Assembly: GCF_003984645.1 (NCBI RefSeq)
Contig: NZ_RWKI01000012.1
Span: 1-64,000 of the forward strand
Direction: 5' to 3'
Origin: Variovorax sp. MHTC-1
GTDB lineage: Bacteria; Pseudomonadota; Gammaproteobacteria; Burkholderiales; Burkholderiaceae_C
Length of the DNA: 64,000 nucleotides
A model generated the notes under the pieces. That model searched no databases and had not been told where the DNA came from. It saw only the letters and a list, made by a program, of their open reading frames with translations. This document shows positions 1 to 64,000 of this stretch, one piece after another (position 1 is the first letter of the stretch; the number at the start of each line of letters is the position of its first letter). Made by a program: the position numbers and the translations under genes.

Positions 1-461
1 AGCCGGGGGAAAAGCTCGAAAGTCAGCTGCCAACTATCATCCAGGCTCTGCTCGGTCGAGCCGAGTTGTCCATGCGCTACTCCGCACAGATCGTCTACGA
101 GCACAGAGTCGAGCGACGCGCCGAGATCGCGGAAGAGCGTGAAGCGGCCGAGCGCGCAAAAGAAACCCAGCGCCTGGAAGAAATCGCCGCACATCGAAAA
201 AGAGTTCGACAGCACATCATCGACTTAGGTGAGCAGCGCAGAGCCTCTCAAGATATTCGCGACATGGTTTCGGCGCTTTCCACTCACCCAGACCTCATTT
301 CCAGACCAAACTCGCAGTTCAACGAATGGGTGCAACTGGCACTGAGCGTTGCCGACGAGCTTGACCCCATGAAGCGGCCCCTTGATATGACTATCAACAG
401 TGCAGGTGACGTCATGCTCGCGCCAAGCGTACAGATCAACTTAGCTCCTCGATCTGACTGA
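1..461 (+). CDS. Partial coiled-coil protein, C-terminal part, function unknown
   Basis: The reading frame is open from base 3 of the window to the TGA at 459-461, so the true start lies to the left; the internal TTG at 66 is probably not the start. The visible ~150 residues contain a strongly charged Glu/Arg/Ala-rich helix (roughly residues 30-75) that looks like a coiled coil, followed by a short globular tail. No catalytic motif is visible. The stop codon coincides with what looks like the left end of a decayed IS21 element, so this gene may itself be truncated at its 3' end. It belongs to the genomic island that ends in comM at 7965. I do not recognise a specific function. Confidence 0.6.
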   Translation, partial: PGEKLESQLPTIIQALLGRAELSMRYSAQIVYEHRVERRAEIAEEREAAERAKETQRLEEIAAHRKRVRQHIIDLGEQRRASQDIRDMVSALSTHPDLISRPNSQFNEWVQLALSVADELDPMKRPLDMTINSAGDVMLAPSVQINLAPRSD

Positions 462-917
462 CTGCCTGAAAATGCAGCGGCCAGACTAGCACTGCGTATT
501 TCAGGGCATCGTGGACGCCCATTTCAGCCGATCGTGGGCGGTATTTCAGATGAACGTGGACGATTGCGGAGCGTGCGGGTGATCTCGACCGTTGGCATGC
601 TGGCCGATTTTTCGGCCCGCCATGCCCACTCCCAGGATCACGATGCGCCAGATTCGACAGGCCCTTCGCCTGCACCTTGAAGCCGACCTGAGCTACGCCC
701 AAGTCGCCCGCGCCGTCGGCATCGGCAAGGGAGCCGTCGGCAAATTCATGCCGCTGGCGCGTGCTGCCGGCGTGGATTGGAGCGTGTTGCCCAGAGGCTC
801 TCGGATGAAGAACTGGAAGCTCGCCTTTACCGGCCGGCCGTGCCGCGCTCGAGCCGACAGCTCGACCCGGACTACGCCTGGATTCATCAGGAACTCAAGC
901 GCCCGGGCGTCCGCAGG
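462..917 (+). mobile_element. Remnant of an IS21-family element (left end plus start of istA)
   Basis: This is a non-coding stretch followed by a broken istA start. The order, a left end with tandem repeats and then an istA start about 120-150 bases in, matches IS21-family elements. Only about 450 bases remain of an element family usually 2-2.5 kb long. istB and the right end are missing, and istA homology stops near 914. It is a dead scar inside the island and the only insertion-sequence-like remnant I can see in the window. Confidence 0.65.
499..572 (+). repeat. Tandem ~22-base repeats at the IS21 remnant end
   Basis: TTTCAG recurs at 499-504, 522-527 and 544-549. Each is followed by a few bases and then a CGTGG core (CATCGTGG, GATCGTGG, AACGTGG), giving a 22-23 base period. 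Multiple terminal repeats of about this length are typical transposase-binding sites at IS21-family ends. Seen directly; the function is inferred from the family. Confidence 0.55.
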
Positions 918-932
918 TGGCTTCTTGCCTAG
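622..932 (+). pseudogene. istA: Truncated, frameshifted IS21-family transposase IstA
   Basis: The translation from ATG 622 begins MPTPRITMRQIRQALRL and continues with a helix-turn-helix (SYAQVARAVGIGKGAVGKF), a classic IstA N-terminus. Homology switches frame between about 780 and 792. The continuation, with DEELEARLYRPAVPRSSRQL and DPDYAWIHQELKRPGV, is read from 792 in the third frame and stops at TAG 930-932. The family protein is about 500 residues, so roughly 80% is gone, including the DDE catalytic domain. It is non-functional. Confidence 0.8.
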
Positions 933-953
933 TCTATAGTCTTGCGCTAGACT
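931..953. promoter_or_regulatory. Inverted repeat in front of the MerR-like gene
   Basis: AGTCTA (931-936) and TAGACT (948-953) form a perfect 6-base inverted repeat with an 11-base spacer, ending 7 bases before the ATG at 961. A TATAGT hexamer (935-940) could be a -10 element. No Shine-Dalgarno sequence precedes the ATG. A MerR-type operator or autoregulatory site is a reasonable guess only. Confidence 0.35.
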
Positions 954-960
954 CAATTTT

Positions 961-1503
961 ATGCTTCATCCCGCCCATGCGTTCCGCCTTCATGAGGCAG
1001 CTGCATTGAGCGGATTCAGCAAGTACATGCTGGACTACTTGGCCCGAGAAGATGTCTTCCGTCCCGAGGCAGGCGTTGGCGGCCGAGGTGTCGCGCGCAG
1101 GTACAGCTTTGCAGACATAGTGGTGCTGCGCGCGCTCCGGCAGATCTGCAAGGATCGCGGACGAATCAGGCACTTGCGGGTCGCTCTGAGCACCTTTCGG
1201 GACGAGTTCGGGCCGATCGAGGTGGGCCAACGCATCGACCAGCTGCTGTTTGTCCAGGGGGGCGAGCTTTGCTTGCGGACGGCCGAGCAGGCAGACTGCG
1301 AGCTTCGCACCGGCCAGTTGGCCTTTTCGTTCGTCGTAGACTTGGATCGGCTGACCCAAGAGGTCTCCGCGAGTCTGATCGTCGATAGCAAGAACAACGT
1401 CGTGCGTCTGGAGCCTAGCAAGGCGAAAGAGGCGGAGGCCATTCGACAGAAGGTGTGGGCCGCCGTGCGACAAAAGAGAGAACAGCGTCGAGGCGCCGCA
1501 TGA
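961..1503 (+). CDS. MerR-like helix-turn-helix transcriptional regulator
   Basis: This is a 180-residue protein. The N-terminal ~70 residues (FRLHEAAALSGFSKYMLDYL through RRYSFADIVVLRAL) resemble a MerR-type winged helix: a recognition helix followed by the R-Y-(S/T)-x-x-(D/E) wing and a dimerisation helix. The C-terminal half is not a recognisable effector domain and ends in a basic helix. The ATG at 961 has no Shine-Dalgarno in front, so the transcript may be near-leaderless. It lies 155 bases upstream of the three-gene operon that begins at 1658, in the same direction, and is a candidate regulator of it. The ligand is unknown. Confidence 0.65.
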   Translation: MLHPAHAFRLHEAAALSGFSKYMLDYLAREDVFRPEAGVGGRGVARRYSFADIVVLRALRQICKDRGRIRHLRVALSTFRDEFGPIEVGQRIDQLLFVQGGELCLRTAEQADCELRTGQLAFSFVVDLDRLTQEVSASLIVDSKNNVVRLEPSKAKEAEAIRQKVWAAVRQKREQRRGAA

Positions 1504-1614
1504 GCACTGCGGATTAGTGTGGCGCTCGGTTTGCCGACTGTCGTATCCTCTGCAGTCCTATGGGCAGGAGCACGGACGTGACTAGGAATTTTGGTGTATT
1601 TTTTACGCCGGCAC

Positions 1615-1637
1615 GCGACAGCGGCGCCCGCTGTCGT
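1615..1637. promoter_or_regulatory. Strong hairpin/palindrome before the three-gene operon
   Basis: CGACAGCGG (1616-1624), a CGC loop and CCGCTGTCG (1628-1636) form a perfect 9-base-pair stem ending 21 bases before the ATG at 1658. It lies in the 154-base gap after the MerR-like gene. No U-run follows, so a simple intrinsic terminator is unlikely. It may be an operator or a leader structure limiting translation of the 1658 gene. Confidence 0.4.
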
Positions 1638-1657
1638 CCTGACTTGAGGGGTCTGCC

Positions 1658-2098
1658 ATGAGCATCATTTCGCTTCTTCCAGGTGACGACAGTGACATGC
1701 TTTGCAAACGCTACGCCTCGGACGTCTCTCGATATTTCTCCGAACCCGGTGGCGCTCGCGTAACCCTGGCCCAGGTACCTCTGGAGAACGTTTTCCGTGT
1801 TCTTGAGATGTACCGGTACGACGCCTTCGCAGATGAACATCGCAAGGGGGTGCTCGCCCTTGAAACCGGTGAGCCGGAGTACTTGCATGCTGGGGGCTTC
1901 AAGGACTGGTACGTGAACATCCAAGATGCCCTTGAGCGGGCCAAGGCGGAGGTGTTTGGCTCGGTCGACAAGGAGCAGGTAGTCACGACGCTGCAAGATT
2001 CATTGCGGCAGCTGGTTGCTGGCAAGCTGGATACTGCCATTGCCAATCAGTGCCAACTTTTTTTCCGCCGCTTCTCGGAACAGCTCCCCGCAAGGTGA
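1658..2098 (+). CDS. Hypothetical protein, first gene of a three-gene operon
   Basis: This is a 146-residue soluble protein with no recognised domain. It starts MSIISLLPGDDSDML and is predicted to be largely helical, with no membrane segment or signal peptide. GAGGGG about 10 bases upstream of the ATG is a plausible ribosome site. Its TGA (2096-2098) overlaps the ATG of the metalloprotein gene at 2098, indicating translational coupling. Constant association with the HExxH protein and the dCTP-deaminase-like protein would suggest a partner or sensor role, but nothing in the sequence says what it does. Confidence 0.65.
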   Translation: MSIISLLPGDDSDMLCKRYASDVSRYFSEPGGARVTLAQVPLENVFRVLEMYRYDAFADEHRKGVLALETGEPEYLHAGGFKDWYVNIQDALERAKAEVFGSVDKEQVVTTLQDSLRQLVAGKLDTAIANQCQLFFRRFSEQLPAR

Positions 2099-3408
2099 TG
2101 CTCTCACCCAAGGCCTTCCTGCTCCAGGAATGCGCCAACGTACGTGATGTTCTCGACGAGACGCTCAGGTACAAGTACGGCGCAGACGGCAGCAAAGATT
2201 TTTACGACGAGTGCCTCATCCGGCTCGAATCCACCGAGGCCGGCATCAAAGGCTGCGAAGAGGGCGATCACAGTCAGCTCACTGCCTTCTCCAAGTTGCT
2301 GCAGCGTCTGACATATCTCATCGCGCGAATCGAACGCTCATCTATCGGAGAGTACTCGTGGCCATTCGTCGAAGAGTTGAAGGATCTGGCAGCTGGCATC
2401 TGTTCTGAAGCGACACTGGCCGACGATTCCACGCCGCCCCAGATTCATGTCCTGTCGCAGGGCGAGTTTGGCTATTCGATTGATCCAGAGCAAAGCCGCC
2501 CTTCGGCAAGTCGGCGCAAAATTCTGACAATCGTGCTCCCGCGGACGCTGAAGCACTTCGTGCTGCTACACGCGATCCTGGGGCACGAGATCGGCCACGC
2601 GATCTACGCGAATGCGAAACACCAACGACATCTAAAGCACGTGCGTCGCACCCATCTTGGGAAGACGGGCAATGTTCTCGAGTCCTCGGCCACAACCGCC
2701 GCCCGAATGTTCGACAAAGATGCCCCCTTCCTCGTCAAGCAGCACTTGATTAGTCGGAGCATGCGACAAGAGGCCGATCTTTACCGCTTTTCAGACTGGG
2801 ACGCGTGGGTCGAGGAGGTCCTGTGCGATCTCATCGGGTTGGTGAGCTTCGGTCCAAGTTATGTCGCCGCAGCCTGGCACCTGCTCCTTGCGATGGATCC
2901 AACCGGATTGCGCTGGGGCCCAGACCACCCCCCGATCGCGTGGCGTCTCAACATGTTGCTGGACGGCGCTTCGATTCTTGGAATGGACACGGTGTCCAGC
3001 GGTGACCCAGGAACAGATGCGGCAGCGAAGAGCTTCTGGGACGCAATTCGAAACAAGAGGTACGCCGACCCTTGGTGCGACATCATTGATCGAGCATCTC
3101 TAACGGACGCCTTGAATGAAATTAAGGCGCTCCTCGATGTGCATCCGCCAGCGGCTTACCCATCGAATCCAGATCGGCTCCTACCCGGTCTGCTCAATGA
3201 CCTGGGGCATCTGGTGCCTCCCGCGGGCTTCGCTGTGGAGCAGGATGATTCATTGACGCTCGAGCAGATCGATTTTCGGCACATCCTCTATGCCGGTTGG
3301 ATTCATGGGCACTCTACGGACATCGATCAGAAGACACTGAATCGACTGTGTGAACATGCCATCATGCAACAGCGGGCCATCAAGAAGTTCCAGGGCACTA
3401 CCGCATGA
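2098..3408 (+). CDS. HExxH zinc-metalloprotease-like protein
   Basis: I chose ATG 2098 because it overlaps the previous stop (TGATG); an in-frame start at 2050 would overlap that gene by 49 bases. The 436-residue protein has a helical N-terminal region and then a canonical zincin helix, LLHAILGHEIGHAIYA, with His163, Glu164 and His167. About 70 residues later comes an acidic motif, WVEEVLCDLIGL, that could supply the third zinc ligand (Glu239 or Glu240) and a supporting Asp244. There is no signal peptide, so it probably acts in the cytoplasm. It is not closely like M48, FtsH or ImmA. The substrate is unknown; neighbours 1658 and 3405 are the obvious candidates. Confidence 0.7.
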   Translation: MLSPKAFLLQECANVRDVLDETLRYKYGADGSKDFYDECLIRLESTEAGIKGCEEGDHSQLTAFSKLLQRLTYLIARIERSSIGEYSWPFVEELKDLAAGICSEATLADDSTPPQIHVLSQGEFGYSIDPEQSRPSASRRKILTIVLPRTLKHFVLLHAILGHEIGHAIYANAKHQRHLKHVRRTHLGKTGNVLESSATTAARMFDKDAPFLVKQHLISRSMRQEADLYRFSDWDAWVEEVLCDLIGLVSFGPSYVAAAWHLLLAMDPTGLRWGPDHPPIAWRLNMLLDGASILGMDTVSSGDPGTDAAAKSFWDAIRNKRYADPWCDIIDRASLTDALNEIKALLDVHPPAAYPSNPDRLLPGLLNDLGHLVPPAGFAVEQDDSLTLEQIDFRHILYAGWIHGHSTDIDQKTLNRLCEHAIMQQRAIKKFQGTTA

Positions 3409-4043
3409 CCGCGCTGTCGAGAAGTTCGATTCTGGCGCGCATGAAATCGCGCGAACTCTTCATCTCGCCGATCCTCGGCACTGACCAGCTAGGAATGTCA
3501 TCTGTCGACTTGCGCATGGGGACCGTCGCCCTCGTGGCTCGCGCAGGTGCCCAGTCGCACGTTGATCCAAACGCCTATGCGAACGCTCCTATGCAAGCCC
3601 ATGGGGCGATGGAGGGCAAGAAGCAAAAGCACGAGCGCTTCGACATCCCTTTCGGGGAGTCCTTTCTACTCCATCCTGGGTCACTCGCCTTGGTTCCCAC
3701 GCTTGAATGGGTGCTACTGCCTGGGGATCTGCAAGGTGTGGTGACGGCTCGTTCATCTTGGGCGCGGGAAGGGCTGAACATCGCCACCGCCACCATCGTC
3801 AATCCAGGCTACACGGGCATCGTCACGCTTGAACTGGCCAACTTCGGCCAGATCCCGATCAAGCTCTATCCGGGCCTGCGACTTGCGCAGATCGCGTTCT
3901 ACGATCTTCACCGTGCGGACCCAGCGCGTGACGACGAACACCTGAAGAAACAGGGGCAATTCCAGATGGCCTTTGAGCCTTCAGCCGGAGACATTGCGAA
4001 GAAGGACGAAGCGTTCTTGAGCAAAGGGCCCGGACGCACTTGA
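3405..4043 (+). CDS. dCTP deaminase/dUTPase-superfamily protein
   Basis: The ATG at 3405 overlaps the preceding TGA by four bases (ATGA). The 212-residue protein has the trimeric dCTP deaminase/dUTPase fold signatures: a V-x-A-R-S-S-W-A-R-E-G-L block near residue 110, then N-P-G-Y-T-G-I-V-T-L-E-L-A-N near 130-143, which carries the catalytic Glu position of dCTP deaminases, and the P-G-x-R-L-A-Q-I motif. Housekeeping Dcd is about 190 residues and is usually not in such an operon. dCTP deaminases are established anti-phage effectors that deplete dCTP, so a defence role is plausible here. It could instead be a nucleotide-binding regulator or a house-cleaning enzyme. Confidence 0.75.
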   Translation: MTALSRSSILARMKSRELFISPILGTDQLGMSSVDLRMGTVALVARAGAQSHVDPNAYANAPMQAHGAMEGKKQKHERFDIPFGESFLLHPGSLALVPTLEWVLLPGDLQGVVTARSSWAREGLNIATATIVNPGYTGIVTLELANFGQIPIKLYPGLRLAQIAFYDLHRADPARDDEHLKKQGQFQMAFEPSAGDIAKKDEAFLSKGPGRT

Positions 4044-4050
4044 ACGCAGG

Positions 4051-4088
4051 TTGAATCTCCGCTATTCTGCGGATTAACGTAGATTCAA
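4051..4088. promoter_or_regulatory. Operator-like region in front of the XRE gene
   Basis: A perfect 8-base inverted repeat, TTGAATCT (4051-4058) and AGATTCAA (4081-4088), flanks the site TCCGCTATTCTGCGGAT (4058-4074). That site recurs with 13 of 17 matches at 5179-5195, before the Ubl operon. It ends just before the ATG at 4092. It is likely the binding site and promoter of the XRE regulator (inference from position and recurrence). Confidence 0.5.
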
Positions 4089-4091
4089 TGC

Positions 4092-4409
4092 ATGACCGAA
4101 GGCAAGACACTGGGCAAGGTCATTTCCGAAGCGCGAAAGGCCAAGGGAATGAACCAAAAGGAACTCGCGGCGTCTGTACGCCGCGAAGACGGCGAGTCAA
4201 TTTCGCCTCAATATCTCAACGACCTTGAGCATGATCGCCGGGTGCCTTCCTCGGAGATCGCGCTGCAACTAGCTAGCGTGCTGGGCCTGCATCCGGATTA
4301 CCTGCTCTACTTGGCGCGCAAATGGCCTGACGACCTGACTGACAGAGGGCTGCAACCGGAGCAATTCGAGAAGGCCATGATGGCCTTCCGAAAACAGCTG
4401 TCCCGTTAG
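4092..4409 (+). CDS. XRE-family helix-turn-helix repressor
   Basis: This is a 105-residue Cro/C1-type protein. The HTH spans about residues 7-62 (LGKVISEARKAKGMNQKELA through PQYLNDLEHDRRVPSSEIAL), followed by a short acidic tail that may dimerise. No Shine-Dalgarno precedes the ATG; an operator-like palindrome abuts it, which fits autoregulation. The next gene, nine bases downstream, is an ImmA/IrrE-type protease. Such pairs are known to work as a repressor plus a protease that cleaves it on a damage or phage signal. It probably controls its own gene and, through the second site at 5179-5195, the ubiquitin-like operon. Confidence 0.8.
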   Translation: MTEGKTLGKVISEARKAKGMNQKELAASVRREDGESISPQYLNDLEHDRRVPSSEIALQLASVLGLHPDYLLYLARKWPDDLTDRGLQPEQFEKAMMAFRKQLSR

Positions 4410-4418
4410 GAGCCAGCC

Positions 4419-5129
4419 GTGCGGATGATTCTAGATGTCACCAGAAGGCTTCCCGAGCGACCGCACTACACGCAGGAAGAGTTGGACGAAATCTCCGAGT
4501 ACGCGGTGACAAGCTATCTCACCGAAAAGCACGGAAATGCGCTGTTCCCAATCTGCACAGATGATCTAGCGTCGTTGATCGAGGTGCACGCGGAGGACCT
4601 CGACCTCTACGCCGATCTTTCACAACTAGGGTCCGACGTAGAGGGCGTGACTCTTTTCAATCCGGACGGCAAGCCCAGCATCCGCATCGCTGCCAGGTTA
4701 TCGGAGGCCAAGCGAGAAAATAGATTGCGCACGACGCTTGCGCACGAGCTTGGACACGCGCTGCTGCACAACATCCTGTTTGAGCGCTGTACGGGGCCTG
4801 GTCTCTTCGACGATGAAGAAGTTCAGACGGACCGCGTTCAGGCTTGCAGGGAAGGAAACATGCTCAATGCTGGTCAATCCGACTGGATGGAGTGGCAAGC
4901 GGGCTACGTGTCGGGCGCAATCCTAATGCCGGCCACGCAAGTGCGTCTGGTCATCGCTCATCGATTTCCCAACTACATCCGTGGCGGCCTTGCCGCCTGT
5001 GGCGATCTCTTTGAAGCCATGGTGGGAGAAGTGCAGTCCGCCTTCCAAGTCTCCTCTGAAGCCGCCCGCATCCGTCTGCTGAAGCTGCAAGTAGTTCGCG
5101 ATGCCGGGCTGACCTCCACCCTGTTCTAA
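4419..5129 (+). CDS. ImmA/IrrE-family metallo-endopeptidase
   Basis: This is a 236-residue protein with the zinc motif RTTLAHELGHALLH (HELGH near residues 109-113). About 40 residues later comes WMEWQAGYVSGAILMP, the E-W-x-A segment of ImmA/IrrE proteins that provides the third ligand. I chose the GTG at 4419 because AGGAG lies 6 bases upstream; the ATG at 4425 would also work. It follows the XRE gene by nine bases. In this family the protease cleaves the partner XRE repressor and so derepresses nearby genes. Here the likely outcome is induction of the Ubl operon that starts at 5295. The C-terminal ~70 residues may sense the trigger. Confidence 0.8.
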   Translation: MRMILDVTRRLPERPHYTQEELDEISEYAVTSYLTEKHGNALFPICTDDLASLIEVHAEDLDLYADLSQLGSDVEGVTLFNPDGKPSIRIAARLSEAKRENRLRTTLAHELGHALLHNILFERCTGPGLFDDEEVQTDRVQACREGNMLNAGQSDWMEWQAGYVSGAILMPATQVRLVIAHRFPNYIRGGLAACGDLFEAMVGEVQSAFQVSSEAARIRLLKLQVVRDAGLTSTLF

Positions 5130-5178
5130 ACGGCCCACACCCCGGGGGGCTTGCGCTTGCAAGAAATTTATCCAATAA

Positions 5179-5195
5179 TCCGCTTATCAGCGTAT
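5179..5195. promoter_or_regulatory. Second copy of the XRE-site-like sequence, before the Ubl operon
   Basis: TCCGCTTATCAGCGTAT matches the site at 4058-4074 at 13 of 17 positions, with the CCGC...GCG halves conserved. It lies in the 165-base gap between the protease gene and the Ubl gene, about 100 bases before the ATG at 5295. This fits shared control by the XRE regulator (inference). Confidence 0.5.
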
Positions 5196-5294
5196 CGGCT
5201 GTTAGGCGGTTCCGCTAAATCACGGATCTGCCGCTCAAGGTGGAGGGTCAACAGCCCTTCGAACAAGGTGCAACCCATCGATCAAGGAGATCGC

Positions 5295-5981
5295 ATGAAA
5301 ACGCAACACGGCAGTCAAGATGGTGATGAACAGCGCATCGTGATCCTGGACGAAGCGCTCCAGGAACGCACCGTCGACATGAACGACCCGAAGGTAAACG
5401 CCACGCAACTGGCGGCAGCCGCAGGCTACCGGTCTGCCGACGAGGTAATCGTGCTCCAGCGCCTCAAGAGCGGGAACCTTGAAGAGATCAGGCCCGACGA
5501 GGTCGTCGACCTGCGCGAAGCGGGTGTCGAACGGTTCTACGTGATCGAGAGCGACGCGACCTACCGGTTCATCCTGGATGGCATGAAGATCGAGTGGCCG
5601 AAGGCCAAGGTCAATGCAGCACTGCTGCGCCACCTCACCGGCGTGGACGAGGACTTCGACGTCATCCTGGAGCTGGAAGAGAGCCCTGATCGCGTTCTGG
5701 ACGATGACGATGTCGTCGATCTCTCAGGCAAGGGCACTGAGCGTTTCCGTACCAAGCGTGCGCCAAAAACTGTCACGGTCTACTACGGCGAAGTGCCCTA
5801 CGAGATGCCGCGCGGCGTCTATACGACCGAACAGCTCAAGACGAAGTTCCAAGTCGAACAGGGCTATGTGCTGGCGGTATTCGAGGGCGATCGCCTGGTT
5901 CCCCTGAAGCCCGACCAGCGCGTGCGCCTGAAGAACGACATGCGCTTCACCTCCCACGCCCCCTGCGGCCAGTCGTCGTGA
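5295..5981 (+). CDS. Multiubiquitin protein: three tandem ubiquitin-like (beta-grasp) domains
   Basis: The start at 5295 is supported by AAGGAG six bases upstream; the frame is open to 5151 but that extension has no such site. The 228-residue protein shows three repeats of about 70 residues, each a beta-grasp pattern: residues ~14-80 (RIVILDEALQERTV...), ~82-150 (TYRFILDGMKIEWP...) and ~153-222 (KTVTVYYGEVPYEM...). This matches the Multiubiquitin family. The C-terminus is ...APCGQSS, so there is no terminal Gly-Gly; Gly225 followed by three residues is the only candidate conjugation end after trimming by the JAB peptidase two genes downstream (inference). It is the modifier of the operon. Confidence 0.85.
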   Translation: MKTQHGSQDGDEQRIVILDEALQERTVDMNDPKVNATQLAAAAGYRSADEVIVLQRLKSGNLEEIRPDEVVDLREAGVERFYVIESDATYRFILDGMKIEWPKAKVNAALLRHLTGVDEDFDVILELEESPDRVLDDDDVVDLSGKGTERFRTKRAPKTVTVYYGEVPYEMPRGVYTTEQLKTKFQVEQGYVLAVFEGDRLVPLKPDQRVRLKNDMRFTSHAPCGQSS

Positions 5982-6307
5982 GCGCTCACAAGTTCGAGGC
6001 GCTCAAGCAGTACTACCCCGCGGCACAGGCGGTCCACGAGGGGGGGGTGCTGTGCGCCTTCCTCCCCGCGCTGAGGATCGACACGCCGGCGGGGATCGTA
6101 CAACTCGACGCCCTGCTCTACCCTGCGCACCACGCGGGTTACGAATCCCGCCTGTTCCTGGAACGGCAGATCAGCGCCCTCAACGCCAAGAACTGGAACG
6201 CCTTCCAGTTGATCGGGCGCAACTGGCAGGCCTGCTCCTGGCAGGGAGTGTCGGCCGCACTGCCCTGGCATCAGATGCTTGCCAACCACTTGAGGGCCTT
6301 CGCATGA
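5978..6307 (+). CDS. E2-like ubiquitin-conjugating protein (bacterial E2 family)
   Basis: The GTG at 5978 overlaps the Ubl stop (GTGA). At 109 residues it is a minimal E2 fold, shorter than the ~150-residue eukaryotic UBC domain. The beta-sheet core (VLCAFLPALRIDTPAGIVQL, DALLYPAHHAGY) and C-terminal helices fit the prokaryotic E2 families that travel with Multiubiquitin proteins. The best candidate active-site Cys is Cys86 in NWQACSWQG; Cys26 is the only other. It would take activated Ubl from the E1-like protein and transfer it to targets. No E3 is visible in the operon. Confidence 0.75.
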   Translation: MSAHKFEALKQYYPAAQAVHEGGVLCAFLPALRIDTPAGIVQLDALLYPAHHAGYESRLFLERQISALNAKNWNAFQLIGRNWQACSWQGVSAALPWHQMLANHLRAFA

Positions 6308-6810
6308 ACATCAGGGTCAAAATCCTGTCGTCCCTGCTGCGGGATATCCGCGCCGATCTGCATCGACACCACCCATTCGCCTATGAGCGTGTCGGCTTCA
6401 TCAACGCCGGTGCGACTTGGATGGGTGACGATCTCATGCTGGTCGCCCGTAACTACCAGCCAGTAGCAGACGACGACTATGAGCGCAGCATGGCGGTGGG
6501 CGCACAAATCGGCCCCGACGCCATTCGCAAGGCACTCGAGGCAGCCTACAAGCACAAGTCCTGCATCCTGCACGTCCACACGCACGGCGGATGGAGCCGT
6601 CCCGAGTTCTCGGCCACCGACCTGAAAAGCGCTGCCAGCTTCGTGCCGGGTTTCTTCAACGCTTTGCCTGGAATGCCGCACGGGATCATCGTCCTCAGCA
6701 ACGACAGCGCCCGCGGACTGATGTGGACCGCGCCAAAGATCCGCCCCACTTACGTTGCTGGATTCGTGGAAATCGGCGCGCAATTTCAACGGATTGGAGA
6801 AGCAGCATGA
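6304..6810 (+). CDS. JAB/MPN-domain metalloprotease (deubiquitinase-like)
   Basis: The ATG at 6304 overlaps the E2 stop (ATGA). The 168-residue protein is a single JAB domain with the JAMM elements: Glu28 in YERVGF, the His cluster LHVHTH (His90, His92, His94), then Ser103 and Asp106 in EFSATD. The His-to-Ser spacing is one residue longer than the usual H-x-H-x7-S-x2-D if His92/His94 are the ligands. It probably trims the ...CGQSS tail of the Ubl precursor and/or removes Ubl from targets. It should be cytoplasmic, as no signal peptide is seen. Confidence 0.85.
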   Translation: MNIRVKILSSLLRDIRADLHRHHPFAYERVGFINAGATWMGDDLMLVARNYQPVADDDYERSMAVGAQIGPDAIRKALEAAYKHKSCILHVHTHGGWSRPEFSATDLKSAASFVPGFFNALPGMPHGIIVLSNDSARGLMWTAPKIRPTYVAGFVEIGAQFQRIGEAA

Positions 6811-7718
6811 GCAAGAGCGCCCGCCAGAGCTTCCTCGGCGCAGACAGCACGCGCGTATTGGCTGAGGCCCGTGTGGGTATCGTGGGCCTGGGCGGCGGCG
6901 GCTCACACGTCGCCCAGCAGCTCGCCCATGTCGGCATCGGCAACTACGTCCTGGTTGACCCCGATGTCATCGAGGAGTCGAACCTCAACCGCCTGGTCGG
7001 CGCGACGACCGCCGACGTGGAGCAACGCGCGAGAAAAGTCGATATCGCCAGTCGCGTCATTCGCGGGGTGCTCCCGGAATCCAACATCATCGCAGCGTTC
7101 GCGAACTGGCAAGACGCGGCCGGCCATTTGAAGTCGTGCGACCTCATCGTGGGCGGACTCGACTCGGTCCGGGCGAAGGACGAGCTAGATCGCTACTGCC
7201 GAAGGTACCTCATCCCCTACGTAGACATGGGTATGGACGTGCACAAGGTCGGAGACCACTTCCTGATCGCGGGACAAGTCGTTCTGGTAACGCCTGGCGC
7301 ACCGTGCCTGCGTTGCCTAAGCGTTGTCACCGATGACGCGCTGGAGCAGGAAGCACGCAAGTACGGTGCCGCAGGAAGCAAGCCTCAAGTCGTATGGCCC
7401 AATGGCGTGCTCGCCGCTGCCGCGGTTGGCCTCGTGATCCAACAGATCTGCCCCTGGCACGCCACCGCCCCTGCCGGCGCATACCTCGAATACGACGGCA
7501 ATAAGCACACGATCGTCCCGCATCAAGGCCATACGGTGTTGTTGCAACGTCGCTGCTCGCACTTCTTTGCCGAAGAGGCGGGAGACGCCATATTCGACAT
7601 CAGACGACCGCCCTCCAGGCATGCCGAGATGGAGCGACGCCCCGCCCCTTGGCAAAGGCTGTTGCTCGCCCTGCGAAAGGGGCTCCGATCGATACTCGCG
7701 GGGTCATTGGCGCATTGA
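6807..7718 (+). CDS. E1-like ThiF-family adenylyltransferase
   Basis: The ATG at 6807 overlaps the JAB stop (ATGA). The 303-residue protein is a ThiF/E1 Rossmann domain. It has the ATP loop VGLGGGGSH (residues 26-34), Asp51/Asp53 and the NLNRL motif (59-63), R-x-x-R-K around 74-77 and Asp119 in GGLDS. Cys167 and Cys170 (PCLRC) are at the position of the MoeB-type cysteine motif and are candidates for zinc binding or thioester formation. The C-terminal ~60 residues are basic and poorly conserved in appearance. It would adenylate the Ubl C-terminus and pass it to the E2-like protein. Confidence 0.85.
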   Translation: MSKSARQSFLGADSTRVLAEARVGIVGLGGGGSHVAQQLAHVGIGNYVLVDPDVIEESNLNRLVGATTADVEQRARKVDIASRVIRGVLPESNIIAAFANWQDAAGHLKSCDLIVGGLDSVRAKDELDRYCRRYLIPYVDMGMDVHKVGDHFLIAGQVVLVTPGAPCLRCLSVVTDDALEQEARKYGAAGSKPQVVWPNGVLAAAAVGLVIQQICPWHATAPAGAYLEYDGNKHTIVPHQGHTVLLQRRCSHFFAEEAGDAIFDIRRPPSRHAEMERRPAPWQRLLLALRKGLRSILAGSLAH

Positions 7719-7965
7719 GCCAGGAAAGTCCTCGCGTTCGGCCCACCTGCATCGACGTGTACGCGGAAGTTCGCCAAGACTTCGGCAATCTCGTCGTTGC
7801 CCAAGCGGGCGATAGCGGAAAAGATCCGCGTTCCACGAACTGTGGCGCGCAGATGGGAAATTGTCATGAATCTTGACCTTATCTCAGTAGTGGACCGCAC
7901 CGTAGTTGGCGCCTAACTTGTTGCTCCACAACAAAACCACCGATCAGTAAATGTGGCGCACCACA
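7719..7965. other. Right end of the genomic island (junction with comM)
   Basis: This is non-coding sequence between the E1-like gene and the surviving comM part. It contains a TTGTTG-N5-CAACAA hairpin (7918-7934) that could end the Ubl operon transcript. It also has an imperfect palindrome around GGCGCC (7907-7912) and the subterminal repeats listed separately. Read inward from the comM side, the island starts TGTGGTGCGCC, which fits the 5'-TGT ends of Tn7-like and related transposons. The junction at 7965/7966 is deduced from where comM homology begins. An antisense frame (7867 down into the E1 gene) has no supporting features. Confidence 0.55.
7884..7962 (+). repeat. Two imperfect subterminal direct repeats at the island end
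   Basis: TCAGTA-GTGGAC-CGCACC (7884-7901) and TCAGTAAATGTGG-CGCACC (7944-7962) share both outer hexamers and the TGG core, 60 bases apart. The second abuts the comM junction. Repeats in this arrangement are typical binding sites for a DDE transposase at Tn7-like or Tn5053-like ends. The pattern is seen in the sequence; the role is inferred. Confidence 0.45.
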
Positions 7966-8361
7966 CAGGGCAAGCTGAGCGGCCCGCTGCTCGACCGCAT
8001 CGATCTGCACATCGAGGTGCCTGCAGTCTCGGCTGTGCAGCTGCTCGAAGCGCCGGCCGGCGAAGCCACCGGCAGCATCCGCGGGCGCGTGGTCGAGGCG
8101 CGTGGACGCGCGATGGAGCGCCAAGGCAAACCGAACCAGGCTTTGCAGGGTGCCGAGATCGACCGGCATGCCGCGCTCGATGCGGCGGCGCTCAAGTTCA
8201 TGCACAGCGCGGCGGCGCGGCTGGGCTGGTCGGCGCGCAGCACGCACCGTGCGCTGAAGGTCGCCCGCACGATCGCCGACCTGGCCGGCGCCGGCGACGT
8301 GCAGGTCCCGCATGTGGCGGAGGCGGTGCAGTACCGCCGGGCCTTGCGCGCGGACACCTAG
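7966..8361 (+). pseudogene. comM: comM (YifB family Mg-chelatase-like AAA+ ATPase), 3' remnant
   Basis: From QGKLSGPLLDRIDLHIEVP onward the frame matches the last ~130 residues of ComM/YifB (family ~500 residues), including the arginine-finger-side DRIDLHIE motif and the C-terminal helices GWSARSTHRALKVARTIADL and HVAEAVQYRR. The upstream ~370 residues are replaced by the island, so an ORF from ATG 7951 adds only five foreign residues. ComM is a hexameric helicase that promotes branch migration in natural transformation; this copy cannot have ATPase activity. Its TAG overlaps the convergent stop of the next gene in a shared CTAG. Confidence 0.85.
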
Positions 8362-9542
8362 AGCAGCCCGCGGCCTGCCAAGTTGCGCATCAGCGCACCG
8401 ATCCCGAAAGACCAGCGCGCGGCCTGGTCCGAATGCACGACGCGGTTCTCCAGCGCGCCGAGCTCGGGCGCCGAGATGGTCACGCGGTCGCCGACCACAT
8501 GGGTGAAGCCCTGGCCCGGGCCTTGGCGGTCCTGCGTCGGCGCGAACATGGTGCCCAGGAAGAGCATCAGGCCGTCCGGGTAGGCATGGTGCGGGCTGAT
8601 CGCCTGCGACACGATGTCCAGCGGGTCGCGGCTGATCAGCGCCAGCGAGCTCTCGCCTTCGAGCACGAAACCTTCAGGGCCGGCGACGCGCAGCGCCACC
8701 GTGATGCGGCGCACGTCGTCGATGCCGAAGTGGGCGTCGAAGAGGCGGATGAAGGGGCCGATCGCGCACGAGGCGTTGTTGTCCTTGGCCTTGCCGAGCA
8801 AGAGCGCGCTGCGGCCTTCGAAGTCGCGCAGGTTGACGTCGTTCCCCAAGGCGGCGCCCAGCGTCTGGCCACGGCTGTTGACCGCGAGCACGACCTCCGG
8901 CTCGGGGTTGTTCCAGACCGAGCCCGAGTGGATGCCGACGTCGGCGCCGGTGCCCACCGAGGCCAGTACCGGCGCCTTGGTGAAGATCTCGGCATCGGGG
9001 CCGATGCCGACCTCGAGGTACTGCGACCAGGCGCCCTGCGCGATCAGCAGCTCCTTGACCTGCGCCGCCTGCGGCGAGCCGGGCACGATGCCCGCGAGGT
9101 TGTCGCCGAGCACGCCGCCGAGCGCCGTGCGGATGGCATCGGCCTTCGATGCGTCGCCGCGGGACTGCTCCTCGATCACGCGCTCCAGCAGGCTGGCGAC
9201 GAAGGTCACGCCGCTGGCCTTGACGGCCTGCAAGTCGCAGGGCGCCAGCAGCCAGGGTAGTTCGGGATCGCGCCTGGCCTCGTCGCTGTTGGCCAGCGCC
9301 GCATCGAGCGCAGCGATGCGCGGTGCGTTGTTGTCGCGCAGGGCCTGCTGCACGGCGCCTGCGGCATCGTCGAGTTCGAGCAGCTGGCTGATGGTGGGCG
9401 CGAGGCGGGTGAGGTCGTGCAAGCCGCCCTCTTTCACGGCCACCGGCGTCGGCCCTAGGCCCGGCTGCCAGAGGCGTCCGATCAGGGTGGCGCGCCCGGC
9501 ATCGCGAGGCAGGCTGGGGGCGGGCGAGAGGGTCGGGGGCAT
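8358..9542 (-). CDS. Fumarylacetoacetate hydrolase (FAH) family protein
   Basis: This is a 394-residue protein with the FAH-fold metal site: the E-x-E pair in NPEPEVVLAV, the GNDVNLRDFEG segment and the KAKDNNASCAIGPF lysine/glycine block. The first ~170 residues are an extra N-terminal domain found in larger FAH members. The family hydrolyses or hydrates beta-diketo and 2-oxo acids, using Mg2+ or Ca2+. It is the last gene of the nicotinate operon, 63 bases after the dehydrogenase, so it may act on a downstream ring-cleavage or acid intermediate. The exact substrate is not readable from the sequence. Confidence 0.75.
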   Translation of the reverse strand: MPPTLSPAPSLPRDAGRATLIGRLWQPGLGPTPVAVKEGGLHDLTRLAPTISQLLELDDAAGAVQQALRDNNAPRIAALDAALANSDEARRDPELPWLLAPCDLQAVKASGVTFVASLLERVIEEQSRGDASKADAIRTALGGVLGDNLAGIVPGSPQAAQVKELLIAQGAWSQYLEVGIGPDAEIFTKAPVLASVGTGADVGIHSGSVWNNPEPEVVLAVNSRGQTLGAALGNDVNLRDFEGRSALLLGKAKDNNASCAIGPFIRLFDAHFGIDDVRRITVALRVAGPEGFVLEGESSLALISRDPLDIVSQAISPHHAYPDGLMLFLGTMFAPTQDRQGPGQGFTHVVGDRVTISAPELGALENRVVHSDQAARWSFGIGALMRNLAGRGLL

Positions 9543-9605
9543 GCGAGGTCTCCAGATTGATCGGGCCGATGAGCCGGCCTCTGCATGGGCGATCGTACGG
9601 GACTG

Positions 9606-12600
9606 TCAGCGCGCCGTGTGGGCCTGTCCTGCGGCACGCACGCGCGCGACGCTCCGCGGCAGGTCTTTCCAGGCAGTCGCCTGCGGTGCGAAGCGCGCGC
9701 GCATGTAGCCGGCCAGCTCGGCGATCTGCGCATCGTCGAGCGCATCGCGGAAAGCCGGCATGAAGCCGATCTCGCGCGAAGCCGGTTCGCGCACGCCGTC
9801 GAGGATGGTGCGCAGCAGGTTGTCCGGCTTGTCGCTCGTGAGGTTGCTGTTGAGCGCGAGCGGCGTGTTCACGCCCAGCAGGGTCGGCCCGTTGCCGTCG
9901 TGGTGGCAGGCGGCGCAGGCGCCGTCGAACATGCGCTGGGCGGGGCCCAGCAGTTGGCCCTGGCCGGCGGCGGCGGTGGCGACCGCGCGCTGCGCCTGTG
10001 CGCTCGCTTCGACATCGCTCGCGGCCGGGTTGAAGGAGGCGAGATAGGTCGCCATCGCGCGGATGTCCTCGTCGGGCACCGAACCCAACTCGCGCACCAC
10101 CTCGGCCATCGGGCCGCCGGCGATGCCGTGGCGTGGGCTGTGGCCGTTGCGCAAGTAACGGTAGAGCGCATCGGCATTCCAGGGCACGGCTGCCTTCGAG
10201 AGGCTCGTCAATGCCGGCGCCTCCCATCCCTCGACCATCGCGCCGGAAAGAAAGGCGCTGCCGCCCTGCTCCGCGCCCAACGCATTGCGCGGCGTGTGGC
10301 AGGCGCCGCAGTGGCCCAGGCCATTGACGAGGTAGGCGCCGCGGTTCCATTCGGCGCTTCGGTTCGCCACCGGCTGCATCGGCGCCGGATCGTGGAAGAG
10401 CGCATTCCAGCCGGCCATCAGCGGCCGCAGGCCGAAGGGAAACTTGAGCTCGGCTTCGGGCGTGGGCGCGCGCACCGCGGGCAGCGACATGAAGTAAGAG
10501 TAGAGCGCCTGCAGGTCGTCGTCGCTGGTCTTGGCGAAGGCGGTGTAGGGAAAGGCCGGATAGAGGTGATGCCCGTCGCGCGAGATGCCCTCGCGCATCG
10601 CGCGCTGGAAGGCGCTGAAGGACCAGCGGCCCAGGCCGGTGTCGGCATCGGGCGTGAGGTTGGTGGTGTAGATGGTGCCGAAGGGCGTGTCCATCGCACG
10701 GCCGCCGGCATGGGGCGTGCCGCCCGGCGCGGTGTGGCAGACGGCGCAGTCGCCGATGGCGGCGAGCGTGCGGCCGCGTTCGATGGTGGATGGGCTGTAG
10801 GCGGGGGCGCTGAAGGTGACGGGGGCGATGGTCGAGCGCCAGCCGAACAGGCCGGCGATGACGCCGATGCCGCCGATGACGAGGGCTGCTGCCGTGGCCC
10901 ACACGGACTTGCTCCTTCCCCTTCCGGGGGAAGGTTGGGATGGGGGTATGACGGCGCCAGCATTGACCGACCGCGTGCCCCCATCCCAGCCCTCCCCCGG
11001 CGGGGGAGGGAGAGGATTCAGCGCAGCCCGTACCACCTCCGGCGTGAACGGCGGCGCCCTGAAGCGCACCCCCGTCGCATCGAAGATCGCATTCGCGATC
11101 GCCGCCGTGCCGGGCACCGAGGACGATTCACCCGCTCCCAGCGGCGGCTCGCCGGGCCGCTGCATGTGCATGACCTCGATCACCGGCACGTCGCGGAAAT
11201 TGACGATCGGATAGCTGCCCCATTCGCGGCTCGCCACCACGCCGGGGTTGGGCGCCGCCTGCGGCGCGAACTGCACGCGCTCTTTCAACGCGCGGCTGGT
11301 GGTCTGGATCACGTTGCCGTGGATCTGGTGCTCGACACCGGCCGGATTGACCATCAGACCGGCGTCGTGCCCGACCACCACCCGGCGCACATGCACCTCC
11401 CCGGTCTTGCGGTTGACCTCGACATCGGCCACCCAGGCCGACCAGGCTGCGCCGAAGCCGGGCCACTTGCTGTGCACGTAGCGCGCGTACGCAAAGCCCT
11501 GGCCGAACAGCACGTCGCCACCGGGGCCGAGGCCCCCGTCTGCGTTCTCCTGTGGACCGGTGCGCATGCGCCAGCCGGCCTTCTGCGCGGTTTCGCGCAC
11601 CAAGTCCACCGCGCGCGGATCCTGCAGATGCCGCAGGCGGAATGCGACCGGATCGACGCCGGCGGCGGTGGCCAGCTCGTCGACATAGGACTCGTGCGCG
11701 AAGGCGTTCGGCAGCGCCGACACGCCGCGCAGCCACGACGCGCGCACGATCGGCGCCATGTCGTTGACCTTGACGCGCAGGTTGCCGTAGGCATAGGGCG
11801 GCCGCGCGGTGCGGTCGCCCATCTCGAAGGCCTGCGCCGCCGGCTCGACGGTGCGCGTGAGCAGGAGCGCCAGCGTGGGCGCGCCGTTCGACGGGTAGGA
11901 GGTCTCGAAGTCGTAGGCCGCGACGCCGCATTCGGCATCGAGCCCGCCCTGCACCTGCATCAGCTGCGCCGCGCCCTTGGGCTCCCACGCATGCTCCTGC
12001 TCGCGCGTGAGCTGCACGCGCACCGGCGCGCCGGCCGCGCGCGCGAGCAATGCCGCATCGGCCGCGACGTCGTCGGCACTGTTGCGGCCATAGCAGCCCG
12101 CGGCCTCCATGCGCACGACGTCGACCGCGACGTCCTGCAAGCCCATGAGCTTGGCGAGATCGGCGCGCAGCACATGCGGATTCTGCGAGCCGGCCCATAC
12201 GCGCAGCTGCACATCGCCGCCCTCGCCTTCGGGCTGCCAATGCGCGAGCGCGCACGAAGGCCCGATCGACGCATGCATCTGATAGGGCCAGACATAGGTG
12301 CGCGGCATCGGCTCGGCCGCGTCGGCGAGCGCGCCGTCGACATCGCCTTCGTCGACCAGGAGGCGCTGCGTGGCGGGATTGGCGCGGATCGCGCCTTCGA
12401 GGTCATCGAGCGAGGGCAGGCCCGGCCATTGCTTCCACGCCACGCGCAACTCGCGCAGCGCCTGCTCTGCATGTTCCTCGCGCTCGGCGACGATGCCGAC
12501 GAAGTCGCGGATCACCACCACCGCGCGAATGCCGGGAATGTGGGCGATCGAGGATTCGTCCACCGATTCGAGCGTGTTGCCGATGTAGTCGCCATGGTCC

Positions 12601-13307
12601 GCGCCCGCATAGGGCGGGCGCACGACGCGGCCGTGCAGCATGCCGCTCGCGCGCATGTCGTGCACGAAGACCAGCTCGCCCGCGAGCTTGGCCGGGATGT
12701 CGACGCGCGGCACCGGGCTGCCGACGATGCGGTAGTCCTTCGGGTCCTTGAGACGGGCGCCGCCGTCGAGCTGGAGCACGGTGCGCGCGCCCGCCACCAG
12801 CTCGCCGAAGCCGACGCCGAAGGCCGAACCGTCGCCGGCATGGATGCGCCCCTCGCGCACCGCCAGCAGCGAAGGCTGCACGCCGAAGCGCTCGGAGGCC
12901 TGCGCGACGAGCCAGGCGCGCGCCTGCGCGGCCGCGAGCCGCAGCGGCTGCGCATGGATCTGCAGCGAGGCGCTGGCGATGGTCGCGCCCTGGTTCGGCG
13001 CGCGCGCGGTATCGCCGAGCACCATGCGGATCTGCGCTAGCGGCAGGTCGAGCTCCTCGGCGACGATCTGCGACAGCGCGGTCTGGATGCCGGTGCCGAG
13101 GTCGACGTGGCCGTGGAGTGCGGTCGCGCTGCCGTCGTCCCACAGCGCAAGCAGGATCTCGGGGCCCTCTGCGGGATTGCCGAACACCGCGGGCGGCTGG
13201 CCGTTGACCGCCGGCGGCGCGGGCGGCGTCTCGCGCACGACGACGAGCACGCCTTCGGCATGCAGGAAGTCGCTGCGAGTGCGCGGCAGGTCGGCGCGCC
13301 GGTTCAC
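9606..13307 (-). CDS. nicB: Nicotinate dehydrogenase large subunit: molybdopterin domain fused to tri-haem cytochrome c
   Basis: This 1233-residue protein uses a GTG start that overlaps the NicA stop (GTGA). Residues ~1-760 are a xanthine-dehydrogenase-type molybdopterin domain; PLGAGESS near 745 carries the catalytic Glu. Residues ~800-820 form a membrane anchor. Three haem c motifs follow: CAVCH (854-858), CGACH (~1000) and CAACH (~1128). The layout and length match the nicotinate hydroxylase subunit NicB, which hydroxylates nicotinate at C6 and passes electrons to cytochrome c. The linker ~762-800 is a translated copy of an intergenic palindromic repeat (10911-11018). A closely related N-heterocycle such as isoquinoline is an alternative substrate, but the neighbouring genes favour nicotinate. 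Confidence 0.8.
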   Translation of the reverse strand: MNRRADLPRTRSDFLHAEGVLVVVRETPPAPPAVNGQPPAVFGNPAEGPEILLALWDDGSATALHGHVDLGTGIQTALSQIVAEELDLPLAQIRMVLGDTARAPNQGATIASASLQIHAQPLRLAAAQARAWLVAQASERFGVQPSLLAVREGRIHAGDGSAFGVGFGELVAGARTVLQLDGGARLKDPKDYRIVGSPVPRVDIPAKLAGELVFVHDMRASGMLHGRVVRPPYAGADHGDYIGNTLESVDESSIAHIPGIRAVVVIRDFVGIVAEREEHAEQALRELRVAWKQWPGLPSLDDLEGAIRANPATQRLLVDEGDVDGALADAAEPMPRTYVWPYQMHASIGPSCALAHWQPEGEGGDVQLRVWAGSQNPHVLRADLAKLMGLQDVAVDVVRMEAAGCYGRNSADDVAADAALLARAAGAPVRVQLTREQEHAWEPKGAAQLMQVQGGLDAECGVAAYDFETSYPSNGAPTLALLLTRTVEPAAQAFEMGDRTARPPYAYGNLRVKVNDMAPIVRASWLRGVSALPNAFAHESYVDELATAAGVDPVAFRLRHLQDPRAVDLVRETAQKAGWRMRTGPQENADGGLGPGGDVLFGQGFAYARYVHSKWPGFGAAWSAWVADVEVNRKTGEVHVRRVVVGHDAGLMVNPAGVEHQIHGNVIQTTSRALKERVQFAPQAAPNPGVVASREWGSYPIVNFRDVPVIEVMHMQRPGEPPLGAGESSSVPGTAAIANAIFDATGVRFRAPPFTPEVVRAALNPLPPPPGEGWDGGTRSVNAGAVIPPSQPSPGRGRSKSVWATAAALVIGGIGVIAGLFGWRSTIAPVTFSAPAYSPSTIERGRTLAAIGDCAVCHTAPGGTPHAGGRAMDTPFGTIYTTNLTPDADTGLGRWSFSAFQRAMREGISRDGHHLYPAFPYTAFAKTSDDDLQALYSYFMSLPAVRAPTPEAELKFPFGLRPLMAGWNALFHDPAPMQPVANRSAEWNRGAYLVNGLGHCGACHTPRNALGAEQGGSAFLSGAMVEGWEAPALTSLSKAAVPWNADALYRYLRNGHSPRHGIAGGPMAEVVRELGSVPDEDIRAMATYLASFNPAASDVEASAQAQRAVATAAAGQGQLLGPAQRMFDGACAACHHDGNGPTLLGVNTPLALNSNLTSDKPDNLLRTILDGVREPASREIGFMPAFRDALDDAQIAELAGYMRARFAPQATAWKDLPRSVARVRAAGQAHTAR
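10911..11018. repeat. Palindromic dispersed repeat translated inside nicB
   Basis: Opposed arms beginning CTCCTTCCCCTTCCGG and ending CCCCGGCGGGGGAGGGAGAG enclose GGGGGTA...GTGCCCCC. The same design occurs between genes at 17408-17527. Here it is in frame, encoding a Pro/Gly-rich linker (LPPPPGEGWDGG and PPSQPSPGRGR) between the molybdopterin and cytochrome domains. Confidence 0.7.
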
Positions 13308-13885
13308 GAATCAGCGTCCTTCGATGCCATCAGCTCTGCAGCGCGCTGCACCGCGGCCATGATCTCGACATGCGTGCCGCAACGGCACAGGTTGCCCGAG
13401 AGCTCGTTGCGGATCTGCGCCTCGCTGGGATGCGGCTCGCGCGCCAGCAGCGCCGCCGCCTGCATCACCATGCCGTTCAGGCAGTAGCCGCATTGCGCCG
13501 CCTGGGCCTCCTCGAAGCCCTGCTGCACCGGATGCCAACGCCCGCGCCGCGCCGCCGGACCGCCCCAAGGCGCGGCAGCCCCCTCGGGGGGTGGCGAGGA
13601 CACGATAGTGCCGAGCCTGGGGGCGACATCTGCCAGCCCTTCAAGGGTCGTGATCTCCCGGCCGGCCACGCCATGCGCCGGAATCACACAGGCCCGTGCC
13701 GCCACGCCGTCCACCCACACGGTGCAGGCGCCGCACTGGCCCAGCCCGCAGCCGTACTTGGGTCCGTTCAGGCCGAGGTCGTTGCGCAGCACGTGCAGGA
13801 GCGATGCCTCGCGCGGCACCGCGAGCACCTGCGCGCACCCGTTGACCTGCAGGGCGAAGGTCTCAGCGCTGAAGGCGTCCGTCAC
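13304..13885 (-). CDS. nicA: Nicotinate dehydrogenase small [2Fe-2S] subunit with in-frame repeat insertion
   Basis: I chose the GTG at 13885 because the ferredoxin domain starts directly after it; it overlaps the upstream gene by 23 bases. The 193-residue protein has the plant-type cluster C-G-x-G-Q-C-G-A-C-T-V-W and the second C-G-Y-C...C-R-C-G-T-H cluster of xanthine-dehydrogenase-family small subunits. Family members are about 155-165 residues. The extra ~28 residues between TLEGLAD and WHPVQQGF (about residues 88-116) are a translated copy of the genome's stop-adjacent repeat. The subunit relays electrons from the molybdenum centre. Whether the insertion is tolerated is unknown, but the frame is intact. 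Confidence 0.85.
   Translation of the reverse strand: MTDAFSAETFALQVNGCAQVLAVPREASLLHVLRNDLGLNGPKYGCGLGQCGACTVWVDGVAARACVIPAHGVAGREITTLEGLADVAPRLGTIVSSPPPEGAAAPWGGPAARRGRWHPVQQGFEEAQAAQCGYCLNGMVMQAAALLAREPHPSEAQIRNELSGNLCRCGTHVEIMAAVQRAAELMASKDADS
13545..13627 (-). repeat. Stop-adjacent repeat copy inserted in frame in nicA
   Basis: On the plus strand, GACCGCCCCAAGGCG, CCCCCTCGGGGGGTGGCGAG, GACACGATAGTGC and GAGCCTGGGGGCGA align block by block with the intergenic copy at 15776-15866. It has the same orientation relative to transcription as the other copies, but lies within a coding region. Confidence 0.7.
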
Positions 13886-15017
13886 GTGTGTACATCTCCA
13901 GATCGACGAAGGTCGAGCCGTTGTGGTTCTTCGGCCCGTAGGCCACCGGGAACTCGCCGATGCGCGTCTCGCCCAGGCTCTCGAGCGCGGCGACGAAGCT
14001 CTCGCGCGTGAGGTGGCGGCCGGCGCGCTTGATCCCTTCGACGAACACGCGCGCGGCGATGTAGCCCTCGAGCGCGGTGTAGCTGTCGATCTTCTCGCCG
14101 AACTCGGCGCGGTCACGCCGGTAGTCGGCCACGATCGGCACCCGCACCGCCTGCGGCGGCGGCACGATGCTGGCGGTGACCAGGCCTTCGAGCTTGCCGC
14201 CCAGGCGCTGCGCCGAACCGGCCGCATCGGTGATGCCGACCGACAGCGTGTAGAGCGGCGCCGCCGCCCCGCCGCCGCGGTAGTCGCGGATGAAGACCTC
14301 GCTCATGCGCCCGGCCATGATCATCACCACCGCGCCGGGCTTGGCCTTCATCAGGCTCTCACCGATTTCCTTGGCGTCGGTCGCGGCAATCGCCATCGGC
14401 AGCGCCTGCACCACCTTGACCTTGTATTCGGCCGCGAGCTGCTCGCAGGTCGCGAGGTTCGACTTGCCGAAGGCGCTGTCCTGGTACACGACGGCGATGT
14501 TGTGGATGCCGATGGTCGACAAGTGGCTGATGATCTTGCGCAGCTCCAGGTCGTAGCCCGCGCGCACGTGGAAGAGATTGCGTTTGAGCCTGGTGCGGAA
14601 GGAGGTGGTGCCCACCAGCGGCGCGAACATCGGCACGCCGGCCTTGTCGGCCAGCGGCATGGCCGCCGCCAGGTTGCCGGTGGCGACGAAGCCCATCAGC
14701 GCGAACACCTTGTCCTCGTCGATCAGCTTGGCCGTGTTGATCGCGGTGCGCTGGGGCTCGTAGGCATCGTCGTAGGACAGCAGTTCGATCTTGCGGCCGT
14801 TGACGCCGCCGCCCTTGTTCACGCGGTCGAAGTAGAGCTTGATGCCGGCGCGGTAGTCGTTGCCGAAATCCTGCGCCACGCCGCTGAAGACGGCCGATTG
14901 GCCGATGCGGATGCTGGTGTCGGTGACGCCGGTTTCGGCGGCGTGCGTGAGCGTCGAGAAGACAGCGAGCGCGGCGGCACAGCGCGCCGCCGCGGCGCGT
15001 CGGGAGATGGGGGCCAT
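13863..15017 (-). CDS. LIV-type ABC transporter substrate-binding protein (first of two)
   Basis: This is a 384-residue periplasmic binding protein of the branched-chain amino acid/amide class. It has an N-terminal signal peptide (cleavage probably after LTHAAE near residue 27), then DTSIRIGQSAVFSG, the R-A-G-I-K-L-Y-F-D-R-V-N-K-G-G-G-V-N-G-R-K block and GFVATGNLAAAMPLADKAGVP. It sits between the exported nicotinamidase and NicA, so the ligand may be nicotinate or nicotinamide rather than a branched-chain amino acid (inference). The permease and ATPases are 15871-19451. A second binding protein at 19623 belongs to the same gene run. Confidence 0.8.
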   Translation of the reverse strand: MAPISRRAAAARCAAALAVFSTLTHAAETGVTDTSIRIGQSAVFSGVAQDFGNDYRAGIKLYFDRVNKGGGVNGRKIELLSYDDAYEPQRTAINTAKLIDEDKVFALMGFVATGNLAAAMPLADKAGVPMFAPLVGTTSFRTRLKRNLFHVRAGYDLELRKIISHLSTIGIHNIAVVYQDSAFGKSNLATCEQLAAEYKVKVVQALPMAIAATDAKEIGESLMKAKPGAVVMIMAGRMSEVFIRDYRGGGAAAPLYTLSVGITDAAGSAQRLGGKLEGLVTASIVPPPQAVRVPIVADYRRDRAEFGEKIDSYTALEGYIAARVFVEGIKRAGRHLTRESFVAALESLGETRIGEFPVAYGPKNHNGSTFVDLEMYTRDGRLQR

Positions 15018-15020
15018 CGC

Positions 15021-15746
15021 TCAGGCCGCCACTTCGATGTCGGCGGACTGGATGCGCTTGACGCCCTTGGCCGCCATCTGCTTCCAGGCCTTGGCCAGCG
15101 AGCCGTCGAGGTCGATGGCGCGCGTCGCGTCCTCGATCACGTAGGCTTCGAAGCCGGCCTTGCGCGCATCGAGCGCGGTCCAGGCGACGCAGAAGTCGGT
15201 GGCCAGGCCGCTCACGAACACGGTCTTGATGCCACGCTGCTTGAGGTAGCCGGCCAGGCCGGTGGCGGTCTTGCGGTCGGCTTCCTCGAAGGCCGAGTAG
15301 CTGTCGACGCCCTTGTGGAAGCCCTTGCGGATGATCAGCTGCGCGGTCGGCAGCTTCAGGTCCTTGTGCAGCGCCGCATCCTCGGTGCCCTGCACGCAGT
15401 GGTCGGGCCACAGCACCTGGCTGCCGTAGCCCAGCTTGATGCTGCTGAAAGGCTTCTGGCCCGGATGCGCGCTGGCGAAGGAGGCATGGCCCTGCGTGTG
15501 CCAGTCCTGCGTGACGACGATGTTCTCGAAGGCGGTGGAGAGCTTGTTGATCACCGGCACCACCTCGGCACCGCCCTTGACCGGCAGCGTGCCGCCGTCG
15601 ACGAAGCAGTTCTGCACGTCGACCACGATCAGGACCGCGTTCGCTGCCGGCCTGATCTTCGCGGCAGCGAGCAGCGGCGCCGAGAGCCCCGCGAGCCCCA
15701 GGGCTGCGGCGGACTGGAGAAAGGTTCTGCGGTGCGTGTTGTGCAT
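15021..15746 (-). CDS. pncA: Nicotinamidase (isochorismatase-like), predicted Tat-exported
   Basis: The 241-residue protein carries the PncA catalytic triad Asp43 (VVDVQNCF), Lys141 and Cys186 (GLATDFCVAW), and the metal site DWHTQGH (Asp81, His83, His87). It hydrolyses nicotinamide to nicotinate and ammonia. Unusually, it begins with THRRTFLQSAAALGLAGLSA, a twin-arginine signal followed by a hydrophobic stretch and AAA, so it is probably exported folded to the periplasm. Most PncA proteins are cytosolic NAD-salvage enzymes. Lying beside nicotinate dehydrogenase and a transporter, it would feed nicotinate catabolism from external nicotinamide. Confidence 0.85.
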   Translation of the reverse strand: MHNTHRRTFLQSAAALGLAGLSAPLLAAAKIRPAANAVLIVVDVQNCFVDGGTLPVKGGAEVVPVINKLSTAFENIVVTQDWHTQGHASFASAHPGQKPFSSIKLGYGSQVLWPDHCVQGTEDAALHKDLKLPTAQLIIRKGFHKGVDSYSAFEEADRKTATGLAGYLKQRGIKTVFVSGLATDFCVAWTALDARKAGFEAYVIEDATRAIDLDGSLAKAWKQMAAKGVKRIQSADIEVAA

Positions 15747-15775
15747 GGTAATAACTCCTCGGGCTAAGAAAACGC

Positions 15776-15866
15776 TGGGCCACGCCGGCGCCGGGCCGCC
15801 CCAAGGCGGCGTGCGGCCCCTTCGGGGGGCAGCGACGACACGAAGTGCGGGAGCGTGGGGGCCATA
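15776..15866 (-). repeat. Stop-adjacent dispersed repeat
   Basis: It includes GGGCCGCCCCAAGGCGGCG, CCCCTTCGGGGGG, GACACGAAGTGCG and GTGGGGGCC on the plus strand. It begins within five bases after the stop of the livF gene (minus strand) and fills most of the gap to pncA. It may form hairpins and act as an intercistronic element. Confidence 0.65.
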
Positions 15867-15870
15867 TGCT

Positions 15871-16605
15871 TCAAACGCTCAGGTAGGCCCTGCGCACCTC
15901 GTCGTTGGCTGCCAGTTCGGCCATCGATGCCTGGTAGCGGATCTGCCCCTTCTCGAGCACGTAGGCGCGGTCGGACACGAGCTCGGCGAAGTGCATGTTC
16001 TGCTCCGACAGCAGGATGCTCACGCCCTGCGCCTTGAGCTCGAGGATCATGTTGGCCATCTGCTCGACGATCACCGGCGCCACGCCTTCGGAGGGCTCGT
16101 CGAGCAGCACCAGGTAAGGATTGCCCATCAGCGTGCGCGCCACGGTCAGCATCTGCTGCTCGCCGCCGCTCATGCGGCCGCCGGGTCGGTTCGGCATCTC
16201 GCCGAGGTTCGGGAAGAGCTTGAACAGGCGCTCGGGCGTCCACAGCGGCGCATCGCTGCCGTCGGTCCATCGGCGCGCGGCCTGCTTGCCGACCTCGAGG
16301 TTCTCCATCACTGTAAGGTCGGTGAACACGCGCCGGTCCTCGGGCACGAAGCCCAGGCCGAGCTTGGCCGCATGGTGCGGCTCGCTCTTCGAGATGTCGT
16401 GGCCCAGGAAGCGCACCGCGCCGCGGCGTTTGCCGAGCATGCCGATCAGCGTCTTGAGCGTGGTCGACTTGCCGGCGCCGTTGCGTCCCATGAGCGCGAC
16501 GACTTCGCCGCGCCGCACCTCGAGGTCGACGTCGTAGAGGATCTGCGCGGCGCCGTACCAGGCGCACAGGGCCTTGGCTTCGAGCAGGACTTCATGCGTG
16601 CTCAT
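15871..16605 (-). CDS. livF: LIV-type ABC transporter ATP-binding protein LivF
   Basis: This is a 244-residue ATPase with Walker A GRNGAGKSTT, signature MSGGEQQMLTVARTL, Walker B YLVLLDEPSEG and the switch His in LSEQNMHFA, as in LivF proteins. Its ATG overlaps the LivG stop by four bases. It pairs with LivG (16602-17405) and the fused permease LivHM (17538-19451) in the inner membrane. It is most likely part of a nicotinate/nicotinamide-associated uptake system, judged only from the operon. Confidence 0.88.
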   Translation of the reverse strand: MSTHEVLLEAKALCAWYGAAQILYDVDLEVRRGEVVALMGRNGAGKSTTLKTLIGMLGKRRGAVRFLGHDISKSEPHHAAKLGLGFVPEDRRVFTDLTVMENLEVGKQAARRWTDGSDAPLWTPERLFKLFPNLGEMPNRPGGRMSGGEQQMLTVARTLMGNPYLVLLDEPSEGVAPVIVEQMANMILELKAQGVSILLSEQNMHFAELVSDRAYVLEKGQIRYQASMAELAANDEVRRAYLSV

Positions 16606-17405
16606 GCGTTTTCTCCCACCGCGGCATTCACTGCCGCCGCCTTCTCGGCAATCTTCTCGAAGGTCTTCCCGCTGCCGAAATACACCTCCTGCACTTTCGG
16701 ATGGTCGCGGATCTCGAGCGGCTTGCCCTGCGCGATGAGGCGCCCGCGCGCCAGCACGATCATGCGGTCGGCGTACGCGAACACCACGTCCATGCTGTGC
16801 TCGGTGAAGAGCACCGCCATGCCGCGGTCGATCACCAGTTGCTTGGTCAATGCCATCAGCGAGTTGCGCTCCTTGGGCGCCATGCCGGCGGTGGGCTCGT
16901 CCATCAGCAGCAGCTTGGGCGAATTGGCCATCGCGATCGCGAGCTCGACGCGCTTGACGTCGCCATAGGCCAGCACGCTGCAGGGCCGGTCGGCTTGGCT
17001 CTTCATGCCGACCTGGTCGAGCAGCGCCAGCGCTTCCTCGCGCTTGTGGTCGGCGGCGCGGCGCCAGGTCGAGAAGAGCCGGTGGTCATGCGAGAGCAGC
17101 GCCATCTGCACGTTCTCCACCACCGTGAGCGAGGCGAAGGTCTCGGCGATCTGGAAGGTGCGTCCCACGCCCATGCGCCAGATCTCGCGCGGCTTGCGGC
17201 CCACGAGTTCCTGGCCGTCGAGCAGGATCGAGCCGCGATCGGCCTTCAACTGGCCGTTGACCATGTTGAAGGTGGTGGACTTGCCGGCGCCGTTGGGGCC
17301 GATCAATGCGAGCAGTTCGCCCGGCGCGAGCTCGAAGCTGATGCCGTCGACGGCTTTGACGCCGCCGAAGGATTTGCCGAGTTCCGAAACTTTAAGAAGG
17401 CTCAT
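16602..17405 (-). CDS. livG: LIV-type ABC transporter ATP-binding protein LivG
   Basis: This is a 267-residue ATPase from ATG 17405 (MSLLKVSELGKSFGG). The frame is open upstream to 17498, but that part is translated repeat sequence. It has Walker A GPNGAGKSTTFN, a LivG-type insertion, signature-equivalent LAYGDVKRVELAIAM, Walker B LLLMDEPTAGM and switch His in FTEHSMD. The C-terminal ~25 residues (KTFEKIAEKAAAVNAAVG) form an extra Ala-rich tail. It partners with LivF and LivHM. Confidence 0.88.
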   Translation of the reverse strand: MSLLKVSELGKSFGGVKAVDGISFELAPGELLALIGPNGAGKSTTFNMVNGQLKADRGSILLDGQELVGRKPREIWRMGVGRTFQIAETFASLTVVENVQMALLSHDHRLFSTWRRAADHKREEALALLDQVGMKSQADRPCSVLAYGDVKRVELAIAMANSPKLLLMDEPTAGMAPKERNSLMALTKQLVIDRGMAVLFTEHSMDVVFAYADRMIVLARGRLIAQGKPLEIRDHPKVQEVYFGSGKTFEKIAEKAAAVNAAVGENA

Positions 17406-17407
17406 GG

Positions 17408-17527
17408 TCTTACTCCCTCCCCCGCCGGGGGAGGGTGGGGGTAGGGGCGCCGGACGCCTGTTCAATCGTTGCGTTGGATGAAGGTTCGGCGCCCCCACCC
17501 CAACCCTCCCCCGGAAGGGGAGGGAGC
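17408..17527. repeat. Palindromic dispersed repeat between livG and livHM
   Basis: Two inverted arms, CTCCCTCCCCCGCCGGGGGA and CTCCCCCGGAAGGGGAGGGA, enclose GGGGGTAGGGGCGCC and its complement GGCGCCCCCACCCC. This makes a long stem-loop in the 132-base gap. The same design is translated in nicB at 10911-11018. Confidence 0.7.
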
Positions 17528-17537
17528 AAGAGCCCGT

Positions 17538-19451
17538 TCATGCCTCTGCCTCCTTCAACTTGCCGGCCGCGCCACCGCGCCGCCGATCGAACAGCTGCTT
17601 GGCAAAGCCCGCGATCCCCTGCGGGAACAGCAGCACCAGGAGCAGGATGATCCCGCCCAGCATGGCGCGCCAGTAGTCGGTGTTGCGCGCCACCGTGTCG
17701 TGCAGCCAGGTGAAAGTGACGGCGCCCACCACCGGACCCGCCAGCGTCTGGATGCCGCCCAGCAGCACCATCACCAGCCCGTCCACCGACTTGCCTACGC
17801 TCAGCGATTCGGGCGAGATGCTGCCCTTGGAGAACGCGTAGAGCGCGCCGGCCAGCCCCGCCGCGGTGCCCGCGATCACGAAGGCGACCCACTGCATGCG
17901 CTTGACGTCGATGCCGATCGCATCGGCCCGAAGCGCCGAGTCGCGCCCGGCGCGCAGCGCATAGCCGAAGGGCGAGAACAGCACGCGCCGCAGCCACAGC
18001 ACGCCGATCGCGACCAGCACCAGCGTGAGCCAGTAGTACACGCGCTTGTCCGAGAGCCACGCCGCCGGCCAGACGCCGGTGAGGCCGTTGCTGCCGCCCG
18101 TGAAAGTGTCCCACTGGTAGGTGACGGCCCAGGTGATCTGCGCGAAGGCGAGCGTGAGCATCGCGAGGTAGACGCCCGACAACCGCACCGCGAACCAGCC
18201 GTAGACGAAGGCGCCGGCCGCCGCCACCAGCGGGGCGATGACGAGCGCGAGCTCCATCGGCATGCCGCTCGTGCGCACCAGCAGCGCGGCACCGTAGGCC
18301 CCGAGCCCGAAGTAGGCCGCATGCCCGAAGGAATGCATGCCGGCCGGGCCCATGATGAAGTGCAGGCTGGTCGCGAACAGCGCGGCGATCATGAGGTCGA
18401 TCATCAGCACGGTCGTGTAGGGCGAATCGGCCGTGATGAAGGGCATGGCCGCGAGCACCAGGCCGAACACGGCGGCCGCGATCAGGTAAGCCTTGCTCGG
18501 GCGGCGCAGCGGCTCCTCCTGCATGCCCACGTAGCGGCTCGGCGCCTGCGGCCGGCCGAACAGGCCCCAGGGGCGCCACACCAGCACCACCGCCATCACG
18601 AGGAAGTCGACCACCAGCGTGAGCTTGGAGAAGGAGACGCTGATGCCGAAGACGTCGACCACGCCGAGCCAGATGCAGATCGCCTTGATCTCGGCGATCA
18701 GCAGCGCGGCCGCATAGGCGCCGGGGATCGAGCCCATGCCGCCCACCACCACGACCACGAAAGCCGCGCCGATGGTGTTGAGGTCCATCTCGAGCGTGGC
18801 CGGCTCGCGCGGCAGCTGCAGCGCGCCGCCCAGGCCCGCAAGCAGTGCGCCGAGCGCGAACACGGCGGTGAACAGCCATGCCTGGTTGACGCCGAGCGCG
18901 CTGACCATCTCGCGGTCCTGCGTGGCGGCGCGCACCAGCGTGCCGAAGCGGGTGCGCGTGAGCAGCATCCAGACCAGGCCGAGCACAAGCGGGCCGACGA
19001 CGATCAGGAACAGGTCATAGGACGGGAACTGGCGTCCGAGGATCATCACCGAGCCCGAAAGGCCGGGCGCGCGTGGGCCCAGCAATTCGTCGGGACCCCA
19101 GAGCCACAGCACCGCGTCCTTGATCACCAGCACCAACGCGAAGGTCGCGAGCAGCTGGAACAGCTCGGGCGCCTTGTAGATGCGGCGCAGCAGCACCACC
19201 TCGATCAGCGCACCCAGCACGCCGACCGCGAGCGCGGCGATCACCAGCGCCGGCCAGAAGCCGAGCCCCGTGCCCAGCCGCTCGACCAGCGTGTAGGCGA
19301 TGTAGACGCCCACCATGAAGAACGAGCCATGCGCGAAGTTCACGATCCGCGTGACGCCGAAGATCAGCGACAGGCCTGCCGCCACGAGAAACAGCGAGGA
19401 CGCGCTCGCCAGCCCATTCAAGAGCTGAACGATGAAACCCGAAAAGCTCAT
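17538..19451 (-). CDS. livHM: Fused LIV-type ABC permease (LivH-LivM)
   Basis: This 637-residue membrane protein is a fusion. Residues ~1-290 are a LivH-type permease (LNGLASASSLFLVAAGLSLI, then VTRIVNFAHGSFFM). Residues ~330-637 are a LivM-type permease (SLHFIMGPAGMHSFGHAAYF, then the YALRAGRDSALRADAIGID coupling loop). The two are usually separate genes of ~300 residues each. It forms the inner-membrane channel with LivG and LivF. The fused form is known in several betaproteobacteria. Confidence 0.88.
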   Translation of the reverse strand: MSFSGFIVQLLNGLASASSLFLVAAGLSLIFGVTRIVNFAHGSFFMVGVYIAYTLVERLGTGLGFWPALVIAALAVGVLGALIEVVLLRRIYKAPELFQLLATFALVLVIKDAVLWLWGPDELLGPRAPGLSGSVMILGRQFPSYDLFLIVVGPLVLGLVWMLLTRTRFGTLVRAATQDREMVSALGVNQAWLFTAVFALGALLAGLGGALQLPREPATLEMDLNTIGAAFVVVVVGGMGSIPGAYAAALLIAEIKAICIWLGVVDVFGISVSFSKLTLVVDFLVMAVVLVWRPWGLFGRPQAPSRYVGMQEEPLRRPSKAYLIAAAVFGLVLAAMPFITADSPYTTVLMIDLMIAALFATSLHFIMGPAGMHSFGHAAYFGLGAYGAALLVRTSGMPMELALVIAPLVAAAGAFVYGWFAVRLSGVYLAMLTLAFAQITWAVTYQWDTFTGGSNGLTGVWPAAWLSDKRVYYWLTLVLVAIGVLWLRRVLFSPFGYALRAGRDSALRADAIGIDVKRMQWVAFVIAGTAAGLAGALYAFSKGSISPESLSVGKSVDGLVMVLLGGIQTLAGPVVGAVTFTWLHDTVARNTDYWRAMLGGIILLLVLLFPQGIAGFAKQLFDRRRGGAAGKLKEAEA

Positions 19452-19517
19452 TCGAAGATCCTCGACATGGAAGCTCTACCCGAAGAGGGCCCCCGCGCGG
19501 CCGGCGCAGCCAGGCTG

Positions 19518-19620
19518 CCCGTTCGCGAAACACCGCGGAACCGGCTTTGCCGGGCCGCTGGTGTTGCCCCCGGTAGGGGGTTGGCGAAGCGACACGAAGT
19601 GCGCGCAGCCTGGGGGCGAG
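19518..19620 (-). repeat. Stop-adjacent dispersed repeat
   Basis: It contains CACCGCGGAACCGGCTTTGC, a CCGGC-TTT-GCCGG type hairpin, then GCCCCCGGTAGGGGGTTGGC, GACACGAAGTGCG and CAGCCTGGGGGCGAG. It begins about three bases after the stop of the binding-protein gene (minus strand). Confidence 0.7.
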
Positions 19621-19622
19621 CG

Positions 19623-20834
19623 TCAATCATTGGCTCGCGACTTCTTCAGCTCGGCGACGGGCGGCTGGTACTTGGGGTCGGCACCGTCGAGGTAGACGTA
19701 GTTCACCATCACGCCCTTGCCGCCTTCGTTCTTGGTGCGGCCCACGAAGGCGCCCATGGTCGACTGGTGGTCTTCGGGGCGGTAGGTGATCTTGCCGAAG
19801 GGCGTGTCGACCTGCAGGCCCTTGAAGGCCGCGACCAGCTTCTCGGTGTCGGTGCTCTTGGCCTTGGCGATGCCGGCAGCGGCCGAGTGGATCATGCTGT
19901 AGCCGACCACCGAGCCGAGGCGCGGGTAATCCTTGAATTTGGCCTGGTAGGCCTGCTCGAACTTCTTATGCTCGGGCGTGGTGATGCCATACCAGGGATA
20001 GCCGGTCACGATCCAGCCGTTGGGCGCCTCGTCCTTCAGCGGGTCCAGGTACTCGGGCTCGCCGGTCAGCACGCTCACCACCTCGCGGTCCTTGAACAGG
20101 CCGCGCGTGTTGCCTTCGCGCACGAACTTCGACAGGTCGGCGCCGAACAGCACGTTGAAGATTGCATCCGGCTTGGCATCGGCCAGCGCCTGCACCACGC
20201 TGCCGGCATCGACCTTGCCGAGCGGCGTGGCCTGCTCGGCGACGAACTCGACGTCCGGCTGCGCAGCCTTCAGCAGGTTCTTGAACGCGGCCACGGCCGA
20301 CTGGCCGTACTCGTAGTTGGGGTACACCACGGCCCAGCGCTTTTTCTTCAGCTTGGCCGCCTCGGGCACCAGCATCGCGGCCTGCATGTAGGTGCCGGGG
20401 CGCAGGCGGAAGGTGTATTGATTGCCGCCCTGCCAGGTGATCTTGTCGGTCAGCGGTTCGCCCGCGAGGAAGAAGAACTTCTTCTGCTTCGCGAAGTCGG
20501 TCACCGCGAGGCCGGTGTTGGACAGGAAGGTGCCCGCCAGCATGTCGACCTTCTCGCGCGACACCAGCTCCTCGGCCACGCGCACCGCGTCGCCGGGGTT
20601 GGCGTTGTCGTCGCGCGTGACGAGCTCGATCTTCTTGCCGTTGACGCCGCCGGCGGCGTTGATCTCGTCGACCGCGAGCTCCATGCCCTTCTTGTAGGGC
20701 TCGAGGAAGGCGGGCTGCGCCTTGTAGCTGTTGATCTCGCCGATCTTGATCACGCCCTGCGCATGCGCGGCGGGAATCAGTGAGACGGTGAGCGCGGCGA
20801 GCGACACGACGTTGAAGGCAAAGCGCATGGTCAT
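19623..20834 (-). CDS. LIV-type ABC transporter substrate-binding protein (second)
   Basis: This is a 403-residue periplasmic protein from ATG 20834, with a signal peptide ending at AHAQG (about residue 25). It has the family segments IKIGEINSYKAQPAFLEPYK, GMELAVDEINAAGGVNGKKI and the lobe-2 motifs AVVYPNYEYGQSA and TGYPWYGI. It lies directly upstream of the fused permease and is probably its main binding protein. The ligand is not readable, though the cluster suggests a pyridine carboxylate or a pathway intermediate. Confidence 0.82.
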   Translation of the reverse strand: MTMRFAFNVVSLAALTVSLIPAAHAQGVIKIGEINSYKAQPAFLEPYKKGMELAVDEINAAGGVNGKKIELVTRDDNANPGDAVRVAEELVSREKVDMLAGTFLSNTGLAVTDFAKQKKFFFLAGEPLTDKITWQGGNQYTFRLRPGTYMQAAMLVPEAAKLKKKRWAVVYPNYEYGQSAVAAFKNLLKAAQPDVEFVAEQATPLGKVDAGSVVQALADAKPDAIFNVLFGADLSKFVREGNTRGLFKDREVVSVLTGEPEYLDPLKDEAPNGWIVTGYPWYGITTPEHKKFEQAYQAKFKDYPRLGSVVGYSMIHSAAAGIAKAKSTDTEKLVAAFKGLQVDTPFGKITYRPEDHQSTMGAFVGRTKNEGGKGVMVNYVYLDGADPKYQPPVAELKKSRAND

Positions 20835-20909
20835 GGGGAACTCCTCGTTGAAAATGGTCAATGGGACCGGACAAATGCGGTGCGCGCAGCGCACTCGCCG
20901 TTCGGGGGC

Positions 20910-20999
20910 GGCCGCGGAACCGGCTTCGCCGGGCCGCAGGGCGGCGCCCCCGGAAGGGGGTTGGCGGACCACACGAAGTGGGGGAGCCTGGGGGTGAGC
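20910..20999 (-). repeat. Stop-adjacent dispersed repeat
   Basis: It contains GCGGAACCGGCTTCGCCGGG, CGCCCCCGGAAGGGGGTTGG, CACACGAAGTG and GAGCCTGGGGG. It ends at the stop codon of the DUF1185 gene at 21001 and fills the gap before the binding-protein gene. Confidence 0.7.
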
Positions 21000-21000
21000 T

Positions 21001-21585
21001 TCATTTCAGGCCGTCTTCGCCCTTGATCTCGGAAACTTGGAGACCACCGATGCGCGGGAGCGGCCGCCCGCTGTCGGTGACCGCGACCGCAACGACGATC
21101 TCGTTGGCGCGCGGCGCATCCGACACGCGAGCCTCGACGGCATCGAAGTGGCTGCGCACGAAGGCCGCGTCCTTGTGGCCCAGCGGCACGTCGATGGCGG
21201 TGCCGAGCGTGCCGCGCTTCTTGGCCGAGGGCACCAGCGCCGCGCCTTTTTCCACCGCCAAGCGCAGCGGCGCGCCGAGCTTGGGATGCAGGATGGCCGC
21301 GGCATGCTCGAGCTCGCCGGCTTCGCCGACGATCGCGCCCTTGCCGTAGCTCTGCGCCTGGCCGGGCTCGATGCCCAGCGCGGCCACGGCCTTCTGGCCG
21401 AGCAGCGCACCCAGCTCCTCGCCGATGGCGATCAGTTCGTCGAGCGACTCGCTGTAGCGGCCCGCGTAGGGGTTCTCGATCACAGCGATCGCGACGGCGC
21501 GGCGCGTGGGCGGCTCGATGGCCTGGCCCATTTCCTTGCGGGTTTCGTCGACCTGCACGACGAGCTTGCGGATGTTGGCGGTCAT
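21001..21585 (-). CDS. DUF1185/AA_synth family protein (first copy)
   Basis: This is a 194-residue protein from ATG 21585 (MTANIRKLVVQVDETRKEMG). It has the family blocks VIENPYAGRY, SYGKGAIVGEAGELEHAAA and KRGTLGTAIDVPLGHKDAAF. DUF1185 proteins form a small-molecule-enzyme-like fold; they have been annotated as amino acid synthesis proteins, but no reaction is established. A second, diverged copy follows at 21713. Their position between 6-hydroxynicotinate reductase and the transporter genes makes a role in handling a pathway intermediate likely (inference). Confidence 0.75.
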   Translation of the reverse strand: MTANIRKLVVQVDETRKEMGQAIEPPTRRAVAIAVIENPYAGRYSESLDELIAIGEELGALLGQKAVAALGIEPGQAQSYGKGAIVGEAGELEHAAAILHPKLGAPLRLAVEKGAALVPSAKKRGTLGTAIDVPLGHKDAAFVRSHFDAVEARVSDAPRANEIVVAVAVTDSGRPLPRIGGLQVSEIKGEDGLK

Positions 21586-21639
21586 CTTGACTACTCCTGT
21601 TCTGGTTTTAGGCATTCGCGCCGGCGAGCGCAGCGAGGC

Positions 21640-21690
21640 CCTTTCGGGAAACACCGCGGAACCGGCTTTGCCGGGCCGCTGGACGCAGTG
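21640..21690 (-). repeat. Partial stop-adjacent repeat between the DUF1185 genes
   Basis: It contains the CACCGCGGAACCGGCTTTGC core followed by CGGGCCGCTGG, as at 19518 and 50648, but lacks the CCCCC...GGGGG and ACACGAAGTG blocks. It lies in the 127-base gap. Confidence 0.55.
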
Positions 21691-21712
21691 AGCAAGCAAC
21701 GGAGGTGGTCAG

Positions 21713-22357
21713 TCATCTCAATCCATCCCACTTGGAAATGTTCTCGGCGCGCAAGCCGCCCACGCGTTCGTGCACGCGGTAACCCGTGCTCATCGCGAGG
21801 ATGAAGACGATCTCGTCGGCGGCCGGCGCGCCGGGCACGCGCACTTCGATCGCATCGAACTGGCCGCGCACGTAGCTGGCATTGATGTTGGTGAGCGGCA
21901 CGTCGAGCGCCGCGCCGGGCGGCCCCACCTTCTTGGTGGAAGGCACGATCGAGAGCGCGTTGCCCGGCTGGCCGGTCTTCTTCTCGTCGACCGTGCCCGA
22001 GCGGTAGGCGGCACGGTCGCCCTTCCAGCCGAGCAGCTCGCGCATCGCATAGCCGCCGGGCACGTGCCACAGCGCGCCGTGCTCCAGCTCGCCGGCCGCG
22101 CCGACGATCGCGCCCTTGCCGTAGGTGGCGATCCGCTCGAGCGGCACATCCATCGCGGCATGCAGCTTGTGCGCCATGTCCACGCCGACCGGGTCGAGCA
22201 GCTCCATCATCGGCAGGATGTCGGGCTCGTAGCGGCCTGCGAAGGGATTGGTCAGCACCGCGCCGATGGCGCCGCGCACCAGGGGCGTTGCGGCGCGCGG
22301 TCCGAACTCGTGGTGGATGTGCTCGACGTGGGTGAAAACGCGACGTATCTCGATCAT
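21713..22357 (-). CDS. DUF1185/AA_synth family protein (second copy)
   Basis: This is a 214-residue paralogue of the preceding gene. It has NPFAGRYEPDILPMMELLDP, ATYGKGAIVGAAGELEHGAL and GPPGAALDVPLTNINASYVR in the same order. It is ~20 residues longer, with an insertion around YAMRELLGWKGDRAAYRSG. Two paralogues in tandem suggest a heteromer or two related substrates. The catalytic residues of the family are not established. Confidence 0.75.
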   Translation of the reverse strand: MIEIRRVFTHVEHIHHEFGPRAATPLVRGAIGAVLTNPFAGRYEPDILPMMELLDPVGVDMAHKLHAAMDVPLERIATYGKGAIVGAAGELEHGALWHVPGGYAMRELLGWKGDRAAYRSGTVDEKKTGQPGNALSIVPSTKKVGPPGAALDVPLTNINASYVRGQFDAIEVRVPGAPAADEIVFILAMSTGYRVHERVGGLRAENISKWDGLR

Positions 22358-22378
22358 GAAAAGAAGCCCTGCTTTTCG

Positions 22379-23299
22379 TTAAGCAAATACTGAACCAACT
22401 GCAGCGGCCCGGGTCGGCCCCGCAATGGCCGAGACACCGGATGCATGCGAGCTTAAGGGCTCGACCATCGCCCATTGCCCCTGACAAACCAGCACGACCG
22501 ACCACACCAGGCCCGATTGCTGCAAGGCCGCCGCGCGGGCCGCGCCCGCATCCAGTGCGCGGCGCACCTGCGCGGGCGCCAGCGGCGGCACGTCGGTCGT
22601 CACCAGTATCTCGCCGAGGTCGCTGTCGTCCTTGCAGGTGCTGGCCGGCTGTCGACGGATGCCCGGATCCTCGACATCGACCGCATTGGCAATCACGGTG
22701 GCGGCGGCATCGGCTTCTGCCGCCGTGGCGGCGAGCACGGTCACGCTGTCGGCGATGCCGAGCGAGAAGCTGCGGCCGCGCCAGCCGCTGGTGGCGACGC
22801 CGCGCACCGGCATCTCGGCGCTGATCTCGAACTGGCCGTCGGTCGCGAGCGGCCCGCCGTCGCGCAGATCGAAGCGCGCGAGATCGGCGAACAGGCCGAC
22901 GCGTGCCGAATGGCCCGGAGCCAGATGCAGCGCGATGTCGCCGCCGTCGTTGATCCACGCGCGCTCGATGCCGGGGCGCTGGTAGCAGGCGATGAGTTCC
23001 TGCGCCACGGCGCCAGCCACCGCGGCCATCGGCGTGATGAAGCCGGCGCTGAAGGCGGCACAGGCCTGCCACATGCGCCGGGCGATCGGGCCTCGCAGCG
23101 CGCATTCGGCGCCCACGGGTTGGCGCAGCAGGGGCAGCTCGGCCACCAGCTCTTCTAGGACGCCGCCGAAGCGCCGCCATGCGATCTCGTGCGCGACGGC
23201 GACCTCGACTGCGTCGCCGTGCGCCTCGGCCACGATGTCGATCGGGCCGTGGTTGAGATGCCAGCGGCCGCCGTCGAGCGCGCTGCGTTGGGCGGTCAT
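22379..23299 (-). CDS. UPF0280 family protein (ApbE-superfamily-like)
   Basis: I chose ATG 23299 (MTAQRSALDGGRWHLNHGPI); the frame is open further up, but that region is repeat sequence. At 306 residues it carries the UPF0280 segments HEIAWRRFGGVLEELVAELP, MAAVAGAVAQELIACYQRP, WINDGGDIALHLAPG and RGVATSGWRGRSFSLGIADS. These resemble the ApbE flavin-transferase fold (AVAGAVA, NDGGD, VATSG). Its reaction is unknown. In this operon it follows 6-hydroxynicotinate reductase, so cofactor maturation or ring chemistry is possible. No flavinylation target motif was noticed in the neighbours. Confidence 0.75.
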   Translation of the reverse strand: MTAQRSALDGGRWHLNHGPIDIVAEAHGDAVEVAVAHEIAWRRFGGVLEELVAELPLLRQPVGAECALRGPIARRMWQACAAFSAGFITPMAAVAGAVAQELIACYQRPGIERAWINDGGDIALHLAPGHSARVGLFADLARFDLRDGGPLATDGQFEISAEMPVRGVATSGWRGRSFSLGIADSVTVLAATAAEADAAATVIANAVDVEDPGIRRQPASTCKDDSDLGEILVTTDVPPLAPAQVRRALDAGAARAAALQQSGLVWSVVLVCQGQWAMVEPLSSHASGVSAIAGPTRAAAVGSVFA

Positions 23300-23330
23300 C
23301 GCGCAGAGCTCCACGGAGAGAACATGCGGC

Positions 23331-23419
23331 CGCCGTCGGGCCGCCCCAAGGCGAGCCGCGCCTCCCCCTCGGGGGGTGGAGTTACACGAGCGAAGCTCGT
23401 GAAAAGCCGGGGGGCAGAC
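23331..23419 (-). repeat. Stop-adjacent dispersed repeat with CACGAGC hairpin
   Basis: It contains GGGCCGCCCCAAGGCGAGCC, CCCCTCGGGGGGTGGAG and a CACGAGC-GAA-GCTCGTG hairpin. It lies about five bases after the stop of the reductase gene (minus strand). It is the mirror copy of 26031-26122, which follows a plus-strand gene. Confidence 0.75.
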
Positions 23420-23423
23420 ATTT

Positions 23424-25031
23424 CTAGCCCAGCATGGGAGGCTGGCCGAGAGGCCAGGGATTCGCATCGTCCATGCGAAGCCATTGGCGCGCGAGCGGCG
23501 CACCGTCGTTCTGCCAGGCGCCGCGCGCCAGCGCCTGCTCGAGCGAGAACACATGCTCCATGTGGCCGCCGAGTGCAGCGTAGTCCTCGCGCCGCATGCT
23601 GAACTCGATGGGCGCGACGATCGCGGGCGTGGGCACGGTGCCGAAGCTGTTGTCGGGCATGCGCAGTACGTCGGCCATCACGGTGATGCCGCCGCCGGGC
23701 CACACATAGGCCGGTGCACCGCCGCAGGTCACGTTGACCAGCGCGCGCTTGATGGCGCGCGTGAGCAGCACCGGGTTCTCGGTGACGCCGGCGCGCAAGG
23801 ACCCGCCGGCGCCGCCGAGGAAGAGCACGCTGCACAGCGAGGGCTCGCAGTTCTCGCCGATGCGCTCGATGATGCGCCGCACTTCGGCCGGCATCTCCTG
23901 CTCGACCGGCTGCAGCGCGTCATCGAGCACATACCACTGCGCATGCTCGCCGGTGGTGGAAGTCATCAGGAGACGCAGGCCGGGTCTGGCCACGCCCTCT
24001 TCCCAGCCCTCGATGATCGACAGCGGATCGTCGATGTCGGTGCCGCCCCAGCCGGTGCCGGGGTTCGCCACCTGGAAGTAGCGCCCGGGCGTGGACTTGC
24101 GCCCGCGCATCTGGATGCCCGAGGGCGGCATGTCGAGGCAGCGGCCGGCCTGGTGCTCGGTGAGCACGCCGGTGATGTGGTCGTCGACCACCACCACCTC
24201 GTCGGCCTGGCTGAAAAGCTGGCGCGCGAAGATGCCGATGGCCGCCGAGCCGCAGCCCACGCGCATGCGCTTTTCTTCCACGCCGTTGACGATGGGCGCA
24301 CGCCCGGCTTGGATCACCATGCTGGCGCCGCCGTCGATCACGCATTCGACCGGCTTCTTGTTGCCCAGCAGCTGCATCAGCTCGGCCGTCATGCGGCCTT
24401 CCTTCTTGCTGCCGCCGGTGAGATGGTGCACGCCGCCGAGCGAGAGCATCTGCGAGCCGTACTCGGCCGTGGTGACGTGGCCCACCACCTCGCCGCGATA
24501 GCGCACGTTGGCCTGCTCGGCGCCGAGGAAACGGTCGGTGTCGATCTTCACCTTGAAGCTGCAGTAGCTGAAGATGCCCTCGGTCACGACCGTGACCATG
24601 TCGACGCCCTGGGCCTTGGAGGCCACGATGAAGGGTGCGGGCTTGTAGTCGGGGTAGGTGGTGGAGGAGCCCACGCCGGTGACAAAGACCTCGTCCGCAT
24701 GGAGGAGATCACCCCTCCAGTCCGGGTCCACCTCGGCGCTCGCCTCTTCAGCCGCCGGCCGCGCGAAAGGCACCAGCGCGGGCGATTCGCTCGCCAGTTC
24801 GCGGCGCAGGAGCAGCACCGGGTCGACCCGCACCAGCACGCCCTCGCGGTTGGCGTAGCGGTCGCAGGCGCCGGTGCGTCCCTCGGAGATCTGGCACAAC
24901 ACCGGGCAGGCGTTGCACTCGACCTTGCTGGCACTCATGCGCTCGTTGCGCAGGGGCGAGCGGCTGTCGGACTCGGGCAATACCGGCATGTCCATGCCGG
25001 GCAATCCGTCTGTCTTGGTGTGTTCGGTCAT
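23424..25031 (-). CDS. 6-Hydroxynicotinate reductase (ferredoxin-dependent)
   Basis: This 535-residue protein has an N-terminal cysteine cluster (Cys39, Cys42, Cys46, Cys56 in VECNACPVLC and GACDRY) that fits a [4Fe-4S] centre. A large conserved domain follows, with GVGSSTTYPDYKPAPFI, RMRVGCGSAAIGIFA and PGTGWGGTDIDDPLS. This matches proteins annotated as 6-hydroxynicotinate reductase, which reduces 6-hydroxynicotinate to 1,4,5,6-tetrahydro-6-oxonicotinate in the Eubacterium barkeri and Azorhizobium type pathways. It is the first gene of the minus-strand run and is divergent from a ferredoxin-NADP reductase that could supply its electrons. The assignment relies on family resemblance and context. 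Confidence 0.75.
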   Translation of the reverse strand: MTEHTKTDGLPGMDMPVLPESDSRSPLRNERMSASKVECNACPVLCQISEGRTGACDRYANREGVLVRVDPVLLLRRELASESPALVPFARPAAEEASAEVDPDWRGDLLHADEVFVTGVGSSTTYPDYKPAPFIVASKAQGVDMVTVVTEGIFSYCSFKVKIDTDRFLGAEQANVRYRGEVVGHVTTAEYGSQMLSLGGVHHLTGGSKKEGRMTAELMQLLGNKKPVECVIDGGASMVIQAGRAPIVNGVEEKRMRVGCGSAAIGIFARQLFSQADEVVVVDDHITGVLTEHQAGRCLDMPPSGIQMRGRKSTPGRYFQVANPGTGWGGTDIDDPLSIIEGWEEGVARPGLRLLMTSTTGEHAQWYVLDDALQPVEQEMPAEVRRIIERIGENCEPSLCSVLFLGGAGGSLRAGVTENPVLLTRAIKRALVNVTCGGAPAYVWPGGGITVMADVLRMPDNSFGTVPTPAIVAPIEFSMRREDYAALGGHMEHVFSLEQALARGAWQNDGAPLARQWLRMDDANPWPLGQPPMLG

Positions 25032-25111
25032 CGGGGGCTACTCTTGAAATCAGGGCCGATCGGATCTGCAACAACCGTGCCGGAGACCGGCTTGTATTGG
25101 ACTCTCGGTTT

Positions 25112-25166
25112 GTGTAGCATTCCCTACACTTTCATGTTGCAATCACTACATTGAAGACCAATGTAG
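25112..25166. promoter_or_regulatory. Paired palindromic operators in the divergent nic promoter
   Basis: GTGTAG-N6-CTACAC (25112-25129) and CTACATTG-N5-CAATGTAG (25146-25166) are two perfect inverted repeats built from the same TGTAG/CTACA half-sites. They lie in the 224-base region between the divergent reductase and ferredoxin-NADP reductase genes. The TetR-family regulator at 26128 is the natural candidate to bind them. Palindromes seen; the assignment is inferred. Confidence 0.6.
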
Positions 25167-25255
25167 CAAACAGAATCGATGCTTGCAATGGTGTTTTCGC
25201 GGCGTCGCCGACAATCGGCAGGTTCCCTTTTCATTCATAACCATCCCTGATTCCT

Positions 25256-26029
25256 ATGAGTGCATTCAGCGAAGAACGCGTGTTGAGCGTCCACCATTGG
25301 ACCGACCGCCTGTTCACCTTCACCACCACGCGCGACCCGGCGCTGCGCTTCTCCAACGGCCACTTCACGATGATCGGCCTCAAGGTCAACAACAAGCCCT
25401 TGCTGCGCGCCTACAGCATCGTGAGCCCGAACTACGAAGAGCACCTGGAGTTCCTCAGCATCAAGGTCGAGGAAGGCCCGCTCACCTCGAAGCTGCAGCA
25501 CATCCAGGTCGGCGACAGCATCATCGTGGGCCGCAAGCCCACCGGTACGCTCCTGATCGACTACACGCTGCCCGGGAAGCGCCTCTACCTGTTCGGCACC
25601 GGCACCGGCCTGGCACCGTTCATGAGCATCATTCGGGACCCGGACACCTACGAGAAGTTCGAGCAGGTCATCCTGGTGCACGGCGTGCGCCAGATCGACG
25701 AGCTGGCCTACCACGACCTGGTGACCGACCATCTGCCCAAGCATGAATTCCTGGGCGAGATGATCGAGAAGCAGCTGCTCTACTACCCGACGGTGACGCG
25801 CGAGGAGTTCCGCAACATGGGCCGCATCACCGAGCTGATCGAGACCAACAAGCTGACCGACGACCTGGGCCTGCCGCCGCTCAATGCCGCGGAGGACCGC
25901 GTGATGCTGTGCGGCAGTCCGGGGCTGCTGGTCGACCTCAAGCACCTTCTCGAAGCCAGAGGTTTCAAGGAGGGCAACACGTCGACCCCCGGCGACTTTG
26001 TCGTCGAACGCGCCTTCGCCGAGAAGTGA
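25256..26029 (+). CDS. fpr: Ferredoxin-NADP+ reductase
   Basis: This 257-residue flavoprotein has the FAD motif LLRAYSIVSPN, the NADP loop LFGTGTGLAPFMSIIRD, MLCGSPGLL and the C-terminal VERAFAEK ending, as in bacterial Fpr. It catalyses electron transfer between NADPH and ferredoxin or flavodoxin. It is divergent from 6-hydroxynicotinate reductase and upstream of the TetR and enamidase genes. A dedicated role in supplying reduced ferredoxin to the pathway is likely (inference); a general oxidative-stress Fpr is the alternative. No ferredoxin gene is visible nearby. Confidence 0.85.
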   Translation: MSAFSEERVLSVHHWTDRLFTFTTTRDPALRFSNGHFTMIGLKVNNKPLLRAYSIVSPNYEEHLEFLSIKVEEGPLTSKLQHIQVGDSIIVGRKPTGTLLIDYTLPGKRLYLFGTGTGLAPFMSIIRDPDTYEKFEQVILVHGVRQIDELAYHDLVTDHLPKHEFLGEMIEKQLLYYPTVTREEFRNMGRITELIETNKLTDDLGLPPLNAAEDRVMLCGSPGLLVDLKHLLEARGFKEGNTSTPGDFVVERAFAEK

Positions 26030-26030
26030 T

Positions 26031-26122
26031 GGCCCCCCGGCTTTTCACGAGCTTTGCTCGTGTAACTCCACCCCCCGAGGGGGAGCCGCGGCTCGCCTTG
26101 GGGCGGCCCGGCGGCGGCCGCT
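26031..26122 (+). repeat. Stop-adjacent dispersed repeat, plus-strand orientation
   Basis: This is the reverse complement of 23331-23419: CACGAGC-TTT-GCTCGTG hairpin, CTCCACCCCCCGAGGGGG, then CGCCTTGGGGCGGCCC. It begins one base after the fpr stop, so here too the element follows the stop codon in the direction of transcription. Confidence 0.75.
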
Positions 26123-26127
26123 GAGCC

Positions 26128-26895
26128 ATGGCCACGCGCAAGGCGATCCCGCCCAAGCCGGCCACGCGCCGCACCGGCGTGCGCGAGGCCGCCGCGCAGG
26201 CCACGCGCGAGAGCATCCTGCGCGCGGCCACCAAGGTGTTCGCGAAGTACGGCTACGACGGCGGCAGCGTCGAGAAGATCTCGAAGGCCGCCAAGTCCTA
26301 CGACCGCATGATCTACTACTACTTCGGCAGCAAGGAAGGCCTCTTCATCGCGGTGCTCGAAGGCATCTACCGGCGCATGGACGAGGCCGAAGCCGCGATC
26401 GATCTCGACGCCTCGCGGCCGGTCGAAGCGCTGACGGCGGTGATCCGCTTCGTGCTCGGCTACTACCGCAAGAACCCCGAGTTCGTCACCCTGCTCAACA
26501 CCGAGAACCTGCACAAGGGCCGGCACGTCGCGAAGTCGCTGCGCGCGCGCGAGTACTCGTCGCGCGCCATCGCGATCATCCAGAAGCTGCTCGAAAGCGG
26601 CGTCGCGCAGGGCCTGTTCCGCGACGACGTGGCGGCGCGCGATCTCTACCTGCTGATCGCCTCCACGGGCTACTTCTACACGTCGAACCGCCATACGCTG
26701 ACCGCTTTTCTCGGCGAGCCGCTGGAGACGCCGGAGGCCGTCGAACACTGGGAAGACTTCGTGATCGAAACCGTGCTGCGCACGGTCGACGCGGGTGCTT
26801 CCGACGAAGAAACCACCTCACCCCACGAAGAGGCAACGAAATGGCAGAAGTCGCAACCGGCGCAAAGTCGGGCAAGGTCGTCATCCGGAACATAG
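26128..26895 (+). CDS. TetR/AcrR-family transcriptional regulator
   Basis: This is a 255-residue regulator. Residues ~25-75 hold the TetR HTH (ATRESILRAATKVFAKYGYD, then SVEKISKAAKSYDRMIYYYFGSKEGLF). The C-terminal ligand domain has the type seen in RutR/NicR-like TetR proteins. Its last ~18 codons overlap the enamidase gene by 55 bases in another frame, so the two are co-transcribed. It probably controls the divergent nic promoter through the palindromes at 25112-25166, with nicotinate or 6-hydroxynicotinate as ligand (inference). Confidence 0.82.
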   Translation: MATRKAIPPKPATRRTGVREAAAQATRESILRAATKVFAKYGYDGGSVEKISKAAKSYDRMIYYYFGSKEGLFIAVLEGIYRRMDEAEAAIDLDASRPVEALTAVIRFVLGYYRKNPEFVTLLNTENLHKGRHVAKSLRAREYSSRAIAIIQKLLESGVAQGLFRDDVAARDLYLLIASTGYFYTSNRHTLTAFLGEPLETPEAVEHWEDFVIETVLRTVDAGASDEETTSPHEEATKWQKSQPAQSRARSSSGT

Positions 26896-28040
26896 GCCTG
26901 CTGCTGTCGGGCGACATCGACAAGCCCATCCTGGACGCCGACACCCTCGTCGTGAACGACGGGCTGATCGTCGCGGTCGGCAAGGAGAAGGACTGCGACT
27001 GCGAAGGCGCGCAGACCGTGATCGACGCCAGGAAAACCTGCGTCGCTCCGGGCTTGATCGACAGCCACGTGCACCCCGTGTTCGGCGACTGGACGCCGCG
27101 CCAGAGCCAGCTCGGCTGGATCGATTCGACGATGAACGGCGGCGTGACCACGATGATTTCCGCTGGCGAGGTGCACCTGCCCGGCAGGCCCAAGGACATC
27201 GTGGGCGTGAAGGCGCTGGCCATCACCGCGCAGCGCGCCTTCGATAACTTCCGCCCCGGCGGGGTCAAGGTGCTGGCCGGCGCGCCGGTGCTCGAGAAGG
27301 GCATGGTCGAGAGCGACTTCAGGGAGCTGGCCGAGGCGGGCGTGGGCCTCCTGGGCGAGGTCGGCCTGGGCTCGGTGAAGGCCGGCTACGAGGCTAAGGA
27401 GATGGTGGCCTGGGCGCGCAAGTACGGCATCCAGAGCACCATCCACACCGGCGGCCCCTCGATCCCCGGCTCCGGCCTGATCGACAAGGACGTGGTGCTC
27501 GAGGCCGATGCCGACATCATCGGCCACATCAACGGCGGCCACACCTCGCTGCCCGAGGCGCATGTGTGCGAGCTGTGCGAGAAGTCCTCGCGCGCGATCG
27601 AGATCGTGCACAACGGCAACGAGCGCGTCGCCATCGCGGCGGCCAGGGCGGCGCTCGATCTGAAATGCCCGCACCGCGTGATCCTCGGCACCGACGGGCC
27701 GGCCGGCTCGGGCGTGCAGCCGTTGGGCATCCTGCGCATGGTGGCGATGCTGTCCTCGATCGCGAACATCCCGGCCGAACTGGTGTTTTGCTTCGCGACC
27801 GGCAACACGGCGCGCATCCGAGGGCTCAACTGCGGGCTGATCGAGGTCGGCCGCGCAGCGGACTTCGTCTTCATGGACCGCGCGCAGCACACGGCCGGCA
27901 AGACGCTGCTCGAAAGCGTGCAGCTCGGCGACATTCCGGGCGTCGGCATGGTGATGATCGACGGCATCGTGCGCTGCGGCCGCAGCCGCAACACGCCGCC
28001 GGCGACGGAGATCCCGGTCGTGGTGTCCGGGGTGCACTGA
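26841..28040 (+). CDS. Enamidase (amidohydrolase superfamily)
   Basis: I chose ATG 26841, which sits inside the 3' end of the TetR gene with GAAGAGG 11 bases upstream. The 399-residue amidohydrolase has the binuclear metal set in order: His76 and His78 (LIDSHVHP), Glu173 (LLGEVG), His202 (STIHTGG), His229 (IIGHING) and Asp285 (LGTDGP). Glu rather than carboxylated Lys as the bridging ligand matches the described enamidase. That enzyme opens 1,4,5,6-tetrahydro-6-oxonicotinate to 2-formylglutarate and ammonia. This is the step after 6-hydroxynicotinate reductase, so the two genes support each other. Confidence 0.82.
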   Translation: MAEVATGAKSGKVVIRNIGLLLSGDIDKPILDADTLVVNDGLIVAVGKEKDCDCEGAQTVIDARKTCVAPGLIDSHVHPVFGDWTPRQSQLGWIDSTMNGGVTTMISAGEVHLPGRPKDIVGVKALAITAQRAFDNFRPGGVKVLAGAPVLEKGMVESDFRELAEAGVGLLGEVGLGSVKAGYEAKEMVAWARKYGIQSTIHTGGPSIPGSGLIDKDVVLEADADIIGHINGGHTSLPEAHVCELCEKSSRAIEIVHNGNERVAIAAARAALDLKCPHRVILGTDGPAGSGVQPLGILRMVAMLSSIANIPAELVFCFATGNTARIRGLNCGLIEVGRAADFVFMDRAQHTAGKTLLESVQLGDIPGVGMVMIDGIVRCGRSRNTPPATEIPVVVSGVH

Positions 28041-28065
28041 CTGAACAGGCGCACCGAACATCCCG

Positions 28066-29100
28066 CTATGGCTTTACCTTCACCGCAAACCCGGTCTTGA
28101 TCAGTGTCGACAATCGCGCCGCGTCCCAGTTGGTCAAGTGAATGCAGCCATTGGTTTCCCGGTGGCCGACGCGCGCCGGAGACGGCGTTCCGTGAATGCC
28201 CCAGTGGGGTTTCGAAAGACCAATCCAGGTGCTGCCCACCGGATTGTTGGGGCCGGGCGGCACTTCGACCTTCTTCGCCTTCGCCGGCGCATTCTTGAGG
28301 AGCCCGGGATCGTAGGTGAAGGTTGGATTCTTCACTTCGTTGGTGATCTTCATCCTGCCTGGTTCCAAGGGATCAAGCCGCCCGCCGATGCTGATCGGGA
28401 AGCCGGCCAGCGACTTGCCGTCGCGGTCGAGCACGAAGAGCATGCGCTCGGACTTGTCGATCTCGATCGACGCCGCGGCTTTCACAAGCGCTGGATCCGC
28501 AGCGCCGGCCACGTTGACAACCACGATCTCATCGCCGGCCCTGAAGCGCGCGCCCTTGTTCAGGTCCGCCAGCAGCTTCGGCGCCATGTGGTGCTTTTCC
28601 GCCAACGCTTCCTCGACCGATTCGTAGTCGAGCGATTTCAGCTTTGCCCTATCGGCCATGTCCTTTGGCGTCGCCGTGAAGGGCCCGGCAGCATCCCTCT
28701 CGGTGATGACATATGCGGCGAACAAAGGCGCGGTGTCGTTCCTGAGGGCCGCCCAGGTGGCGGCGTGCACCTTGCCGGTGGGCGCGATGCCGCTCGCCGC
28801 CTGGTACGCGGCCACCACCCGCCGCATGTTTGCACCAAAGCCGCCGTCGATCTCGCCGGGCGAGAACCATGCGCGGTCAAGCAGGATCTGGGCACGAACC
28901 ACCGCGGCGCCTCTGGCGCCCTGGGAAAGCATCGGCGTCTCAGTCGCCGCATTGAGCCGATCCAATGCCCTGGGTTGCTGCGCATCGGAGGGGGCGGTCT
29001 TGGCTGCGGCCGATGTCTTGGCAGCGCAGGCCGCCCACGACGCACCGGATGCAGCGAGCGCCCCAGCAATCAGCAGGAACTTGCGGCGAGGAGAGGTCAT
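28066..29100 (-). CDS. L,D-transpeptidase (YkuD) with peptidoglycan-binding domain
   Basis: This is a 344-residue exported protein. A Tat-like N-terminus ([17 protein letters not shown]) is followed by a PG_binding_1 domain (~55-105, [20 protein letters not shown]). A LysM-like linker region (~150-200) and the YkuD domain (~215-344) come next. The active site [20 protein letters not shown] holds the catalytic Cys. It cross-links or anchors peptidoglycan through meso-diaminopimelate in the periplasm. It stands alone, convergent with the enamidase gene. Confidence 0.87.
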
Positions 29101-29332
29101 CGAGCGATGCCAGCGCGAGCGGATGGAAGTAGCAGCGTATCCGCACCGCAGGGCGTCACTGTCGGCGTGCGCCCCGTATGGGAGCCGTCCACAACCCAGG
29201 ACGCAAGATGGGAGGACGGCGTCTCTTTGAAAACTCAGGGTCGATCCGGCCCAGCCCGGCAGTCACGCGTGGCGCTGCCCGGCCGCGCAATGCCGTGCTA
29301 CTCGTTGTGACCGTGATAAGCGACAGCAGCCC

Positions 29333-29731
29333 TCACCGCTCGCGCCTCGACTTGAATATCAGGTGCCGCGCGGAAAGAAAGTTGAGCACCATCCCCGCCA
29401 GGCTGCCGAGCGCCACCCCGGCCGCCGGCGCCCATGGGCCGCTCAGCGTGTGCAGCACCAGCACGTAGACGCCGTAGTTGACGAAGGCGCCGCCCAGCAT
29501 GGTGAGCAGGTAGCCGAGATACTCGCGCAGCATCGAGACGCCCGAATGCCGGGCCGCGAAGGTGTAGCGCCGGTTCAGGGCCCAGGTCGCGGTCGCGGCC
29601 GCCGCGAAGGACAGCACGCGCGCGAAGTACCAGCCGAGCCAAGGCGCCGCGAGATACAGCACGCCCACATCGACCCCGAGGCCGGCGACGCCGGCGGCCG
29701 CGAAGAACAGGAATTCGCGGCCCGCCTTCAT
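29333..29731 (-). CDS. GtrA-family membrane protein
   Basis: This is a 132-residue protein from ATG 29731 with four predicted membrane helices and the GtrA signatures (FFAAAGVAGLGVDVGVLYLA, WALNRRYTF, NFLSARHLIF). GtrA-like proteins are thought to flip polyprenyl-phosphate-linked sugars across the inner membrane. Its start overlaps the stop of the GT2 gene by four bases, and a GT39-like gene precedes that. The three form a polyprenol-sugar synthesis, flipping and transfer module. The 232 bases between this gene and the L,D-transpeptidase show nothing recognisable. Confidence 0.85.
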   Translation of the reverse strand: MKAGREFLFFAAAGVAGLGVDVGVLYLAAPWLGWYFARVLSFAAAATATWALNRRYTFAARHSGVSMLREYLGYLLTMLGGAFVNYGVYVLVLHTLSGPWAPAAGVALGSLAGMVLNFLSARHLIFKSRRER

Positions 29732-30714
29732 GCGCGGCCGCGATGGCGCACGCCCGGGATCGAAAGGTAGCGCAAGCGCTTGGCCTCCTGGCGGCCGATG
29801 GTCACGGTGTGCAGCACGATGCCGCAGACGAAGGCCAGCATCGCGCTCAACATGGTGCCGGTCAGCAGGACCGCGGTGGGCAGCCGCGGCACCAGCCCGG
29901 TCTGCGCGTAGGTGATGGCCAAGGGCACCGCCGCCGCGACCGAGGCCAGCGCCAGCACGGTCGCGATGCCCGAGAAGAAGAGCAGCGGCCTTTCGCTCAC
30001 GAACAGCTTGCAGATGGTCTTGAGAATGCGCCAGCCGTCGCGGTAGGTCGAGAGCTTGCTGTGCGAGCCCTCCGGGCGCGAGCGGTAGCGCACCGGCAGT
30101 TCGGCGAAGGGCATGCGCAATTCCAGCGCATGGACCGTGAGCTCGGTCTCGATCTCGAAGCCCTCCGAGACGGCCGGGAAGGACTTGGCGTAGCGCCGCG
30201 AGAACACGCGCAGGCCCGAGAGCATGTCGGTGAGATGGCCGCCGAAAAGCCCCGCCACCGCGCCGGTCAGAAGGCGGTTGCCGAAACGGTGCCCGGTTCG
30301 GTAGGTGTGGGCGTCTTCGCCGTCGTCGACGCGCGAGCCGACCACCATGTCGAGGTTGCCTTCGACCAGCGTGTCGATCAGGCGGCGCAGCTCGCCGAGG
30401 TCGTAGGTGGCATCGCCGTCGACCATCACGTAGATGTCGGCCTCCACGTCCGCGAACATGCGCCGCGCCACGTTGCCCTTGCCGCGCAGCGCCACGTGCG
30501 TCACGCGCGCACCGGCGGCGCGGGCGATGGCCGCGGTGTCGTCGGTCGAGGCGTTGTCGAACACATGGACATCGGCCTCGGGCAGGACCGCGCGGAACTC
30601 GTCCACCACCTGCGCGATGGCCAATGCCTCGTTGAAGCACGGGACCACGGCAGCGATGCGCAGCGCGGGCAGTACGGGCAGCGGGACTGGGCGCAGATCA
30701 GGGTGCTCGGTCAT
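29728..30714 (-). CDS. Family 2 glycosyltransferase (polyprenyl-phosphate sugar synthase type)
   Basis: This is a 328-residue protein. Residues ~20-235 are a GT-A domain of the DPM1/GtrB class: VVPCFNEALAIAQVV, FDNASTDDTA, the D-x-D-like MVDGDATYD and the acceptor-side EGFEIETELT. Two membrane helices (~240-310) follow. It should transfer a sugar from a nucleotide donor to undecaprenyl phosphate on the cytoplasmic side. It overlaps GtrA by four bases and the GT39-like gene by 17 bases. The sugar is unknown. Confidence 0.85.
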   Translation of the reverse strand: MTEHPDLRPVPLPVLPALRIAAVVPCFNEALAIAQVVDEFRAVLPEADVHVFDNASTDDTAAIARAAGARVTHVALRGKGNVARRMFADVEADIYVMVDGDATYDLGELRRLIDTLVEGNLDMVVGSRVDDGEDAHTYRTGHRFGNRLLTGAVAGLFGGHLTDMLSGLRVFSRRYAKSFPAVSEGFEIETELTVHALELRMPFAELPVRYRSRPEGSHSKLSTYRDGWRILKTICKLFVSERPLLFFSGIATVLALASVAAAVPLAITYAQTGLVPRLPTAVLLTGTMLSAMLAFVCGIVLHTVTIGRQEAKRLRYLSIPGVRHRGRA

Positions 30715-32484
30715 TCTTGTATTGCAGGATGCGATAGGCCTTGGCGCCGTCTTTCTGATACATCAAGGCGAAATGATCGTCGAAACCGGGGCCGGTCGTG
30801 ATTTGCGGCACCAGCGGGTCGGGCATGACGATGGCCTCGAAGCCCAGCTTCGCGAGCTTGTGCGCCATCTCGGCAGGGGGAAGAGGAAGGAAGTCCGTGT
30901 AGCGCCACGGCCCCAGCGCGTCGCCCCAGATCGGATCGGGCCCGTAGTAGATCGCCTCGCTCAGCCCGATCTGGTAGACGCGGCCGGTGGCGTGCTCGCG
31001 CAGGTAGTTCATGACGGCATAGCCCGGCACGTTCGCCCGCAGGAAGGCCTCCCGCGTCTCTGGCGTCGGCGACACCTTGGTGAGCGCGCGCGCGGTATGC
31101 CGTACCGACACCGCCGCGAGCGCCGCCAGAAAGACAACGACGAAGAGACTGCCCGCGCGCACCGGCCAGCCCACGCGGCTTGCTACCGGCAGCAGCCAGC
31201 GCAGCCCCGCCACGATCCAGCCGAGCAGCACCTGCCAGCCCAGCACCGCGATGAGCGCGATCAGCGGGAACGAAGCCGTCAAGTAGCGCGGGTAGCGCGA
31301 GGTCAGCGCCCACACGAGCACCGAGTAGGCGCAGAAGATGATCGCGGCGTGCACGGCCGGCGAGCGTCGCCAGGCCTTGCTGAGGGGCGCGAGCACCACC
31401 GGCCAGATCAGGAGGCTGGGAAAGGCGGCATGGATGCGCACGTCGTCGAGCTGGTTCTTGTAGTCGGCCAGGTTCCAGTTGCTGAAGCCGAAGAGCTTGG
31501 CGCCGATCGGATTGAAGGGATCGCCCGTCATCAAGGCGTTGCGCGCATACCAATAGATGCAGGGAACCAGGAAGCACACCAGCGCGACGGCCCAGACGCC
31601 CGGGCGCCGTTCGCGGCGGATCACGAACCAGGCCACCAGCGGCAGGAAGGTCAGCGCCTGGTACTTGGAGCCCGCCGCGAGGCCGAGGAAGAAGGCTGCC
31701 AGCGCGAGCCAGCGCGGGCCCTGCTCCGGCGGCGATTCGCGCCACCACCAGAGGGCGGTGCAGGCCGCCAGCACGAACAGCGCGACGCCCGTGTCGATCA
31801 AGGCGTTCGAATAGTCGCCCATGCCCAGCCAGATCGCGGCGCCCGCGCAGCCCAGCACGCGGTTCAGGTGCAGCACGCCCAGGCGGTAGACCATCCACAC
31901 CGACAGCCAGCCGGCCAAAGCGTTCAGGAAATGCGCCAGCACGTCGTCGCCGACCAGCAGCGCGGCGGCATAGAGCAGGTTGTAGTTGTACGGAAACCAG
32001 GGATAGCGCAACCATTCATGGATGCCGAGCGAGCCGCTTTGCGCCACCTCGCGCGCATACGGCAGGTGGTACATCAGTTCGTCGAAGGCGGCCGGCGGCG
32101 CCAGCGGCGCCAGCAGCGTGGGCAGCGCGACCAGCGCCAGCGCCACCAGCCCCGCCTTGTCGACCCATGACAGGGGCAACCCGGGGTCGAAGGCACGCAC
32201 TTCCCGCCGCCATGCCGGGAACTGCACGCAAGCCGCCGCGAAGCCGATCGCGACCAGCAGCAGCACGCCGGCGGTGCCGAACGCGCCCGCAATGCCGAGC
32301 AGCTGGAACGCGCAGATGAAGACGCCGACCCCGAGCGCGGTGGCCATCGCGGTCTCGAGCCAGACGTCGTGGCGCACCGGCGAACCCATGCGCGACACCA
32401 CCACCCGGCCGAAGCCCCAACAGCCGGCAACGAAGATCGCCAGCGCCGCATAGTGCGCGGCGGCAAAGGTGAGTTTCTGCAGCA

Positions 32485-32485
<1 letters not shown>
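30698..32485 (-). CDS. GT39/ArnT-like integral membrane glycosyltransferase
   Basis: This is a 595-residue protein from ATG 32485 with about ten to twelve predicted membrane helices. FDELMYHLPYAREV near residue 150 holds the acidic pair typical of the first periplasmic loop in GT-C enzymes. It probably moves the polyprenyl-linked sugar to a periplasmic acceptor (lipid A, glycan or protein). Its ATG overlaps the stop of the methionine synthase gene by one base (TGATG), so it shares the SAH-riboswitch transcript. That coupling is unexpected for an envelope gene. Confidence 0.75.
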
Positions 32486-35235
<2,750 letters not shown>

Positions 35236-35257
35236 GGGCTCACCTGCGGAACGTGGG

Positions 35258-35340
35258 TCAGGCGAGCGTCGTTGCGAGCCCAAGCCTGACGAGGTCGCTT
35301 CGACGGAGAAGAACGACCGCGCTGCAACGCTCCTTGGGAG
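35258..35340 (-). promoter_or_regulatory. S-adenosylhomocysteine (SAH) riboswitch
   Basis: On the minus strand the leader reads CCCAAGGAGCGTTGCAGC, a GGTCG...CGACC hairpin, GTCAGGCTTGGG and GCAACGACGCTC. CCCAAG can pair with CTTGGG (pseudoknot), and GAGCGTTGC with GCAACGACGCTC (P1). The order GGAGCGYTGC, CAGGCTYGG, GCAACGRCGCTC is the SAH riboswitch pattern known from betaproteobacteria. It ends ~22 bases before the metH start. SAH binding is known to raise expression of SAH-recycling genes. Confidence 0.82.
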
Positions 35341-35349
35341 CCGCGGATT

Positions 35350-35787
35350 TTACGCCGGCTGCGCCGCCCCGGCCGCCGATGCCGGCAGGCCGAACAACAG
35401 GTCGAAAGCCCAGTTGAAGACGAAGGTATAGACCAGGAAGAACACCACCAGGCCCAGGTCCATCACCAGCGCCTGCCACAGGCTCACATCCATCCACCAG
35501 GCGAAGACCGGCACCAGGAAGGCGACCAGCCCGCCCTCGAAGCCGATCGCGTGGGCGATGCGGCGGCGCAGGCTGCGGCCTCGCGTGGCCTGGCGCGACT
35601 CCCAACGCTCGAACAGGGTGTTGAAGGCGAGGTTCCAGAGGATCGCGATGACCGAGGCGATGACCGCCACCACGCCCGAATGGCCCATGCCCTGCCCCGA
35701 CATCAGCGCCAGCCCGGCGCTGGCCGCGACGATGGCGAGACCTTCGTAAAGCGTGATGTAGACGAGGCGGCGCTTGAGCCCTTGCAT
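35350..35787 (-). CDS. PACE-family efflux transporter (AceI-like)
   Basis: This is a 145-residue protein with four membrane helices arranged as two repeats. Each begins with an aromatic-rich motif: RRLVYITLYEGLAI with the conserved Glu15, and RRRIAHAIGFEGGLVAF with the HAxxFE motif. This is the signature of proteobacterial antimicrobial compound efflux proteins, which export biguanides such as chlorhexidine and, probably, diamines. It is transcribed divergently from a LysR gene 98 bases away, the same arrangement as aceI-aceR. Confidence 0.88.
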   Translation of the reverse strand: MQGLKRRLVYITLYEGLAIVAASAGLALMSGQGMGHSGVVAVIASVIAILWNLAFNTLFERWESRQATRGRSLRRRIAHAIGFEGGLVAFLVPVFAWWMDVSLWQALVMDLGLVVFFLVYTFVFNWAFDLLFGLPASAAGAAQPA

Positions 35788-35835
35788 GAATCTTCCTGTG
35801 TGGATGGCAGTTGGGCTCCAACTTTATGTGCGTCC

Positions 35836-35866
35836 ATCTGATATAAAAAGTCATCTTCCTTCAGAT
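35836..35866. promoter_or_regulatory. Inverted repeat between the PACE and LysR genes
   Basis: ATCTGA (35836-35841) and TCAGAT (35861-35866) form a perfect 6-base inverted repeat with a 19-base AT-rich spacer, in the divergent promoter. It is a good candidate operator for the LysR regulator, which usually binds long dyads. Inference from position. Confidence 0.5.
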
Positions 35867-35884
35867 TTACTGAAAGATCCGCGC

Positions 35885-36772
35885 GTGAGCTTTTCCAGTG
35901 ACAACGTGCATGTGTTCCTGGCCGTGGTCGACCACGGCTCCTTCTCGGCCGCCGCACGGGCGCTCGGCCGCGTCCCCTCGGCCGTGAGCATGGCGATCGC
36001 GAACCTCGAGGCCGAGCTGAACCTGCCGCTCTTCGACCGCGGCGGCCGCGAGCCCCAGCCCACGGCCGCGGCGCGCTCGCTGGAGCCGCAGGCGCGGCTG
36101 CTGGCCGCGCAGCTCAAGCAGCTGCAGGTGCAGGCACTGGCGCTCACCCAGGGCCTGGAGAACCGGCTCACGCTCGCAATCGCGCCCGAGCTGCTGGCCG
36201 CGCCCTGGAGCGCGCCGCTGGCCGCGCTGGCGCAGGAATACCCGCTGCTGGAGGTCGAGGTGCTGGCGGCGCCGCAGGCCGATGCGCTGGCGCTGCTGCA
36301 CAGCGGCCGCGCGCAGCTGGCGCTGGTCTTCGAGCGACCCAGCCTCGACGGCCGCGAGGGATTTCAGGAAGTGGCCAGCGACACCATGGTGGCCGTGATG
36401 GCACCCGACCATCCGGTGCTGGCCGCGGCGGGCGGCCGGCTGCGCGAGGAGCACCTGACGACCACGCGCCAGATCGTGGTGGCCGGACGCGATCTCGCCA
36501 CCAGCGACCCGCGCTTCGTGTTCGCGCGGCATGTCTGGCGCACCGACAACGCGCTGGCCGCGCTGAGCCTGATCACGGCCGGCCTCGGCTGGGGCTGGCT
36601 GCCGCGCAACTTCGCGCGGCCGCATGTGGCGGCCGGCGCGCTGGTGGAAATCCCCTTCGAGAACCTGTCGAACGGGCTCGACCTCTGGGTCGACGTGGTG
36701 TGGTCGCGCGAGCGCCCGCTGGGGCTGGGCGCGCAGCGCTTCGTGGCGCTGATCGCGCGCAAGAAGACCTAG
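35885..36772 (+). CDS. LysR-family transcriptional regulator
   Basis: The frame is open from 35774, but the LysR domain begins at the GTG at 35885 (VSFSSDNVHVFLAVVDHGSF), which is my chosen start and gives 295 residues. Residues ~1-60 are the winged HTH (SFSAAARALGRVPSAVSMAI); ~90-290 are the substrate-binding domain. It is divergent from the PACE efflux gene and probably activates it in response to a substrate, like AceR. The protein is unusually Ala/Leu-rich, as are its neighbours. Confidence 0.85.
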   Translation: MSFSSDNVHVFLAVVDHGSFSAAARALGRVPSAVSMAIANLEAELNLPLFDRGGREPQPTAAARSLEPQARLLAAQLKQLQVQALALTQGLENRLTLAIAPELLAAPWSAPLAALAQEYPLLEVEVLAAPQADALALLHSGRAQLALVFERPSLDGREGFQEVASDTMVAVMAPDHPVLAAAGGRLREEHLTTTRQIVVAGRDLATSDPRFVFARHVWRTDNALAALSLITAGLGWGWLPRNFARPHVAAGALVEIPFENLSNGLDLWVDVVWSRERPLGLGAQRFVALIARKKT

Positions 36773-36782
36773 CCTCGAGCCT

Positions 36783-37631
36783 CTACGGGCGATCGTCCGA
36801 CGACGACGGCGGCCGGTTGATCCGGTCCAGTTGTCGTTGCCGCTGCTCGGCACCCGGCATCGCCACCGGCGGGCGAATGCCCGGCTGGCCCGGATTCATG
36901 GCCGGTGGACGCCCCGGATGCACGTCCGGCGGGCGCCCCGGATGCACGTCCGGCGGGCGGCCCGGATGCACGTCAGGCGGACGACCCGGACGCACGTTCG
37001 GCGGGCCGGCGTGCTCCGGCGGCCGGAAACCGCGGTCGGGACGCGGCGGCCGGACACCGTGATCCGGCGGTGGATGCTGCCCTGGCGGAGGCCGCCAACC
37101 CGGCTGCGGCTGCTGACGGAAGTCCCGTCCCGGATGCGCGTAGCCGGGGTCGCGCCACGGATTGGGCCGCCAGTCCGGCCGCGGTGCCGGCACCGGGCGC
37201 CAGCCGGCGACGGGCGGCGGCGGATGACGCTCACCCCACCAGCGCCGCTCGCCATACCAGGGGCGGTCGCGGTAGTGGTTGCTCCAGTAGTTGCCGATCG
37301 TGAAGCCGACGATCGGCACACCGATGATGGCGCCGTAGCTGGCCAGGGGCACACGCCGGTCATCATCGTAGGCGTAGTCGATGTTGGCGGCGTAGACCCA
37401 GCCGCGCAGGCCGTCGGGCAGGACCACGTCGCACCAGGCATAGCCGCTGGTGCAGCCAAGCACCTCGAAGGGCTGGCCGTGGCCAAGTCGCGCCACCAGC
37501 GGATAGTCGCCCGACGGGCCGGCACGCAGATTGACGGTGCCGCGAGAGAAGGCCTCCTGAGCCGCCGCGGCGACCGGCAGAACCAGGGCGATGGCGCCGA
37601 TGCCGATCCATCGCTGGGCGAGCTTGTTCAT
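36783..37631 (-). CDS. Exported SH3-domain protein with Pro-rich repeat tail
   Basis: This is a 282-residue protein from ATG 37631, with signal peptide MNKLAQRWIGIGAIALVLPVAAAAQ. A bacterial SH3 domain follows (~28-90, TVNLRAGPSGDYPLVARLGH, then GWVYAANIDY), then a Gly/Ile hydrophobic stretch (YGAIIGVPIVGFTIGNYWS). A long Pro/Arg/Gly-rich tail contains three exact PGRPPDVH repeats plus PGRPPAMN. It probably associates with the envelope or cell wall. Function unknown; the tail repeats are likely length-variable. Confidence 0.8.
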   Translation of the reverse strand: MNKLAQRWIGIGAIALVLPVAAAAQEAFSRGTVNLRAGPSGDYPLVARLGHGQPFEVLGCTSGYAWCDVVLPDGLRGWVYAANIDYAYDDDRRVPLASYGAIIGVPIVGFTIGNYWSNHYRDRPWYGERRWWGERHPPPPVAGWRPVPAPRPDWRPNPWRDPGYAHPGRDFRQQPQPGWRPPPGQHPPPDHGVRPPRPDRGFRPPEHAGPPNVRPGRPPDVHPGRPPDVHPGRPPDVHPGRPPAMNPGQPGIRPPVAMPGAEQRQRQLDRINRPPSSSDDRP

Positions 37632-37747
37632 GGAATGTTCCTTTGCACTCAGGCTACGCGCGCTCGACATGTTGTCAATCAGCCACGGCCTACCCTCAGC
37701 AACGGCCAGCCGCGCAAACGCGTGCACCGCCCGGGTGCTTCTTTACC

Positions 37748-38794
37748 TCAGGCCGCTTCGGGATACGCGGCTGCGCGATGCAGCGTGCGCCCCGCCAGCG
37801 GCGCCACCGATCGCCCGATGGCGGCGATGTGGTCGGGCGTGGTGCCGCAGCAGCCGCCGACGATGTTGACCAGCCCGTCGGCGGCGAACTCGTGCAGCAG
37901 GCGCGAGGTGACCTCGGGCGTTTCGTCGAAGCCGGTCTCGCTCATCGGGTTGGGCAGGCCCGCGTTGGGGTAGCAGCTGATGAAGGTGTCGTCGGCGACG
38001 CGCGCCAGCTCCTGGATGTAGGGCCGCATCAGCGCCGCGCCGAGCGCGCAGTTGAGGCCGATGGCCAGCGGCCGCGCATGGCGCACGCTGTGCCAGAAGG
38101 CGGTGACGGTCTGGCCGCTCAGGATGCGGCCGGAGGCGTCGGTCACGGTGCCGCTGATGATCAAGGGCAGACGCTCGCCGCTGGCTTCGAAGTACTCGTC
38201 GATCGCGAACAGCGCGGCCTTGGCGTTGAGGGTGTCGAAGATGGTTTCGACCAGCAGCACGTCGGCGCCGCCCTCGACCAGCGCCTCGACCTGCTCGTAG
38301 TAGGACGCGCGCAGCTCCTCGAAGCTCACGTTGCGCGCGCCGGGGTCATTCACGTCGGGGCTGATGCTGGCGGTCTTGGGCGTCGGGCCGAGGGCGCCGG
38401 CCACGAAGCGCGGCTTGTCCGGCGTGCTGAATTTGTCGCAGGCGGCGCGCGCGATGCGGGCCGATTCGAAGTTCATCTCGCGCGCCAGCTCGGCCATCTT
38501 GTAGTCCTCCTGCGCGATGCGGGTGGCGCCGAAGGTGTTGGTCTCGATCAGGTCGGCGCCGGCGGCCAGGTAGCCCTCGTGGATGTCGCGGATCACGTCG
38601 GGGCGGGTCAGCGAGAGCAGCTCGTTGTTGCCCTTGACGTCGCGCGGGAAGTCCTTGAAGCGCTCGCCGCGGTACTGCGCCTCGCTGAGCTTGAAGCGCT
38701 GGATCATCGTGCCCATCGCGCCGTCGAGGATGGCGATGCGCTCGGCCAGGATGCCGGGCAGTTGCTGGGCGCGGGTGTAGGCGAGGGGCTTCAT
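37748..38794 (-). CDS. Homocysteine S-methyltransferase domain (split MetH N-terminal part)
   Basis: This 348-residue protein is the homocysteine-binding barrel of methionine synthase. It has [20 protein letters not shown], the zinc ligand region GLNCALG and the C-terminal Cys pair [14 protein letters not shown]. It needs the partner protein at 32485-35235, which carries the folate, cobalamin and activation domains. The two are not adjacent: a PACE pump, a LysR gene and an SH3 gene lie between. No SAH riboswitch is visible before this half, so the two parts may be regulated differently. Confidence 0.92.
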
Positions 38795-38838
38795 GCCCCG
38801 GATTGTAGAAAGCGCGCCATGGCTCGGCCCGCGGGCGG

Positions 38839-39657
38839 TTATCGGTTCTTCTGCAGGGCGAAATCGAGCACCGCCTCGATCATGCGCCGCACCTGCGGCT
38901 GCACGCCGGCTGCCACATCCGGCAGGTAGTCGAAGGGCAGCTTCTCCTGCATGTAGCTGGCCTGCGTCATCTCCAGCTGCACGGCATGCACGCCGGCCGC
39001 CGGGTTGCCGTACTGCCGCGTGATGTGGCCGCCCTTGAAGCGGCCGTTGAGCACGCCGGCGTAGACCGGGTTCGAGGTCGCGATGCCGAGCAGCGTGGCG
39101 GCCAGCGCCGGATCGCAGCTCGCGCCGTTCGCGGTGCCGAGGTTGAGGTCGGGCAGCCGGCCCTCGAAGAAGCGCGGCAGCACCGAGCGGATCGAGTGGG
39201 CATCCCATAGCGCGACGGTGCCGTGCACTGCCTTTAGCCGGTCGAGCTCGGCCTGCAGCTGGCGGTGGTAGGGACGCCAGATCGCATCGACGCGCGCTGC
39301 GATCTCCGCATCGCCGGGCAGATCGCCGGCGGCGTAGAGCGGGGTCTTGTCGAAGGTATCGACCGGGCACAGGCCGGTGGTGTCCTGGCCCGGATAGAGA
39401 TTCTGGTTGTCCGGCGGGCGGTTGAGGTCGACCACGTAGCGTGAGTGGGTGGCGACCAGCACCGAGGCCCCGAGTTCGTCGGCGAAGTCGTAGAGGCGTT
39501 CGAGGTGCCAGTCGGTATCGGGCACCTGGCGCGCCTCGTCGGTGAAGCGCGCCGCCAGCGCGGCAGGCACATGCGTGCCCACATGCGGCATCGAGATCAG
39601 CAGCGGGCGCGTGCCCTGGCGGAAGCGGAAGGCGGGTTCGGTGGTTTCGAAGGTCAT
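38839..39657 (-). CDS. hutG: N-formylglutamate deformylase HutG
   Basis: This 272-residue protein matches the N-formylglutamate amidohydrolase family: [52 protein letters not shown] and [13 protein letters not shown]. It cleaves N-formyl-L-glutamate to glutamate and formate, the last step of the five-step histidine route. Its ATG overlaps the hutF stop by four bases. It is the final gene of the hut operon. Confidence 0.9.
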
Positions 39658-41039
39658 GGTGTCGTGAGCAATTGAGAGCGCGCGGCGACGAAGGCCGCCG
39701 CGGCTTCGGAGCGAAGAGGATGGCGGCCGGCCGCGACGCACGGCCGGCCCGCGATCCATACGGTGTCGACGGCGCTGGTGCGATGGCTGGCGAACACATG
39801 GGCCGAGAGCATGTCGGCGGCGGACAGGCCCGCCAGCGATGGATGTCGAGCGTCGAGCGCCACGAAGTCGGCCTGCTGGCCGGCCGAGAGGCCGGCGACT
39901 GCGCGGCCCGATGCCTGCGCCCCGCCCTGCACGGCCGCCAGCGTCATCGCGCTCGCCACCGAAGGCTCGGCCGCATCGGCGCCGACATTGCGCTGGCGGG
40001 TCGCCAGCCGCTGGCTGTATTCGAGCATCATTAATTCTTCTGCCGCGTTGACGCAGGCATGGCTGTCGGAACCCACGCCCCAGCGGCCGCCGGCCGCGCG
40101 CCAGGCGCCGAAATCGAAGATGCCGTCGCCCAGGTTGGCCTCGGTGGTCGGGCACAGGCCCGCGACCGCGCCGCTCGCGGCCGCGCGCCGGTACTCGTCC
40201 GCATCCATGTGCGTGGCATGCACCAGGCACCAGCGCGCATCGACCTCGGCATGGTCCAGCAGCCAGGCGACCGGGCGCTGGCCGCTCCAGGCCAGGCAGG
40301 CATCCACCTCGGCGATCTGCTCGGCGATGTGGATGTGGACGGGCGCCGTGGCGTCGATCGCGTCCAGGCCCGCGAGCGCCTCGCGCAGGCTCTCGGGCGG
40401 CACCGCGCGCAGCGAATGCGGCGCCAAGCCGAGCCGCGCGCCCTGCGCTTGGCACAGCGGGCGCAGGCGCTCGAGCAGGCGCAGCATCGAATCGGTCGCG
40501 CGGATGAAGCGGCGCTGGCCCTCGTTCGGCGGCAGGCCGCCGAAGCCGCTCGCCTGGTAGAGCACGGGCAGCAGCGTGAGGCCGATGCCTGCGCGCTCGG
40601 CGGCGCGCAGCAGCGCGAGCGCAAGCTCGGCATCGTCGGCGTAGGGCCGGCCGTCGCTGTCGTGGTGCAGGTAGTGGAACTCGCAGACCGAGGTGTAGCC
40701 GGCTTCGAGCATCTCGATGTAGAGCCAGGTCGCGATCGCCTCGACCTGCGCGGGCGAGATCTGCGCGGCGAAACGGTACATCAGCGTGCGCCAGCTCCAG
40801 AAGCTGTCCTGCGCCGCGCCGCGGAACTCGGTGAGTCCGCCGAAGGCGCGCTGGAAGGCGTGCGAGTGCAGGTTGGGCATGCCGGGCATGACGGGACCTT
40901 CCACTGCCGGCACATCGCGCGGCATCGCGGCATCGGGCTGCACCTGCGTGAGCCGGCCCGCTTCGTCCCAGCCCAGCAGCACATTGCGGTGCCAGCCGGT
41001 GGGCAGCAGCGCGTCGTTGGCGAAAAGGGCTTGGCTCAT
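39654..41039 (-). CDS. hutF: Formimidoylglutamate deiminase HutF
   Basis: This 461-residue amidohydrolase has the metal site [20 protein letters not shown] (~His240), LVHATH and [14 protein letters not shown]. It deiminates N-formimidoyl-L-glutamate to N-formylglutamate and ammonia. With HutG this shows the five-step (formylglutamate) rather than the four-step (formiminoglutamase) version of the pathway. Its start overlaps the hutI stop (ATGA). Confidence 0.9.
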
Positions 41040-42277
41040 CGGGCAATCCGTCCCTGCCGCACGATGCGCTTCGCGGCCCGCCGGCCGAACCAATAGGCAA
41101 GTTCCGCGACGTCGCGGGCATCCCACAGCACGAAGTTGGCCGGCGCCCCGACGGCGATCGCGCCGTGCGTTTCCTGCAGGCCCAGCGCGCGTGCCGCATG
41201 TACCGTGACGCCGGCCAGCGCCTCGGGCACGGTCAGGCGGAACAGCGTGCAGGCCATGTTCATCATCAGGAGCAGGCTCAGCGCCGGCGAGGTGCCGGGG
41301 TTGTGGTCGGTGGAGACGGCCATCGGCACGCCGGCCGCGCGCAGCGCCTCGACGGGCGGCAGGTGGGTGTCGCGCAGCGTGTAGTAGGCGCCGGGCAGCA
41401 GCACGGCCACGCTGCCGGCCGCGCGCATGGCTTCGATGCCCTCGGCAGAAAGATGCTCGACGTGGTCGCACGAGAGCGCGCCGTAGCGCGCCGCGAGCGC
41501 CGCGCCGCCCATGTCGGAGAGCTGCTCGGCGTGCAGCTTGACCGGCAGGCCGAGCGCCTGCGCGGCCTGGAACACGCGCTCGGTCTCGGCCAGCGAGAAG
41601 GCGATGCGTTCGCAGAACACGTCGACCGCGTCGACCAGCCCTTCGGCCGCCAGCGCCGGCATCATCTTCTTGCAGACGAGTTCGATGTAGTCGCCGCTGC
41701 GCCCCGCGTACTCGGGCGGCAGTGCGTGGGCGCCGAGGAAGGTGGTGCGCACGGTGACGCCGTAGGCCTCGCCCAGGCGCCGGGCCACGCGCAGCTGCTT
41801 GCGTTCGTGCTCGAGCGAAAGGCCGTAGCCGGACTTGATCTCGATCGCGCACACGCCGTCGGCCAGGAGCTGTTCGAGCCGCGGCGCGGCCTGTGCATAG
41901 AGCGTGTCTTCGTCGGCCTCGCGCGTGGCGAGCACCGACGAGACGATGCCGCCGCCGGCCTTCGCCACTTCCTCGTAGCTGGCGCCGGCGAGCCGCATCG
42001 CGAACTCGTTGGCGCGCTGGCCGCCATAGACCAGGTGCGTGTGGCAATCGACCAGGCCGGGCGTGACGAGCGCACCGCCACCCTCGTGCCGTGGCAATCC
42101 CGCGCACTCGGCCGGCAACGAGGCCGCGGCGCCGATCCATCGGATCACACCCTGCTCGACCACGATGGCAGCCTGTGTGCCCTCGGGCAGGTCTGCGTAG
42201 CGCAAGGCGCCGGGCGCAAGAAACAGGTCGGTCCACAGCCCGTCGGCGGATGCAAGAGAGGCAGCGGGCAATGTCAT
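41036..42277 (-). CDS. hutI: Imidazolonepropionase HutI
   Basis: This 413-residue amidohydrolase has [53 protein letters not shown] and [10 protein letters not shown] in the family order. It hydrolyses 4-imidazolone-5-propanoate to N-formimidoyl-L-glutamate. It overlaps hutD by four bases and hutF by four bases, so these genes are translationally coupled. Confidence 0.92.
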
Positions 42278-42885
42278 TTGTCAGGTCTCCTGTTGTCCGT
42301 CTGGTCGCGGCATGGATCGAAGCGAACGGCCAGCAGCCGCGCATCGGCACCGTCGGGCCTGGCGTGCCACGCATGCGGCGCATCGGCCCACCACAGGCCT
42401 TCGCCCTCGACGCAATCGATGGTCGACACGCCGTCGAGCTCCCACTGTCCGCGCAGCGCCAGCAGCATGCCGTGCGTTGCGCTGTGCAGCAGCGCCGCGC
42501 TTTCGAGCACCTGCAGCTTCGCATGCCAGCGACCGCGGCGCACCATGATGTTGAAGTCGCTCGACGCGCCGCCGAGCAGCGTGCAGTCCAGCGGCACATC
42601 GCCGCTGAATGCATAGGGACGATGCAGCGTCGCGAGACGGTGGTCGACGGCATGCTCGGCCGAGCGCAGGTGCACGCCGTCGCCGGCCAGCAGCATGATC
42701 GTGCGGTCGATGCCAGGGAACACCGAGAACGGGCCGCTCGCGGCGATGGTCGCGATGGACAGGCGCCACTCGAAGTCCCCGAGCCCTGCGCCGGGCGGCC
42801 AGCAGGCGATCTCGCGCGTGCTGCCGCCGCCGTTCTTCCACGGCGTGACGGGCAAGGAGGCGGTATCGAAGGCGTGCAGGCTCAT
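42274..42885 (-). CDS. hutD: HutD family cupin protein
   Basis: This 203-residue protein has a double-stranded beta-helix (cupin) pattern. HutD family motifs include [40 protein letters not shown] and [15 protein letters not shown]. HutD is thought to help regulate or limit hut pathway flux, possibly by binding an intermediate, but its activity is not established. It lies just upstream of hutI. Confidence 0.87.
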
Positions 42886-42895
42886 TCCGTCGCAC

Positions 42896-43864
42896 TCACT
42901 CGGGCAAGATGTTCTTCTTCTTGATCACGTCGGCCCAGCGCGCGGTTTCGGTCTGGATGGTGGCCACGATGTCCTGCGGCTTGCCGCTGCCCGGCTCCAG
43001 GCCGAGCCCGGCGAACTTCTCCTTCATCTCGGGCTTGGCCAGCACGCGCGCGGTGTCGGCGTTGAGGCGATCGACGATCGTCTTGGGCGTCCCGGCCGGC
43101 GCCATCAGCGCGTACCACGAGACGGCCTCGAAGCCGGGCAGGCCCTGCTCGGCGATGGTCGGCAGCTCGGGCATGGCGGCGGAGCGCTTGAGGCTGGCGA
43201 CGCCGAGCGCGCGCAGCTTGCCGGACTTGACATGCGGCAGCACCGCCGACATCGAACCGAACATCATCGTCACCTGGCCGCCCACCACGTCGTTCAACGC
43301 CGGCCCGATGCCCTTGTAGGGCACGTGGATCAGCTGCAGATCGGCATCGAGCGCCATCAGCTCGCCGGCCAGGTGGGCCTGGCTGCCGGCGCCGGGCGAT
43401 GCGAAGCTCAAGCTGCCGGGCTTCTGTTTGGCCAGCGCCAGCAGCTCCTTCACCGACTTCGCCGGCACGGCGGCATTCACGACCAGCACGTTCTCCACCG
43501 TCGCGAGCATCGCGACCGGCTGCAGCTCCGAGGCCTTGTAGGGCAGCGAAGGAAAGAGGGTCGGGTTCACCGCGATGTTGCCGACCGGCACGATGCCCAG
43601 CGTGTACCCGTCCGGCGCGGCCTTGGCGATCAGGTCGACGCCGATGTTGCCGGCCGCGCCGACCTTGTTCTCGATCACGAAGGGCTGGCCCAGGATCCCG
43701 GTGAGCTCCTGTCCGAGCACGCGCGCCACCACGTCGGCCGGACCGCCCGGCGCGAAGGGCACGATCAGGTGGACCGGCTTGGCGGGATAGGCCTGCGCAT
43801 GCGCGGCCAAAGGCGGGGCGAGCAGCAGGGGCAGGAGAAGGGCGAGACGGCGCTTGATCATCAT
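42896..43864 (-). CDS. Tripartite tricarboxylate transporter-type substrate-binding protein (Bug/TctC family)
   Basis: This is a 322-residue protein with a signal peptide (MMIKRRLALLLPLLLAPPLAAHA). The Bug family blocks are YPAKPVHLIVPFAPGGPADVVAR, VENKVGAAGNIG, GSQAHLAGELM, VPYKGIGPALNDVVGGQV and ELPTIAEQGLPGFE. Bug proteins bind carboxylates or amino acid derivatives in the periplasm; many lack cognate membrane genes, as here. It is inserted in the hut operon downstream of a PhnD-like gene and overlaps it by one base. Confidence 0.85.
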   Translation of the reverse strand: MMIKRRLALLLPLLLAPPLAAHAQAYPAKPVHLIVPFAPGGPADVVARVLGQELTGILGQPFVIENKVGAAGNIGVDLIAKAAPDGYTLGIVPVGNIAVNPTLFPSLPYKASELQPVAMLATVENVLVVNAAVPAKSVKELLALAKQKPGSLSFASPGAGSQAHLAGELMALDADLQLIHVPYKGIGPALNDVVGGQVTMMFGSMSAVLPHVKSGKLRALGVASLKRSAAMPELPTIAEQGLPGFEAVSWYALMAPAGTPKTIVDRLNADTARVLAKPEMKEKFAGLGLEPGSGKPQDIVATIQTETARWADVIKKKNILPE

Positions 43865-44670
43865 CAGAGTTCCTCGAAAGGTGGAATGGCACGTTGGGCA
43901 ATCGCCGCGAGGACTTCGTAGTCCGCGGGATCGGGTACGGCGAAGCCTGCAAGCAGCAAGCGCTCCGTCACGGCTGCAAGCTCCGGCACCTTGGCTGCGG
44001 CTTGCAATGCATCGCGCAGGCGAGCGAGTTCGTCGGGCAAGAGCGCAGCCGTCGCGACCAGCGGCGGGATCGGCATCGCCTCGGTGCTGGCGACGATGCG
44101 CACCTGCCGGGCCAGCGCCGGTTCGTTGTAGCGCAGCAGGTCGTGGTAGTAGCTGTCGAGCGGGCCGACGTCGATGCGGCCCGCGGCCAGGGCTTCGATG
44201 ACGCCGCGTGCATGGATGAGGTCGCCGATGGCCGCGCGGTACAGCCGTGCGCCGCGCGCCGCACGGTATGGCGCGAGATGGTTGCGAAACGCGACACCGC
44301 CCGACATCGAATCGGCCAGCGTGTAGCCGACCACGCCGCCGAAGGTGTCTTCGAGGCGTTCGTATTTCGACTCGGCGCGCACCACGATGTCGGTGAAGTA
44401 GATGGGCCGGCCCGCGTAGCGCTCCGGCGACGGGATCGGCGCGGCCACCAGCGTGGGCCGCGGCGCGCGCTGCGAAAACGGCAGACCGCACATCATCGCG
44501 AGGCCCAGATCGTCGCGCGCCCACAAGGCGGAGAGCGGCGCCGGCGCGTCGTAGTCGATCACGTCCCAGGCCAGGCCCGCGCGCGCGAGCGCCCATGCGA
44601 GCAGCTCTTTCCAGTCGGCGCGCGCCGAAGCGGTGGCCGAGTACATGCGCGCGTTGGCGACCGGCGTCAT
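43864..44670 (-). CDS. PhnD-like substrate-binding protein without signal peptide
   Basis: This 268-residue protein starts MTPVANARMYSATASARADW and lacks any hydrophobic N-terminus. It follows the PhnD/SsuA-like binding-protein pattern: MCGLPFSQRA, then FGGVVGYTLADSMSGG, then AAGRIDVGPLDSYYHDLLRY. The missing export signal suggests a cytoplasmic ligand-binding role or a mis-set start, but no alternative upstream start with a signal was found. It lies between ornithine cyclodeaminase and the Bug protein in the hut operon. Ligand unknown. Confidence 0.7.
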   Translation of the reverse strand: MTPVANARMYSATASARADWKELLAWALARAGLAWDVIDYDAPAPLSALWARDDLGLAMMCGLPFSQRAPRPTLVAAPIPSPERYAGRPIYFTDIVVRAESKYERLEDTFGGVVGYTLADSMSGGVAFRNHLAPYRAARGARLYRAAIGDLIHARGVIEALAAGRIDVGPLDSYYHDLLRYNEPALARQVRIVASTEAMPIPPLVATAALLPDELARLRDALQAAAKVPELAAVTERLLLAGFAVPDPADYEVLAAIAQRAIPPFEEL

Positions 44671-44675
44671 CGGCT

Positions 44676-45677
44676 TCAGCGAAAGCGCAGCTGCTGCCCG
44701 ACGCCCATGGTCTTCGCCTTCGCCAGCATGGCCGAGCCGAGCGCGATGTCCGACAGCGAGAGACCGCGGTGCCAGAAGAGATTGGTCTCGTCCTCGCTCT
44801 CGCGGCCGGGCTTGAGGCCGGCCACGATCTGGCCGAGCTCGGCATGCAGCGTCTCTTCGGACAGCTTGCCGCTGTCCACATGCGCGCGCAGCGCCCCGAG
44901 GGGGCCGGCCTTGGCCTGGCCCCAGTCGTCCATCACCATCTTGTCCATGATGTCGGTCAGCGACAGCTCGACCGCGCTCATGGTGCCGTAGGGAATCACG
45001 CAGGCGCCCTTCTTGATCCACTCGGTCTTGAGCATGGGCGTGGGCTTCTCGAGGCGCGAGGCCTCGACCACGATGTCGGCGCCGCGCACGCAGGATTCCC
45101 AGTCTTCGGTGACGGTGATCTTCATGCGCAGGTCTTTTTCGAGCCGTGCGGCAAAGGCGTCGCGGCTTTCCTTGCGGCGCGAGTGCACGCGGATCTCGTC
45201 GAACTTGAAGATCGAATGCAGCAAGCGCACGTTCCAGTACGAGGTGCCGCGCGCGCCGATGTGGCCGAGGATCTTCGAACTCTTGCGCGCCAGGTGCTTG
45301 GCGCCGATGGCGGTGATCGCGCCGGTGCGCATGTCGGTGATGTCGGAGGCATCGATGATGGCCACCGGCACGCCGGTCTTCGGGTCGAAGAGATTGAGCA
45401 GCGCGAGCTCCGAGGGCAGGCCCTTCTCGTAGTTGCGATAGAAGTCGCCCACCACCTTCACGCCGGCCACGCCGAGCGGGCGGATGTAGCCGCGCAGCAC
45501 GTTGAAGTGGCCCGGATAGTCCTTCTCGGGCACGAGGTGCATGCGCGGCTCGATGGTGGTCTCGCCGCGGCCCTGGGCCACGAGGCCTTCCTCGACCGCC
45601 GCGACGATCTCGGCATCGGTCATCGCCAGCGCCTGGACGTCGAGGTGGTTCAGGTAGTGCAGGTAGATCTCGGACAT
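44676..45677 (-). CDS. Ornithine cyclodeaminase/mu-crystallin family protein
   Basis: This 333-residue protein matches the family through MRTGAITAIGAKHLARK, ADIVVEASR and the C-terminal GLSLSDIALGSAML. The nucleotide loop reads GHIGARGTSYWN rather than the usual G-x-G-x-Q, so it belongs to a divergent subfamily. The substrate may not be ornithine; imine-forming amino acid dehydrogenation is also possible. It lies four bases after hutU on the same strand, well inside the hut operon. A role in downstream amino acid metabolism is inferred. Confidence 0.8.
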   Translation of the reverse strand: MSEIYLHYLNHLDVQALAMTDAEIVAAVEEGLVAQGRGETTIEPRMHLVPEKDYPGHFNVLRGYIRPLGVAGVKVVGDFYRNYEKGLPSELALLNLFDPKTGVPVAIIDASDITDMRTGAITAIGAKHLARKSSKILGHIGARGTSYWNVRLLHSIFKFDEIRVHSRRKESRDAFAARLEKDLRMKITVTEDWESCVRGADIVVEASRLEKPTPMLKTEWIKKGACVIPYGTMSAVELSLTDIMDKMVMDDWGQAKAGPLGALRAHVDSGKLSEETLHAELGQIVAGLKPGRESEDETNLFWHRGLSLSDIALGSAMLAKAKTMGVGQQLRFR

Positions 45678-45681
45678 CGCT

Positions 45682-47409
<1,728 letters not shown>

Positions 47410-47444
47410 GGCGAAGTGTCCTTTCGATGACGAGGAACGGTGTT

Positions 47445-48995
47445 TCAGGCCCGGCTGGGCAGGATGGCTTGCAGGGCTTCGGGCCAGCGGCCCCGGCGCG
47501 CCCACTGGCGCATGGCTTCGATGTCGGGCGCGAGGAAGCGGTCCTGGTCGATGAAGGCGACGCGCTCGCGAATGGCGGCGAATTCGGCTTCGATCAGGGG
47601 CGAGGACTTGGGCCCTCTCTTGAGTTCGATGCCCTGCGCCGCAGCCATCGCTTCGATGCCGACGACCACCGCCGTGTTCTCCACCATCTCGGCCAGGCGC
47701 CGGCCGGCGAAGGTGGCCATCGACACATGGTCTTCCTGATTCGCCGAGGTGGGCAGGCTGTCGACGCTGGCCGGATGCGCGAGCGACTTGTTCTCCGACG
47801 CCAGCGAAGCGGCCGTGACCTGCGCGATCATGAAACCGGAGTTGACGCCGCCGTCGCGTACCAGGAAAGGCGGCAGGCCCGAGAGGCCGCTGTCGAGCAA
47901 GAGCGCCATGCGGCGCTCGGAGATGGCGCCGATCTCGGCGATCGCCAGCGCGATGATGTCGGCCGCGAAGGCGACCGGCTCGGCGTGGAAATTGCCGCCG
48001 GAGATCACGTCTCCGTTGTCGAACACCAGCGGGTTGTCGGATGCGGCATTGGCTTCGATGCGCAGCACGCGCGCCGCGTGCGCGAGGTTGTCGAGGCAGG
48101 CGCCCATCACCTGCGGCACGCAGCGGACCGAATACGGGTCCTGCACGCGGCCGCAGTCGGCATGCGAGGGAATGATCTCGCTGCCCTCGAGCAGCGCGCG
48201 CACCGCGGCCGCCACCGCGATCTGGCCCGGCTGACCGCGTGCGGCATGGATGCGCGCATCGAAGGGCTTGATCGAGCCCTGGATCGCTTCGAGCGAGAGC
48301 GCCCCGGCCATCAGGCCGGCCGCGAACACGTCCTCGGCGCCGAACAGGCCGGCGAGCGCGAGCGCGGTCGACACCTGCGTGCCGTTGAGCAGCGCCAGCC
48401 CCTCCTTGGGGCCGAGCACGAAGGGCTTGAGCCCGATGCGCGAGAGCGCCTCGGCGCCGCCGATCACCGCGCCGTCGGGCGCCGTGACTTCGCCCTCGCC
48501 GATCAGCACGCAGGCCAGGTGCGCGAGCGGCGCGAGGTCGCCCGACGCGCCGACCGAGCCCTTGGACGGAATGCGCGGCAAGAGGCCGGCGTTGCCGAGC
48601 GCGATCAGCGCATCGACGATCTCGGGCGCGATGCCGGAGTGGCCGCGCGCCAGGCTCACGGCCTTGGTCGCGAGCACCAGCCGCACCACGCCCTCGGGCA
48701 AGGGCGCGCCGGTGCCGGCGCTGTGCGAGAGCACAAGGTTGCGCTGCAGCTCGGCCAGGCGCTCATGCGGAATGGTGGTCTGCGCGAGCTTGCCGAAGCC
48801 GGTGTTGATGCCGTACACCGTGTCGCCGGCTTCGACGATCCTGCGCACCGTGGCCTGGGACGCGAGCAGGCCGCTGCGCGCCGACGGATCGAGTGCGAGC
48901 TGCACGCCGCCGGCATGGATGCGGCGCAGCGTGGCGAGGTTGACCTCGCCGGGCGTGAGGACCAGGGGCGGGAGGGAGAGAGAGGCGTTGTCCAT
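47445..48995 (-). CDS. hutH: Histidine ammonia-lyase HutH
   Basis: This 516-residue protein has the MIO prosthetic-group motif [15 protein letters not shown] (Ala-Ser-Gly cyclises) and [15 protein letters not shown] near residue 60. The C-terminal [18 protein letters not shown] is also present. It deaminates L-histidine to urocanate, the first committed step and the source of the HutC inducer. A CTGTCTATACAAG operator-like site sits just upstream (49003-49015). Confidence 0.95.
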
Positions 48996-49002
48996 GCGGA
49001 TC

Positions 49003-49015
49003 CTGTCTATACAAG
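49003..49015. promoter_or_regulatory. HutC-type operator before hutH
   Basis: CTGTCTATACAAG lies eight bases upstream of the hutH start, in the 57-base gap after hutC. It resembles the two palindromes at 52693-52708 and 52787-52798 and the TTGTATATACAA-like sites bound by HutC repressors. It probably gives hutH and downstream genes their own urocanate-controlled promoter (inference). Confidence 0.65.
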
Positions 49016-49052
49016 TAGTGCGGTGCGAGAACGAAGAGGTGCTCTTCCCCGT

Positions 49053-49805
49053 TCAACCGAATGAGGGATTGCCGTCGGCGCGGAAGCGGCTGCCGAGCCG
49101 GTAGCGCGACGCGGGATGCAGGCAGCGCACCATCGTCACCGGCACGGTGCGCGTCCAGGTGCGGCGCGTGAGCAGCAGGCAGGGGTCGGTCACCGGCATC
49201 GCGAGGCGCTCGGCCTGCTCGGCCGTGGGCAGCACCGCATCGACCACATGCTCGATCTGGTCGAAGGGCACGTTGCGCACCAGGTACTCGCTGGGCGAGA
49301 CCGCGGAGAAATCCTGCTCGAGGAAGGTCGGCACCGCGTGCGGATTGACGTGGCGGTCTTCGAGCTGCACCGGGATGTCGTTTTCCAGATGCAGGCACAC
49401 GGTGTGGAAGACCGACTCGCCGGGGCGCAGGTCCAGCCACACGGCGACGTCGGGCGAGGCCGCGATGCGCTCGGCCACGAGGAATTCGCATCGGTAGTCG
49501 TGGCCGCGCACGCGGATCTCGCTCGCGATGTTGGCGATCTGCAAGAGCGTCGACTGCGGCTTGTCCTCGGCCACGAAGCTGCCGACGCCGGCCACGCGCA
49601 CGATGCGGCCCTGCTCCACCAGTTCGCGCAGCGCGCGGTTGACCGTCATGCGCGCGACGCCGAACTGCGCGACCAGCTCGCTCTCCGACGGCAGCCGGTG
49701 GCCGGCCGGCCAAGAGCCGTCCTGGATCTTGCGCGTGATGAAGGCCTTGACCTGCTCGTACAGTGCGAGCGCAGGCTGCGGCGAACGGCTCTTGCGGTGG
49801 TTCAT
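49053..49805 (-). CDS. hutC: Histidine utilisation repressor HutC (GntR/UTRA)
   Basis: This is a 250-residue GntR-family protein. The winged HTH spans ~10-75 (ITRKIQDGSWPAGHRLPSES, then FGVARMTVNRALRELVEQG). The UTRA ligand domain spans ~100-245 with the HutC blocks VFHTVCLHLENDIPVQLEDR and RRTWTRTVPVTMVRCLHPAS. HutC represses hut genes and is released by urocanate. Its gene follows the ABC transporter genes by one base, so the transporter, hutC and the catabolic genes read as one unit. Confidence 0.9.
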   Translation of the reverse strand: MNHRKSRSPQPALALYEQVKAFITRKIQDGSWPAGHRLPSESELVAQFGVARMTVNRALRELVEQGRIVRVAGVGSFVAEDKPQSTLLQIANIASEIRVRGHDYRCEFLVAERIAASPDVAVWLDLRPGESVFHTVCLHLENDIPVQLEDRHVNPHAVPTFLEQDFSAVSPSEYLVRNVPFDQIEHVVDAVLPTAEQAERLAMPVTDPCLLLTRRTWTRTVPVTMVRCLHPASRYRLGSRFRADGNPSFG

Positions 49806-49806
49806 C

Positions 49807-50586
49807 TCAATGTTCGGCGGCGGCCATGGATTCAGCGCGGATCTCCTCGGTCAGCCGCGCCTTGATCTCCATGAACTCTGGCGAGGTCTTGATCGTGTAG
49901 TGGCGCGGATGCGGGAAGTCGACCGCGATCTCGCTCTTGATGCGGCCGGGCCGCGCGCTGAACACAGCCACGCGGTTGGCCATGAAGATGGCTTCGTCGA
50001 TGTCGTGGGTGACGAAGAGCACGGTCTTCTGCGCCGATTCCCAGATGCCGAGCAGCAGCTCCTGCATCAGCACGCGGGTCTGGTTGTCGAGCGCGCCGAA
50101 GGGTTCGTCGAGCAGCAGCATCTTCGGGTCGTTGGCGAGCGCGCGCGCGATCGCGGTGCGCTGCTGCATGCCGCCCGAGAGCTGCTTGGGGAAGTGGTTC
50201 TCGAAGCCGCGCAGGCCGACCTTGGCGATGAAGTAGTCGCTGCGCTCCTTCTGCTCGGCCTCGCTCATGCCGCGCTCGCGCAGGCCGAAGCGGATGTTCT
50301 GCGCGATCGTGAGCCAGGGGAAGAGCGTGTAGCTCTGGAACACCACGCCGCGGTCGGCGCCCGGGCCTTCGATGGTCTGGCCGTCGAGCAGCACGCGGCC
50401 TTCGCTCGGGTAGTCGAGGCCGGCGACGATGCGCAGCAGGGTCGACTTGCCGCAGCCGGAGGGGCCGAGGATGGTGACGAAGTCGTTTTCCTTGACCTCG
50501 AAGTCGATCGGCAGCAGGGCCTGCGTGCTTTGGCCGCGGGTGCCGTTGAAGGTGCGGGAGACGCCTCTGATTGAAAGTTGATTCAT
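49807..50586 (-). CDS. ABC transporter ATP-binding protein (nitrate/sulfonate/taurine type)
   Basis: This is a 259-residue ATPase with Walker A GPSGCGKSTLLR, Q-loop FQSYTLFPW, signature LSGGMQQRTAIARAL, Walker B MLLLDEPFGAL and the switch His in VTHDIDEA. The sequence is of the SsuB/TauB class. Together with the permease and binding protein upstream it forms an uptake system placed in the hut operon. The likely ligand is histidine or urocanate (inference from context). Confidence 0.88.
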   Translation of the reverse strand: MNQLSIRGVSRTFNGTRGQSTQALLPIDFEVKENDFVTILGPSGCGKSTLLRIVAGLDYPSEGRVLLDGQTIEGPGADRGVVFQSYTLFPWLTIAQNIRFGLRERGMSEAEQKERSDYFIAKVGLRGFENHFPKQLSGGMQQRTAIARALANDPKMLLLDEPFGALDNQTRVLMQELLLGIWESAQKTVLFVTHDIDEAIFMANRVAVFSARPGRIKSEIAVDFPHPRHYTIKTSPEFMEIKARLTEEIRAESMAAAEH

Positions 50587-50647
50587 GGCAACCTTGGGGT
50601 GATGCCGGCCTCATGCTGTTCGGTCGCCGCGAGGCGAGCGAAGCGAA

Positions 50648-50750
50648 GCCCGTTCGTGAAACACCGCGGAACCGGCTTTGCCGCGCCGCCGGTGTTGCCC
50701 CCGGAGGGGGTTGGCGTAGCGACACGAAGTGCGCGAAGACTGGGGGAGAG
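50648..50750 (-). repeat. Stop-adjacent dispersed repeat
   Basis: It contains CACCGCGGAACCGGCTTTGC, GCCCCCGGAGGGGGTTGGCG, CGACACGAAGTGCGCG and ACTGGGGGAGAG. It begins three bases after the permease stop (minus strand) and fills the gap to the ATPase gene. It is about 31 kb from the nearest similar copies, which shows the family is dispersed. Confidence 0.7.
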
Positions 50751-50753
50751 CCA

Positions 50754-51617
50754 TCAGATCGTGCTCCATGCGAACAGGCGGCGGTTGAGTGCCTTGAAGG
50801 CGAAATCCGAGATGAGCCCGATCACGCCGATGACGATGATCCCGAAGATGATCTGCCCTGTGTTCAAGAGCGCCTGGCTGTCGGTGATCATGTGGCCGAT
50901 GCCGGAGGACGAGCCGATCAGTTCGGCCACGATCACGTAGGTCCAGGCCCAGCCCAGCACCAGGCGCAGCGTCTCGGCGATGCCCGGTGCCGCGCCCGGG
51001 ATCAGCACCCGCGCGACGATGCCGCGGCTGTTGGCGCCCAGCGTGTAGGCGGCCTCGACCAGGTCGCGGCGCGCGCTGCCGACGGTCACCGCGACCATCA
51101 GCGTGATCTGGAACACCGAGCCGATGAAGATGACCAGCAGCTTCTGCGCCTCGCCGATGCCGGCCCAGAGGATCAGCAAGGGGATGAAGGCCGAGGCCGG
51201 CAGGTAGCGGCAGAAGGAGACGAAGGGCTCGAAGAAGGCTTCGACGCTCTTCCAGGTGCCCATCGCGATGCCCAGCGGCACGGCGACGATGGCAGCCAGC
51301 ACGAAGCCGCCGAACACGCGCCACACCGTCATGCCGATGTCGTGGATGAAGTTGTACTCGGTGAAGAGCGATACGCCTTCCTTGAGCATCGTGACCGGGC
51401 TGGCTAGGAAGGTCGGCGAGACGAAGCCGCCGAGCGTGAAGAAGGCCCAGACCGCCACGAAGAGCACGAAGAAGCCCAGGCCGAGCAGCCAGCGCGCACG
51501 CGCGCTGACCGGCTCGAGCGGCGCGTGGGCGCGGCGCCGCCGCGGTGCCGGCTCCATGGCGGCCGGCCCGGCAGAGACTGCCGGCTTGGAGGCGTTGATG
51601 ACGGGCGTCGCGTCCAT
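50754..51617 (-). CDS. ABC transporter permease (SsuC/TauC type)
   Basis: This is a 287-residue protein with about six membrane helices and the BPD_transp_1 coupling loop EAAYTLGANSRGIVARVLIPGA. A ~45-residue Pro/Ala/Arg-rich cytoplasmic N-terminus precedes the first helix. It is the membrane component between the binding protein (15 bases upstream) and the ATPase, which a dispersed repeat separates from it. Confidence 0.87.
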   Translation of the reverse strand: MDATPVINASKPAVSAGPAAMEPAPRRRRAHAPLEPVSARARWLLGLGFFVLFVAVWAFFTLGGFVSPTFLASPVTMLKEGVSLFTEYNFIHDIGMTVWRVFGGFVLAAIVAVPLGIAMGTWKSVEAFFEPFVSFCRYLPASAFIPLLILWAGIGEAQKLLVIFIGSVFQITLMVAVTVGSARRDLVEAAYTLGANSRGIVARVLIPGAAPGIAETLRLVLGWAWTYVIVAELIGSSSGIGHMITDSQALLNTGQIIFGIIVIGVIGLISDFAFKALNRRLFAWSTI

Positions 51618-51632
51618 GCTTGCCGCTCGCTG

Positions 51633-52598
51633 TTACTTGATGAAGCTGGTGTCGAAGGTGACCGAGAGATCCGCGGGCGCCTTGCGGATCACGCCGGCCT
51701 CCAGCAGGATGGCCTGCGCGTCCTTCATGAAGGGCACGATCTCGCTGGCGAAGAATTTCTGGTTGGCCGCCTTGTCCGACCAGCGCAGGTAGGCCGAGGA
51801 CTTGGCGAACTGCTCGCCGGTCTGCTTGACGGCCGCGCCCATGATCTCGTTGGACTTGACGGGGTCGGCCTTGATCATCTCGATGGCTTCGAAGTACGAG
51901 TTGGTCAGCGCCTGCGCCGCCTTGGCGTTGGCCTTGAGCCAGGTCGGCGCGCAGCCGACGGTGTCCATCACCATCGGGTAGTCGAGCGTGGTCGCGAGGA
52001 TCTTGCCGGCCGCCGGGTTGGCGCGCACGGTCGAGAGGTAGGGCTCGTAGGTCATCGCCGCGTCGTTCTGGCCGGCCACGAAAGCCTGCGCTGCCGGCTG
52101 CGGCTCGAGCGAGACCAGCTTGACGTCCTTCATCGTCATGCCGTTCTTGTTGAGCATCCAGGCCAGGCCGAAGTACGGCGCAGTGCCCGGCGCGCTGACG
52201 CCGATGGCCTTGCCCTTCAGGTCGGCGAAGCTCTTGACGTCGTTGCGCACGGCCAGGCCGTCGGCGCCATAGGACTTGTCCATCTGGAAGATCTGCACGA
52301 TGGGCACGCCGTTGGCGTTCCAGGCCACGTGCGTCTCGACCGTGGTGGCCGCGCACTGGATCGCACCCGAGGCAAGTGCCAGGTGGCGGTCCTTCTGCGG
52401 AATCATCTTGATCTCCACGTCCAGCCCGTTCTTCTTGAAGATGCCGGCCTTGTCGGCCAGCGTGAGCGGCGCGAAGCCGGTCCAGCCGGACATGCCGAGG
52501 GCGATCTTGGTTTCTTGCGCCTGGGCGCTTGCCGCCATGCCAGCGACACACACGCTCGCCGCCAGCAGCGAGGCGATTTTTCCGACCGTCTTGACCAT
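51633..52598 (-). CDS. ABC transporter substrate-binding protein (NMT1/SsuA-like)
   Basis: This is a 321-residue periplasmic protein from ATG 52598, with a signal peptide ending ASAQAQE. The family blocks are KIALGMSGWTGFAPLTLADK, AGIFKKNGLDVEI, LASGAIQCAATTVETH and VSAPGTAPYFGLAW. NMT1-like proteins bind pyrimidine, sulfonate, taurine or amino acid-like ligands. As the first gene of the hut unit with a HutC-type palindrome upstream, it is a candidate histidine/urocanate binding protein. Confidence 0.85.
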   Translation of the reverse strand: MVKTVGKIASLLAASVCVAGMAASAQAQETKIALGMSGWTGFAPLTLADKAGIFKKNGLDVEIKMIPQKDRHLALASGAIQCAATTVETHVAWNANGVPIVQIFQMDKSYGADGLAVRNDVKSFADLKGKAIGVSAPGTAPYFGLAWMLNKNGMTMKDVKLVSLEPQPAAQAFVAGQNDAAMTYEPYLSTVRANPAAGKILATTLDYPMVMDTVGCAPTWLKANAKAAQALTNSYFEAIEMIKADPVKSNEIMGAAVKQTGEQFAKSSAYLRWSDKAANQKFFASEIVPFMKDAQAILLEAGVIRKAPADLSVTFDTSFIK

Positions 52599-52692
52599 CA
52601 AGGTTCTCCTGTTGCGTTTCAAAAAATCTTCGATCGCCCCGCTGTCCCATGACAGCACTCAGCAGGGCGCCGAGTGTGGATCGCTGCGCTGC

Positions 52693-52708
52693 ACCTGTAT
52701 ATACAGGT
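52693..52708. promoter_or_regulatory. Perfect 16-base palindrome, HutC-type operator
   Basis: ACCTGTATATACAGGT is a perfect palindrome 95 bases upstream of the transporter gene start. Its core TGTATATACA is the known HutC-site core. It lies in the 333-base divergent gap (52599-52931). It probably sets urocanate control of the whole hut unit. Confidence 0.75.
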
Positions 52709-52786
52709 TAACCCGAGACACGCCCGAATTGGAACCCGCCCTCGCCCACTCCCGGTGCACGAACGGAATCGCCATGCACCAGGAAG

Positions 52787-52798
52787 CTGTCTAGACAG
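52787..52798. promoter_or_regulatory. Perfect 12-base palindrome, second GntR-type operator
   Basis: CTGTCTAGACAG is a perfect palindrome with the same CTGT-N4-ACAG frame as the site 79 bases away. It could be a second HutC site or the site of the divergent GntR/FadR regulator whose gene starts at 52932; position alone does not decide. The rest of this gap shows no gene. Confidence 0.6.
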
Positions 52799-52931
52799 GA
52801 CTGCAGAACAGCGAACCCGAGCCCTACTGCAAAGCCCGTACCAGGCAGATGCAGCTGTCCTTCTGCGGGTTATTCAGGATTCGCCGGTCCGCTTGTCGGA
52901 CAAAGATCGCGCTCCCAGCCCTTGTCCCCGC

Positions 52932-53723
52932 ATGGAGGAAAAGTTGGCGATCGAGGCCCCTGCAAGCACCGGCGTGTTTCAGCGTCTGAGCGTCGAGCCC
53001 GCCTACAAGGCGGTGTCGATCGCGATCGAGCGCGCCATCCTGGACGGCAGCCTGCCGCCCGGCTCGGCGCTGCCGACCGAGCAGGAACTGGCCGAGCGCT
53101 TCGGCGTGCACCGCTCCACGGTGCGCGAAGCCATCCGCCAGGTCGAGCAGGAAGGACTGCTGCAACGCCGCGAAGGACGGCGGCTGTTCGTCTACCTCCC
53201 TGGCGTGCAGGACCTGGCGCCGCGCGCCACCCGGCTGCTGCTGTTGCAGCAGACCACCTTTCAGGAGCTTTGGGAGTTGGCCATGTCGCTGGAGCCGCTG
53301 GCCGCGCGGCTGGCCGCACTGCGCGCCGAGCCGCAGGACCTGCAGCAGCTCAAAGACAACCTCGCCGCCGGCGACAAGGCGCGCGACCTGCCGGCCCAAG
53401 TGCGGCTGGACGTCGAATTCCATGCGCTGGTCGGCCGCGCCAGCCACAACCGCGCTCTGATGCTGGCGCGCGAGCCGGTCGGGCTGCTCTACAGCCCGAC
53501 GCTCTTGCGCATCTTCAGCCACCTGCCGCAAGCCGAGACCCGCAACCGGGCCGCGCACCACCGCATCGTCGATGCGCTGATGCGGCGCGACGCCGACGCC
53601 TCGGCCGAGTGGACGCACAAGCACATGGTCGATTTTCAACGCGGCTTCGCAATGGCCGGCCTGGACATGGCCACGCCGATCGCGGCGCCGCCCCCTGCGG
53701 CAAGACATCAACAGGAGACATGA
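52932..53723 (+). CDS. GntR-family regulator, FadR/FCD subfamily
   Basis: I chose ATG 52932 (MEEKLAIEAPASTGVFQRLS); the frame is open back to 52674 without a better start. This gives 263 residues. The winged HTH spans ~28-90 (AIERAILDGSLPPGSALPTE, then FGVHRSTVREAIRQVEQEG). The all-helical FCD ligand domain spans ~110-245 with LDVEFHALVGRASHN and AAHHRIVDALMRRDADA, whose His residues usually hold a metal. It lies one base before a LIV-type binding protein and probably regulates that transport/ligase operon. Confidence 0.85.
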   Translation: MEEKLAIEAPASTGVFQRLSVEPAYKAVSIAIERAILDGSLPPGSALPTEQELAERFGVHRSTVREAIRQVEQEGLLQRREGRRLFVYLPGVQDLAPRATRLLLLQQTTFQELWELAMSLEPLAARLAALRAEPQDLQQLKDNLAAGDKARDLPAQVRLDVEFHALVGRASHNRALMLAREPVGLLYSPTLLRIFSHLPQAETRNRAAHHRIVDALMRRDADASAEWTHKHMVDFQRGFAMAGLDMATPIAAPPPAARHQQET

Positions 53724-53724
53724 C

Positions 53725-55035
53725 ATGACCCGACGCATCGAAGTAAAGCGGTATCTGCATCGTGCTGCGGCGCTGGCCGCGCTGGCCACGGGAATGGCCG
53801 GCGCCCATGCGCAGGAGACCTTCAAGGTCGGCATCGTCAGCTTCCTCTCGGGCCAGGCGGCCGAAAGCTTCGGCATCCCCGCGGTCAACGGCGCCAAGGT
53901 GATGGTCGATGCCTTCAACAAGGGCGCGGCGCCGGCGCCCTACAACAAGGTCGGTTTCGGCGGGATGAAGATCGAGGCGGTGTACGTCGACGAGAACGGC
54001 GGCGCCACCAAGCAGGTGCAGGAACTGCGCAATCTCTACGACCGCGAGAAGGTCGATGCGGTGGTCGGCTACGTCAGCTCCGGCGACTGCCTCGCGGTGG
54101 CGCCCGCGGCCGAGGAGATGAAGAAGTTCCTGATCCTCTACGACTGCGGCACGCCGCGCATCTTCGAGGACAACAAGTTCAGCTACGTCTTCCGCACCGC
54201 TTCGCACGGCGCGATGGACAACGTGGCGCTGGCGCGCTATCTCAAGGCGCGCAACGTGAAGGTCGACAGCTTCAACATGATCAACCAGGACTACGCCTGG
54301 GGCCAGGACTCGAAGAAGGACTTCACCGGGTCGATGGAAAAGCTGTTTCCCAATGCCAAGGTGGGCGAAGACCAGTTGCCGAAGTTCGGCGCCGGCCAGT
54401 ACGGCACCGAGATCTCGGCGCTGATGGCCAAGCCGGCCGACGTCACGCATTCCAGCCTGTGGGGCGGCGACCTGCAGGCCTTCGTGCTGCAGGCAGCTCC
54501 GCGCGGCCTGTTCAAGCGCACGAAGGTCGTGCTGTCGGCGGCCGACCATGTGCTGCCGGGCCTGGGCGAGAAGATGCCCGACGGCACGATCCTCGGCGCG
54601 CGCGGCGCCTACGGCCTGATGTCGCCGAAGTCGGCGCTCAACGACTGGTGGTGGGATCTTTACTCCAAGGCCTACAACACCTACCCGGTGCAGGCCCCGT
54701 ACCGCATGGCGCAGTCGCTGCTGGGCCTGAAGCTGGCGGTCGAGAAGGCGATGGCCGCCAACGGCGGCAAGAAGCCCAGCCACGAGCAGCTGGCCGCGGC
54801 GCTCAAGGGCCTGGAGTGGGACTCGCCCGCGGGCCGCATCCGCATGGCGCTGGGCGACGGCCACCAGGCGGTGCAGGACACCGCGATCGGCAAGACGCGC
54901 TATGACGCGGCCAAGAAGATGGTGGTGCTGGAAGACATCCTTCGCTTCCCGGCCGACTGCGTCAATCCGCCTGCGAACATGAAGTCGGAGGAATGGATCA
55001 AGGCCGGCTTCCCCGGCGCCAAGGGCTGCCCGTGA
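53725..55035 (+). CDS. LIV-type ABC transporter substrate-binding protein
   Basis: This is a 436-residue periplasmic protein with a signal peptide ending AGAHAQE (about residue 31) and an AGGAGACATG ribosome site. The family blocks are FKVGIVSFLSGQAAESFGIP, VNGAKVMVDAFNKGA, VVGYVSSGDCLAVAPAAEEM and DYAWGQDSKKDF. A Trp/Tyr-rich stretch near 310 (NDWWWDLYSKAYNTYPVQ) may line an aromatic-ligand pocket. It is followed by LivH, LivM, LivG and LivF, a CoA ligase and a cyclase. An aromatic or acyl carboxylate ligand is likely (inference). Confidence 0.83.
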   Translation: MTRRIEVKRYLHRAAALAALATGMAGAHAQETFKVGIVSFLSGQAAESFGIPAVNGAKVMVDAFNKGAAPAPYNKVGFGGMKIEAVYVDENGGATKQVQELRNLYDREKVDAVVGYVSSGDCLAVAPAAEEMKKFLILYDCGTPRIFEDNKFSYVFRTASHGAMDNVALARYLKARNVKVDSFNMINQDYAWGQDSKKDFTGSMEKLFPNAKVGEDQLPKFGAGQYGTEISALMAKPADVTHSSLWGGDLQAFVLQAAPRGLFKRTKVVLSAADHVLPGLGEKMPDGTILGARGAYGLMSPKSALNDWWWDLYSKAYNTYPVQAPYRMAQSLLGLKLAVEKAMAANGGKKPSHEQLAAALKGLEWDSPAGRIRMALGDGHQAVQDTAIGKTRYDAAKKMVVLEDILRFPADCVNPPANMKSEEWIKAGFPGAKGCP

Positions 55036-55160
55036 GGTGGATCTTCCTGCTGCGCGATCCGATCTTGCACCTGCGGTGCTCGCCGTACCCATGTACGGCT
55101 GCGCTCCTCGGCGCAACCTCGGACCGCTCGCGAAGGAAGCTCCATCCTCACGAGGACTAA
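55036..55160 (+). repeat. Intercistronic stem-loop repeat between binding protein and permease
   Basis: The 128-base gap is filled by nested inverted repeats. GCCGTAC-CCAT-GTACGGC (55082-55099) lies inside longer arms, with GGATCTTCCT near one edge and AGGAAGCTCC near the other. Such structures after binding-protein genes commonly stabilise the upstream mRNA, so the binding protein is made in excess over the permease. Inference from position. Confidence 0.55.
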
Positions 55161-55163
55161 GAA

Positions 55164-56060
55164 ATGAATACCCTCGTCACCATCCTTGTGGACGGCCTGA
55201 CCTACGCGTCGTGGCTGTTCATCGTCGCCCTCGGGCTCACGCTGGTGTTCGGCGTGCTCAAGATCCTCAACATCGCGCACGGCAGCTTCTACGCGATCGG
55301 CGCCTATGCGGCGGCCAGCTTCGTGGGCTGGGGCGCCAGCCTGAAATGGGCGCCCGCGCTCTCGCTCGTGGCCATGCTGCTGGCCGCGGTGGCCGTGGCC
55401 GTGGTGCTGGCACCGCTGACCGAGCGCGGCCTGCTGCGATTCTTCTACGGCCGCGACGAGGTGCTGCTGGTGCTCGTGACCTACGCGATGTTCCTGATCA
55501 TGGAAGACCTCACCAAGCTGATCTGGGGCGCCAATCCGTACTACGTGTCGGAGCCCTACGGCCTGTTCGGCAATCTCGACATCGGCATCCAGAGCTGGGT
55601 GGGCTACGACTTCGCGCTGGTGGCGCTGGCGGTGGTGGTCGGCGGCGCGGTGTGGTGGGGCCTGAACCGCACGCGCCAGGGCAAGATCGTGCTGGCGGTG
55701 ATCCACAGCCCCGAGGTGGCATCGAGCATGGGCGTCAACGTGTCGCGCGTCTACATGATCGCGTTCACGGCCGGCATCTTCCTGGCGGCGCTCGGCGGGG
55801 CCTTCACGGCGCCGATGATCTCGGTGCAGCCGGGCGTCTCGGTGGGCGTGATCATCGTGTCCTTCGCGGTAGTCATCATCGGCGGCCTCGGCAGCATCGA
55901 GGGCGCGGCGGTCGGTGCGCTGATCGTCGGGTTGGCCCGCTCCTTCGCCGTGCACATGGCGCCGGTGGCCGAGCTGTTCTCCATCTACATCGTGATGGCC
56001 GTGGTGCTGATGTTCCGGCCCGAGGGCCTGTTCCAGCGCACACAGGCCCGCAAGATCTGA
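55164..56060 (+). CDS. livH: LIV-type ABC permease LivH
   Basis: This is a 298-residue protein with eight predicted membrane helices and the LivH start ILVDGLTYASWLFIVALGLT, followed by ILNIAHGSFYAIGAYAAASF and the helical coupling loop YMIAFTAGIFLAALGGAFTA. It pairs with LivM (56065), four bases downstream. The transporter imports the ligand of the 53725 binding protein. Confidence 0.9.
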   Translation: MNTLVTILVDGLTYASWLFIVALGLTLVFGVLKILNIAHGSFYAIGAYAAASFVGWGASLKWAPALSLVAMLLAAVAVAVVLAPLTERGLLRFFYGRDEVLLVLVTYAMFLIMEDLTKLIWGANPYYVSEPYGLFGNLDIGIQSWVGYDFALVALAVVVGGAVWWGLNRTRQGKIVLAVIHSPEVASSMGVNVSRVYMIAFTAGIFLAALGGAFTAPMISVQPGVSVGVIIVSFAVVIIGGLGSIEGAAVGALIVGLARSFAVHMAPVAELFSIYIVMAVVLMFRPEGLFQRTQARKI

Positions 56061-56064
56061 CGCC

Positions 56065-57054
56065 ATGGCAGCAGCGATCCCGAGACCGTCCGCCACGGCG
56101 CTTCCGCGCCAGGCCGCGATCCGGCGCCGGCGCAGTGCCGCGCTGGGCCTCGCCGCCTTCGTCCTGCTCGCCGTCGCAGGCTGGTTCAGCCCGAGGTGGC
56201 TCACCTTCCTGGTCACCATGGCGGCGGCCAACGGCCTGGTGTCGCTCGGCATCGTCGGCCTGATGCGCGGCGGCGTGGTGCCTTTCGGCCAAGGCATGCT
56301 CTTCGCCGCCGGCGGCTACAGCGCGGCGCTCATCTACAACAAGCTGGGCTTCACTGATGCGCTGGGGCTGACGCTGGCCGGCGGCCTGGCCGCTGTGGTG
56401 CTCGCCGCGCCCTTCGCGCCGCTCCTGTCGCGCTACCGCGGCATCTTCTTCGCGATGCTGACGCTGGCCCTGTCGATGGTGGCCTACGGCCTCTTGATGA
56501 AGCTCGACATGCTGGGCGGCTCGGACGGCTTCAATCTCGGGCGGCCGACCCTGCTGGGCCAGAAGCTGCCCGACGCGCATACGGGCTACATCCTCTACCT
56601 GCTCACGATCGGCGTCGCGACGGCGATGGCGGTGCTGGCGCGGGTCTACTTCGATAGCACGCGCGGCCTGGTGACGCTGGCGGTGCGCGAGAACGAGCTG
56701 CGCGTCGAGTACCTGGGCGGCTCCGTTCGCCAGGCGATGACCATCAACTTCATCCTGGCGGCCTTCTGCGGCGGGCTGGGCGGCGCGCTGGCCGTGATGT
56801 CGCTCGGCCACATCGAGCCGCAGTTCAGCTTCTGGACCACCTCGGGCGAGTTCGTCTTCGTCGCCATCCTGGCCGGCTGGCAGAGCGTGGCCGCGGTGTT
56901 CCTGGCCAGCACGGTGCTGGAGGTGGTGCGCTCCTTCTCCAGCGCGTACTTCCCCAACACCTGGCAGCTGGCGCTGGGCCTGTTCCTGCTGTTCGTGATC
57001 CGCTTCCTGCCGCGCGGCATCGGCTCGCTGTGGATGAAGAGGGGCAAAGGATGA
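56065..57054 (+). CDS. livM: LIV-type ABC permease LivM
   Basis: This 329-residue protein has a basic N-terminal extension and then membrane helices typical of LivM: GLVSLGIVGLMRGGVVPFGQ, YRGIFFAMLTLALSMVAYG, TLAVRENELRVEYLG and PQFSFWTTSGEFVFVAILAG. Its TGA overlaps the ATG of the next ATPase gene (ATGA). Confidence 0.9.
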   Translation: MAAAIPRPSATALPRQAAIRRRRSAALGLAAFVLLAVAGWFSPRWLTFLVTMAAANGLVSLGIVGLMRGGVVPFGQGMLFAAGGYSAALIYNKLGFTDALGLTLAGGLAAVVLAAPFAPLLSRYRGIFFAMLTLALSMVAYGLLMKLDMLGGSDGFNLGRPTLLGQKLPDAHTGYILYLLTIGVATAMAVLARVYFDSTRGLVTLAVRENELRVEYLGGSVRQAMTINFILAAFCGGLGGALAVMSLGHIEPQFSFWTTSGEFVFVAILAGWQSVAAVFLASTVLEVVRSFSSAYFPNTWQLALGLFLLFVIRFLPRGIGSLWMKRGKG

Positions 57055-57869
57055 GCGACGCCATGCCGCCCGAAGGCGCTCGCACCGCAGCCGAAGGCGA
57101 AGGTGGTATGCCAACGACCGCCGTGCTGGAGGCGCGCGGCGTCAACAAGCGCTTCGATGCGGTGGTGGCGGCGGCCGACATCCACATCAGCGTCGCCGCG
57201 GGCGAGCGCGTCAGCCTGATCGGCAGCAACGGTGCGGGCAAGACCACCTTCGTCAACATGATCACCGGCTACCTGAAGCCCGACGAAGGCCGCATCACGC
57301 TGGACGGCCGCGACATCACGCCGCTGGCGCCGCGCGCCATCACGCGGCTGGGCGTGGCGCGCTCGTTCCAGATCCCGCAGCTCTACGCCGAGCTGACGGT
57401 GCTCGACAACATGCTGGTGGCCAATGCCTGCCACGACCACCGGCGCCTGAGCTTCTGGCAACCCGCGCGGCGCAGCGAGGCGATCGAGCGCGCAGAGGCG
57501 CTGCTCGAGCGCTTCCGGCTCACCGAGCACCGCGAGCGCCGCGTGGCCGAGCTGCCCGGCGGCGTGCGCAAGCTGCTGGACATCGCGATGGCGCTGACGG
57601 CGGCGCCGAAGCTGCTGCTCCTGGACGAGCCCACCAGCGGCGTCTCGGCCGAGGAGAAGTTCCCGATGATGGAAACCGTCATGGCCGCGCTCGGCGAGGA
57701 GGCGATGACGGTGCTCTTCGTCGAGCACGACATGGACATCGTCGAACGCTACGCCAGCCGCGTGGTGGCCTTCTACAGCGGCCGCATCATCGCCGACGGC
57801 GTGCCGGGCGAGGCGCTCGCCACCGACGAGGTTCGCCGCTACGTGACCGGCGAATTGCTGAAGGAGTAG
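57051..57869 (+). CDS. livG: LIV-type ABC ATP-binding protein LivG
   Basis: This is a 272-residue ATPase from ATG 57051, with a ~20-residue acidic N-terminal extension. It has Walker A GSNGAGKTTFVN, Walker B LLLLDEPTSGV and switch His in FVEHDMD. The ABC signature is degenerate: LPGGVRKLLDIAM in place of LSYGxQ-type motifs. LivG proteins tolerate variation here, so activity is likely. It pairs with the LivF protein that starts four bases after its stop. Confidence 0.87.
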   Translation: MSDAMPPEGARTAAEGEGGMPTTAVLEARGVNKRFDAVVAAADIHISVAAGERVSLIGSNGAGKTTFVNMITGYLKPDEGRITLDGRDITPLAPRAITRLGVARSFQIPQLYAELTVLDNMLVANACHDHRRLSFWQPARRSEAIERAEALLERFRLTEHRERRVAELPGGVRKLLDIAMALTAAPKLLLLDEPTSGVSAEEKFPMMETVMAALGEEAMTVLFVEHDMDIVERYASRVVAFYSGRIIADGVPGEALATDEVRRYVTGELLKE

Positions 57870-57873
57870 ACGC

Positions 57874-58527
57874 ATGCTGCAGATCGAAGACCTGCATGTC
57901 GCGATCCAGTCGGTGGAAGCCCTGCGCGGGCTGTCGCTTTCGGTCGGCAACGGCGGCATGGTCGGGCTGGTCGGGCGCAACGGCGCCGGCAAGACCACAC
58001 TGATGCGCGCGGTGATGGGCCATCTGAAGCCCTCGCGCGGCCGCATCGTCTTCGACGGGCATGACCTGGCCGCGCTGCCGCCGCACGCGCGCGCCGCTCT
58101 AGGCATCGGCTACATGCCGGAAGACCGCGGCCTGGTGCCCGAGCTGACGGTGGAAGAGAACATCCTGGTGCCGGTGTGGGTGAACAAATCGCTCGCCGAG
58201 GCCGACCGGCTCGCGCTGGTGTACCGCGTGCTGCCCGAGCTGCAGGAGATGCGCGCGCGCCGCGCGCTGCTGCTTTCCGGCGGGCAGCAGAAGCTGGTGG
58301 CGCTGGCACGCGCCCTCGCCGTCGGCACGCGCCTGCTGCTGCTCGACGAGCCCTTCGAAGGGGTGGCACCGGTGCTGTCGAAGCGCTTGAGCGAAGTGAT
58401 CGGCGGCCTCAAGGGCAGCGAGATCTCGGTGCTGATCGCGCAGAGCGAGCTCAACCACTCGCGCCGCATCGTCGACAGCGAGGTCGTGATCGAGCGCGGC
58501 GCCAACCTCGCGAGGGCCGCAGCATGA
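57874..58527 (+). CDS. livF: LIV-type ABC ATP-binding protein LivF
   Basis: This is a 217-residue ATPase, shorter than the usual ~235, with a truncated C-terminus. It has Walker A GRNGAGKTTLMR, signature LSGGQQKLVALARAL, Walker B LLLLDEPFEGV and Gln in AQSELNH in place of the more common EQN switch region. It completes the five-part transporter. A duplicated 56-base sequence follows its stop. Confidence 0.87.
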   Translation: MLQIEDLHVAIQSVEALRGLSLSVGNGGMVGLVGRNGAGKTTLMRAVMGHLKPSRGRIVFDGHDLAALPPHARAALGIGYMPEDRGLVPELTVEENILVPVWVNKSLAEADRLALVYRVLPELQEMRARRALLLSGGQQKLVALARALAVGTRLLLLDEPFEGVAPVLSKRLSEVIGGLKGSEISVLIAQSELNHSRRIVDSEVVIERGANLARAAA

Positions 58528-58530
58528 GCC

Positions 58531-58642
58531 GCTGGGCCGCTCCCGAGGCGAATACCGCAGCGCGCATGCGCGGAGGTTGCCGAATCCGCCGCCGGGCCGC
58601 CCCCGAAGCGAATACCGCAGCGCGGCGCGCGGAGGTTGCCGA
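58531..58642 (+). repeat. Tandem ~56-base duplication carrying a ribosome-binding site
   Basis: GGGCCGCTCCCGAGGCGAATACC...GCGGAGGTTGCCGAAT and GGGCCGCCCCCGAAGCGAATACC...GCGGAGGTTGCCGAAT are adjacent direct repeats (about 58535-58584 and 58593-58642). Each ends with GGAGGTTGCCGAAT. In the second copy the next base completes the ATG of the ligase; in the first, the following base is C and no start arises. Confidence 0.7.
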
Positions 58643-60220
58643 ATGACCCACTGGCGGGACTTCGCGGTGCCGCCGATGCGCCAAGAAGCCCTGTACGGCG
58701 ACCGCGTCGTGCGCTGCTTCGCCGAGCGGCCGGCCAGCCTGCATGCCATGTTCGAACGCGCCCGCACCACCCGCGCGCAGCACGACGCGATCGTCTGCGA
58801 AGGCCACCGATGGAGCTACGCCGAAGCCGGCGAGACGGCCGATCGCCTGGCCGGCGCCTTCGCGGCCGCGGGCATCGCAGCCGGCGAGCGGGTGCTGATG
58901 CTGATGGGCAATCGGCCCGAGTTCCTGTTCGTGCTGCTGGCCTTGCAGCGGCTGGGCGCCATCGCCGTGCCGGTGGGCGTGCGCGAGCAGCGCCCGGGCC
59001 TCGCCTACATCGCGCAGCAGTGCGGCGCCAAGGCGATCGCGTTCGACGACGCGCTGGCCGATCGCCTGCCCGACGGCGCGGAAGCGCCGTCGCTGGCGCT
59101 GCGCATTGCCGCATCGACGCTGGCCCCGATGGCCGATGCGGCGCCGCCGCCGTCGCCGGCAGCCGCCGTGCGGGAGACCGATGTCGCCGTGATTCTCTAC
59201 ACCTCTGGCACCACCGGCCATCCCAAGGGCGCGCTGCTCACGCACCTGTCGATCGCGCATTCGGTGCTGCACTTCCAGGCCTGCATGGGCCTCCAGCCCG
59301 GCGACCGCTCGGCGCTCGCGGTGCCGGCCAGCCACGTGACCGGGCTGATCGCGATCATCGCGGCGATGTGGCAGGTCGGCGGCGCGGTGGTCGTCGTGCC
59401 CGAGTTCAGGGCCGAGCCCTTCGTGCGCCTGATGGCGAGCGAGCGCGTCAGCCACACGCTGATGGTGCCGGCGATGTACCAGCTGTGCCTGCTCAGCGAG
59501 GCCTTCGGCCGCGAAGACCTGTCGGCCTGGCGCATCGGCGGCTACGGCGGCGCGCCGATGCCGGTGGCGACCATCGATGCGCTCGCCGCGCGCTTGCCGG
59601 GCCTCACGCTCGTCAATGCCTACGGCGCCACCGAAACCACATCGCCCGCGACGATGATGCCCGCAGGGCTGACCCGCGCGCATGCCGATTCGGTCGGCGT
59701 CGCGCTGCCCGCGGCCGAGATCCGCGTGATGGACGACGAGGGCCGCGAGGTCGCCCCCGGCGCAACGGGCGAGCTCTGGATCGGCGGCCCGATGGTGGTG
59801 CCCGGCTACTGGGCCAACCCGGAAGCCACGGCCGCGTCGTTCACGGCCGGCTTCTGGCATTCGGGCGACCTCGGCGCGATCGACGCGCAGGGCTTCGTGC
59901 GCATCTTCGACCGCAAGAAGGACATGCTCAACCGCGGCGGCTTCAAGATCTACTCGGTCGAGGTCGAGAACGTCCTGATGGCCTGGCCGGGCGTCGCCGA
60001 GGCGGCGGTGGTCGGCAAGCCCTGCCCGGTGCTGGGCGAGCGGGTCCATGCCTTCGTGCATGCGCCCGGCATCACGCCGGACGACGCTGCGCTGCGAAGC
60101 CACTGCGCAGAGCGCCTGGCCGACTACAAGGTGCCCGAGAGCTTCAGCTGGAGCGCCGAGCCGCTGCCGCGCAATGCCAACGGCAAGCTGATGAAGCGGG
60201 TGCTGCGCGCGCAGCTCTGA
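58643..60220 (+). CDS. AMP-dependent acyl-CoA synthetase/ligase
   Basis: This is a 525-residue protein from ATG 58643, which uses the GGAGG of the repeat. It has the adenylation motifs VAVILYTSGTTGHPKGALLT (~190), NAYGATETTSPATM (~330), FWHSGDLGAIDAQGFVRIF (~415), DRKKDMLNRGGFKI and the C-terminal catalytic Lys in RNANGKLMKRVLR. It activates a carboxylic acid to its CoA thioester. The transporter upstream suggests an imported aromatic or acyl acid. No CoA-ester degradation genes follow in the window. Confidence 0.88.
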   Translation: MTHWRDFAVPPMRQEALYGDRVVRCFAERPASLHAMFERARTTRAQHDAIVCEGHRWSYAEAGETADRLAGAFAAAGIAAGERVLMLMGNRPEFLFVLLALQRLGAIAVPVGVREQRPGLAYIAQQCGAKAIAFDDALADRLPDGAEAPSLALRIAASTLAPMADAAPPPSPAAAVRETDVAVILYTSGTTGHPKGALLTHLSIAHSVLHFQACMGLQPGDRSALAVPASHVTGLIAIIAAMWQVGGAVVVVPEFRAEPFVRLMASERVSHTLMVPAMYQLCLLSEAFGREDLSAWRIGGYGGAPMPVATIDALAARLPGLTLVNAYGATETTSPATMMPAGLTRAHADSVGVALPAAEIRVMDDEGREVAPGATGELWIGGPMVVPGYWANPEATAASFTAGFWHSGDLGAIDAQGFVRIFDRKKDMLNRGGFKIYSVEVENVLMAWPGVAEAAVVGKPCPVLGERVHAFVHAPGITPDDAALRSHCAERLADYKVPESFSWSAEPLPRNANGKLMKRVLRAQL

Positions 60221-60265
60221 ATTCGTTTCGACAGGGAGTTGTTCAGACACGAGAGGAGAAGAAGC

Positions 60266-61222
60266 ATGAAGTGCATCCGGATGGCTTCGATCGGCGCCGC
60301 GGCGCTGGCACTCGGCCTGGCCGCCACGGCGCAGACCTCCTGGTACCCGAGCAAATGGGGCGCGAACGACGAGATCGGCAGCGCCAACTACCTCACCCCG
60401 AAGGTCGCGCTGGAGGCCGCGAAGCTGGTGAAGGCCGGCAAGGTCTATTCGCTGGGCATCACGGTGAACACCACCACGCCGGCCTTCCCGCCGCGCACCT
60501 GCCAGATCTACATCGTGCAGCCGGGGCAGGTCGGCTCGGCGGAAGGCCTGGGCTCCTCGCACACCACCTACAACGACGACATCCTCAACTGCTGGACCGG
60601 CATCGGCACGCAGATCGACGGTCTGGGCCACATCGGCGTGGGCGATCGCTACTACAACGGCGCGAAGTGGGGCGAGTTCGCCACCATGGGCGGCCTGAAG
60701 AAGCTGGGCATCGAGAAGATCCCGCCGATGGTGTCGCGCGGCGTGCTGCTCGACATGGCGGCCTATTTCAAGACCGAAGTGGTGCCGGAAGGAACCGCCT
60801 TCAACCAGAAGGAGATCGACGAAGCCGCGCGCGCGCAGGGCGTGGAGATCCGCGAGGGCGATGTCGTGATCTTCCACACCGGCTGGCTCAGCCTGATCGA
60901 GAAGGATCCGAAGCGCTACGGCTCGGTCGAGCCGGGTCTCGGACGCGAGGGCGCGCGCTACCTGGTATCCAAGCGAGTGGTGGCAGTCGGGGCCGACACC
61001 TGGGGGCTGGAGGTGATCCCGTTCGAAAAGGAAGGCGGCAAAGACGGCCCGATCTTCGGCGTGCACCAGATCCTGCTGCCGATGAGCGGCACCTACATCC
61101 TGGAGAACATCAACACTGCCGAACTGGCCAAGGACAAGGCCTACGAATTCATGTTCGTGCTCGGCCAGAACAAGTACCAGGGCGCGGTGCAGTCGATGAT
61201 CAACCCGGTGGCGATCCGCTGA
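60266..61222 (+). CDS. Exported cyclase-family (kynurenine formamidase-like) metallohydrolase
   Basis: I chose ATG 60266, with AGGAG 11 bases upstream; a TTG at 60239 is in frame. This gives 318 residues with a signal peptide (MKCIRMASIGAAALALGLAATAQ). The family's metal site, usually H-x-G-T-H-x-D-x-P-x-H, reads G-I-G-T-Q-I-D-G-L-G-H here, so the second His is Gln. FHTGW later in the protein fits the family. The longer cyclase subfamily shows this variant; its substrates are mostly unknown. It may release an acid in the periplasm for the LIV transporter and ligase encoded upstream (inference). Confidence 0.78.
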   Translation: MKCIRMASIGAAALALGLAATAQTSWYPSKWGANDEIGSANYLTPKVALEAAKLVKAGKVYSLGITVNTTTPAFPPRTCQIYIVQPGQVGSAEGLGSSHTTYNDDILNCWTGIGTQIDGLGHIGVGDRYYNGAKWGEFATMGGLKKLGIEKIPPMVSRGVLLDMAAYFKTEVVPEGTAFNQKEIDEAARAQGVEIREGDVVIFHTGWLSLIEKDPKRYGSVEPGLGREGARYLVSKRVVAVGADTWGLEVIPFEKEGGKDGPIFGVHQILLPMSGTYILENINTAELAKDKAYEFMFVLGQNKYQGAVQSMINPVAIR

Positions 61223-61354
61223 CCGTGCACGACGCCGGGCAAGGCTGAGACAATCACGCTCACGCGTACCGGGAGGGCGCGTGCTGCTTGGGAGCCGTGT
61301 CGGCCTTCAAGGCCCGCACCGCGGGCGCAAGCAGCCATCAAAGTTGTCGCCATC

Positions 61355-63231
<1,877 letters not shown>

Positions 63232-63235
<4 letters not shown>

Positions 63236-64000
63236 TGCCGCGCCAGCAGCCGGCTTTCGCGCGCCGGCGAGCGCACCAGGTAAGGCTGGCCGGCGGCCTC
63301 CGATTTGCGCAGCGCCATCTCTTCCTTGTTCGATGAAACGGGCGCCGGACAGGCGCCGCCGCTCTGCAGCGCCAGCGCGGCCGCGAGCCGCGCCTCCGCC
63401 GGATCGCCGAGCGCATGGCCGAAGTCGTCCGGCACCACGCAGGTGGGCGCGAAGCCGTCGCTGTAGTCGCCGAAGCCCTGCTGGTTCACGCCCTGGAACT
63501 GGATCGCGAAGTAGGTCGTGCCGCAGTTGTCCTGCGGGAAGAAGCCATAGGGCTTGCCGCAGGTGGTGCCGCCGACCAGGTTCACCGTGACACCGATGCC
63601 GCGCAGGCTGTTGACCACCGATTCGCTGGCGGAGCAGGTGTCGGGGCCGGCCAGCACGGTGACGCGCGACAGGCCCAGCCGCGGCAATGCCTGGCCCGCC
63701 GGCACCGAGAAGCCGCGCGAAGTCGCATGGAAAGGCAGGGTGGCTTGCGCAGGCGACAGGTTGAAAGGATTCTTGTTGTTGAACTGCAGGCGCTCGAACA
63801 CGGCGCCGGTGGTCGCCGCGCCCGAGCTGACCATGGAGGCCAGCTCGCTGGCGATGTCGAGCAGGCCGCCGCCGTTGTAGCGCATGTCGATCACCAGGTC
63901 GGTGATGCCGTCGCTCTTGAGCTGGTTCACGGCCGCGACCAGCGGCGCCTCGGCCGTTGCCAGGTAGTCGTTGAAGAGCAGATAGCCGACCGGGCCGCTG
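63232..64000 (-). CDS. S41-family peptidase, C-terminal part (5' end outside the window)
   Basis: The frame is open from the right edge (…[20 protein letters not shown]…) to the stop at 63232-63234, giving ~255 visible residues. The S41 core is clear: [20 protein letters not shown] and [20 protein letters not shown] with the catalytic Ser region, then [13 protein letters not shown]. Four or more Cys residues (CSAS, TTCG, DNCG, TCVV) suggest disulfides and a periplasmic location, but the signal peptide is not in view. It is a carboxy-terminal-processing-type protease of unknown target. Confidence 0.85.

What the first reader, a model, noticed from the sequence alone, without database searches (positions are those of the whole stretch)
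5295..7718. Complete bacterial ubiquitin-like conjugation operon on an island
Four genes overlap by four bases each (GTGA, ATGA, ATGA): a three-domain ubiquitin-like precursor, an E2-like protein, a JAB peptidase and an E1-like protein. Related operons (Bil type: Ubl, E2, E1, JAB) are established anti-phage systems that modify phage structural proteins. This one differs: the modifier has three Ubl domains, there is no terminal Gly-Gly (C-terminus APCGQSS), and the E2 is only 109 residues. The tail may be trimmed to Gly225 by the JAB protein. If the protein acts as a pre-joined tri-Ubl, conjugation would add a short chain in one step.
Basis: partly seen in the sequence, partly recalled or inferred. 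Interest (0 to 1): 0.85.

Follow-up and report, generated by a model that had tools for sequence, protein, structure and literature searches.

The report
Ubiquitin-like operon without evident catalytic cysteines
This is an intact four-gene bacterial kit for attaching a ubiquitin-like tag, a relative of the known polyUbl/Bub operons, whose activating and carrier proteins show no conserved catalytic cysteine but do share other invariant residues, so it may attach its tag by unusual, testable chemistry.

Summary
In detail: 5295-7718 holds four intact genes overlapping by 4 bp: three-domain Ubl, 109-aa E2-like, JAB and E1-like. The Bil reading is not supported; the operon belongs with polyUbl operons (type 6e, Iyer 2006), whose solved relatives are called Bub. 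By profile the E1's best solved relative is Citrobacter BubCD, the E2 model's best match is BubB (Z 9.4), and the Ubl matches multi-ubiquitin proteins. All four genes occur in 82 of 85 non-redundant loci. Across these, the E2-like protein has no conserved cysteine but invariant Ser87 and His104; the E1 keeps adenylation and zinc residues, with no conserved cysteine in the expected catalytic region; the JAB keeps its metalloprotease residues; 80 of 83 Ubls end exactly in Gly-x-[SA]-[SA], so JAB trimming to Gly225 is likely. The third Ubl domain is the constant one: 23 of 83 match it alone, 16 being too short for another. CapH/CapP-like regulators lie beside it and the island splits comM. Best reading: a stress-inducible Ubl-conjugation operon with E1 adenylation and a non-thioester, possibly Ser87-linked, E2 step. 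Chemistry and anti-phage function are inferred. New variant of a known kind.

The parts
5295..5981 (+). three-domain Ubl (polyUbl/BubA-like), 228 aa; domains about 11-88, 89-159, 160-227; C-terminus APCGQSS, predicted JAB cut after Gly225
   Evidence: PF14452 E=2.4e-32; model pLDDT 92.8; domains 1-2 match 8u38/9d5b/9d59 at Z 20-21, whole protein matches 9cd2/9d5a at Z 18-19; G225 and S227 invariant in 13 of 13
5978..6307 (+). E2-like (UEV/UBC-type fold) protein, 109 aa, invariant W73, W83, S87, H104, no conserved Cys
   Evidence: A5, 74 of 74 rows; model pLDDT 96.2; best VIA match 9eae_C BubB Z 9.4; no Pfam hit in 12 of 12
6304..6810 (+). JAB/JAMM metalloprotease, 168 aa; E28, H92, H94, S103, D106
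   Evidence: Prok-JAB 18.1 bits, sub-threshold; residues kept in 82-84 of 84
6807..7718 (+). E1-like ThiF-type adenylating enzyme, 303 aa; zinc-type residues C167, C170, C250, H252
   Evidence: PF00899 E=3.6e-34; profile finds Citrobacter BubCD E=1.6e-21; conservation
4092..4409 (+). HTH repressor, CapH-like (105 aa)
   Evidence: HTH_3 E=1.2e-12; PADLOC HTH_VI 8.9e-09, capH 7.3e-07
4419..5129 (+). ImmA/IrrE-type protease, CapP-like (236 aa)
   Evidence: Peptidase_M78 1.3e-08; PADLOC capP 7.2e-13; kindred protein 5' of the same operon in L128 (4.9e-47)
4051..4088 (.). inverted repeat upstream of the HTH gene, candidate operator
   Evidence: 17-nt arms, 82% complementary, 4-nt gap; not compared with chance
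7951..8361 (+). 3' fragment of comM, right edge of the island
   Evidence: Mg_chelatase_C E=6.5e-29 and the last positions of PF01078; 5' part on contig C40

Best explanation
A mobile, probably DNA-damage-inducible, polyUbl/Bub-type protein-conjugation operon of a 'split' four-gene variety. Inferred cycle: (1) the HTH/ImmA pair keeps the operon off until stress; (2) the JAB removes the conserved three-residue tail (Gln-Ser-Ser), exposing Gly225; (3) the E1-like enzyme adenylates that Gly with ATP, as MoeB does for MoaD (established for that pair); (4) lacking a conserved Cys in the expected place, it passes the Ubl without a thioester to the E2-like protein, most likely to invariant Ser87 with His104 as helper; (5) the Ubl is joined to target proteins and the JAB reverses it; (6) Ubl domains 1-2 are an optional, filament-type oligomerisation module and domain 3 is the reactive Ubl. 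Shown by sequence or model: the genes, folds, invariant residues, lack of conserved cysteines at those places, constant third domain, neighbouring regulators. Inferred: tail cleavage, adenylation, the Ser87 step, conjugation, regulation, and defence as the purpose.
For: All four genes in 90 of 93 loci, 82 of 85 without duplicates. 4-bp overlaps: E2/JAB 77 of 81, Ubl/E2 66 of 81, JAB/E1 54 of 82 (L041 and L047 left out there). E2 invariants W73, W83, S87, H104 in 74 of 74 rows and 84 of 84 (numbered one lower there). Profile comparison pairs S87 with the invariant Ser of BubB-type domains (P 4.7e-05, probability 68). E2 model nearest BubB, Z 9.4, next rows about 7. E1: D51, R62, K77, D119 in 83-84 of 84; C167/C170/C250/H252 in 83 of 84. 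JAB E28, H92, H94, S103, D106 in 82-84 of 84. Gly-x-[SA]-[SA]-end in 80 of 83 Ubls; best model stretch starts in domain 1 in 57, in domain 3 in 23, between in 3. Domains 1-2 match multi-ubiquitin entries, two titled filaments, Z 20-21. Upstream neighbours: Peptidase_M78 and PADLOC capP in 39 of 139 proteins each, capH in 30. CapH+CapP as DNA-damage switches: PMC13373217 (passages).
Against: No activity was tested. Ser87 could be structural: Trp73, Trp83 and His104 are equally invariant, and I had no coordinates to measure a Ser87-His104 distance. The window's own E2 has Cys86 beside Ser87; Cys stands there in 12 of 84, so a Cys route in a minority is not excluded. In the E1, C111 is Cys in 77 of 84 and C131 in 47 of 84; I take both as part of the adenylation domain, which is not shown. 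The 80 genome loci were found through E1 patterns (PQV[VI]W[PS]NG or IPY[IV]D[MIQ]GM), which biases E1 conservation. As a single sequence the E1 matches the tRNA dehydratase TcdA as well as BubCD (1.4e-13 each). The hhalign probability is 68; Foldseek found no E2 match at E<=0.001 and put BubB at rank 12, E 0.56. JAB scores below Pfam's cut-off, and 2 of 10 members, the window included, match Prok-JAB at E<=0.01. capP/capH are not the only PADLOC families hit; RmrA and HTH_VI models hit similar numbers. Defence is inferred from neighbours only.
Confidence: 0.5

Rival explanations
1. Conjugation without E2 catalysis: the E1-like enzyme adenylates Gly225 and a target lysine (or other nucleophile) attacks the adenylate; the E2-like protein is an inactive UEV/RWD-type adaptor that binds the Ubl or the target.
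For: Iyer 2006 called the 6e E2-like domain catalytically inactive because it lacks the Cys (PMC1779556, section 14). UEV domains, also inactive E2 folds (recalled), are the next-best fold matches, Z about 7.
Against: Ser87 and His104 are invariant in 74 of 74 rows, more than an adaptor would seem to need, and the Ser pairs with the invariant Ser of BubB-type domains.
Confidence: 0.27
2. Sulphur-carrier pathway: the JAB trims the Ubl, the MoeB-like E1 adenylates it and a thiocarboxylate is made for a biosynthetic reaction.
For: The E1 has the zinc-bearing ThiF/MoeB form without a conserved Cys in the expected region; the one listed match for domain 3 alone is a MoaD, Z 7.7; sulphur-metabolism operons with Ubl, JAB and E1 exist (rows 4a-4e, PMC1779556).
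Against: No rhodanese or sulphur-metabolism family among the ten window proteins scanned or the 25 listed of 34 families hit by 139 upstream neighbours (downstream neighbours were not scanned); an E2-fold gene is present in 84 of 85 loci; regulators are CapH/CapP-like.
Confidence: 0.1
3. Bil-type anti-phage system: E1 and E2 thioesters, modification of phage structural proteins.
For: Same four kinds of gene as Bil; JAB processing of the Ubl is also a Bil step (PMC11354881, passages). One solved chain named Ubl-BilA (8u38) matches domains 1-2.
Against: No conserved Cys in the E2; one 303-aa ThiF-type E1; by profile and fold the closest solved E1 and E2 relatives are Bub proteins.
Confidence: 0.06
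4. Stress-response rather than anti-phage operon: the same chemistry, aimed at host proteins after DNA damage. (This concerns purpose and can hold together with any of the chemistries above.)
For: PMC13373217 says Bub operons are not yet shown to defend and may mediate more global stress responses (passages); CapH/CapP-like neighbours.
Against: Location on a comM-splitting island and, in relatives, on plasmids is typical of defence and other mobile cargo, though not proof.
Confidence: 0.3

Closest known systems
polyUbl operons, type 6e (Iyer, Burroughs and Aravind 2006, PMC1779556: section 14, part 2 of section 25 and search passages read)
   Same: one to three Ubl domains; E2/RWD-like protein without Cys, sometimes a separate gene between the polyUbl and JAB/E1 genes; JAB and E1; a third, C-terminal Ubl-like domain with ThiS/MoaD as best threading hits in a subset; Mesorhizobium mlr6139 named as a three-repeat protein
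   Different: JAB and E1 are separate genes here (in most 6e cases fused); the Gly-x-Ser-Ser end and the invariant Ser/His of the E2 are not mentioned in the parts I read
Bub (BubA, BubB, BubCD; PDB 9ea4, 9ea5, 9ea8, 9eae, 9eav; Ye et al. NSMB 2026, not held: only titles and citations seen)
   Same: E1 profile's best solved relative (1.6e-21); E2 model nearest BubB (Z 9.4); Multi_ubiq modifier; association with CapW or CapH+CapP reported for 219 of 544 Bub operons (PMC13373217, passages)
   Different: compared with the Citrobacter braakii operon L049: four separate genes, no DUF6527 gene next to the E1, E2 not covered by Prok-E2_E, CxxC...CxH kept in the E1, and the Ubl ends in a three-residue tail instead of continuing into an E2 domain
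Multi-ubiquitin proteins (PDB 9d59, 9d5a, 9d5b, 8u38, 9cd2; Gong et al. 2025, not held: titles only)
   Same: domains 1-2 superpose at Z 20-21, rmsd 1.5-2.2 over 145-148 residues; the whole three-domain protein matches 9cd2 (Z 19.1, rmsd 4.8, 209 residues) and 9d5a (Z 18.2, rmsd 5.5, 207 residues)
   Different: BLAST-type similarity to these entries ends near residue 155-175, and Citrobacter BubA 155-229 alone fits our second domain best (Z 10.2), so how our third domain relates to theirs is open
Bil (BilABCD)
   Same: gene set of Ubl, E2, JAB, E1; JAB processes the Ubl
   Different: Bil E2 has Cys138 in a CEHH motif and its E1 a Cys domain with Cys417 (PMC11354881, passages); no counterpart is conserved here

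Membership tests
polyUbl operon type 6e (Iyer 2006) | protein with one to three tandem Ubl domains | tested here: met
polyUbl operon type 6e (Iyer 2006) | E2/RWD-like fold without the catalytic Cys, fused to the polyUbl or a separate gene between polyUbl and JAB/E1 | tested here: met
   fold; no conserved Cys; gene order
polyUbl operon type 6e (Iyer 2006) | JAB fused to, or encoded next to, the E1 | tested here: met
   adjacent with 4-bp overlap; one open frame in 2 of 85 loci, L126 and L130
polyUbl operon type 6e (Iyer 2006) | companion zinc-binding protein Y (not in every operon; I take DUF6527 of L049 to be it, which is my inference) | tested here: not met
   not among the ten window proteins scanned; the comM fragment is the next annotated gene after the E1
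Bub (BubA/BubB/BubCD) | E1 homologous to BubCD | tested here: met
   best solved relative by profile, E=1.6e-21; tied with TcdA by single sequence
Bub (BubA/BubB/BubCD) | JAB-E1 fusion (BubCD) | tested here: not met
   two genes in the window
Bub (BubA/BubB/BubCD) | E2 of Prok-E2_E (PF14462) | tested here: not met
   no Pfam hit in 12 of 12 members; both fused BubB-type domains tried do hit it, while the separate small protein of L050 does not
Bub (BubA/BubB/BubCD) | BubB fold | tested here: met
   VIA Z 9.4, rmsd 3.3, 106 residues, ahead of the next rows at about 7; Foldseek alone not significant
Bub (BubA/BubB/BubCD) | covalent Ubl conjugation | not testable with these tools
   needs biochemistry
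Bil (BilABCD) | E2 with catalytic Cys (CEHH motif) | tested here: not met
   no conserved Cys in 84 sequences; motif from PMC11354881
Bil (BilABCD) | E1 with inactive plus active adenylation domains and a Cys domain | tested here: not met
   303 aa with one ThiF stretch; Cys columns in at least 10 of 84 are C167, C170, C250, C111 (77), C131 (47), G117 (29), L171 (20), G29 (10)
JAMM metalloproteases | Glu, His-x-His, Ser-x-x-Asp motif | tested here: met
   E28, H92, H94, S103, D106; eight residues between His94 and Ser103, one more than the motif in the abstract start of PMC300881 (search listing)
CapH/CapP regulators | HTH repressor plus ImmA/IrrE-type protease beside an immune operon | tested here: inconclusive
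   PADLOC capH 7.3e-07 and capP 7.2e-13; HTH_VI scores better for the HTH and RmrA models are also hit; ssDNA activation and cleavage not testable

The most novel reading that the evidence does not exclude
A ubiquitin-like conjugation cascade without any catalytic cysteine: a MoeB-like zinc E1 makes the Ubl adenylate and hands it to an E2-fold enzyme that works through a Ser/His pair as an oxyester; the conserved Gly-x-Ser-Ser end is a safety cap that only the operon's JAB removes; the reactive unit is the third, perhaps MoaD-like, Ubl domain, to which a filament-forming double-Ubl module is attached in most lineages so that modified targets are drawn into polymers. It would be a living intermediate between MoaD/MoeB chemistry and ubiquitin-type conjugation. 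(Lowered from 0.3 to 0.27 on checking, because two three-domain multi-ubiquitin structures also match the whole protein and leave the type of domain 3 open.)
Probability: 0.27. Interest if true: 0.75.

Novelty: new variant of a known kind. Interest (0 to 1): 0.5.

Why it matters
Textbook ubiquitin chemistry runs through cysteine thioesters. A family found in several bacterial phyla that keeps E1, an E2 fold, JAB and Ubl, yet shows an invariant Ser and His and no conserved Cys in the E2, makes the question 'can Ubl conjugation run without thioesters, and how did it arise from MoaD/MoeB-type activation?' directly testable with four small proteins. The nearly invariant Gly-x-Ser-Ser end gives a simple processing assay, and the variable number of Ubl domains separates the constant domain from the accessory ones.

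Tried and rejected
Bil membership: rejected on the E2 and E1 cysteine tests. 'Pre-joined ubiquitin chain': weakened, because 23 of 83 relatives match only domain 3; 16 of these frames have at most 126 aa, while 7 (148-252 aa) could hold further domains that the profile misses (lengths, classes). Degenerate or broken operon: rejected; all four frames are open and the motifs kept. Cys86 of the E2 as catalytic residue: unlikely; Cys in only 12 of 84 at that column. An exact E1 'catalytic Cys column' was tried against the genome's own MoeB-like protein, but the loop alignment is ambiguous, so I claim only that no Cys column between C170 and C250 is conserved (the highest is 171, 20 of 84).

Led nowhere: the E2 protein as query in genome contigs found no relative among 121 pattern matches; the A1 profile found the E2 in 2 of 398 phylum genomes, the own genome included, the other weak and with a stop inside, and in 5 of 399 family genomes, the own included; viral contigs gave one E1 relative, matched over residues 19-103 only; JAB and E2 have no solved relative by sequence; Foldseek on the E2 model had nothing at E<=0.001; the third-domain profile found no credible solved relative, and 6 of 16 members match Multi_ubiq at E<=0.1, none an NCBIfam model. 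Full texts of Ye 2026, Gong 2025, Chambers 2024 and Hor 2024 are not held. I recall, unverified, that the Ye work reports oxyester-type intermediates for Bub; if so, the Ser idea extends a known result to this branch. A search for the domain names found 2 papers, neither opened. The downstream-gene alignment A10 was made but not scanned.

Rows dropped: 8 of 93 loci as duplicates of an E1 stretch, leaving 85; of 140 upstream proteins picked, one of 1,027 aa was left out, 139 scanned; the search for related loci kept 80 of 151 relatives; of 57 'full' Ubl loci 56 are in the tree, because L039 has no E1; L041 and L047 were left out of the overlap count.
Full report
Observation. The four ORFs at 5295-5981, 5978-6307, 6304-6810 and 6807-7718 are open and overlap by four bases each. 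Pfam gives Multi_ubiq (2.4e-32) and ThiF (3.6e-34); the JAB scores below its cut-off (18.1 of 25 bits) and the E2-like protein has no match.

Relatives. Plasmid searches found E2 relatives in 10 records and Ubl relatives in 152. An E1 profile (A2) fetched the best 80 of 151 relative loci from genome contigs. With 13 loci from earlier steps, the window included, 93 were surveyed with profiles of the four proteins: 90 carry all four. The other three are L039 (Ubl and E2, at the end of a plasmid record), L115 (JAB and E1) and L116 (E2, JAB and E1). Eight are duplicates by E1 sequence, so 82 of 85 non-redundant loci carry all four. Record titles include Alpha-, Beta- and Gammaproteobacteria, Verrucomicrobia, Acidobacteria, Bacteroidota and Nitrospira. 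The patterns used to fetch them lie in the E1 and bias its conservation, but not that of the other three proteins directly.

E2-like protein. In 74 of 74 rows W73, W83, S87 and H104 are invariant; in the larger set the same columns are 84 of 84 and no column is mostly Cys (highest 39 of 84; the window's Cys86 is Cys in 12 of 84; that script numbers residues one lower). The model (pLDDT 96.2) is best matched by Citrobacter BubB, Z 9.4 over 106 residues, then TSG101 UEV, Atg3 and E2 enzymes at Z about 6-7. The tool warns that best Z values of 7-8 are common, so the BubB match stands out only moderately, and Foldseek alone was not significant (BubB rank 12, E 0.56). Profile comparison with six fused BubB-type domains, two of which were checked and hit Prok-E2_E, aligns S87 with their invariant Ser (probability 68, P 4.7e-05). 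So the E2-like filing rests on fold plus operon position, and the catalytic reading of Ser87/His104 is inference.

E1. D51, R62, K77 and D119 are kept in 83-84 of 84, and C167, C170, C250 and H252 (zinc-type) in 83 of 84. Other Cys columns with at least 10 rows are C111 (77), C131 (47), G117 (29), L171 (20) and G29 (10). No column between 172 and 249 reaches 10, and that is where MoeB/ThiF-type enzymes carry their Cys (by recall; the own-genome MoeB-like protein has one after its CxxC). The best solved relative by profile is Citrobacter BubCD; by single sequence TcdA and BubCD are level.

JAB. E28, H92, H94, S103 and D106 are kept in 82-84 of 84, so an active JAMM protease is predicted.

Ubl. 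The model shows three beta-grasp domains (pLDDT 92.8, pTM 0.78). Domains 1-2 match multi-ubiquitin proteins, two of the entries titled filaments, at Z 20-21. The whole protein also matches the three-domain entries 9cd2 and 9d5a at Z 19.1 and 18.2 with rmsd near 5. Citrobacter BubA 155-229 alone fits domain 2 (Z 10.2), and the one listed match for domain 3 alone is a MoaD, 5mpo_B, at only Z 7.7. Whether domain 3 is MoaD-like or of the multi-ubiquitin type is therefore open. In 80 of 83 relatives the protein ends exactly in Gly-x-[SA]-[SA]; exceptions are L103, L133 and L131. The best profile stretch starts in domain 1 in 57, in domain 3 in 23 and between in 3. Of the 23, 16 are frames of at most 126 aa and 7 are longer. 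On a quick E1 tree with 31 weak forks the single/multi states need 4 changes, so accessory domains were gained or lost a few times. The fused Citrobacter precursor continues from its Ubl part through a Gly into the E2 domain; the split operon instead has a short, conserved tail. Both fit JAB release of a Gly end, which is inferred.

Context. Upstream in the window lie a CapH-like HTH and a CapP-like ImmA/IrrE gene. Among 139 upstream neighbours of relatives, up to two per locus, 39 match Peptidase_M78, 39 capP and 30 capH; RmrA models hit similar numbers. PMC13373217 (passages) reports that 219 of 544 Bub operons are associated with CapW or CapH+CapP, and that Bub operons are not yet shown to protect against phage. 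The operon lies between two parts of comM: the 3' part at 7951 in the window and the 5' part near the end of contig C40.

Comparison. Iyer et al. 2006 described this kind as row 6e, with tandem Ubl domains, an E2/RWD-like domain lacking Cys, JAB and E1, and in a subset a third Ubl with ThiS/MoaD as best threading hits (passages). The solved Bub proteins are its closest known relatives for E1 and E2. Two Bub traits tested are not met (JAB-E1 fusion, Prok-E2_E), so I call this a variant in the 6e/Bub group and not a member of the BubA/BubB/BubCD set. Bil is excluded on the E2 and E1 cysteine features.

Verdict. Real, conserved and mostly anticipated in kind. New here, as far as the held texts and libraries show (paper searches), are the split four-gene architecture as a multi-phylum family, an E2-like family without a Pfam hit in the 12 members scanned or an NCBIfam hit in the window's member, its invariant Ser/His with no conserved Cys, and the Gly-x-Ser-Ser end. 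The key papers on Bub (Ye 2026, Gong 2025) could not be read and may hold some of this.

Noticed in passing
window 961-4043; L040:2518-5125: A cassette MerR regulator, small protein, HExxH-containing protein, dCTP-deaminase-like protein lies upstream of the operon; MerR (32% identity) and Dcd (30%) genes recur in the same order upstream of the L040 operon, with a barely similar HExxH protein and an unrelated small protein between. The window's HExxH protein was found in no other of 399 family genomes. Possibly a separate defence module.
   Followed up: partly
window 7951-8361 and G000 contig C40 near 88604: comM is split by the island; positions 100-176 of the Mg_chelatase profile are covered by neither part, and the middle of the island is not assembled.
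   Followed up: partly
L032, L033, L069, L072, L080, L083, L084, L087, L089, L098: In 10 of 85 loci an AAA ATPase and a subtilisin-family peptidase follow the E1: a possible effector pair of a sub-branch.
   Followed up: partly
upstream of relatives, e.g. L034 and L037: Some operons have an Xre/MbcA antitoxin and RES-domain toxin pair upstream (Pfam: 7 and 3 of 139 proteins; annotated).
   Followed up: no
window 4051-4088: Inverted repeat (17-nt arms, 82% complementary) between the dCTP deaminase-like and HTH genes, a candidate operator.
   Followed up: no
L126 and L130: JAB and E1 are in one open frame in these two members, linking the split operons to the fused BubCD form.
   Followed up: no
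L103, L131, L133: The only three of 83 Ubls that do not end exactly in Gly-x-[SA]-[SA].
   Followed up: no
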